A stretch of DNA of 64,000 nucleotides, from contig NC_089313.1 of NCBI RefSeq assembly GCF_036669915.1, forward strand, positions 14,525,940 to 14,589,939, read 5' to 3'. Below are positions 1 through 64,000 of this stretch, one piece after another. Each line of letters opens with the position of its first letter. Position 1 is the stretch's first letter. The position numbers were made by a program, and so were the translations under genes. The notes under the pieces were generated by a model. The model had not been told where the DNA came from. It ran no database searches and saw only the letters and a list, made by a program, of their open reading frames with translations. The DNA is from Pocillopora verrucosa (lineage: Eukaryota > Cnidaria > Anthozoa > Scleractinia > Pocilloporidae).

Positions 1-1695
1 CAGAAGCGGACATAACACCAAATTTGTCAAACGTAAGCGTCTTATCACAGAGCCAGAAATTATTTATTCCGTTTGCACTGTTCCATTCGTCTCCTAAGTG
101 TCTGATGATCATATGATTACTGTTCTTAAAACTTGTTTCGTTTTCATATTACATCTACAAGAGTATTAAAATAATTCTAATAATTTTTTCAAATTAATAG
201 ACCTTTGATTATAACCGATCCTCGTGATGGTCAACTGGAGTTTGTCTCTGTTGTGATTCAGTTCGTTGACAATGCAGCTTCCAGAACAATTGTCTAAGAA
301 CAAAGACAAACGACTCTAAGGCAAGTAATCATATTTTTTCAGATCACAACTGCAGTAAGTGAGCCAGATTACTGATAACGATGAAGTTAAAAATTCAGTT
401 TCGATTGACATTTGATTAAGTCTATTATAAATTACGACTATTTGTGTTGAAATGCATAGGTAGAAAACGGTTCTTTGGAGCAAATCCTGCCACAAGTTTT
501 TCCGGAATTTGCCCTTGACTCGACAATGATAAATGTTTAGATCGACTGATAGAAAATAAATGATAGTTGCGATGTTTTTTAAGTTTAAAAGATGAGAGAT
601 TACATCCGAGTAACCTATCAACTTCTCGGTCTTGTGATTCGCTCTCTTCCGTTTTAAATTAAATAATTTTCTTCAGTCATCTTTCTGTGAAGTGGATTAC
701 TGCGTATGTGTCACTAACATGGACAATTGCATTGAGTTAACAAATGTGGGTTACGTAATGATAGAATACCACATAGCTTCGCTCTGGTAAGACGTGGAAA
801 ATGCAGACCAGGTTGTTAGTATTTCTCGGTGATATAACGAAAGGTAGAAACAAATGGTTTGACGCCACAAAGCTAGATTATGCAGCCATGTTGAAGAGAA
901 CAGATCAAATTAAAGAAAATTATGCATTCGTGTTGGCAAAGAACAGATCAAATTCAGAAAGTTGCCTGCTGATCTGTCGATTTTAGCTTTGTTCAAACAA
1001 AACAAACAGGCAATAACAGGCCCATGTCGGGACGAGATTAACGAAAGCCTGAGAGGTTTAACTTGGCTTATAGATCATGAACTTAAACCTTTTGAGACAA
1101 ATCTTCAACATTTATAAAACGTGACAGTGGAAACATCGTTCTTCCGAAAAAAATTTTTTTATCTCTGTTTATTTTAGCTCGGAAGCGTGTTGTGCATATG
1201 ACCACTCATCCATTTTCGTGCCATTTTGTTATCATCACTTGTTGCGTGATGTTCATGGCTTATATAACACGAAAACTTTATTTTCGTGTTACTTTTTAAA
1301 GTATTTCGAAAATTTATTTGGTTTAAAAATTGAAAGTTTGCCCTGATTTTGATGCAATAGGCAACGAAGTGGTTCAAGGTTTGGGGAATTGATTTTATAA
1401 CTGTAAGGTAAAACATCACTCTTCTTACGATGAGGTTAAAAGATTCCGGCTGACGAATGAAATGAGTGCGTGAAATCTGGTACACATCCTCTCTCTAAAG
1501 CGTGCTATGCACATGATTTCCCCAAGCTTCTTTGTTTACCAAATTGGCAATGGGAAATTTTGGATAGTTCGACTTGAAATAATCCCTCGCTCCAAGAGAT
1601 CGGATTTTTATCTACGAGTCATCTGTACTGACAGAAAAAAAACGCAATCGAAAAGTTTCAGTTTTGATGTCCTCATACATATTTTTTCCTCAAAC

Positions 1696-1991
1696 AGTAG
1701 CCTGCAGGCGTCTTATGAGTGCGAGCTAACGTTATAAGATCGCGATCGTTTATCCGACCGGCTATGTTTGATTTGCAGTTAGAGTGGACGGTGGGGGTAG
1801 GGGGCGGGGGAAAGGGCTTCCCCCACCCCTACCGCCCTCTTTATTTTTGACTGTGGACCGCCCCTTTGGTACAAATTTATTTCTCTCCCCAGCCTTTCGC
1901 TTTCATTAGAACTAAAGATGGCGGCTATATTTTTCGTTATGAAATTACTAAGCACTCCCTCGCCAAAAGTACGCCTGCTCTGCAGGCTACT
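1696..1991. repeat. Foldback/MITE-like element with 12-bp terminal inverted repeats
   Basis: The ends AGTAGCCTGCAG (1696-1707) and CTGCAGGCTACT (1980-1991) are exact reverse complements. Between them lies a G-rich then C-rich hairpin (about 1789-1841), interrupted by a one-base slip. There is no coding capacity; the one open frame is a shadow of the G-rich tract. This layout fits a non-autonomous DNA transposon remnant; the superfamily is not known to me. Confidence 0.5.
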
Positions 1992-2280
1992 CAAACAATT
2001 GCGTCCTTTTCGCACCTATACCAATATCAGTAGGCATATTCTTTGCATCGTTCTTCATAATCAAGTTTAACCTACCGGTACACACAACTTACTGCTCAAA
2101 CATCAAGTAGGTGTTATGGCGAGGACAATCATTTTCAAACTTAAGAATAAACTTCGGCTCAATAGAGTCTCAAGAAGCATCGAAACACTACAATATCGCT
2201 AAAAAAAAATATTGACATATTTCACTGGTCCTAATTCGGCCAACCAAGGGCAAATTTGAGACAAACTGGAAGCTACTAAT

Positions 2281-2535
2281 AAAGTAATTTGGTTTTATCA
2301 ACTGAGTTGATACTGTAAGTTGACCACTATAAACGGAATATTTAAACGTGGCATTTCAAGCGTTAGCCCTCGGCAGTCGTCATTTGCTCTGACGAAAGGC
2401 TAACGCTCCAAACGTCAGTTTTAGAAACTCCTTACAGTGGTCAATTTACATTACCAAGTCAGCTGATTAAACCAAATTATCTTGTAATACCCCAACGACG
2501 CAGTAACACAGTTCCTTTAGAAACTTATCCCTTAA
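2281..2535. mobile_element. Penelope-like element remnant, inverted arrangement with hammerhead-like motifs
   Basis: An imperfect inverted repeat (left arm about 2282-2331, right arm about 2432-2482) encloses two hammerhead-like cores in opposite orientation. The plus-strand core has CTGACGA at 2389-2395, a short stem-loop and AAAC-GTC ending at 2416; the expected GAAA is CAAA here. The minus-strand core (about 2350-2382) has CTGCCGA where CTGACGA is expected. The right flank ends with the same cagcac/cagtaac-plus-tttagaaactta tail as the Penelope fragments near 13.4 kb and 25.0 kb. Hammerhead motifs in Penelope-like elements are known; assigning this copy is inference from that shared tail. 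Confidence 0.55.
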
Positions 2536-3845
2536 AAAGAGAAAGTAGAACAGGGTAGAAAGTTTAGAAAATTGAGTTTAAATGACGTTTGAGTGCTACA
2601 ATTTATTGCAAGAGCAGCAAACACTGGTTTGGAGGAAAGGTTTCAGCTCAACTGAAATTAAGGGAGTATTCACGCTCACTGCCGCGTTCGAGACACAATA
2701 TTGCTACATTATATCAGTCGCATGTTTAAAACATAGAATTTCGCTGGTTTCTGAGATCGTCAAATAATATATTTTGACAGGCAAGAATGTTATGAGATGG
2801 TATTTGGCACGTATTCCTGCAGTCCAGATTCATCGTATAAAATGTTGAAAATCTCAGCTTTCCTCAGCTTTATTTTTAAATCTTCGGTAACTTTTTCATG
2901 GTTTTTTCATTAAAAGTATAATTAATTATAAAAATTCATTAAGAAAAAGAAGGTCACGCAAGCTACCAAATAAAAGGGGAATCCTCCAGGTACTTTTGTC
3001 TGTTTTGAGTAATTTTTATTATAGTTCCGGCGCTTTTTAGTAACTTTTTCTCGACCTGCGCTTTTTCAATTTCAACTGGAATACTTCCTCTCAAAAACCG
3101 AGGTTTTCTTCTGTTCTTCCTGTGGCTCTCGACTCTATCACCGCCGGGAGTTTCTTTTGCGATCTCTAGATATGAAAATTCTTTATTCGCGTATCCTAAG
3201 CCAGCGTCTTCTATAGATAATTTTTTTTCATTAAGGAAGCTCTTAGAACCTTTTCAGGAGGACAAAATGAAATTTGCTCGAGCGAAAGAACAGACCACTA
3301 CGCCCAGTTACATCAAATCATGAGGACGCTGTTTCATAAACGTCAACATCAACAGAAATGCAAGTTCCTATTGGACAAAGCAAAACCTGTTCTAAGTCAC
3401 TGAATAATTTCAGGATCCCACAGGTGGATTGGCAGTTTAACAAAAAACCAATTTACAGTTGAACGCTAATTGTAGATATGATCTTACGTGAAACATGCAG
3501 TTTTACGGTTTAATGAACAAAACAGCAGGTACTAGTTATTACTGACATGCGGGGAATTCCATAGGTTCGATTGAAACCCCATAATTACCAGTTCGCTAGA
3601 GGTGTACATTTTTATTTTGGCGATAAAGTTTCGAAGTTTCGCATTTCTGAGGAGCAAAACTGGATAACAGACCCCTTCTGTGTTCGTGGTTGGCCAGGTT
3701 CCAATTTGCCTTGCCCTTTTGCTGACAGGCTTCTAATAAATATTAACGATTTCAATGAGTCTTTGCATAACCTTAATTGAGTGCTGGTATGTTTTTTCAC
3801 AGGGAACGAAGACAAGACTACGTCCGGTCCAACCTGAATAATCTG

Positions 3846-5720
3846 ATGGCTTTCCACCGGTGCATAGACTTGTCAGATGTTAATGTCCCCTTAAAAGGCC
3901 ACCAAGCCGAAGCGCACATACTGCACGTCAAATTTCATGGGATCGATCGAGACGATTACAAAGTTGAGTATGAAAAGCTCGAAAGCACTTTGCTGACAGA
4001 GTACTTGAAACAACGCGATGGGCCCGACTTTCATCAAAAACTTATGAAATTGACGTTTAATATTACACCAGTCGATGAAGCGAATGCCTTCTGCCAAAGC
4101 GTGCTAGAAAGAGGGATTTTTTGTCGTCAAAGCTCGTACTTCTTCCTGGGTCACTCGGATAAACAGCTAAAAGAAAAATCGTGTTACATGATGAAAGCTT
4201 CTAATGAAGAAATTCATGAGCTCTTGTCAAAGTTTGGCAATTTTTGGGAGGAGAAAAACTTAGCAAAGCGGGCTAGAAAAATCGGCATGCTCTTCTCAAA
4301 GTTGAACAGAACCATGCCATTGAGAGCAGACGAGTACACAGTCGAGCCAGATAAAAAGGGTGGAGTAGTTAGGTCGTACACTTTCACCGATGGATGTGGT
4401 TTCATGTCTCCAAACTTTGCTTCAGAACTTCAACAAATCTTTGAACTGAATTACAAGCCGAGCGCCGTCCACATACGATATCGAGGAATCGAAGGCGTGC
4501 TGTGTCTCAAAGATGATTTGACAGAAGTTAAGGTGCAGTTTCACAAATCAATGCAGAGGTTCTTCACACCAGACGAGAATATGCCTCACACGTTCAACTT
4601 CATCGATGTCGTGGATCACTCGCGTCCCTACGTTAATGGTTACCTTAATTCTCGAATGGTCATGTTGCTGGCAGAACGTGGTGTGTTCCCAGAGAATCTG
4701 GAAGATTTACAAGATGGCTTCCATGAACTAGTGGAAAACATGTGCAAAGAAACCGCAGAATACTTCCTTTCCTTCAAAGGAGAATTTCGACTTCTGCGGG
4801 AAATTCAAGAGAATGGAATCGACAGTGGTGTGAGAAATCGCCTGAAATTGTTACAAAAGCAAGAGCTAGACGAGATGGGAATGGCTGCCTACACAAGAGT
4901 ACTTGTTCCCAAATCCCGCGTGGTGTTTGCAGTGAGCGATCCTCTACATAAGCTGAAGTACGGTGAATGTTATTTCAACCCTACTACCCCGAGTGAAGAA
5001 GCAAGGAATTTCCCTAACGGCCAAAAGTTTTTGGTGACGCGCAGTCCGTGCTACGTCCCAGGGGATTTGCGCGTGTTGAAATTGACGAATGATCGCGAAG
5101 GGTACGAGAACTTGAAGGACTGCCTGGTGCTGCCCGCCAGAGGTCCACGTCCTCATGCCTTTGAATGTTCCGGCGGCGACTTGAGTGGAGAGAAGTTCTT
5201 CGTTTGCTGGGATAAGAAAATCATTCCAAGTGGGAACGAGAAACCATGCGACTACTCGCCCACAAAGGGAGCTACAATTCGTCGAACTTCGTCTAAATCG
5301 CTCGCAAAGGTAACTGAGAAATTCAAGAAAAATGACAATGGCAAAGAGGTGAAACATCGTGAAGAAATGATGCAGTACTTTGCTACATACTCTGATGAAA
5401 CACAGATTAAGATTGAACGAGAATACATGAAATATGCTACTGGCAATGGCCCATCATCGAAAGAATGCCGACACCTTAGTAAGATGTTATACCAAGCCAC
5501 CAATTTCACCAAAGATGCAAATGATCTCGAAAAGCAACTTGAAGAAACGGAACAACCAACAAGTTCGGAATTGCCCTCGAATTCACTACCTAACAGGCTA
5601 TCGTGCGTGTTTGCCATTAGCGAGAAAGAATCTGTGAATGAAATAATGAGGAGAATCGACAGTAAAGCAAAAGAGTTCTTCGAGCGAATGCAATTTGAAA
5701 CAAAGAAGAGCGAAGCTTAG
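3846..5720 (+). CDS. RdRP-A: compact cellular RNA-dependent RNA polymerase with a degenerate catalytic motif
   Basis: A single open exon of 624 codons encodes a eukaryotic RNAi-type RdRP domain. Visible family blocks include FTDGCGFMS, VRYRG-EGVL, SRPYVNGYLN, RVLVPKSRVVF, PCY-PGDLRVL and a closing PRPHA...SGGDLSGEKFFVCWD. In active enzymes of this family (for example QDE-1) the last block reads D-x-D-G-D and its aspartates bind catalytic metal. Here it is D445-L-S447-G-E449, so two of three are replaced and polymerase activity is doubtful. The start at 3846 aligns with the starts of copies B and C. A splice acceptor ends at 3802 and the frame stays open back to it, so upstream coding exons are possible; an ATG at 3789 lies in the same frame. 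The C-terminus (about the last 90 residues, rich in E, K and S) does not resemble B or C. The long intact frame argues against a simple pseudogene. The usual 1,100-1,400-residue family length is not reached. Confidence 0.88.
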   Translation: MAFHRCIDLSDVNVPLKGHQAEAHILHVKFHGIDRDDYKVEYEKLESTLLTEYLKQRDGPDFHQKLMKLTFNITPVDEANAFCQSVLERGIFCRQSSYFFLGHSDKQLKEKSCYMMKASNEEIHELLSKFGNFWEEKNLAKRARKIGMLFSKLNRTMPLRADEYTVEPDKKGGVVRSYTFTDGCGFMSPNFASELQQIFELNYKPSAVHIRYRGIEGVLCLKDDLTEVKVQFHKSMQRFFTPDENMPHTFNFIDVVDHSRPYVNGYLNSRMVMLLAERGVFPENLEDLQDGFHELVENMCKETAEYFLSFKGEFRLLREIQENGIDSGVRNRLKLLQKQELDEMGMAAYTRVLVPKSRVVFAVSDPLHKLKYGECYFNPTTPSEEARNFPNGQKFLVTRSPCYVPGDLRVLKLTNDREGYENLKDCLVLPARGPRPHAFECSGGDLSGEKFFVCWDKKIIPSGNEKPCDYSPTKGATIRRTSSKSLAKVTEKFKKNDNGKEVKHREEMMQYFATYSDETQIKIEREYMKYATGNGPSSKECRHLSKMLYQATNFTKDANDLEKQLEETEQPTSSELPSNSLPNRLSCVFAISEKESVNEIMRRIDSKAKEFFERMQFETKKSEA

Positions 5721-8700
5721 GCCCCAGTGAGGAGGAGAGCAGTAGCTTTTTATACCACCTTTTGATATCTAGCGGTCTGAGTGGAACAAAAAAGATAAAA
5801 ACTTTAAAAACCCAAAGTTGGGAATGTGCGTTACCTCATAGAACATCACTTTACAAAACACTTTTTGGAAGTTTAGATACTTTTTGCTTTCCCGCCTTCT
5901 GACGCTTGGTTCACAAGAACTCCTGACATCCAGCACAGCTTAAACATGGAGTGATAATAGTTAGTTTATAGATTGAAAATCGACAACAGGCAAACTCTTA
6001 GGTAATATTTCTTATGAAAACGAAACTTCATCTCGCAATCACTTATCATAATTGTTACCTTTCTGTACATACCAGTTACGATATTTGGAAAAGAGTGTGT
6101 ACGAGAGTATTCCTGTTGATAATTTTCCACATATAATTTTTATTTATACAAGATTCATCACCAAGGGCGAACTCCCTTTCCCTTTTTTGAAGCATATTCG
6201 TTGTTTTGAATCATATGCTAATATAGGACTATTTTGGAATTTGCTTTAGATTTTGTATAGTTTTTATCGGCTAAACTGAAAGACTTTTTCAACTCGATTT
6301 TTTTTGTCCTTTTACTTTCGTATTTAGTATCATCGGTGAAAAGTGCATGTATAAATAAGAGACTTGTGTTAATTTTTATTGGCTCTGAGTGCGCCGATTA
6401 ATCGTACAGCTGGAGCCTGTTGTGTTTTGTGTTATCGCCCTAGCAGGTGTTTTCTGGTTGTCACGCTTATTTTCACGTAACTTTTAAAATAAAAGGCTAG
6501 CGTGACGTCTTTGTAAAGCAAGCGAGTGATATTGGAGTGTATAACCCTTTTCAATATTAAATTCATTGCAATGTAGAAAAAAAATGTTACGTATAGCCAT
6601 GTTATCTTTATCAATTGCTTTGCAAAGCTGGTATTATTGTAAAATTGAAAACTAAATAAGCATTTAAGTGATGTTATTGCCTTAATTCGTGAACTAGGTA
6701 AGGAAACAAATAATCCGATTTCAAAGTTATATGCGGGCGGTGGGAACTGAGCATAATCATAACAGCATGTAAACCTGAACAACGCTTGAATTAAACAGTT
6801 TTTGATGAGACGTACAGTGGTAACTGGTGTTAATGGCGAAGTCGCGAAGATTCGACCGCGCTTTTCACGGTGCCTCTTTTGCCTCAACCCTCCCCATGCA
6901 AGACAAATGAAGTCCATAGAAAAAAACTTCCTGGCTGAAAACGGTGAATCTTTTGTCAAGATAAATTCCAAGCATCACATTTCAAAGCATCACATTGCCA
7001 GAAAAAGAGAGAATAACAAGTTATCGAACTTCAAAATGAAAACGAATTAATCAGTGGGGAGTTTTGGGATCGGAACACTGAAGAAAGTCCATTTAAAATA
7101 AGGATGGCGACTACTTTGAAAGAAGGAAAGCCTAGAGCAGAACAGAACAGATCAGTTCGTGAAAACTGCTATCAGTTGAGGTTTACCTTAGTTTGACTCA
7201 TTTGTGCTAAAGTTGAACTTCAAATTTTCAATCGATAGTGAACAAAAATCTTGGCAGCGAAATCCTTGTTTGCGTTAATCAGCCCGAGTGGTTGTGTTCT
7301 AATCGTACTTCGTGATCTCTATTGTTTACGACCTTCAATTCTTGTGGGATCTGAAACACATTAATAAAATATAAGACTGAATAAGTCTGCTAACTTATAC
7401 TTTCAGTATTTAACATATTTTAACATTTCCGAATAAATATTTCTTTTCTGAACGTGGAGAAATTGCTAAGATAAACAGTAGACACAAAAGTGAGAAGCAA
7501 TGAGAAACTTCCCACCTCTAAATACACAGAGATCGCAGACTTTCCACGGCCAAAATTATAATAGAACACTGTTTGCATTAAAAACAGATCTAAGTTTTTC
7601 ACTGTTCAGACAAGGTGGTGTTTTAATCGGAGACGGTCACCATGACACATGTGCGAGGGGTTTTTATTGGGGCAAATTTGCAATTCTCAGAAAACGGCCG
7701 GAAGTTAAAAAGACTTCTGAGAAGATTTTGAATGCTCCAATGATCTGCACGCAATTAGTACGTTACTCTATGCATGTCCACTTTGGTATCAGGTATATGC
7801 CGAGCTACTATCCACAAAATATTGCTCTGAAAGTTAGCTGGGAACTAAACTAGCTGAAAATTTGGGAAAGTCTACCGGCGAGAAAGATCCCGAAGGGCAG
7901 GTAAGGAAAAATTAAAGCGGATTCGCATGGGAATATCCGGAAATAAATGTCTGAATTTCGTAACTAGGAGATTTTGCTTTTAAGGTTCGAAATGCCATCC
8001 ATCACTAACTCACGGCGGAAGAAAATCATCGGAAAACTATAAAATTGTTTTTAAATGACAAAGCACGGCTACTATCATCAAAATTGTTCGACGAAGTAGT
8101 TTGTCACAATCAGCAACATCTACGAAATGACATGTGACGAACAACTGAAGCGGATGTTTGAGCAGTTCAGTCACAACACAAGGACAAAATTGTTGACTTA
8201 GTGGAGCTGATACAAAAAGAAAATCGCTCGTCAAAATAAATTACAAGGCTTTTGTGAAACATCATATCGGACAGCAACACCGGAATACGAAAAAGCGGAA
8301 ATCGAAAGAGGAAAATTGTTGCAGTGGACGAACCAAAGATGAAACCTAACATCTTTCAGTGATCACATTTTGAACGCCGAGCTACAATCGTCGAACAAAC
8401 TACCTCTATTCCGTTCTGTAAATTTGTACTAGTTTTGTCAAAATTAGCTGTTGAGTTCTGCGTTAAACCTCATTTACAATTTTCGCTGACATGTTAGTTT
8501 ACATTTTGCCTCTTCTGCATAAATCAGACAACAACAAGAAGTATACACCAGCAAACCCTGCAGGGGAGGGGAAGGGGAGGAAAACTCCTTTATCTGGCGC
8601 TAACTGCAGTGTGTGTCGCCAGACAGGACCGAACAGGGAATTGTTTTGGGGCCTTGAGCCTTAAACAGGGAATTAAATTTTTTTGATTTACCGGCGTCTT

Positions 8701-9087
8701 GAAAGGCCGTCTTTAGAGATGAAAGAAAAGAAAGAAAGAAGGGAGTTGAAAGTAGTTCCAAGTTCTTCGTTCGACTGCATGTACGTGTTAGTATCTTTCC
8801 TTTAGGCAAAAAATCACAAGGACGGATTGACATGTAGCGAATTGATGAACTATTTCACAACAATTCTGCGGCCTACTTGGAGCAAGAATAAGCGAGATGC
8901 TAGCCTCACTTAGCGAAAGTAGCGCATGAAAGCCTAATAATTGCGATCTTCTTTAAAATCAAAACATGACCAAGCTGTCCAGTCTTTTTGACATACTTTG
9001 CGACATGGGACTACAAGTTCCCGGACAGACCTGAAAAATAGAGGAAATGATCATAAATTCTTATTCTTCCGCTAGAAAATCCAAACG
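5721..9087. other. Intergenic region between RdRP-A and RdRP-B
   Basis: I found no gene supported by a domain or by spliced continuity. Open frames at 6432-6971 (minus) and 7500-7853 (plus) have no recognisable motif. The segment ends in a splice acceptor (AG at 9074-9075) placed 12 nt before the RdRP-B start, so part of it is likely intron and upstream exon of RdRP-B. Confidence 0.5.
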
Positions 9088-11447
9088 ATGGACCCATACG
9101 GTATACCAGATGATATGATAACAATACCTCCTAAAGACCACTTACAAACGGTCAAATACGTGAAACACTTTGACATACAAGGAAATCGGGTGCGACCGCC
9201 TATGAAGTACAACAAGATGGAAGGTGGCAACCTTTTCCTGGAATACCTCATGTCTGTGCAAGGTCCACAAGTGGTTGACAGGCTAATGACAGTAGGCTTT
9301 CGTCCTGAAAGAGGGGCGGAAACTGACTGCTCAGAAAGGATCCTAAAAAGAGGCATTCTTTTTAGCGGCGAGGTTTATCGATTCCTCGGCCATTCCAACT
9401 CTCAACTTAAGGAGAGAACTTGTTTTCTAATGAACGACACGGATGAGCACATTTACGAGCTGCTCGCGGAGTTTGGCAAGTTTTCCCAGATCAAATCAAC
9501 CGCCAAGCGTGCAAAGAGAATTGGACTGTTATTTTCCTCTTTCAATCAAAGCATAACTCTGGAAGAACACCAGTACGATGTTGTCAACGACATCGAGCGC
9601 GGAAATTATATTTTTACCGATGGATGTGGTTTTATGTCAGATTCATTCGCGCAAGAAATACAAGATGTACAACACCTTGAAAGCAAACCTTGTGTGGTAC
9701 AAGTCAGGTACCAAGGCTTTAAAGGTGTCTTGCTCCTCAATTCCCAGCTAACCGGTGGCGTAAAGGTACAGTTTCGTACGTCCATGAGGAAATTTGCTAT
9801 TCCGGATGAGCAGATGCGCCGAACTTGTACCACGTTTGGTGTCGTAAAGTGTTCCCGGCCATACACCATTGGCTACCTTAACAAGCAGATTACGATGCTG
9901 TTGGCGGACAGCGGAGTTAAGCACAGCTACCTAACTGGGCTGCAGAATGATTATCACGCATTGCTCAGAGAGGTCTTGGGCAGTGAACAAACCGCCGAGT
10001 TCTACCTGCGTATCAAAGGTGAGCACAAATTTCTCAATTGGTTGCACGACGATGGTTTGAAAAGTGACAGCTTACAAAGGGAACTCAAAAGTCTTCGTAA
10101 TAAGGAAATTCGCAAAATGCAGAAAGAATCCCCTAAGGATGGAAACGACGACACCAGTCAAACAAATGGTTCAAAATGTAAGCTGAGGGTTCTTGTTCCA
10201 AATTCAAGGGTAGTGTTCGGTACATGCGATCCATTTGACGACCTTGAGTACGGCCAGTGCGTTTTTCAACCAACTCTTTATGACGAGGTGCAAATTGCAG
10301 AGTTTCAAGCGGCTCAAGAAGTGATTATTGTTCGGAATCCCTGTTATCATCCAGGTGACATCCGTGTATTGAAACTCGTGAAAAACCTCCGAAAATACGA
10401 GTATCTCAGCGATTGCATCGTGTTCCCTACAAGAGGGAGCCGACCGCACGCCGACGAATCTTCAGGAGGGGATCTTGATGGCGATGAATTCTTCGTGAGT
10501 TGGGATCAGGATCTGATTCCTCCATGGCGCAGTGCTCCCTTTGAATACTCGTGTAACAGTCCACTCGTCGCGATTCCAAACGCGGTTAAAGGCTACTTGA
10601 ATCAGTTTACTAGTTACTTAAGAGATTTCATTACCAGCTGGGCACACCATTACATGCCATCATTGTTTGGCTCAGTAGAGCACGCCGAGAAAGCTAAAAA
10701 AGAGAAAGAGCGAAGACACATGCTCGAATACTTCACGTCTTTCAACAATGATCTGGTTGCAAGAGTTGACGCCGTCTTCATGAAGTATGCTGCTCTGTAC
10801 GGACCGTCATGTTGCGAATGCGTTTATTTGACCAGGTACACATTTGTTTCGGTTAACTTCCGGTTTCATTTAGACAAGTCAAGAGAATATCGATTGAGTT
10901 GATATTCTCTTAAACAAGTAGAATGTAAAGTTAAGTCACTAATGGTATGTAAGAAAAACTAAACAAGAGTTCATAATAGTGCGCATCATCATATCATAAC
11001 ACCTCTGAATCTCTTCCTTGGCGGATCACGCCAAGGACGCCGGCATAGCTCTTTGACTGAAAAAAATCTAAACGTCTTGCAAAAAAAAAAAAAAAGAAGA
11101 AAATTAAGACAAGTAAACGTCATTAAAAAAGTAAGAACCCAGAGGGTAGTATTTTACGGCATTTCACAAAATCTTAAAAACACCTGTTCTTCATCGACAG
11201 ATTTTTCTCAGACGCCGTTGACATGTTGGCGGAGAAGGACGTAGTGCTCGCCAAGGTTCGGGAATTGAATCGCGACTATCCCCGTGGATTTTTCCAGGAT
11301 GCATCCGCACGACAACCGGATTTCTTTAGACGCATCCTGATCCGAATGAAAATGCGGAAACCACCATTCCAACCAGGAGATGACGTGTGGACGCGCATGG
11401 AAGAGAAAACGCGATCATTTGTGGAGGAAATGTCGGGACGACACTAG
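9088..11447 (+). CDS. RdRP-B: compact cellular RNA-dependent RNA polymerase, catalytic motif intact
   Basis: Two coding exons, 9088-10835 and 11201-11447, join in frame (AG|A) to give 664 residues. Family blocks run in the expected order: ILFSGEVYRFLGHSNSQLKE near residue 90, FTDGCGFMS near 175, VQVRYQGFKGVL, KCSRPYTIGYLNKQ, RVLVPNSRVVFG, VRNPCYHPGDIRVL and SGGDLDGDEFFVSWD, with the metal-binding aspartates at 462, 464 and 466. Such enzymes make double-stranded RNA from single-stranded templates and feed Dicer; that role is known for the family, not shown here. The protein starts close to the core domain and lacks the roughly 350-residue N-terminal part of plant RDR1-type enzymes. A splice acceptor lies 12 nt upstream and the frame is open across it, so N-terminal exons may be missing from this model. 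The last exon encodes a short tail (PPFQPGDDVW-R-EEKTRSFVEEM) shared with copy C. Confidence 0.92.
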
Positions 11448-12087
11448 TATCGAGTTGCCCGAGTATGTTTACATATCTTGTCAAGCAGGAGCCCGATAAT
11501 TCTGCCTTAAGTCTTCATACGATGTTGACCATGTGAAAAGTACACATTTGGAAATTTTCTGTTCCCCAACAGAAAGTTTTCGTGTCCGGAGACTATGAAC
11601 AGCATTTTGTCAAAATCGGAGTTCCTTGCTCTCGCATCAACTCATCAGACATATGTTTCGCACGCTCGTTAAATCCAATTTTTTTTTGCAAATATCTATT
11701 TTTACAAAGAGTAGGTGAAAATTAACAGTAATTGATTGAATGATTAAGTTCCCCTGTGATACAGTGTTACTTTTACAATCATTCCATATTCTGTTCTTTT
11801 TCGTTTTTTATTAGCTCTGTATGTATCCCATATATTATTGAAAAAGCATCAACTGTGTTATACTTACGGAAGTAAAGATTTCCAAAGATCCACGGTTGAA
11901 AGAGGAAATTCTGACAGTTTTCGGATAAACATTCTTTCTGCCGACGGTTTAACTACCTCGCCTGAAAATACGACGGTGGAAAATAAACAGAAGAGTGAAA
12001 ACGTGGCAATCTAATCCGTAATGGTTAACTTGTACATTTTTAAATTCTCGCATTTTACTGACAAAGGTGCCGATGAGAGTTCATATA

Positions 12088-12297
12088 TTAACCCTTTACA
12101 CCCTAACATCCAAATGCATATTCTCCACAGTGTTCTGTATACATTTCCTAAGGAACTGACAAGAGAATTTGTTTAACAATCGAGAGCCTCTTTAGTTGTT
12201 GATCATTTTCTTTATTCCCATGACCTTAATGTTTGATCCAGGAGTGACACCGTAAGGAGAAGTTAGATGTAGAGTAACTCTTGGGGGTTAAAGAGTT
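12088..12297 (+). repeat. MITE-like element, family 1 (TTAA ends)
   Basis: The element starts TTAACCCTTTACACCCTAAC and ends GGGGGTTAAAGAGTT. It shares its internal blocks (tattctccac, a gagaatttgtttaacaatc-type block, ggagaa-ttaga) with copies at about 25158-25367 and 30566-30790 and, reversed, at 46501-46708 and 62214-62411. TTAA ends with CCCTTT/AAAGGG termini suggest a piggyBac-like non-autonomous family; that is inference. Confidence 0.6.
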
Positions 12298-12852
12298 GAG
12301 CTAAATGATACACTCATTCTGATTGGTTCTTTATCTTACTGATTCTGGATCATTGTTAACAACATTTTGCTTCATTAGCATGTAAAACAAATAGATTCTA
12401 TGTTGCAGTGCTTCTGTTAAGTAATGGATTACAGATCACTTTAGTGAGACACTCGGTTGCGCCTTGTGTTTTTTTTTTTTTTAAGGGACAATATGTAACT
12501 CATTGTAGTACAACAGTAACACGGAATCTATTTGATAAGTACGCAATGGAAAATTTTAAACGATCTGTAAACCTAGCCATCGTGAGATTATTTGTGGTAG
12601 AAAAAAGAAAACCCTGAACGTCTTTTCTGCGGGAAGGGTAAAACCATCTGGTTAACTCGACTTCAAAACAAAGAGTAAGCAAGACATTTACTACTACCAA
12701 AATTTTAATTTTTTGTCATCTTTTTTTCAGTGGTGAGTGGAAATTTTTTAACTAGCTAGGGATAGGAGGGTTTCTATTTTTCTTTTCAGCCTGTTTGATT
12801 GAAATTTTACATGAACAGTAAGAAGAAATCCGATCTTCAGAAATCAGTCTGT

Positions 12853-13511
12853 CCTGTTTCGCCAATGTATAACTTATTGCAATAAGTGCAAGTTATGCAG
12901 TAAATAACTTGGCGGAGGCACACGTAAAGTGATCAGTAATCGTAATGGATCTCAGATGGATCTCTTAATGGAGATCCATTAAGATCACTGATCACTTTAC
13001 GTGTACCTTCGCCAAGTTATTTACTGCATAACTTGCACTTATTGCAATAAGTTATACATTGGCGAAACAGGAAGACGACTAGGTGACCGATTCCGAAAAC
13101 ACCTTCGCGACGTGGAAAGAAATGACAAGGACGCATCTAAACCAGTCGCTAGACACTTTAATCTCCCTAATCATTCTAAACAGCATATGGCAGTTTGCGG
13201 CCTTTCCTTACATCTAGGCAGTTCGGAAAGCCGCATAACACTTGAAGAAAAATTTATCTACCAAATAGGCACCCTTAATCCCCACGGAATCAACGAGCGC
13301 TTTTCATTCAACTAATTTATTCCTGTCTTCTCGTCACCATATTCCCACCAATAGCGTATCTCCACTTTCTGTATATAAACCCACACACAACCCACAATTC
13401 CTCCAATCGCTCTGACGACGGGCTAATGCTCGAAACGTCAGCTTTTTTTACCCTTTACGATGGCCAATTTACGTTTTCAACTCAGTTATTAACAGTAAAT
13501 TACCTGCTATA

Positions 13512-13560
<49 letters not shown>
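12853..13560 (+). mobile_element. Penelope-like retroelement remnant: GIY-YIG endonuclease 3' part with inverted duplication
   Basis: The plus-strand frame 13001-13315 encodes about 100 residues of a GIY-YIG endonuclease (CITCTYCNKLYIGETGRRLG, then RF-KHL and a downstream LEEKFIYQIGTLNPHGINERFSFN-type ending, given here only in part), the C-terminal domain of Penelope-like elements. The reverse transcriptase part is absent, so the copy is 5'-truncated. The first 85 bases of the fragment (12987-13071) are repeated in reverse at 12853-12937 with about two mismatches and a 49-nt spacer that is itself palindromic. The 3' tail carries a hammerhead-type motif (13405-13445). The ORF is a relic and no full element is present. 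Confidence 0.78.
13405..13445 (+). ncRNA. Hammerhead ribozyme-like motif of a Penelope-like element
   Basis: The core reads CTGACGA (13412-13418), a stem-loop GGGC-taat-GCTC, then GAAAC and GTC at 13437-13439. Stem I is short (GCT upstream pairs with AGC downstream), and stem III is reduced to about two base pairs with no loop. Penelope-associated hammerheads are known for a minimal stem III and are thought to act as dimers, so the shape fits. One extra base sits between CTGACGA and stem II, so cleavage is uncertain. Confidence 0.55.
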
Positions 13561-14790
13561 ATTCATTTGATAAAAACATTAGCCTAGAGATAAGATCTAA
13601 TCTCCGAGTCTTACGAATCTCTTGAGAGGAAAATGGACCGAGAATGAACTGGGACCGAAACAGATTTCTTAGAAAATGGCCGGAAGTTGACTCGCGGGGC
13701 TTCAGAACAAATCAGTGAATGATCTCAACGATCATCTGATAGTTTTGACGAACATCGCCTGAGCTTTTTTCGGAAATATTTCTTAAAGCTTATGAGGAAC
13801 TTTTCTTCAAAGAAATATTACAGAGGTGAGTCAAATGAATTCAACCAATAACGGATATACTTTATAAATACAAATGAATTAGTGGGATGTCGAAAATTAA
13901 ACGTACATATGTGATTGTTTTTGTCTGCCTCGCCTGACACGAATTGTTCAAAAAGGCGAAGGCAGCACAGTTTTGAAATTACTCTGTCGATGAAGCAGGA
14001 CAAGCTACACATTTACCTTCAGCGTAAACAATTTTACACGAGAAGGCACATGATGTCATTCTACAGACAAAGAAAAGCCGTTTTGTTTACGTATTTAAAT
14101 TGAAGTCAATAACCGGCCAAATAAAACTGTGTTGGCCAAAAATTGCGAATTTCTAAAACCATTGACTCCGGTGTAAACTCGAATGAAGACCATTGTGAGT
14201 CTTCACAAACTGAATGAAAATATTTTGGTTTCTGAAACGTAGCCATTTTAAATTTGAAGAGGTCTGTATTTAGCAATCGAATTGAATTTCAAGTCAGAGA
14301 ATACTGTGCTTGACGATCGGACTGTTAAGATCATATCGGTCTGACGTTTCACAAGAAAAAAATATTACAAAATACTTTTTTTCAATCGACCAATTGCTAA
14401 AGTGGAGTTGACAACCGAACCGATAGCAGTAGTGAGGGGTTAAAGATTATCCCCGACTCTGATCGAGTTTTACAAAAAATATTAATCGTCACATGATTCA
14501 GTGGTAACCACGCTATTCAAGCAAAATTGTAGTGGTGGACTAATTTATATCGCTGTTTCTGCAAATAAATAAGACCTGTCTTTACTTACGGATTATGGCC
14601 TCACGGACAAAGTCGTGAAATTATCATGGAAGCATCACGGGTACATCCCGTTTGACACGATTCGGGGATATTCAAGAGTAACATGTGTTTTCCCTTTCGC
14701 AAACGCTTGTTCGATAATAATAGCGCGACGATCAAAACCGCGTTTTCATATTGCGCTGAAATCTGTGTTTATCATAAATAAGGGAATAAC

Positions 14791-14886
14791 ATGACTTTTT
14801 TCGGGAATATTGTTTATTTGCGCCCTTGTAGTGTCGCAAATGACACTACAAGGGCGCGAATAAACAATATTCCCGAAAAAAGTCAT
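14791..14886. repeat. Near-perfect 45-bp inverted repeat with 6-nt loop
   Basis: The left arm (14791-14835) and right arm (14842-14886) are reverse complements at 44 of 45 positions, with the loop gcaaat. There is no open frame and no match to another repeat in the window. Transcribed in either direction it would form a stable RNA hairpin. It could be a foldback transposon remnant or a small-RNA precursor; nothing visible decides which. Confidence 0.85.
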
Positions 14887-15549
14887 ATCATTATTATCAA
14901 TAAACAAGGCCAAATGATATCAAGAATGCGAGTTTTAATAATACAAGCTAAGTGAATGACGAATTCAAAGTCACTTCAAATCATCATGTAAGTGTTGATT
15001 GAACAAGCTATTAAAGAATCAACTCAGTCCAGTGAACTTATTGAAAATTACCGGAAAAATGCTTAAAATCGTCTATAAATAATAGGCATATCACAAAGTT
15101 AACCTTAAAATGATCCATCGGATGATGAAGCAAGAACCAATCAGCTGTAGGGCTGATAATGCATTAGCAGCCCGCTGTCAGTCTTTTGCGGCCCGCTGAG
15201 CGTGTGTTTTGAAGAGGCCGATTTTTCTATTTGGCCGCGTATATTGATAATAATAGGCAGTAATGATGGTCCTTATTTCACAGTGACTTTCGCGCGACAA
15301 GATCTTCAACATTTTGTGACGATATATATATATATATATAATTTTTTTTCATTCTTGAGAGCTTCTTAGTGAGTTCATTCAAAAGTTGAGAATAAAAATA
15401 GCTCTAGTCGTGCATGAACCATTACGCGACCAGTATTTCGCCAAAACCCAAACAGTGCAGGGAATATTACTTATTTTTTTATTTAAGTGACAAGGCTATG
15501 TAGCTATTAAACATAATTTTTCCGTAATTCTTTTCAGAAAACAATCAGG

Positions 15550-17811
15550 ATGGAGCCCTACTGTATACCACCCGAGATGATAACAACTCCTCCCGAAGAC
15601 CACTTAAAAAAGGCCATATACGTGAAACACTTTAACATACACGGCGGTCGGGTGCGACCGCCAATGAGGTACAACAAAGTGGGAGGAGGTAACCTTTTCC
15701 TAGAATACCTGATGTCTGTGCAAGGTCCGCAAGGAGTCGACAGACTAATGACAGTGGGTTTTCGTCCTGAAAGAGGCAGAGACGAAGACTTCTCGGAAAG
15801 CATCTTAAAAAGAAATATTCTTTTTAGTGGCGAGATCTACCGCTTCCTGGGCCACTCCAACTCTCAACTTAAGGAGAGAACTTGTTTTCTATTGAATGAC
15901 TCGGATGAAGGCATTTACGAGCTGCTTGCGCAGTTTGGCGAGTTTTCCCAAATCAAGACAACCGCTAAGCGCGCCAAGAGAATTGGGCTTTTGTTCTCGT
16001 CGTTCGACCAAAGCATTATTCTGCAAGAAACCCAATACGATGTCATCGATGACATTGAGGGCGGAAAATACATCTTCACCGACGGATGCGGTTTTATGTC
16101 AGATTCATTTGCGCAAGAAATTCAAGATGTACACCGTCACCTTGAAAGCAAACCTTGTGTGGTACAAGTCAGGTACCAGGGTTTTAAAGGCGTCCTCGTC
16201 CTTAATCCTCGGTTAAACGATGGTGTTCAGGTTCAATTCCGCAAGTCCATGAAGAAATTTAGCATTCCAGATGAGCGAGTGCGCCTGAGTTGCACCACGT
16301 TTGGTGTTGTAAAGTGTTCCCGGCCATACACCATGGGCTACCTAAATAAGCAGATTACGATGTTGTTGGCCGACAGTGGAGTCAAACATAGCTACCTGCG
16401 ACAGCTTCAGAATAATTTCCATATCATGCTTCGAGAACTCTGTAGCGCCAGACAATCTGCCGAGTCATATCTATGTATCAAAGGAGAGCAAAAATTACTC
16501 GGTTTGCTGCATGACTTTGGACTGGAGAATCCTCGCCTTCAAAGACAGCTTAAAGCTTTTCGTGCAAAGGAGGTTCGCAAGATGCAGAAAGAAAATGCCG
16601 ATGAAGATGAATCCATTGTGACACAGACTTCAAGATGTAAACTGCGGGTTTTAGTTCCAAAATCGAGGGTAGTGTTCGGTGTGTGTGACCCCTTCCAATC
16701 CCTCGAATATGGCCAGTGCGTTTTTCAACCCACTCTCTTTGATGAGGAGCAGATGGAAGGTTTTCAAAGGGCTGAAGAAGTAATAGTCGTGCGAAATCCA
16801 TGCTATCATCCGGGTGACATCCGTGTTCTAAAGCTTATCAAGAACCAACCAGAGTACGCATATCTCAGCGATTGCATCGTGTTTCCGACGAAGGGAAGGC
16901 GACCACACGCCGACGAATCTGCGGGAGGTGATCTTGATGGCGATGAATTCTTCGTTAGCTGGGACCAGAATCTGATTCCTTCGTGGCGCAGTGCTCCATT
17001 TGACTACTCAAGTAACAGTCCGCTTGTCATGATCTCCAACGCATTTAGCCACTTGGGACAGTGGACTAGTTCCCTTCAGAACCGCATTTCTAGTTGGGGT
17101 TGCAGCAACATGCCATCTGTGTTTGGCACAGCTGAGGAGGCCGAGAGGAAAAAGAAATTGAAGGAGCGAAGGCACATGCTTGAGTACTTCAGCACGTACA
17201 ATAATGATCTAGTGGCGCGTGTCGACACTATATTCATGAAGTACGCTGCCCTTTATGGTCCGTCATGCCAGGAATGTGTTAATCTGAACAGGTAAACAAT
17301 CCGTTCTGGTTTGATAGTCTTTCAGAATAATCCTGCTTCGCAGAGTTTCACGAATGAATCAAAGTTTTTATTCCTAAAAAAAAAGGCTAGAATATCTCGT
17401 GTTCTCAGGCCTTACAACTTTACAAAATGCACGGGTTTCAAATGAGTTAATAAGACAACGTTCAGGTACTTTGGGCTGGAGAAAGAAAAAGTTTCTCTCA
17501 CTGCAGACTAGTAGAGGTTCCAGTTAACTAATATCGTTTACTTATACTAAATGGTGTTTCCTTGCTCCATCAGATTTTTCTCAGACGCTGTGGACATGGT
17601 GGCACAAAAGGTTTTTGTGCAAGGCACGCTTCGCAATTATGAGCGCAACTATCATCGTTTGGCACGAGATCCATTAGCGGCGCGTGTGGATCCTGTGGAA
17701 TGGTACCGTGTCTGGATGCACCAAAAACCGCCGTTCAATCGAGGAGACGACGTGTGGACGCCAATGGAGGAAAACACACGTGTATTTGTGGAGGAAATGT
17801 CAAGGAGATAA
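15550..17811 (+). CDS. RdRP-C: compact cellular RNA-dependent RNA polymerase, catalytic motif intact
   Basis: Exons 15550-17291 and 17574-17811 join in frame (AG|A) to give 659 residues. The protein is close to RdRP-B over its whole length, so the two are tandem duplicates. The motif AGGDLDGDEFFVSWD carries aspartates 461, 463 and 465. The blocks FTDGCGFMS, VQVRYQGFKGVL, KCSRPYTMGYLNKQ and VRNPCYHPGDIRVL are all intact. The start is 12 nt after a splice acceptor, the same spacing as in B, and the frame is open back to it, so a 5' UTR intron or further coding exons upstream are both possible. The last exon carries the shared tail PPFNRGDDVW-PMEEN-R-FVEEM. An AATAAA overlaps the stop codon (17810-17815). 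Expected role: synthesis of double-stranded RNA for small-RNA pathways (family knowledge). Confidence 0.92.
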
Positions 17812-19958
17812 TAAACTGCACTGTTTTGCTTGCAAGTATAGTCTTAGAAGATGCCTATTCGTGGTAAAACCACGCATCGAGTCTTGACTCAATGGTAGTA
17901 CTATGGGATATATCTACTGGTAAAATTGGACCAGCTCAAGTTTTGCGCGAGTTCCAACTACTGGAGAGAGATGGAGAGAGGGTGGAGAGAGGGTTGGGGT
18001 GAGTTGTGCAACGCAGCAAGAGTCATATTGGAGGATATATGTTTCATTCTCGCCTACTGCCATCCGGCCTTAATTATTTGCGTGACCTGTTCCTCGCGTT
18101 CTCTTTGTTTAATCTGAAGCAGCACAATGTTATATAGTCGCAATCCTTTCACTACCGAAAATACTCCTTAACTTGGTTTCGCGAGCAAGTAGTTGTATTT
18201 GCTTGCGGCGCGAGGAGAAAGAAAACGTGAGCTCAGCTCATGAACTTTTTCTATCTGGCTATCTGCCATCATGCTCACCCCTCACGCTCACGTTCTCATT
18301 TAAGTTAAATCACTTTACGCCTTCACTTGCTCCCAGCCATAAAATTGAGAGGATCTACATACTTTTATTCGACTTATGTTGCGTAAATAAGTTTATATCA
18401 ATGTTATATCTGGTTAACTTTAAGGAATGAATTCCGTCTGAACTTACGTTATTAAACAAAAAAAGAAAAAAAACTGGTGCTCAACGATGACATCGCTTCG
18501 CAAGTAACAAAGGATCGAGCCTACGCAGCACTCCTAAAAAATTATTGGAGATCATTCATCGGGGTAACTTTTGAAGTTCCATTCTTATGAAGATCTGACA
18601 AAAGATAAATATAATCAAATATTATCAACTAAATACCACTCGAGCAATCCCTGTTGTTGAGTGTTAAAATAATTTTCCAATTGCAAAGTACGGCCATATC
18701 TCTCTATCAAGGGGACAGGAAGGGCATCCACTACATCAGTTATTTGTTTAATCCTCAATCATATTTTGTTGTCGAAATTTGATACCTTTTTTTTTTCTTT
18801 CTTTCTTTCTCTTCCTATTTCATAACTAGTAATTAGAGCAAATGGCGGTGGACATTCTCCAGATCCGCTTTTGTAGGCATTATGCAAGCACAGCGAGAAC
18901 CTCCGGACATCTCCGATAATCAACAATCTCCGGCGAATAGAAACACAAAGACTGTGAAAATTGCACACAACCAAAAAGGCCAGATTAGTACAAATATTTC
19001 TACTTATTATTGGCCCATGTGATTTCTTCAGCAAGACACGCGGTTTTTCCCTTTACAGTAAACAAAATTGACACGCCTAACAGATTTATTTTTATTTCGG
19101 AGCGATTGCTTTTGTTTCAAGGACCTTCTATGAAACTCTATCTTGCGCAAAAATGACAGCGAGTAAATGGCATATTTTGGCTACCTAACACAATGTGTTA
19201 ACATTCCTTTGCATTACGTGAGTTTTCACCCGTTGACCTTCAATCAATTCCGTCAAAACAACAGCAAGACATATAAAATTATCATTCCCTTATGGTCATA
19301 GAGAACAACACTTCGTCTTAAATTTCCAATCGAGACCGCTCTTTGTTTGCGCGGTTGGACAGAACGTCGTTTTGGTCGTTTAAAGCAACGCATCTTGATT
19401 CACGTCCCAAGAAAAGCTGTCTCCATGGCAAAGCCGTTTTACTAGGCTACGAGAACAAAGACCCTTCTAAAAATTCGTCATCAACTCGAAGACGAGACAG
19501 CTTGAAGTGCGAGGGCGGGAACGATCGAGGCACTATATCAATTGGTGGTAGACGACACAAAAGCGGGCTCTCGAAAGAGAAAGCGAAAATAATCGATTAC
19601 AGTAAACGTGTTGTTCAGTTTAATGAAAAGCAGGCGGCTGGAGCCATTTTGAGGAGCAGCAAGGTTGGAATTTGGTCTGCACAAAGGAATAGAATCGGAA
19701 TTATTACCCTCATTAGAAGGATATAGCTACACTCGGTTAAACAGATACTATGAACGACTTAACATTAATTTAGATCTCCTTGTTCGAGGTCAACTAGTCG
19801 TGACCAAATATTCTGGACGGTTCGTAACCTAACGGTTTTGGTATATTTAAAAACATTCGTGATTCTTTCGAAAAGCGGATTTGGTACGGAAAGCGGTTCC
19901 ACAACTCGTAGTCAGCCGAAAAAACACGGCCTGTACTAAAATAGAAGCAAACGCGGAC
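17812..19958. other. Intergenic region without a recognised gene
   Basis: Nothing coding is supported. The interval has a purine-rich stretch around 17956-17998 (repeated GGAGAGAG units) and a T/C-rich tract near 18785-18813. An open frame at 19343-19726 has no ATG at its start and no domain; it might be 5' UTR or part of the next gene but I cannot show it. Confidence 0.45.
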
Positions 19959-20852
19959 ATGGATGGATCAGAAGAGCTAACAGGTATTAGCCCTCCGCAA
20001 TCCACAGATGCCAATGTGGAGCAATGCGGTAGAAAACTGTCTTTGAAAGATATAAGGCGATACGAAAAGAAAACACTACTGTGTCCGGGGGGATGTGGTA
20101 CAGATCTGGATCTAAATGATATCCCGACACACGATTGCATGAGAGATTTGAGGCAAAAGCTTGAGAGTGCGGAGAAGAAGCTTTGCGATAAAGAGGAGAA
20201 AGCGAAAGAAACAGGCGTGATGGAAAATACTTACAGAGAGCAGCTTGCATTGCAAGATTGTAAAATCGCTCAAATGTCCACCGAAATCAAAGAGTTGTTG
20301 TTAGAAAGATCACGTCGGGATGAGATGTTCAACAACAAGGAAACATTTTACAAGGAGCAGATTACAGCACTGATGGACCAAGTGGCGAAGCTGGAGAGGA
20401 AACTTCAATTACGAAGGCCTTCCAACCAAGAAGACGAGTCACTCAGTGAGACCAACGGTGCTAAAGAATGGGCATACAGATACGACAAACTACTGGCGGA
20501 TAAGATCACTCTGGAAACGCTCTTTCAGAGGCGCGAGCGCGAGTCTCAACGCGAAATTGACGCGTTAAAAGAAGAAGCAGCGATGCTGCGCGAAAGCTTA
20601 CATCTCGAGCGAGAAATGCTTTCGCTGGAGCACGACCATGCTACCTTCAACAAGTTAGCGGTTTTAACAGATCAGTTGGAGTCTCTAGTACAGCACAAGC
20701 AGCATCGAGGACGCCACAAGAGTAGTCACAAGGCTAAGGACTTAGGTAGCGAAACAATAAATGGGAGGATTCGTAAACGTGTACCGAACTCCGTTGGAAG
20801 TTCAAATTCTGATACAGTCGACGAAGAGGACATGGAGGTCGTCAGCAATTAA
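19959..20852 (+). CDS. Intronless coiled-coil protein with TRAF-type zinc-finger-like N-terminus
   Basis: One open exon of 297 residues. Residues 41-62 hold a compact Cys/His cluster (C42-x3-C46-x11-H58-x-C60, context CPGGCGTDLDLNDIPTHDC) resembling the TRAF-type zinc finger that follows the RING in RNF41- and PDZRN-type ligases. No RING is visible. Residues about 62-130 and 160-265 are heptad-like, charged and rich in E, K, Q and L, so a long coiled coil is expected. The tail is basic (KQHRGRHKSSHKAK) then acidic (DTVDEEDMEVV). The start is the first ATG of the frame; the frame is open upstream to 19881 without an ATG. A RING exon upstream would turn this into an E3 ligase model, but none was found. 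The long intact frame and sensible composition support a real gene; its function is unknown. Confidence 0.62.
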   Translation: MDGSEELTGISPPQSTDANVEQCGRKLSLKDIRRYEKKTLLCPGGCGTDLDLNDIPTHDCMRDLRQKLESAEKKLCDKEEKAKETGVMENTYREQLALQDCKIAQMSTEIKELLLERSRRDEMFNNKETFYKEQITALMDQVAKLERKLQLRRPSNQEDESLSETNGAKEWAYRYDKLLADKITLETLFQRRERESQREIDALKEEAAMLRESLHLEREMLSLEHDHATFNKLAVLTDQLESLVQHKQHRGRHKSSHKAKDLGSETINGRIRKRVPNSVGSSNSDTVDEEDMEVVSN

Positions 20853-22240
20853 AACAATACGTATCAGACTGATCTTTTTGTGTCGTTGCCAACTACACCC
20901 TTAGAGGAACATGTGTGATATTTGCCATATTTTAAGACTTGAACGTCAAAGACTAAGAAGGGCAAAGAAGCAATTAACACAACAAGTGTCAACATTGAAA
21001 ATGCGCTTGCTGCGATATTTTTGTATGCTTAACACTTCTATTCTTTCGGGTATCTTTTGAAACAAAATGAATGTTGAGACGCTAAGATAATAGCGAAGGT
21101 ATCACTCTCACTTGTTCTTCAACGTATAACATAAACAATGATCTTGAGAATTAAATGAAATTTGTTTCATTGATGCCTTAGTTTTACGTATGTGACGATT
21201 GTAGTGATAATCTAAAAAAGTTCCATCGATAGATTCTCGGATCAACACAGCTTTAGTTGAATTACGACGCTGTAGACGGTACACATACCGAAGCTTAGCG
21301 CTAAATAAACATCAAATGCTTATTGTTGATGGCATAATCGTTTCAGGTCATAGAGAGGTCACGCATGCTAGCTCACCGCGCAAAAGATCAATCATGCACT
21401 CCAAATTAATAGTTTCATTCCAATATTCTCTGATTGATCGAAAAAGGAAAATATTGACTTCTGAAGACTGATTCACGCACGCACCAGACGAGAAGTAAGT
21501 GAAGCTAGAGCTCAGTTCACCGAAAATCTACTTTTAAAACGGGGAAAAATAATCTAGTGATCATGCGATCACTTTGCTTCATGCTTCACTGAATTAGTAG
21601 TAAGCCTGAAGTAAAAAAGCTTTACATCGGACTAATGTGAAATAAAAAGCGTGATAAGTCTCATGCAACCAATTAATTAAATATTTCACAAACATATTAA
21701 GCCGTGGGAGTCGGTGATGTTTGGTAAAACCCTTGAAATATTAATGAGAGAAGTGGCGTGCTAGCCACAGGGTGTTAATTCGAGTAGTCAGAACAAAAAC
21801 ATGCAAACACGCTAGAAAACATCTCAGTTTAACAGCAAACAACTGCCCCTGAATGCAATTATCATGAAAGCTTACGCAAATAAAAACGAACTTGCTTATT
21901 TTCAATAAAACCCGCGCGGAAGCCGATGAATTGTTTTAACTAAGGAGGGTTGTTTACAGAACAAGCATGCTTTTTGACAGAGGAATCCGCTGAATGCGCG
22001 AATGATCTAACAGAAATAATTGCCCTTAGAGTCAGGGGGGGTTCATAAATCTTTTGAAAAAACTTAAATTTGCACAAATTGATTTCAACCGGCGAACAAT
22101 ACGATGGGAAACAGTTTTGGTCGCCAGAAATAAAGGATATTAAGTGTGTGATAAGAAGAAGGGGAAAATTTGTACGCGGGTTTGTGAGTAATCAATTGTA
22201 TAAGTTGTGGTTTTTTTAAATTATTTCTTAATCATCAATG

Positions 22241-22490
22241 AATGGGCAAATTGCAGAATAAGCGCGTTGTGGCTTCCGTTGTTAAACAAATTATGCCTGA
22301 TCATTGAAACTCTTTACCGCATCAATTCTTAAATTGGGGAATAAGTACTGTTTCGCTTCCTTTCTCAAACAAAATATGTCCAACCACTAAACCCTTTTTA
22401 TTATGTGAGAATGCGTAAATTGCGGAAAAAAGTAATGTTTGGCTTCCGTTGTTAACAAAATATGCTTAACCACAAAAACCTTCGAAAGGA
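22241..22490. repeat. Degenerate tandem repeat, three units of about 80-86 bp
   Basis: Units start near 22241, 22324 and 22410. Each has the order: aaattg-(c/g)-gga/aga block, a (t)ggcttccgttgtt or cgcttcctttctc block, then aacaaa-(a/t)tatg and a ccac/tcattgaaa-type ending. The units are diverged, so this is an old array. There is no coding capacity. Confidence 0.5.
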
Positions 22491-23267
22491 ATCGTAGACC
22501 GCAAGGTCTGAAACGATGAGACGGTACGTCTTTTGAAAATCGATCGAGTAGTTTTCTGTGATTCCGGGAGTTGGTGGAATTCAGCACGATTCACAGGGTA
22601 ATGACGTGTAGCTCGATGTCGCTCTGGACCTTATTCCAGTATCTCCCTGCTTAAATTCAAAGATAACGGAGCGTTTAGAAGTAACTAACTCCCTCAAACG
22701 AAAGGCGACTGATAGAAAACCACAATTACCACGTTAATATTCTAAATTTGAAAACGTATGGTGTTACACTTAAGCTAATTAAAGATGGTTTGACCGTTAG
22801 CTTCACGATGCCTTCTGTCAGAGAACAATCTTTAGAGCCCAAACGAGCACCATGCAATGAGGGAGCCACCCAGAAGATTGAGAATTCTTCCTACAAATGT
22901 TTCAGATCACCATCACTGGTTCACTTATAGATGGGTGGTGGTCAAGCTATCTTGGTTATAATTTAACGATTAGCTAATGATGCCCAGTATCTACACGAGG
23001 TATAGAGGTACGTCCTGTGTGGTCTGGATTAATAGATCTATGAACTGCATGTGATTTTAAGCTGTTTCTTTTCTTTAAGAGTCACCATATCTATCAGTTT
23101 CGGATCAAATTCAACGCTATGCGACTCGAAATACGATAGGCACTCGATAGATTCCGCAAAATTGTCAAATGAACTCGAATGCTCATATCAACTACACCGT
23201 CCGCAAAGGCGCGCCCTGAAAACTGTAGCTAGCACTGTCTTTGCAAATATTTAACAATTATTTCACA

Positions 23268-23353
23268 AGCGCGCGTCGGATCTGAGATGATAGATAGCCA
23301 ACGAGGCCCGTAGGGCCGAGTTCACCATAATCATCTCATATCCAACAAACGCG
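23268..23353. repeat. Short foldback element
   Basis: The left end cgcgcgtcggatctgagatg and the right end (about 23331-23353, atcatctcatatccaacaaacg) are imperfect reverse complements separated by about 40 bases that contain a small palindrome (gaggcccgtagggccga). It looks like a short non-autonomous transposon or its end. Confidence 0.5.
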
Positions 23354-23668
23354 AGTGGAATAATTTTTACGTATTTGAATAGATGATGCCAGCTACAGTA
23401 AAACTCCTCGGATATCTTCGGGTAAACTTGTCTTCATGCGTGCGCATGGTATAATGGCTCATAACCCATGACTTCTAAGCCAATGGAAACTCTTGAATTG
23501 CATTATCCAATGATTCAATGAATGAATCGAGATGTATTGTATACTATTTTGAAGGCTGCATGCATTTGACAGGAGAGGTGAAAATGACGTTGGAGTTCAA
23601 TATTACACAAGGGAGTGTGTCCACACTACGGCAATCGATAAAATAAACTGATAACAAACTCTGGATTC

Positions 23669-24264
23669 TTAACCCTTTACACCCTCACAAAGCCACCATG
23701 ATGTTTAGATGTCTGCACGGGCTAGCTCCAGAGTATCGTGTTCAAAGTTTACGTGGCGTGACTCTGCTTATGACCTCAGGGACTCTGAAAATAAGCTCAA
23801 TGTTCCATTACCGCGCACTAATTAATACCGAAAAAGCTTTAGCTACAATGGCGCCACATTATGGAACAGTCTACCATGCGATGTAAGGAACACAGAGTCT
23901 CTGGGGGTATTTAAACGTAAGATCAATGACATTCCTTAAGTCTAACGCACGGCACTCACGGAAAACAGCTTTTAGTGTTATAGTTTGAGTTTTAAATATT
24001 CTAGCATTTGTGATATGTATTTTTTAGGCTGATGAATTGACCGTGGTTAAATAAAAATAAAATGAAATGAACATCAGTAGGGATATTCTCCCTACTTTTA
24101 TCTGTACATTTCCTATGGTATTGATAAGGAGAATTTGTTTTACAATCAAGAGCTTCCTTAGTTGGTGGTCATTTCCTTTATTCTCGTGGCCTTAATGTTT
24201 GATTCAAGGGTGATATTGTACGGAGAAATTAGAAGCTAGTCACTCTTAGGGGTTAAAGGGCTAA
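23669..24264 (+). repeat. MITE-like element, family 1, split by a LINE fragment
   Basis: The left end TTAACCCTTTACACCCT (from 23669) and the remainder (from about 24071, catcagtagggatattctcc to GGGGTTAAAGGGCTAA at 24264) are collinear with intact copies such as 12088-12297. About 380 bases of LINE sequence sit in between, which shows the order of insertion. Confidence 0.6.
23690..24070 (+). pseudogene. Non-LTR retrotransposon fragment, reverse transcriptase C-terminal end
   Basis: The frame at 23698 begins MMFRCLHGLAPEY and then shifts; in a second frame (about 23749-23940) come YDLRDSENKLNVPLPRTN, a stop, and a segment with FSYNGATLWNSLPCDVRN and GVFKRKIND. This order (LAPEY, Y-LR, LPRTN, G-LWNSLP, FK-K) is the usual C-terminus of jockey/CR1-like LINE polymerases. 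One frameshift and one internal stop make it dead. The 3' end is A-rich (aataaaaataaaatgaaatg) as in LINE tails. Confidence 0.7.
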
Positions 24265-25004
24265 TACTATTGGGAGGGGGAACTGTCAAAATAAATTTTA
24301 CATTATCAGACGGCTTGGTCATTGACCATCAATTAAATAAATGACTGTGCGGTATGACCGCCGTTGTTTTTCTGTCTCCTCTCTTTCGTCGATCTTCAGG
24401 GAGTTTCGGAAAATCCTGTAATGTTATGATCGCGTAAATCTATCGGTTTTACGAATACTTGGATTACATCCCGAAACGGTACAAAGGAAGCTTAAAAGAG
24501 CTTTTCATCATGTCACGAAAATTTTATCCCGTGAGAGCAATGTCATCGATGTGATAAAATAGAAAAAAAAAAGCAATAATCGTGCATATTTTATACCAAT
24601 CTCAGGTATAAAGGTACTATGATAGACTCAAGGATATTAGAGACACAATTGTTCTCCATGCATTCAGACACACTTGGAAGCGATTACTGGAAGAATGTCT
24701 CTCTAATAAGGTACACAAGGAAAGGAACTTCGCTGCCTTCCCGAGCAATGAATGCGGTTATGTCAAAGCATGTGCCTTCTCCTTGCTTTGTTTTGTACAA
24801 ATAAGACGAGTTTCTAACCAAGAAATAATTAGAGTACCTCTGCCCGAGTAAGATTACAGAAAAGCGTTTTGGTTCTAAAAGTCAATTCTTACTGATAAAT
24901 CAAGTTTCAGTCATAGGAAAGGAAGTGACGCAATGGAGTTGCCATGAAGGGAAAATTGTCTGAAAGGGACGAAAGAATCGAAAGTGTTCTCAACCCTCTA
25001 CACC

Positions 25005-25123
25005 CTGATCCAATCGCTCTGACGAAGGGCTAACGCTCGAAACGCCAGCTTTTTTACCCTTTACGGTGGCTAATTTACGTTTTCAACTCAGTTGTTAACA
25101 CCAAATTACCTGCTATACTCTCT

Positions 25124-25154
<31 letters not shown>

Positions 25155-25157
25155 TTT
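25005..25157 (+). mobile_element. Penelope-like element tail with hammerhead-like motif
   Basis: The segment repeats the 3' tail of the element at 13.4 kb almost in full: CTGACGA (25019-25025), stem-loop GGGC-taac-GCTC, GAAAC, then gccagcttttttaccc and the downstream cagcaccacagtttctttag. The cleavage triplet is GCC where the other copy has GTC, so it is probably inactive. No endonuclease sequence is present in front, so this is a solo tail. Confidence 0.6.
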
Positions 25158-25367
25158 ACCCCCTTACACCCTGAAATTAGTATACATTTCCTCTTTACTG
25201 TTATCTATATACATTTCCTAAGATGGTGAAAAAGAGAATTTTTTTTCACAATCTGGAGCAATCTCGCTGATCATATCCTTTCTTCTCATGAATTTTATAT
25301 TTGATTCAAGGGTGAAACTGTCAGGAGAAATTGGCTTTGAAGCCAGCCACTCTCAAGAGGGTTAAAG
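25158..25367 (+). repeat. MITE-like element, family 1
   Basis: It starts ccccttacaccctgaaatta and ends caagagggttaaag. The internal blocks tatacatttcctaag, gagaatttttttt and tcaggagaaattgg match the other family-1 copies. It directly abuts the Penelope tail on its left, which may mean one inserted at the edge of the other. Confidence 0.55.
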
Positions 25368-26492
25368 AACCGTGACTTCTAGAACTACGGGAGAGCTTGT
25401 CTTAAACTTCAACCTCATCAAAATATATTAGCGCTTTATTTTGGTATTTCCTATTCCAATTTTCTCGGAAGATAAAAATAATTTTAGTATACATATATAT
25501 AACGTATACAGAAATTCATTGTCTGATAAATATACTCATTATCATTTAAAGAAGATATGATAGGAATCACCCGGAAGAAGCCGGCATTGATGCTATAAAA
25601 ACGATGCCACTGTCTGAAAAATATCACGAAGGGCCGGTAAAAGTTTGGCTTTTCTAGAGTTCCAAGAATAAAACTGTGATGAGTGACCTTTCCCATCGCA
25701 AGAGCGATGCGTGCGACATGTTCTCCCTTGCTTTCCCTCTCTAGCTTAATACACACCTCGTTACAGCTGGAATCTAGCTATCAACACGTCTGCCTACCTT
25801 TCTAATTCTGAAGAGCTAACATCCGATCCCTCAAGTGCAGTGCAAATCAAAGCGTGGGAATTCATTTCTTCAGACCAAACCATCTAAGTGATCACAAAGA
25901 ATCACATGGAAATTAATTGAAGACGCTAATCCAAAAATTAATAATTTCACCCTCAACTGATGACCGCACTTCTCTCATCTGGCTGGTTCTAAGAATATTG
26001 TGTTATGTGAAGAAAGTAACCTTAAATTGTAAGGAGAATCTGTTACCTGATCGATCCCTAACCAACTACTAGACTGAATTAAAGGAGAATTTCCATGTAA
26101 AACATAACGTAATAAGGCAAAATTCTTTAAATTGTTCGTAAATTTTCAAAGCTATAAATTTATGTGGTGATGTATTTGAGCCACTGGTTCGACCAGAAAA
26201 GGCTCAACCAATCATGCGCACTGGCAAAAACGACACGGATCTTGATTTTGCGCGCGAATTTTCGCGCCCATTCGAAGGCCGTGTATATATCCACCCACTC
26301 ATGCCAAAAGCATTCTACGCTCTTCTGCTGGTTCTGATTGGATCATCTCACTTTGCCGCTTTGTGTGTAGAGAGTCGAATTCGCTCTCGGCAACGGTCCA
26401 AAACGGAAAATCCTTCAACGCCTTCACAAAGACTTCATTAGTACCTGAATACGTGAGGTTATATATACTCTGAGAGCAGTTCCTCCAACACG

Positions 26493-35060
<8,568 letters not shown>

Positions 35061-35307
35061 CTTAGAATTCTCTTCCCAGACGGTGATATATCTTATTTCT
35101 CATACAAGAACAAGGATACGTTCTGAAGTTTTCCGCATACATATAGTACCGTCTGAACATAAATATCTGAGTTTTGATTGGTTCGTACCGAGACAACATT
35201 GCGTGTTAGACTTGCATGGAAGCGAGGTTAGGAGCGCAATTATTCGAAATCAAAACACGCGGATCGTAAAATTCGTTGGTATTTTACAAATTGTTCTTTT
35301 TATTCCA
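35061..35307. promoter_or_regulatory. Shared divergent promoter region, MAPKAPK5 / PRR11-like gene
   Basis: Only 247 bases separate the start codon of MAPKAPK5 (minus strand) from that of the PRR11-like gene (plus strand), and both 5' UTRs must fit here. No TATA box is obvious in a proper position. The layout is that of a bidirectional promoter; joint regulation is inferred, not seen. Confidence 0.6.
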
Positions 35308-38300
35308 ATGGCCGAGATTCTTGAGGAATTCGATCAGCCATCTCCTTTACCAGTAGTATTTTGCCAAAAAATTCCACTTGAAGAATATGATCAGCACTCA
35401 GCAAAAACTACGCGGGCTGCACTGCAAGAATTGATGAATCATCTTGATTCAAACCCGGACGAATATTATAAGATCGTGCGACGAAAGAAAGCTGACAATC
35501 TAAAGTTGCTGCAGTTCATGAAAGTAAAGGTGATGAACAAACTGCAAGATGGTTACTTGGAGAAATACTTTCCCCCTGAACAGTGTCAGGAAGACCTCGA
35601 AAATTTAAAGCATGAAATGGCTTCCGCTTATGACTATGCTCAAGGTTCGTCAATCATTGCTCATGAAAGTCAATAAGTATTAAATTTTATGGCATCAAAA
35701 GCGTCACTATGAAAACCAAAGGGTTCATTAATTGATCTAATTTTATTTACTTTACGTGTATAGTAAGTAAAGGGTCTTTGATTAAATGACTGGTTAAATG
35801 AATGAATATTTGAATTAATTTTTGAATAATTGTATGATGATCGTTTGTTTGTAGAAGTAAAAGCTAAGTAGATACAGTAAATATGATGATAATAACAATG
35901 ACGATGGTGCTACAATATTTAGCTATGACTTATTACCAAGTCATGTGATGATAAAAATATAGGATCCAGTATAGTTATTTGAATAACGAATCATTAATTT
36001 ATTGATTCATCAATTTTACAATTTCATGTACAGTTTCCTGCACGATTCTCTTAGCCATGGTTCTCTCTATTTACATGTAAATCATGAGAAAAAATTTCTT
36101 TACCCTTTGTTAAGATGGCAAGAAAACAGGTGTCAGGTTCTCTAGAAGGCTGGCAGAAAAAAGAAAACTCAAAGATCCTATAGCCTCAAGCACCCCAAGA
36201 AGACCAGCACCGAGTGCACCTCCACCCCCTCCACCCCCTCCACCACCACCACCTCCCCCTATCATTAACATGGTAAGGCAAAAAGTATTTTACATTTTGC
36301 TTTTCTCAGTAATGAAAGATATAACAAAGAATCTTCTAACTCTTATGCTCTTTCAAAACCATAAAACACAAAACCTGGATGTTCATGATGTTTTCCATGA
36401 CCTACAGTCAAAGTGTTGTTCCCAAAATAACTGTGGAAGCAGTCATGTAATAAATATATATATATATTTGTTGGTGCATCATAAGTTTCCATGACTTCCC
36501 ATGCCTTGAAACTGATATTGTTATTTGTAGAGTTCTGTGACTTTCCAGGTCTTCCATTTACAAACTCAGATTGTCAGATTATATTTATTGTATTTTTTTA
36601 AGGGGATGAACTCTGGGTTCTCTTCTTATTTTTTTACAACCAGTGAGACAAAAAACTGAATAATTTGTGTATTTTTATTTTAGTCTACAACTTCACAAGA
36701 GTTGATTTCTCCAGTGACTCTAAACATTCCTGTCAGGTAATTTAATAAGTAATTAAATCTGATCAGAACATCTCCTTTCTACCAGCTTAATTTTTTTTTG
36801 AAAATTTGCCTGGAGAATTTGAATTTGCATCAAGATATCACCTTTTTATCGCTAAGTTTACCCATTTTCCACATCTGTTTACAGAATTGCACAATGTTGA
36901 CAATGCAAGGAGGATTTACACATTAGTCACTTCCATAATTAATAAATAAATTTGACTTAGTTTTTGTGAAGAGAGTTACAGTGACAGTGCAAAGGACAAA
37001 GAATTTCAAGTTAAATATAACAGTCTTCTTATAATGGGTAAAGGATATGATATTTATCAATACAATGAGTAAAATGAAGATCAAAGAAAATAATAAAGTA
37101 GAATGGTGAGCTTAATACCAGACTCAAGTTTATAAATTTCTTTTTCACATGATAATCTCTCCACAGGGTAAAACAATCAGATTTCCCTGAAACACCTTCG
37201 GGAACTTTTAGTCATGAAAGAAGACTGTTGCAGGCAATAAGGAATGTCTCACCAAGGAGAAAACTGCGGGACAAAGCCTCTGAGCAGACCAAGCCTGCAT
37301 CATCAGAATTGAAAGAAAATAATGTCAAGTATGTGCACTTTGACTGAAACCTGCATCAGTAAGCATAACCATAATTTTCAAAGGAGGGTCACTGTGTCAA
37401 ACAGAGGGTATTTGCCAGTTTTCACCACTTGAATATTGAGGATTTTTTGCATAAAAAAAGGCTTACAAAGTGGGGAAAGGGTCACAGGTACCCCAGGACT
37501 TCTCCCCTGGCTATGCCCTTGTGCACTATATGCACTCCACTTCATAAAGCTTATTTTTTCATTTATGAATAAACTCAGTGTTTTTTTTTTAATGCAACAC
37601 TGTATATCATATTATTTGCATAGGTAAGGGAATTTATAAGCAGTTAAAAGTCTACAAATAACTAGTGGGTCCAATATTATGAACATGAGATTTATCTTAC
37701 ATTTGGGAGGTATACCAGTAAATCAAGTTTAGGTTTTAACTAGGCTACCTAGGAGTTATCATCACTCAGTGTGCTAATTTAAAATAATTTTAGATTTAGT
37801 AATTCAAGATAAGTATCCCATTGATCAAATCTTGACAGATTTAGGGATTATGATTTACACTTTTAACATAAATAGAATTAGAGAGATAGTGAGTGTTAAG
37901 TTAGGTAAAGAAATAGAGAAAGATTTTTTTCATCTTGTCACGAGCGTGGGAAAAAGAAAAAAAATTCTGAGTCCCTGTGAGGAATGGAACCTCAGGCCTT
38001 TTGGATTCTGTGTTTCGATGCTCTACCATGGAGCCTTAGAGAATCTATGGTGAGCAATACCCATTACAAAGTGAATATGACATGTGTTCTATATACAGCT
38101 AGGATCAGTAATGTAGATTGCATCATGTTTTATAAATAAAATAAGAAAGATGGTCGGTTTTTTTCTTTTAGCTGCATGCATAAATGCAGCCCCCACCAAA
38201 TTCCAATCCAATTGAGGGAATTAAAGAAACATAAACCATCTTTGAAAATGATAACAAACTGCATATTTGCACAAAATTTGAGGAAGATTGAAGCTGTTTG

Positions 38301-39276
38301 CGTTGGCAGTTTCATGAACTTTTTGTGTTCTTGCTGTTTTAAAATTTAATTTTTTAGTTTCTCTTTGAAAGATGTTAATTGTTCCTTGAGAAGAGACTTG
38401 TTATGGGTGTGTCTGGGGTAAATTCTCAGCTTAGTTAAGTCTTAGGTGGCTATATATTACTCATAAAACTGAATGAACTTGACTGTTCTCATGTCAGTTC
38501 CTTTTTAATTACCCTTGATGATTTCATACTGGGAAGTTATTAACCTGAATTTGTTGGCTACCTTCAGTCATTACTTGCAGTTTACCTTTCAATTTATTTC
38601 TACAGTAACAATGCAAGCATACAGTCAATGAAAACTTCAGTGATAGAGCAGAAGGATATTGCAGCTGCCAGAGATAGCTTAAAAGCTACAAGAAGGTAGG
38701 TTGGGCAAGAACTGTCAACAAAACTGCAGATATTTCACCACTGGAACAAGAACTGACAATTTCATTGTCTCTATTCTTTCCTCTTTGACCTAGATCAGAA
38801 TAATTTTTTTTACTTTTTATTACCCATCTTCACATTCTGACTTTTTTCTCTTTTTGTAATACAGAGTTAACATGATGTATTCTAAGTAACCGTGGTATAA
38901 TTATTATGCCCAAGAAAAGTCAAATAAGTCAAATAATAATTATTTGGGTTTACATATTTGCTCTAAGTTAAATTCATGTCCTAAGGCAAGACAACACCAT
39001 TTTTCTTGTAAGTATTAAGTCCCAGAAGATGGCCATCATATTATGTATTTCATGAAAACTTAACTTATCTCAATGTTCTTTTCCTCTGGCAGTTCCTCAG
39101 ATGATTCTCCCTATCAGCTATCCAGGGCAAGAAGGAGGGAAAGTAACAGTGCACAGGAGGAAAATTATTCTTTGTTCAACATGGAACTGATAAAGAAATT
39201 TCATAATGCACGTAGTCCATCAAGCAGTCCATCTGGAAATATTACAGTGGCTGACTCTGGCTTTGAGAGTCCTTAA
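35308..39276 (+). CDS. PRR11-like proline-rich protein
   Basis: Six coding exons join in frame to 327 residues: 35308-35644, 36115-36272, 36684-36736, 37167-37328, 38606-38695 and 39093-39276; every junction keeps phase and has GT-AG borders. The N-terminal exon is helical and charged (KYFPPEQCQEDLENLKHEM). Exon 2 encodes a basic segment (KKTGVRFSRRLAEKRK) and an uninterrupted proline run before IINM. Later parts have ERRLLQAIRNVSPRRKLRDK and a C-terminus with LIKKFHNARSPSSSPSG. The order (helix with FP-x-C-E-L-x-K, polyproline, LL-x-SP segment, short KF-x-A-x-RSP end) recalls vertebrate PRR11 (360 aa), a cell-cycle and chromatin/actin-linked protein. That link rests on remembered motifs and is tentative; a mitochondrial-fission-regulator-like protein is an alternative. 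The start has a fair context (ccaATGG). An upstream in-frame extension exists but has no supported ATG. Confidence 0.6.
36189..36260 (+). other. Polyproline-encoding tract in the PRR11-like gene
   Basis: CCN codons run almost without interruption, giving about 15 prolines in a row. Such a tract usually binds SH3, WW or profilin-type partners. It is also prone to length variation. Confidence 0.8.
37930..38057 (-). repeat. tRNA-derived SINE-like element
   Basis: On the minus strand an A-box-like sequence (TGGTAGAGCATC, within GGCTCCATGGTAGAGCATC at 38017-38035) is followed by a B-box-like GAGGTTCCATTCC near 37983-37995. The spacing is that of a tRNA, but the anticodon arm is not credible. A T-rich/A-rich end follows near 37950. 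It lies in intron 4 of the PRR11-like gene. Confidence 0.55.
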
Positions 39277-39687
39277 CTCTATGACATGATTGACATATAA
39301 CTTCTCCTTACAATATCCCTACATAATACAGCAAACAGGTAGTGAGAATGCTCAAACTTATCAGGTTAAAATAGGCCAATTTACAGTTGTGTAGTTAGTT
39401 GCCAAGCCTTTGATTTGGAGTGAGGCTGAAGGTGATCTTGTTGTGATAGAGACCAGTATCTAGTTAGCATGATAACAAAGAAATTTGCATTTGAAAAGCA
39501 GCAAGGTTTTTATCATAACAAGGTCAACCTTAACCTCACTCTTGTTCAAAGGCTTGGCAACCAAAAAATGGACTATCGTCATCCTCATCCTCATCCAACA
39601 CCAAATTCATGTAACAAATTTACATTGAAATGTGTAGCAGCTAGAGGGGAGAATTAATGATCAGATCTAGGTAGTTAAAGAGTTAAA
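39273..39687 (+). repeat. MITE-like element, family 2, with a nested foldback insertion
   Basis: The left part (39273 to about 39370: ttaactctatgaca, aacttctccttacaat, gagaatgctcaaac) and right part (about 39640-39687: gagaattaatgatcagatct, gttaaagagttaa) are collinear with family-2 copies at 32.1 and 32.8 kb. Between them lies an unrelated segment with a perfect 15-bp inverted repeat (39399-39413 and 39546-39560). The left end overlaps the stop codon of the PRR11-like gene. Confidence 0.55.
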
Positions 39688-41326
39688 GTACAGACCTAGA
39701 TTAGCCACTCTTAATTCCATGGAAATACCATGTGCACATTGTCCAATGAAAAAAAAAACCTGGAAGGAAATGCTGGATTCAGAAAAGGTTTTCTATGAGT
39801 AACTATATAAGTGCCAAACAATACTGTTATTATATTTCTCCTGTGCTACTCTCTTTTGTCTAAACTTTCAGTTCACAATATGTTATTCTCTCTCTTTCTA
39901 TCTTTCAAACTAGAGGGTGGGCTAGTCCAGATTTTGGGGACTTGATATTTTTTACTGAGATCTCACCAACCTTGCTGGTAATTTTTTTACCCAGTCACCC
40001 ACTTCTCTCCACTGTGACATACATTGCAATGCTCCAGGGTTTAAAGAGTTGTGAAGTAAAATGAGAGAGAACAAAATTCTGCTGATAACAAGAAATCAGC
40101 AAAAGTAGAAATTTTAACAGAGGTAAAGGTATCTGGATCCCTTGATGAAAGACCGACTATGTGGTAAATGGACTTAGTATTATATTTGAGGGTATTAATT
40201 GGGTTAAATTTTAGTGCTACTAATGATTAACTATTTTTGTTGTTAATAGTTAATGTGGGAAGAAACAATAACAATAGGGGAATGCACTCTTGAGTAAGTA
40301 ATATTTCAAAGATTATGCACAAGGGATGTAAAACACGGTAAAATTGCAATTTATTAAAAAAAAAAAAAACACGCTTAAAGATTACAAATCAAGAAGTGAA
40401 TTAGAAAGCTCATTCTAAGAAAAGTTTACTTCCCTGGATTGTTTATGTTATGGTTCGAGCTTTAATTATTTTTTAATAGCATACACCACTTCATGTCAAC
40501 AATGCAACAAAGTGATAATTTTATTACATGTTAAGTTACCTGTAGATTAAGGATCTCACCTGAATAACATTGAATTGAAATATCAGTATTTCTTAGGTCA
40601 TATTTTGAGACGAACAATTAATAAATTTACTGAAAAATAGATTTAACCACTTCTCCCATTTGTGTGTGTGAATATGGAAGACAGCAGACGCTTATTTCCT
40701 GGGAAGGTTGATCCTTCAGATGTCGCCTTTGCACGAGTCACTTAACAGGTTGGCCTTCGTTCTATCTCGTAAAAGGAAAATGAAGAAACTTTTGGTAGTT
40801 GCTAAATACTTATGAACTTTGACTGTAAAGTACAATTGCTAAGAGCATTAGTTCCGTGACGAATGATTACTTTATTAGAGTGGCATGAAGGAGTAAAAAT
40901 GCGAAATCTTCAATCAAGCTCGAGTCACTGATTAAAAGCTTAAGGTATTTAGTAATTATGTCATAAATGTTTCGTAACACTTTCTAATTATGGCCACACA
41001 AAATATTTACGCATCAGTAAATTGACGTTTCGTCGTTCACTCTTTCGTATTCACTTCTTAAGAAATTCTGCTCGCCCTACTAAGCTGTTATACATTTCTC
41101 AGAACGCTACTTTTCTCATTTCGTCCAAACCCGAGCACGCGCATCCGTCCACGCCCATATGGGCCCATAAACTTGCGTACTTTATAAATTATTCAAGCAA
41201 ATAACAAACCGCTGACAAACAGGTTTATGCTGAGCCTGCTTAGAAAAGAAAACATAAACATCCGGAATATGGCGAGGAAGTGAATTTAAATTCGACTTAT
41301 GTAATCGCGTAATCGCTGTGTTTGCA
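39277..41326. other. Intergenic region, PRR11-like gene to RNF215-like gene
   Basis: Apart from the split MITE at its start and an A-rich run near 40354-40369, I see no structured element and no gene. The last 300 bases should hold the promoter and 5' UTR of the RNF215-like gene; no TATA box is evident. Confidence 0.5.
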
Positions 41327-47136
<5,810 letters not shown>

Positions 47137-49332
47137 AGCTATGTCACTTTTTACGTAATAAATCCGTTCACCTGAGAAAATTGTTCTCATCTTAAGTCTT
47201 AATCTAATCATTGAGCGTTCTTATCTGCGAGAAGTTTGTACCCTTGCCATTGTCAATTCCTAGATATGAGTCACTTTTGTTAGAGAATTGTCCGTAATAA
47301 TTTTGCAATGATCCTCTTTTATCCAAACTGACCTCATAACTCTTAAACCTGAAATTATGGGAACAGTTTGAAACGTTTGCTTTTAATTCGACAATTTTTT
47401 GTTCAAAATCTGAGTGTTTCGTCACCGACAGAATAGGCCCCCATAGGCAACCTGGATCCTTAAAAAGGCAAATTCCACAACTCCCGAAGCTTTTGAAAAT
47501 TTCACTTTACTGTTTCCTATCTAGATTGAGTGAGTGTTTAATCCAAATACTCAACCTGTTTTGTTTAAAATCAGAATGGCTTTGTCGTTTGGATACCAAA
47601 TACCACATAACAAGAAACAACATGACGGAGACTGTGGAGAACGAAACAGTTCAGCGGCAGCTGGGGACACTTCGAACGTCTCCTATGAAGTGCTCCACTC
47701 AAAGAAACAATATTGCGTCGTCAAATGCTAACTGTGATACAAACGAGTTTTTCCGACGTGGAACCAGGATATAGATTCTCAGGTCTTGAGCATTTTGGAA
47801 GGGGTTTGCGAAAGAAATGCTTAAGGTATTGGAAATATAGAAATGTTCGGTTAGAGATTCTAGATAATTTGATTCATCATGGTGTAAAGGAATTCACTTA
47901 ATAAAGCAGTGAAGCTCTTTTGATTCACCCAAGAGTTCTCGTGGTATGTCAAAAAAAGGTCTCGAAAGATGGGACGATTCTCCCTATCCTTCGCTACCAG
48001 GCAATTCTCGGAAAATATTGTTTAAAGCAGGACCTACGCTCCTGTTAAAATAGAAAGCAGTGGTCTACGTTCCACATGAGTAGACACGGGCAGAGAGACT
48101 GGGTCGAGTACATCAAAACGAGGCTTGGTGGTAAACCGATAAGAAAGCATGGGAAGTTTTCTCTTGACTTGGATATACTGGTTGACTTGATGAAAGTGGC
48201 TTTTCCTCTTTTTCATTATATCCTAACTGGGAAAGCGTTTTAGTTCTGAGAAGGGAACTCGTAAAAACAGCAGTAGAGAAATATCTACTAGCCTTCGTGC
48301 ACTTGTCCCAGTTTACCGGCTCACGTCCAGACAAATTAGAGCGTGGGCAATGTAAAGTCATCTCCTAGGACCCCGTGGCGGTTTTTCTCTGTCGCAGACC
48401 TACTGACGGGAACAGCGCGGCTTGTATTTGTACTGTCTTTGCCAATTGTCTTATCTATTAATTACTACCACAGTTTACTTTCATTTCTTAATGTTCGCGT
48501 TGCGCGCAAAGGCGCCTCAAAGTTTGCGCCTTCCGTGCCGCTGGCTGTTATCAGCTAAAAGCTTTTATTCTGCCTTGCCTATAATCAACCCATTAAAATT
48601 GGGGAATAAAATGACAAATATCAACGACGGAAAATATGAAATTCGCCGAGATGAGTCTATGGAAGATGTTTATCTATAAAAAATAAAGACTGCGATATAA
48701 TCACTGGATAAGCACCGGTTAAATGTATGCGTTTAAAGGAGTCCAAAGGGAAAGTGCAAACTATACGTACCCAAATACATACATTCATTAACAGAGATTT
48801 TATTCATAACGCCTAGCCGGCGAACTTTAGAGAAATGATGCAAAGAACGCCTGAAAGAGGAGTTTTAGAGTGGGCCCTGTATGAAATAACTCCCGAAGAG
48901 GAAACAACTACAAACTGAAAGGATCTCCACAAATTGTGTAAGATCTGGTATTGTATTTTTCTACGGATAAGAAAAAATATCGTAAAATTAGAATACATTA
49001 TGAAATCTCTTAGGAATATGTTTGGTGTTGCGGGCCTGACGGATTGCCCGCTGTCAGGTTAGTAAATCGCGGGCAATTTTTACAAAAGTTTGCAGCAGTT
49101 ATAGAGAAACATTCTCAATCGCAACTTGTCCTTGTGGATGATCCAGTTCGTTTCGTTTTAAGTTCTTCAGTGCTTCACCATTTGTAGCAACCGTTCTGCT
49201 CTCCACTGACCCATTCGCAGAGTTTCACATTGTTCCGAACTCAACTTAAACCGCCACGTTTAAGATCATTCTGTGAATTCACTCGTAACCATGACGAATA
49301 ATAGCCCCACAAAACGACTCGTTGCAAACCGG

Positions 49333-49530
49333 TCAGTTAAGAAGTTCCATTTCACTAAGAAGAGAGCCAACGATACCAGATCTATCAAGCTTATAGAGCA
49401 GACATCTAAGTAGGATGCTGTCAAACGTATCAGAGAAGTCTAGAGGAACAAGAGGTAGGCTTAGTTTCCCTTGGTCACCGGCGAAGACTGAACTAAATAG
49501 ACTGAATAGATGTCCTTGGCTCCGAATCAC
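49333..49530 (-). pseudogene. Fragment of a LINE reverse transcriptase palm domain
   Basis: The minus-strand frame contains LDFSDTFDSILLRCLLYKLD followed by SGI and LLSE. This recalls the LDFSKAFD-x-LL-KL-x-GI block of non-LTR reverse transcriptases, with the K-A of the motif changed. Only about 65 residues are left and nothing readable continues on either side. Confidence 0.45.
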
Positions 49531-52500
49531 GGCGCAATATGATATTTCTATGCTAATTTACAAACGATTGATGATTGTGGAATTTTACAGCAGTTGTCTC
49601 AGTCTATAGTTCTTAAATCCTATCTAGGAAAAAAGGTGTTCTGTTGGCACATTTTCACCTACTGAGCTGTAAACCGTACATTTTTTACATTTAAACTATA
49701 AATTAGTGTAAATCTTTTCAAAAAATATCGGCTGAATATCTTCATTATGTAACAGAAAAACGGGTGACAACACTGTTAATTACTCACGGCTGCTTTCAAA
49801 ATGTCTCGTTTGGACTATGTGCGGCCCTCATTAGGAATTGACACCAAACACAAATACAAAACGCACATCTTCTTCTAAGCAGCTTCGCAAAAACTCTGGT
49901 GAGCGACTCGATAATCGGGCAGGACACGCGAGGGACTAGAGACGAGCTCAAGGCGGAGAACAAAGAGACATCTGGGAACCAGGCAGTAAAGGAGAGATTA
50001 ACACCTGACGCACAAGGTAACCAAAAGAAAGGAGGCCTTTTTTTGAGTTACACAGTCTCCTTTTGTCACATATTCGCCAAATAAGGCTAGCTCTCTCTTC
50101 TCTGTCATAACTTTCACCATCTCACTTAATGCTAAGGATCCATGCCTCGCAGAAAGTAATCAAGGAAAAACAGTTATTGTCGATATGACATTTCATACGC
50201 AACTACAGCTGACGTTTGAATAGACTATATATTAAATGGTATAAATTTTGTGAAACATTAGTCGTTGCGCCGCTAATTGGCGAATACTCATTGACTGTTG
50301 GAAATGTAATTGGGAATTCACACGAGACCCGTGTGACAAAGCGAAACATTTTTTTTGCACAAAATTAAAGTTGCTCTCCTGTTCTGATACTCAAAGAAAA
50401 AGGATTATAAGTATTAGACGTAGTTTTAGAAATGTATATATATTCTTTTTCAACAAAAGTGTTTCTTCTCCTTTTTACTTAACGGTATCGCGGTAAGAAG
50501 CATTCCTTTTCCGAGACAGTAGTTTCCTAGACTTCTGTCAGTTTTCCGATTCCGCGATGCAACTTTCTCCGGCTTCCGATCCTCGTTTCCGCGAAGATAA
50601 CGTGAGACACTCAGACATTTTTAACCGCAATAAGGTATTAGGGAAAATATTTTTTCTTTCATACAGAGCCCTAATAATGTACACCGGGTCACGAAACTTC
50701 TGATACGTGTTCAAGTGCTTCCTTTCCGCACCACATTGCGGAAGTTTATGTTGTGGTTGCGGTTGTGCTATATTGTTCAGCTACGCCCTCCGAAATTAAC
50801 CTCAGAATGCAGAGTCACGTTCGTGCCGTTTTTGGCAAGGAATAAGTTCAGCTTCTCTTAACATTCAATATGAAACTGAAATTCTTAAAGGGAAATATCT
50901 AGATAACCAAAGAACTATGGACAACGGGCATGTTTTCCTCTGAGTTCAGATCACTGTGCGGCGTAAAAGCAGCACATTGACGTTTTCCTTTTATTAATCC
51001 TTCAATTAGCCATCAAGGATTGATGGATTGCGTCAAACGTCTTTTAAGCTGGTGCCACGGGGCGAGGTGGAAAAGACCAGGTGTAACACCTGAATTTTAG
51101 ACCAATATTTAAGTCTTGACTCAGAGATGAATGGTCGAGTCCCTAGCTAAACTTAATAGCTTGTAATGTATGATCGGACAAGTTTTTGCCGCTCTCGTTC
51201 ACAGTTTTAAAACTAGTAAAAGCGTGAAAAATAAAGTGATAGCAGTTTAGAAATTAGTAAAATAAAATGGCTAAATTGAACTATATTACGTGCACTTTGA
51301 ACCGAGTTAAATACAACCAATCGTTAAATGAGGTGACACTGGTCGTACATGTCTAAGTACTGGTGGTGAACAAAATTGGGGTTGTTTTGTTCGTACGATG
51401 CCCAATAAAGGCCAACTTCTAATTTCCTTACACCCGTATCAAAACATTGACTTAGGAAATAGGTGCTGCGAAAAACGGATTCGTCACATTTGAGGATAGT
51501 GTTTCAAAAGAAACCGTGATCAGTGGAAAATTTACGCTAAGTGCTGACGGTAAACAAATATCAAAAAGTATGAAAAAGAAATATCTGAGATCTGAGATTC
51601 AAATAGCGAGAGAAGGACAAAAAGCGTGAGTTATAACACAATACATCTAAAGGTTTACGTCAACAAAATGTTACCAATTTGTGCGAAAATTATGAGTTCG
51701 CTTAATCACAAGAAAAACCTTACGTCTTTGTTTTCTTTTCCTAAGTGATGGGCTTTCTGTTTTCATCATTTTTACTAAAGCAACAACACAGCGATCACTT
51801 AGATATGGCTTAGATGAAACAACATCTCAAAGAGTCTTTAAGCGCTGTTGTATCGTCGAGTATCCTCAGAAAGCTTACGGGTACTTAAAGTGTGAAAATG
51901 TCTCAAAGAATTCTAAAGAACATCGTGCGAGAGTAGAAAAGCATCAGTCTGGCTAAGGGGAACCGGCAAGATAAATAAAACACAGCACAAAGCGAGTGCT
52001 TATTAAAACAGCCCGCTTCGGGTTGGAGAAAATTGCTTCTCTTTTACAAAAGTAAAACGCCATTCATAAGATAACCGAGGTCATTAAAATTTCATAGGCT
52101 CCACTGAATAGTTTTTACCACCCATTTTAAAAATAACAAGCAAGAACACCGAACAAAAGATATTTCAGTTTAACATAAGTTTCGTGCGCGCAGCCTGGCG
52201 AAAAGTTGACATCATGTAGCTTGAAACCGCAAAATGCATTCAAAACAGACATTTTCTTGAGAAACTTTGCACTGTTTGTTTAGCGAAGGAAGACAATCAA
52301 GCGGCCCTGGACCAAGAGAGTTCTGCCGAAAGGAAGCACTTGGGAAACGAACGCCACATCAAAAAATTTATGGTAAAATTAGTGACTAATCTTAGTAAGG
52401 ATTCTATAAGCATGCCGACAATATTTCAACCCTAAAATTTTCGGAAAACTAACTTCTTAATTTTAGCCGAGTGCCAGAAAAACCTCGCAATTAAGCATCA

Positions 52501-54099
52501 TTGAAGTCTGAAATTTTTCCTAACATTTCATTAATTTTTTTGCTATTTTAATCCATCGGAAGAAAGGCAAAAACGAGTAAATATCGGTACCCTTTGTGAA
52601 GTGCATCGATTCGATAACACACTATTTGATAATGATTAATTTCGCGCACACTAAGGTTTCTGTTGCTTTCCATTTCATTTCACTGCGTCGGCGAAGGAAA
52701 AAAAACATCACCAAAAGAACAAGCAGCTTTAAGCCGGTTTTTGTGGCGATAAAATCCCAATAAAGCCTATCATAAGAAAGCAGTAGTTTTCTTCGGCTCC
52801 ATAAGCCACTACCAGCTTTCTCCAACGAGTTATTTAGATTAAGAAAAAAACTCTTTGCCATTTGCTCACCCAAGCTGCCAAACTAATTTGTTAAACAAAA
52901 TCGCTCAATTTCGAAGATCTAACACGAATGGACAGAACGTTATTAGATAAAATGCAAAGCTCGGAGAAGGCGAGACACCGCGGCGCTTTTTCCGCACAAT
53001 AATTAATAAATTTTAAAATTTATGACTTCGCTTTTTCGTACAGCTTAATGCATCACTCTCGATTTACTTCCACTTTCCAAGTCTTTGGCGGAGCGCTGGG
53101 AAATTAAATTGCACGTCAAGACTGGCTGGCGCAAGTGCTGTGAGTCACTCATTAACACGGTACACTTGAAACCCTTTTAATGAAAAAAAAAAAATAGTAT
53201 TTGCGACTTTCTCATGCAGCCAAATGATCACATTTGTATCCGTCATAGTCCAACACACCATATGAGCACACTTTCAGTTTCCTAGTTTAAATGGACTTTT
53301 TCAAAAACAAATTGTTTATTTGAGCTGTTTCACACTCTCCGTTGTCCCCAATTTTGTTTTTTTCTGAACACAATTTTCACAAACCGCCCTCTGCTTAGGA
53401 CACAATTTCCTGAGTCAAGTGAGCCCAATTACAGTATTTAATCAAAAGATGAACATCGCAATCCCTTTTAAGCTCGAGGAGCGTGGGATGAGAAAGATTG
53501 CTCAATCTGAAAACATTTCGCACAAGGACGGGGTAGACACTCAGAATCCTGGCTCGTAAAAGCCATCTCATATGGTTAATTTGCCTCATGTTGCGCTGCA
53601 AATGGGGCGATTAAGAGCTCCTGGTTGGAGTCGCGAGGCAACAAATTGGTCGTATTAAAATTTAGAGAATTGCCCATCGCCGACGTCATTTCTTCCACGA
53701 TTTGCAGTAGCATTTCATTTCACCAAGTTTATTTCTCTTTTTCTTTTCTTCAGGATTTCTCTTTTCTCCTTTATACACGCAACATAGTCATGTGCAAATC
53801 AAATCCTCACAAGAACACTCTGGGATACCAAAGTCTTAAAATTTCAGATCAGCTCTGTCCGGGGCCAGCTAATTTCGTCGGCAATAACCTTAGTTGCCTC
53901 GCGTTATTAGACCTATTGCGGTGAAACAAAGTTTCAATTAGCAGAGGCTATTCAACAGCATGCGGCTCAGTTCAATTATATTTCCAAAGCATTATTGGAG
54001 CGGTGCGACGAAAAGGACATTGAAGCATAAAATATTAAAACGTCTCTATGGATAAATTGTTAAGGGAAAAAAATACATTTATAAATGTATGTGCATACT

Positions 54100-54131
54100 G
54101 ATATATACATATATATTTATATATATATATG
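54100..54131. repeat. AT-rich dinucleotide microsatellite
   Basis: TA/AT units run with small interruptions (tatatacatatatatttatatatatatat). There is no other feature here. Confidence 0.75.
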
Positions 54132-55074
54132 AGTCACTGCTTGCCCATATAAACTACATGAGAGGCTGGACGAAAGAAATACTGTGTCAATTTGTAAAAC
54201 GGGTTAAAAAAAATAAACGCTTTCTTTTGGTAGCATTCATGTAGCTGTGTTTTTAAAAATACAAAAAAAATGAAAACATAATTTTCCATTGGAGTTAATT
54301 AGAATCGAAATTTTGCAAAACGCACAAAATCCGCTTAAAAGAAATATTGATATTTTAATAACTTTCTTGGCCTAATGAACGACCCAAAACAAAAGCGAAA
54401 TACCGCAGAATTGAACTGCACAATGACACGGCTGAACGAAGAGATTCTGTGCCGGTCGGTGCGTTTTCAAGAACGAACTCGTCGTTTTTTTCGGATTATT
54501 TAATTAGCATTGCAATAAAAAACGCACAAAGAGGGCTGATAAATGAGAGCTTTCCTAGCTCCGCCTCGGCAGGTTTTAATATTTCGCGCTCGGCCCCTTT
54601 GTTCAACAGCGGCTCGCTTTCAACTGGTTAAGTGAGCCAGTAGATCGACGTAGAGCCGAGCTGCAACTAATGGACACATTTGCTCAGCCAATTTAGCTTA
54701 GCCAGCCGAATGAGGGCGTCAGAGACACTTTGTTTTCTGGGAAAAGTTAAGTTAATCCACCAGGCCAGACCATTAATGATTTTTTAATTATTTTTTGACA
54801 GATTAAATGATTGATAGACAGGGGCGGTCTCTGTGGCGGTCAGTTCGGACCGGCGCGTAAAGAACAATAACAAAAAGCACACGAGTAATATTCAACTGTG
54901 CTCATAAACAACAGCTACCCCCAAAGGAATCACCTCCTTTAGAGGTCCTGCGGTCGGGAAACAGTTTAATAACTTGCTAAGCAGCCGTGTCGTTCGCGAC
55001 AATGTTCAAGGGACATCCGCGCTGATTTCGCTTGAATTTAACTGGAGTTTTTAGGATTTTAGCTTGGACTAGCG

Positions 55075-58000
55075 ATGAAAATTTCTACGCCGATCGCTTG
55101 GTGGCTGATGGTGTTCTTTCACGCGTGGCCGACTGTCACACTCGCACTTGAGAAAGCTCTTGTGGAAGTTGTGATCTACGAACACTCGTCCGGAGGAGAT
55201 TACACGACACACACATATGAACTCGAGGGCACGTTTTCACACGCTGGAGCTGCTACAAGCGCTGAAGGCGATATACTTCAGGTGAGTGTTTCTCTTGCGT
55301 TTTACTACTGAATTACTCCGCACAGATCTTCGCGAAACACCGATCGAATTCGAACGAATTTCTACCGCGATCAGGCTCTTCCTGTGGTTTCCTTTATCTC
55401 ACTTCGCTTCGATTTAATCGCGCGCCGTACAAGAGATTTTTTTGCGTGTGATATTGCCTGGACTTCGAGCGAGTAATTTCGATTTGTTTACTTTGTGCCG
55501 GTCAAAAAAACCCCGCATGCATGACATTTGGAGTGCGACGCTTCACTTGTTGTTGGTTCGATTTAATGAATACAACGATCACTTTCATTCAAAGACTCGG
55601 CATTGGTCTTGCCATAATTATAATTACCCTCAAGTGCTGTCACGAGAGCGAGCCGTTTTTTGTCTGCGATCGGACTTAATACTGGCTTTTGTTGAATTGC
55701 GATGTCTGTTAGCTCGATTAATGTTCATTTCACTTGGCGACAAATAGTTTACTCGTGGTTTCATCCATGATGCGAGCGCGCCGCCGTTCCCATGCGAAAT
55801 TCTATTAGCGCCTTTGCGAATATCTTCTTTAGTATCTCACGAGTTAAAGGCTCTGTAATCTATTGTTTTTATTTAATAAAAAACACGAGAATCTACGCGC
55901 AGGAGTCTTGCGTTGTGGACGTGACTGTCCTTCGCTACGGCCTGCAATCAATTACCTTGTAGTTTTTAAAATCGGATTGTGTTGGTTTCCGTCATACAAG
56001 CGGCGGAATGTTTTGAGTTGGCGTATATGCGCTCGGGGATTTATTCAGGCTGTAGTGTATCGTTTGCTGAGATTGAACAGCTTTAAGTATTCCTCTTAAA
56101 CACGCCAGTGTTTCTAAAGGAAGGGGTCGATAGGTCACTGGTGTGTGTACTCTCGGTAAGATTTGTCAGAAACAGCGTTTATTTGCATGCCGGAAATACG
56201 GAGCCTTTCGAGCTCAAGAGCGCGCTTGATTCAAGAGACAACACTAAGGAATGGCAGTAATTTTCACCTTGATTGACTTCCTTTGCCGTTTCCAAAACAC
56301 TCGCGGTCGCACAAGCACCTCATCATCTAATTCCTTCAACAATAAGTGGGTTAGCTAATAACAGCAGCGAGATTCTTTTCATTCACACGAGTCCGTTTTA
56401 ATCTCAAATCGATATACCGTCTGTACTTATAGCTTTGTGATATTACGACCAAAGCCTATCGAAGCACTTGACCCGCGTGTGTTTAAAGTTGGCCTCGGTC
56501 TAGAGCACATTTATTATCGTGTTCAGTTCGAGTTTATGACTATTCCGAGTTGACAGATACGATCTGGGATATCCAAAGAATCGTGTGCTCGACTGAGATA
56601 AAGTCTCCTTGCTTACACAACAGACAACTCCAGGGATTACTGGTCTTTTACTAATGTTTATAGAGGAAATCAATCTTTGGAATTATCGGATGCTTAGAAA
56701 CGCTGCCGCTAATTCATTTCCCTGAAACATAAAATTGAAGGAATCTACGGACACGATCGTTCACCCAAACTATCGCTGTAGAAATTTCTCTCAGCGCTTT
56801 GTGGAGTTTTACTGTAAGGCGCATTCTGCATCTTCACCAAGTGATGATTAGATTTTGTTATATGCTCGTGGAACAAAAGGGGGGCTTTACGCTAAACCAC
56901 AAAGAGCAAAAACGTGACAGAAAATGTGGCCTTCACGTCATTAAAGCAAACGAAAGCGGCGTCGAGTAACTGCGACTTCCCTCCGTCACACCAAGAATAT
57001 AATAAGTTAGGTCCGCTCTGTGTTTATTCATCGAGGGCCTGCAAGCACAATGCTTACAATTACAATTCAGGCCTTACACAAAGCTGTTATTGCCGCTAGC
57101 TCAAGATAATTAAAGGAGCAAGAAGACCTTGAATTAAATCTTGGACAATACAATCATTTAGCGTTTATATCGCTATTGTTGAGGCGGTGTTTCTATAGGA
57201 AGCCCGTCAGAGTTTGATGACCTTTTTATTTTCCATTTCTGAGGTCCTTAAACTGCATTCTAGAATTGGTTGAGCATCGAGTCGAACACGCGCTAAAAGA
57301 AAATCGAACTCGATGCGGTAAATGATGTATTTCGCTTCTCAGACGCACACGAGTTTGTGGCTTATCGCTTTAATAAAACTGACGTCAATTAAGCGTTAGT
57401 ACGAAAGTATCTCTCCGTGTGACTGTCATTCGAACGATGTACTGCGGGGCCAAAATTTAGATTTGCAAGAGTCCAGGGAAATCACATTTTCATAATAACC
57501 CTTTGTTATTGTGAATTCATTATTATTGTTTATCGAACAAAACTTATTAAGTATAACTCTTTTGGTCATCTCTTTTTAATGAAAAACGAGTCGGCTCTTT
57601 TTTCCTCTTTCTCTTTTTCACTTTCAGCTCCAAAGAGATGTCATTTTGAAGAGAAATTTCTTTACATCTTTATGGCTTTGTTTTTTTCGGTTTCGCCTTC
57701 AGTCAAGTCAGAGAATGTTTTAAGCGATAAAACACGTGGCTTTGTGAAGTAATGTGACCAACAAATTATAGCGGCACTGTCGCGTTCCGCTCTATTTGAA
57801 ACAACGCTAAATCGCCCCTGTACTATGTCCGCTTCGGAACCGCTCTCTCTGTGGCTGCGATAATCGCGTCGCCACAAATCATTTCCGCGTACAAATGTCC
57901 ATTACTTCGGCAAGCCAGAAACATCTTTTTTCTTAAGCTTTATCTCCAGACCAAACTTTGTGGGGAAGCGGGACTGATTGCCCAGGCTAATTACACTAAT

Positions 58001-61000
58001 GGCTTTTCCAGAGCACTTTGAAAAGACTCGTCAGCAATCACGATTTCGGTATCGCGACGTTGTCCTCTAAGAAGATTAACGCAATCACTTCGAGTGATGT
58101 CATGATAGCATCGAAAACAATAACACTGCTTATCAGCACCGCGAACAACAACGCGTATCATGCAAGGCCTTTTGTCTGAAGAGAAGTTATTAAAAAGTTG
58201 TTTTTCTTCGCTTCCAGGGAAGGAAATTTAAGATTTTTCATCGCCGAGCATCACAGCTGGACTGAGAGCCTTGCTAAAATTCTTAAAAAGATTGAAATGC
58301 TTGGTATACATTTAGAGAAAGACCTCTTCAAATAATTGCAGGGATATCGATATAATTACTCGCAGGGGCTTTATTTTGAAAACAATCTTTCAAGAAAGGA
58401 TTTTGTTCAAGTACCCGTGAAATAACCACTTGCGATCTGCCGGCAGGGCGAAAATGTAACACCGGTCACCACGTTTCTTTGGGAAACTTAAAAAAATGCC
58501 GTAATTCGTAATAGCCACTTTTGCAGTTCAATTACTCCCAGCGGACGAGCAATTGTCTGGCTTCAACTTCGGAACATTTGTGGCCCCTCCTGACCAAATT
58601 AAAATTGACCTTAGAATTGAACGAAAGTGCGAAGCGGCTGATTCGCCCCACTGAGTTTGTAATTAAACCTGCGGTTTTATAGTTTCCACTGATTGAAATA
58701 AAATCCACGTCGAGAACGCAAATTTTGATTAGGCTCGTCCTTTGGTGTTTTGTAATTTGAGCCGTTTTGAGAGAGCGGCTTGTTTTTTTTTTGTTCTCTC
58801 CGTTAAAATCTTTATTAAGTTCTTATGGCGTGTTGTGTAAACATTGTTTCTGATATGTTTGTGTAACCGAGGACCTTGATTTATTGCGATTGTCATTCAT
58901 ATGATTCTCGTTTTTTCTTCCCTCCAAATTATTGTTGTCTACGAGTTTCGCTCTCAGCTTGTCCTCTGCTCCATTGTTTCTTGGTTAAAAACTTTTGAAC
59001 AGATAATTAAAAATGCGAAGGTCTCTGCGGCGTCATACCTATCGAAAAAAAAATTTAATTTGAAAACCTCTTCTAAATTCGGTTCGCCCATTGATAACTG
59101 TGGACCTTTACAATTTTGCGGTACTTATGTGTGAGGTGGTAAGGATGTTTACGCTTAAATTGAAAATGAAAGTTTCCGATCAACCCCTTTTTGATGAAGT
59201 TTCGGCCTTGATTAAAACTTTAACACGGTTTTTCAATTCTTTGCCTTTTGAGACAGCAAATTAGTTTTGCGGTAAAACAAGCCTCAGTTAATTGGAATTT
59301 CGTTCTTTTAATAACAGTGGTTTTTCATTTAACGAGAGCTTGCGAAAACCTTTTGTTTCTAGCACCGTAAACATTTATTCAGTTTCAAGACAGAAATAAA
59401 AACTGAGACTTAGAGCAAACTAGAAAATGATTATTTGCAAGTACTGTGTCCCGTTGAGAATTTTGGGGAAAATCATCATTATAAAAACAAGTTTAATTGA
59501 AAAAATTAATAATAATTTTGGTACCAATCTTTGCAATATTCCAGGAAGTTTTCTGTTATTTTTCAATTCAGAGGGAAAAAATTTAATTCAGAGAGTTTCC
59601 TCAACGAGACAATCTGTGTTGTGAGGCAATATTTATTTGCAATAAAGGGGTATCATTGAATTACATATTTCATTCAGTGCTTTTTGACATGAAATGAATA
59701 CAAACATCTTACTTTTTGATGAGTTCTTTTTGGAGTGATTTCTTAAAAAACTGTTTATTTTATGTTTTCCTTTGGGACATTGGGATTCATGTTAAGCATC
59801 AAAATTTTGGAGAAAAACCCTTAATTTTTTTTTAGCACAGATCAGGAAATCCATTAACCTTATACATATTGATGATTTAAAAAGTGAATAAAGAAGACAA
59901 TTTCTGTGCTTTTACACTTTGTTGAAAATGGTGTGGGCCTTCACAGGTACAGATCAAACTTTTAACGCAACAAAATCTCACTGATGCATGAAGTGAATAA
60001 AATTTGAATATGACATTTCCATCACAAGTAACAAACTAATCTTCTCATTTTCCAACATAACTTTAACATTATATATGGCTAGCAATGAAATTTAAAACAT
60101 TTTTGTTCCATTATTCTTATCCAACAGATTCACCCACTTGGGTTGTGCAATACATCAGATGATGGCGATTTATATGAATATGGTTGGGTTGGTGTGGTCA
60201 AACTCATGCCGCCAGATGATCTTAACAAACCTTGCTTTACTCTACTTGAAAAGGTAATTCTCTTTTGCCATACCCTCAATCAATCCATCACAAGTTTTGA
60301 CAAGGTCTTTTGATTCCCAACCATGCCTCAGATTTATCTGAACTTGGATGGAACAGGCAGTTAACTTTTTTCCTGAGGCAACCTCTTTAACTTTGTTTCC
60401 AAAAAAAAAGTTTCCCCCCTCCCCAGATTTCTGAAACAAAACCCATCAAACTACCATTAAATCTTGTAAGAGCCTGACATTGTTTAAGACCACATTGTTA
60501 CAGTTCTTCTTTGAAATAGATAGACTGGAACACCTTGCATTCCAATCCCATGTGGTAACGTTGTATGGAAACACCTTCAAAATCTCATGAATAACTTATT
60601 TTTAATTGCACTAGCTGAGTCATTTATTTACCCTAATCACTCTTTGGATAAACAGCCATGTTTTCCTAAGCTGCACAAAGAGTGCAATCAATTCCAAATT
60701 AGTCCTTACAACTGGAAGATAAAAATGTAATTAAGGGTGTGTCTGAAAAATGTTTGCAAATCCAAGTTTTTTCTACTCTTGCTCTGAAAATGTGGGTGTG
60801 GGCATGATAGTTCTTCTTCAGTATCACATTTCCTGCAGGAAGACTATTATCCTAGTTAATTGCAAAAACATCATGGACAAATTATGGGATTATGTAAACC
60901 ATATGTGTACCCAAAACAATATGAAGTGTAAATGTGTCTAGTTGAAAACATTCCTTGCTCCTCCCACTAATATTACTCACTTAAGTTGTTTTCCTGTTGT

Positions 61001-64000
61001 AAGACTTTGAAAAAGAAGGTTTATATTTGGGCTGTACTAGGTAAACAATTACAAGTCAGGTCCAGAACGTTGCACAAATATACCTTTAGTAACAAAAATG
61101 AAGGAAGTATTAATTTAATAAGCTGCCTATGGGGTTTTTCATGGGAACAAAGCACATTTAATGATTTGAAATAAAATGTAGAGACTACCATACCAAAGTG
61201 CACACAATTTATTTTTTAATTGCTTACTTAAGTGTCTGAATTATTTGCTTTTTAGGTCAAGAGAGCTTTACAACGAGGAGCAACAGCCATAATTTTTGAC
61301 ATTACAGACCATCCAGAGGCAGCCAAAGAGGTATGGACACAAATGATATACTTACTCTACAATAATCTATAGACCATTTTCCCCTTAGCAATAAAGACCT
61401 CAGGATCAATAGTCTCTTATCTAAAGCAAAAAATATCAAACAAACATCTTGCTTAGACAGCAAAGAGGGCAAACTCCTTGGACAAAAAAACACATCAACA
61501 GCTGTTCAAGTTGTTAACCTTGTGATACACCCAGCCTTGCCGAGTAATTAAAGATGGGATTGGCTCCAGTTTCCAGACAGATTTGTTTTCTAGCAAGTAA
61601 ATTAGTCGTCATAATTGCTTTTCGGTCTGTAATGTGAATCCGTCTAAAAAAAGTCACACAAATCATACATTTTATGATTACATCCAGTGAGTTGAAAAAA
61701 TGATTGCCTTCATTTGTAAAAAGACACCTCAGAAAGTTCATCTTATCTAGTAGATAGTATCAAAGTCCGCTCATCTAACTTCATTAATCTGTGTTCCATA
61801 TGCGTTGACCAGACTTTGTTACTTTGTCCTAACATGTTATAGTTGCGTTTTAGGACATTACTATCTTTAATCATTTTATAACATTGATATTTTTCAATAT
61901 CTGCATTTTATTCATCCTGTTTTTAAAAAACTTGGCATAGTCCCTCCCTCAACATAAAAACAATCAGCTCTTAGAGATTCATATCAGTAGGAAACATAAG
62001 TGTTATAATCATGTTTTTAAAAATGTTGATTTAGAAATAGAAGAATCTGGATGTTGTTTTTATTCTCAGCAATACAATATGGCTAAAATAAATAATCATC
62101 CCTTTTTTCACGGTGAAGCCACTTCATGTAGGTAAAGCTAGTCTTAATGGTGGAGACATCCCATAATCTACATCCAAAGTGACTAGAATACATCTTAAGA
62201 CACACTTAACATTTTAACCCCCAAGAGTGACCAGCATCTAGTTTCTCCATACAATATTAGTCACAAATCAAACATTAACATCATGAGATTAGAGGAAATG
62301 ATCACCAACTAAAGTAGTTCTTGATTGTGAAACAAATTCTCCTTGTCAGCACCTCAGAAAATGTATAGAGAACACTATGGAGAATATAGATGTTGGTTTT
62401 AGTGTGTTGAAGGCTAATTATGAACCATAGGTTTTTAACCATCTTTAGGGATTAGATCATTTGCCTGGGATATCTTATTAACCCTTTAGTTAATTAGAAT
62501 CAGCTTAAAATATAGTTTTAATTATTAACCATGTTATTTGATTCTTTGAATTAGTTGAATGCTGCAGAGGACAAGGTTGATCGACCTGTGGTGCTCATTG
62601 ATGGAAAAGATGCCAAGAAGTTAATGAATATAGTGAAAAAGTAAGAACCCCTTTCTTCACATTGAACTTAATATGAATGAGTTCTCTTAAGTTTATAGTT
62701 GTTTACCTGAAATGTTTGTTTTATTGTTTTCATAACAGTCAACGAGTACCCAGAGCAAGAATTCAATATAGCGCTGCTGGATACACACCTCAGGTAGGAG
62801 TTGTTAATAATTAAATTCACTATTGAACTCACTTTCATTTGAAATAAATCTCAGATAAGTGTACAGGAAATTGCACAAATTTTATTGTTACAATTGTTCA
62901 TGGGCTAGCTCTCATTTCTGAAAATCACAAAATGTACCACTCAGTAACTTATTGTTCATAAGTTGATATCTTTTACTATTGCTTTTCAGAGAGCATCAAA
63001 TGAATACTTTGACATGGTTATTTTTATGACATTTTTCATTTTGGTTTCCATTGTATGCTTCATCTTACTGTTAAAGGTAAGACTAGATTTTTACTATCTG
63101 TTGTGAAAATAAATAAATACCACTGAACTTCTAGAAGGATAATCACCTTTTGACAGCAACCATCTCTCTGCAATAGCTGAGCTCCTCTAGGGTTTAAATC
63201 CCCCCCCCCCCCCAAGATGCCAATTGAGATTTCACATTTTTGTTTCAATCACTGAACTGACAATTAAGTCATCAAAAATTCTGATCCATAAATTTTTACT
63301 CCTTAGCAAAAGAACAAAATGTAAAGTTGTCTATGTTCCTTTGCCAAAAACATATTCCTCCTTGCAGAGAGTTATCAGTTGAGCATATACCATGCCAACA
63401 AAGCAGAATGCTAGTTCGTTGGCAACAAGCTAGTCATGGTTTTGTAGTCTGTATGTATCAATATACTATGCTCTTACTGAATACTTCCCTGTAAAATTCC
63501 CCCTCTCTGTCAATATTCTGTAATTGTTACTTCCAAAAATTATTTTTGAAGAGAAGTCCAAATTTTATGTGGATTGTAATATTTCTGAATGTAAATTATC
63601 CTTAACTGATGCTGTCATGTAATTCTTGTACCAAATCACTTCTTTAAAATTTTTTTCTTTATTTTTTAGATCAAATGGAGACAAAAACAAAAAGAGGTAG
63701 GCACCATAGATTTTAAAGTCCTTTCCATTTTATTTTACTGTCAGAGAATGAATGTATCTGTTATCAAGTCAGTAACACGTTTTTATTACATTTGATTGGC
63801 TAAATAGGAGCACTGAGTAAACAGTTGGTAATCACATAGCCACAGAGAACAATGACCATATCTTTCTATACTTCTATACTTCTGCCTTGTTCAGCCATAC
63901 TTATTAAATAATCCAGATCTCTCCTCTCATCAAGTACTTGTTTTTTTTTCTGTCTGAAACACAGTCCTCTCTAACAAGAATGGCACTGCATGCTTTATCA
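55075..64000 (+). CDS. ZNRF3/RNF43-type Frizzled E3 ubiquitin ligase, 5' part (RING beyond the window)
   Basis: Eight coding exons are visible: 55075-55281, 60128-60253, 61256-61330, 62555-62640, 62739-62793, 62990-63076, 63670-63696 and 63965 to the window end. They join in frame to 233 residues. A signal peptide ([16 protein letters not shown]) precedes the ectodomain with [88 protein letters not shown] and RARIQY. The two cysteines (LGLC and KPC) match the conserved pair of the family. A membrane helix follows ([20 protein letters not shown]), then [11 protein letters not shown], which matches the start of the cytosolic part of human ZNRF3. The RING and tail lie to the right. Vertebrate members remove Frizzled/LRP6 from the surface and are controlled by R-spondin. 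A single cnidarian gene may be ancestral to both ZNRF3 and RNF43, so no symbol is given. The first intron is 4.8 kb. Confidence 0.94.
62214..62411 (-). repeat. MITE-like element, family 1 (reverse orientation)
   Basis: It starts ttaacccccaagagtgacca and contains tctagtttctccatacaata, atgtatagagaacactatgg and gagaatatagatgttggttt. The layout is the reverse of 12088-12297. It lies in the intron before coding exon 4 of the ZNRF3/RNF43-type gene. Confidence 0.6.
63200..63215. repeat. Poly-C run of about 16 bases
   Basis: An uninterrupted run of C lies in an intron of the ZNRF3/RNF43-type gene. Its length is likely variable and may be affected by sequencing error. Confidence 0.8.

Follow-up and report, generated by a model that had tools for sequence, protein, structure and literature searches.

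The RdRP genes of the window and the cluster around them

Three RdRP genes, A, B, and C, lie on the plus strand at 3846-17811 of the window (the whole 64,000-nucleotide stretch of Pocillopora verrucosa DNA that was analyzed), exactly where an earlier sequence-only note had placed them, the limits of its interval being the conserved Met of A on the left and the stop codon of C on the right. All three match Pfam PF05183 in a profile search (E-values of 1.6e-84, 5.4e-98, and 2.4e-98, and bit scores of 285, 330, and 331 for A, B, and C, respectively, vs. a curated cut-off of 23.8), each covering about 490-520 of the 582 profile positions, and are thus eukaryotic cellular-type RdRPs by domain identity. 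A is a compact, single-exon gene (3846..5720) with an open frame of 624 aa. The core domain of B is encoded by its first exon (9088..10835, ending GACCAG/GTACAC), and the second (11201..11447), delineated by translation and homology to the second exon of C, would add a trigger-loop-like region, a C-terminal helix, and the stop; C is organized likewise (core-domain exon at 15550..17291, ending GAACAG/GTAAAC; second exon at 17574..17811, its stop at 17809-17811). The second coding exons and the GT-AG introns of both were called from sequence and homology, not transcripts, and the resulting two-exon models give proteins of 664 aa (B) and 659 aa (C). Since a start and a PF05183 match belong to each of the three, they are most probably separate genes, as the earlier note had it, and not exons of fewer genes. 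Its description of two close copies and a divergent one also holds, with protein identity being 72% for B/C (657 codons) and 38% for A/B (612 codons).

The local expansion of compact RdRPs that the note had claimed turned out to be larger than described, as A, B, and C close, on the right, a cluster that numbers 11 RdRP loci, spans 75 kb of contig C2, and extends leftward past the edge of the window (the other loci are labeled k1-k8, k8 being the neighbor of A). At least 35 PF05183 matches are found genome-wide, 13 of which fall within these 75 kb and group into the 11 loci, while the remaining 22 represent five genes on other contigs (one on C10, three on C11, and one on C1). Segmental duplications are evident in the cluster; k3, k4, and k7 are broken copies, k7 having no long open frame, and k6 and k8 are frame-broken. 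DNA identity to k8 is 79.7% for k7 and 71.7% for A, over different stretches. In a tree rooted with plant RDR2 only, the cluster splits from C10 and the remaining RdRPs with a support of 100. The contig that carries the cluster measures 20.2 Mb (assembly: 353 Mb in 52 contigs), which speaks against a contaminant scaffold, although this tree included no fungal or algal RdRP. Scans of viral contigs with patterns built from B or from the alignment of A, B, C, and C10 yielded no viral relative, and a viral origin was dropped as a candidate. Elsewhere in the window, 10 further open frames have no Pfam match, a 329-aa frame has none in either Pfam or the PDB, and Rfam gave no match at the gathering threshold.

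Among proteins of solved structure, A and B are closest in sequence to Arabidopsis and maize RDR2 of the alpha group (E-values of 2.6e-42 for A and 2.4e-47 for B). The note's remark that the proteins start near the catalytic core, without the long N-terminal part, is borne out: residue 90 of B, opposite RDR2 458, is where the columns shared with AtRDR2 begin, and counting back to the Met extrapolates the protein start to around RDR2 residue 370. Unlike RDR2, the cluster proteins end a short way past the trigger-loop region. Going by where the proteins begin and end and by their lengths, with the trigger-loop region matched by eye and the domain limits taken from the available text of PMC8713982, the full RDR2-like architecture (N-terminal RRM, beta-barrel-like, and helical-bundle domains; C-terminal head) is not found in the cluster proteins, all of which, B and C included, seem to be headless; head-domain truncations are described as inactivating plant RDR2 and RDR6 (PMC8713982).

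Intact and altered active sites

The catalytic Asp triad of DPBB2 (DxDGD) is present as DLDGD in B (10471..10485) and C (16930..16944), which in this and in the core resemble RDR2, as well as in C10, all three C11 genes, and C1. In AtRDR2, 830-DLDGD-834 is required for activity, with both D834G and DGD-to-AAA changes abolishing it, and Lys-589 and Gln-582 contact the initiating NTP (PMC8713982). A, by contrast with RDR2, lacks most of these residues: its loop reads DLSGE (5178..5192), and its DPBB1 has His at the Gln-582 position and, within GIEGV (4485..4499), Glu at the Lys-589 position, where the alignment of the seven intact-triad sequences shows Gln and Lys, so that the equivalents of D832, D834, K589, and Q582 are all altered. 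With DLSGE in place of DxDGD, A is classed here as a pseudoenzyme homologous to the polymerases rather than as a polymerase itself. Lesions of the triad are seen in all five other cluster copies covering the loop: it reads DLSGK in k8 and RVGGD in k1 (691 codons), is deleted in k6, and is shortened and replaced in both k2 and k5.

Among the 69 residues that do not vary across the seven sequences with an intact triad, two of which are B and C, A retains 54 of the 64 non-catalytic ones vs. one of the five catalytic ones (Q582, K589, D830, D832, and D834; Fisher p = 0.0051), the same comparison giving p-values of 0.015 for k8, 0.012 for k1, 0.054 for k6, 0.057 for k2, and 0.055 for k5. With much of its conserved sequence kept, A probably retains the fold, a judgment made from sequence because the AlphaFold model of A, built from a three-sequence alignment, was unusable (mean pLDDT of 31.4).

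Three lesions (D832S, K589E, and Q582H) are common to A and k8, and, by parsimony, the loss is therefore older than the A/k8 split. Catalysis may have been lost once or repeatedly: the best-fitting tree has one dead clade, but two alternatives survive the AU test (p-AU of 0.116 and 0.147; 0.115 and 0.060 with the active-site columns removed).

Tests of selection on the copies with altered active sites

The pairwise omega of A and k8 is 0.221 (bootstrap 0.170-0.278), well below 1 and next to the 0.224 (0.186-0.285) of B and C, with an A/k8 dS of 1.34 that is near saturation; for k2 and k5 it is 0.63 (0.456-0.898; LRT against omega = 1 of 7.1). Pairs with saturated dS (A/B, k1/B, k1/k2, A/k6, and k8/k6) were left out. 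Under the branch model, the A tip (omega of 0.186) does not differ from the catalytic branches (0.161; p = 0.71), and omega = 1 is rejected, uncorrected, for the tips of A (p = 0.025), k8 (p = 0.018), k6 (p = 0.005), and k1 (p = 0.0005), of which only k1 and k6 pass the Bonferroni threshold among the six tips tested; synonymous change is saturated on k1, k6, and the interior branches. Taken alone, the A-tip test thus lends modest, indeed weak, support. The remaining two tips are each compatible with no constraint (k2, omega of 0.97 and p = 1; k5, p = 0.47). With two ratios in the model, omega is 0.214 over the dead clade as a whole vs. 0.152 for the catalytic branches (lnL of -16076.6 vs. -16079.6 for one ratio), and constraint is therefore somewhat relaxed there. 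A low omega is, moreover, a record of past constraint and not of present function, as the broken k4 also shows low pairwise values (0.39 with k2 and 0.27 with k5).

The open frame of A offers a further line of evidence. Neutral simulations from its sequence (substitutions only) leave 20-26 stops in the 624 codons, with no stop-free run in 500 at either d = 0.6 or d = 0.4; at d = 0.07, two of 500 runs remained stop-free for k2 and none of 500 for k5. Residues lost, a frame that has stayed open, and omega below 1 afterwards, i.e., the marks of a pseudoenzyme kept by selection, are all found in A when analyzed with k8, and at least one copy without its catalytic residues looks to be still under selective protection.

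What a putative kept pseudo-polymerase might do

In C. elegans, plants, and fungi, this family serves small-RNA amplification, and the earlier note had read the local expansion as selection on this process, perhaps against transposons. This is not supported for A, given its lost catalytic residues, or for the five other loop-altered copies, while amplification by B and C, with DLDGD intact, is possible. That all copies of the cluster, with A among them, serve small-RNA amplification directed at transposons or viruses, the altered loops of A still coordinating metal, is highly improbable: the changes in A fall on two triad positions within the stretch whose mutation silences RDR2 and on both NTP-contact positions, the apparent headlessness of the cluster proteins would itself be inactivating in the plant enzymes, and in Nematostella a dsRNA mimic induces three of the four RdRPs, but secondary siRNAs were not found (PMC12768352).

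Plain birth-and-death, in which copies lose catalysis and then decay, A being a pseudogene that will soon be lost as well and has so far been lucky or was released only recently, so that no copies but B and C matter, must be taken more seriously, even if it is the less probable account. The segmental duplications, the broken k3, k4, and k7, the frame-broken k6 and k8 (which indicate that part of the dead clade is decaying), the k2 tip, the elevated dead-clade omega, and the low omega of a copy as broken as k4 all speak for it; against it stand the lesions of A that predate its split from k8 and have nonetheless been followed by an open frame and a low omega, the failure of every simulated A frame to survive, and k1, which has lost its triad and rejects omega = 1, albeit on a saturated branch. 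Regulation of B, C, or the C10 enzyme by the dead paralogues, acting as dominant-negative or dimer partners instead of RNA sensors, is rather unlikely: dead and live copies are adjacent and could be co-expressed, and QDE-1 is a dimer whose two sites presumably do not work simultaneously, but its contacts are mainly via the head domains (PMC1750930), which the cluster proteins seemingly miss.

A is therefore best read as a kept pseudoenzyme and not a small-RNA amplifier. On the fuller reading, which we hold to be somewhat better than even, the cluster would have arisen from one compact cellular RdRP that had shed the N-terminal RNA-recognition part and apparently the head as well, keeping the slab, both double-psi barrels, the bridge, and the trigger region; it would then have grown by segmental duplication and lost copies by decay. 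B and C, having the residues for chemistry, are probably its working or potentially working polymerases, whereas A, having lost two Asps of the triad along with the Gln and Lys that contact the NTP, would be an inactive pseudo-polymerase that selection maintained after the loss of catalysis, and hence one with a role other than copying RNA. Most likely, A would use its polymerase cleft to bind single- or double-stranded RNA, serving as a sensor or decoy, or competing with the active RdRPs, in a dsRNA-triggered (antiviral) response. A bolder version, to be entertained only tentatively, is that an animal lineage has turned the RdRP fold into a non-polymerizing RNA-binding family, with a fast-turnover pseudo-RdRP cluster beside two live copies sensing or sequestering viral or transposon dsRNA.

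According to PMC6396948, eukaryotic RdRPs have no known function besides RNAi amplification. Dead copies protected by selection hint at a use other than copying RNA and, if confirmed, would attest directly to a non-catalytic function alongside the known one; an RNA-binding pseudo-RdRP family would give one reason why cnidarian RdRPs are induced by dsRNA without secondary siRNAs, and the puzzle of animal RdRPs induced without small-RNA amplification would become testable with defined genes, for which the locus holds an internal comparison set of live (B and C), dead-but-kept (A), and decaying (k7) copies.

Among the open-licence papers listed for inactive or clustered animal RdRPs, titles and abstract openings describe no such cluster. 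In Branchiostoma lanceolatum, DbDGD is intact in three of six genes and, by subtraction, altered in the other three; no clear RdRP activity was found, truncations may, per the authors, stem from defective gene prediction, and the available text mentions neither a compact tandem cluster nor a selection test on the altered copies (PMC6396948). Nematostella vectensis, a cnidarian too, has RdRP1-3 induced by poly(I:C) (PMC8476169), and an RdRPa1 knock-out reportedly loses control of viral load (meeting report, PMC12172373); its four genes (RdRPa1, a2, b1, and one more) are reportedly well conserved in Hexacorallia, with no such cluster mentioned in the available text. An enlarged coral set was already noticed in Stylophora pistillata, where eight candidate RdRP transcripts compare with the four of Nematostella, the data being "not shown" and the available text being silent on a cluster and on active sites (PMC3962355). 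At least two of the three C11 genes have the layout of the helicase-RdRP fusions of Hydra, Nematostella, Dictyostelium, and oomycetes, unlike the cluster proteins, which consist of the RdRP core only.

Layout and history of the RdRP cluster

The three cellular RdRP genes that an earlier note had placed at 3846-17811 are real, as their PF05183 matches attest, and they form the right-hand end of a larger array: a search covering the whole genome (a 353-Mb assembly of 52 contigs) returned at least 35 PF05183 matches, 13 of them within 75 kb of contig C2 (NC_089313.1), where they make up 11 loci, in the left-to-right order k1(+), k2(-), k3(+), k4(-), k5(-), k6(-), k7(+), k8(+), A(+), B(+), C(+), with k1-k8 all to the left of the window (C2:14525940-14589939). 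The other 22 matches represent five genes: a single one on each of contigs C10 and C1, and three on C11. A contaminant origin of the cluster is unlikely, the host contig being 20.2 Mb long. Gene A (3846-5720, plus strand) is a single exon, and B and C each have a second exon behind a GT-AG intron; this intron has the same position in both, close to the 3' end (10836-11200 in B, 17292-17573 in C), and A, k1 and k6 read through the site without one when inspected by eye, so that it was either gained in B/C or lost in the others. About 5 kb to the left of k1, a tandem array with a unit of ~78 bp occupies ~2528-3409 of sub-stretch L010 (C2:14462528-14463409).

A tree computed under LG+G4 from 478 columns of 15 sequences, with k4 excluded, has one split, with a support of 100, that sets the cluster apart from all else; another groups C10 with the cluster, opposite the three C11 genes, the C1 gene and plant RDR2, which makes C10 the sister of the cluster when rooted on RDR2. 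B/C branch off from the remaining cluster copies, and the best tree unites the copies with a lesioned catalytic triad in one dead clade (support 66 in one tree, 90 and 87 in the AU-test trees), two separate losses of catalysis not being rejected by the AU test. Self-comparison showed segmental duplications of k2 with k5 (85%), k2 with k4 (93%), k7 with k8 (80%) and B with C (77%).

Of the three C11 genes, the two scanned for helicase domains carry DEAD and Helicase_C ahead of the RdRP domain, whose start shares a single reading frame with them (L020:1-4137 and L019:3-3914). This fusion is already known from Nematostella and Hydra, the only animals for which the 2016 survey gives the layout (PMC4791657), and its presence here is in keeping with a cnidarian genome. 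The L020 gene also carries PH_met_RdRP, the metazoan RdRP-associated PH-like domain, and, ahead of the helicase, a RIG-I C-terminal-domain match just under the cut-off (24.3 vs 25.6 bits).

Active-site residues and protein anatomy

The catalytic loop DLDGD (RDR2 830-834) is intact in B, C, C10, the three C11 genes and C1, and lesioned in the six other cluster copies covering it, reading DLSGE in A, DLSGK in k8 and RVGGD in k1, being deleted in k6, and being shortened and replaced in k2 and k5 (the broken copies k3, k4 and k7 were left out of the scoring). In a survey of eukaryotic RdRPs, the loop is reported to vary mainly at its second residue, which is not an Asp; beyond that, Mucor RDR2 was the one exception among complete sequences, with Albugo unclear (PMC4791657). 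Judged from the alignment, the loss in the lesioned copies extends beyond the triad: of two DPBB1 residues reported as invariant in RDRs (PMC8713982), K589 is altered in all six (in k1 mildly, to Arg) and Q582 in five, k6 being the exception. A keeps 55 of the 69 residues invariant across seven intact sequences, its losses being concentrated in the catalytic set (1/5 retained vs 54/64 non-catalytic positions, p=0.0051), which was taken from the RDR2 paper after the alignment had been seen; the six per-copy p-values are not independent, since the lesioned copies are related. C11a and C11b, outside the seven, keep 63/63 covered invariant positions. For A, with most of its catalytic residues lost, the earlier suggestion of selection on small-RNA amplification is not supported.

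Near-full cluster copies start at a homologous Met just ahead of the Pfam domain, at about RDR2 residue 370 by counting back from residue 90 of B (RDR2 458, the first column in common with AtRDR2, whose aligned stretch began at 456), and end shortly past the stretch matched by eye to the trigger loop. With such a start and end, they appear to lack four domains that RDR2 has (PMC8713982): the RRM, the beta-barrel-like domain, the helical bundle and the head. N-terminal loss alone need not kill the enzyme, as QDE-1 cut at its N-terminus is still active (PMC1750930), but a missing head weighs more heavily, because truncations there inactivate RDR2 and RDR6 (PMC8713982). As the motifs are present and the head is apparently absent, B and C are likely, though not certain, to be enzymatically active. 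Inspected by eye, A and C10 share the lysine of the trigger loop (RDR2 K923), and Ala takes its place in B and C, from which no inference is drawn.

Constraint after catalytic loss

A is best read as a pseudo-polymerase kept by selection; it may bind RNA without synthesising it. Three catalytic lesions are common to A and k8, and their divergence (dS 1.34) thus postdates the loss; the pairwise omega is 0.221 for A/k8 (622 codons; 0.13-0.28 across six overlapping stretches) and 0.224 for B/C, the pair with intact catalytic residues, and bootstrapping with 60 resamples per pair gave ranges that overlap. A branch model of nine sequences and 603 codon columns gave a single omega of 0.19 over all branches, and allowing two classes (catalytic 0.152, dead-clade 0.214) gained 2.9 lnL units, so that the dead clade as a whole is under somewhat weaker constraint. 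When the tips were freed, A (0.186) did not differ from the catalytic branches (0.161; p=0.71). Omega=1 was rejected, at uncorrected p, for A (0.025), k8 (0.018), k6 (0.005) and k1 (0.0005), k1 and k6 alone passing Bonferroni over six tips, and was not rejected in this model for the tips k2 (p=1) and k5 (p=0.47). The k6 and k1 branches are long and synonymously saturated, and catalysis may have been lost at any point along them, so only A/k8 and k2/k4/k5 bear on post-loss evolution. Omega is 0.63 for k2/k5 (LRT 7.1), and the broken copy k4 gives 0.39 with k2 (229 codons) and 0.27 with k5 (228 codons), low values that warn that omega records past constraint.

In a neutral simulation (substitutions only, started from A's own sequence), the A frame held a mean of 25.9 stops with d set to 0.6 and of 20.6 with d set to 0.4, remaining intact in 0/500 runs at either value; at d=0.07, the simulated k2 and k5 frames were intact in 2/500 and 0/500. 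What a decayed family copy looks like here is seen in k7, with a DNA identity to k8 of 79.7% (2736 columns, flanks included) vs 71.7% for A (1619 columns): its two long k8 matches, which overlap but differ in frame, contain 13 and 19 stops, not all of them in the ancestral frame, yet neither frame is open. A role of the dead copies as dimerising regulators of the live RdRPs is less likely than RNA binding, because the QDE-1 dimer forms mainly through the head (PMC1750930).

Animal RdRPs and other features of the window

Nematostella RdRP1-3 are reported to rise upon poly(I:C) (PMC8476169), three methods are described as finding no secondary siRNAs in this animal (PMC12768352), and, according to a meeting report, its RdRPa1 knock-out loses viral-load control (PMC12172373). 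Eight RdRP-like transcripts are mentioned, as data not shown, for the coral Stylophora (PMC3962355); the amphioxus account gives an intact site in 3/6 RdRPs and no clear activity (PMC6396948), and in B. belcheri half of the tested individuals are reported to lack one of the six RdRP genes (PMC12373286). On these findings, animal RdRPs may be fast-turning defence genes whose function is not necessarily amplification, a picture into which A fits as a retained pseudo-polymerase.

To the right of C, a 329-aa open frame (19863-20849), by eye Cys/His-rich at its start and coiled-coil-like in the rest, had no match in Pfam or PDB. Between B and C lies a near-perfect hairpin of >100 bp (12840-13085; folding z-score -31), with arms at 12852-12953 and 12971-13072 that are 96% complementary; transcribed as a hairpin RNA, it could give rise to small RNAs. 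It shares sequence with a 107-aa frame (12992-13312) that encodes a GIY-YIG domain and is probably a remnant of a Penelope-like element.
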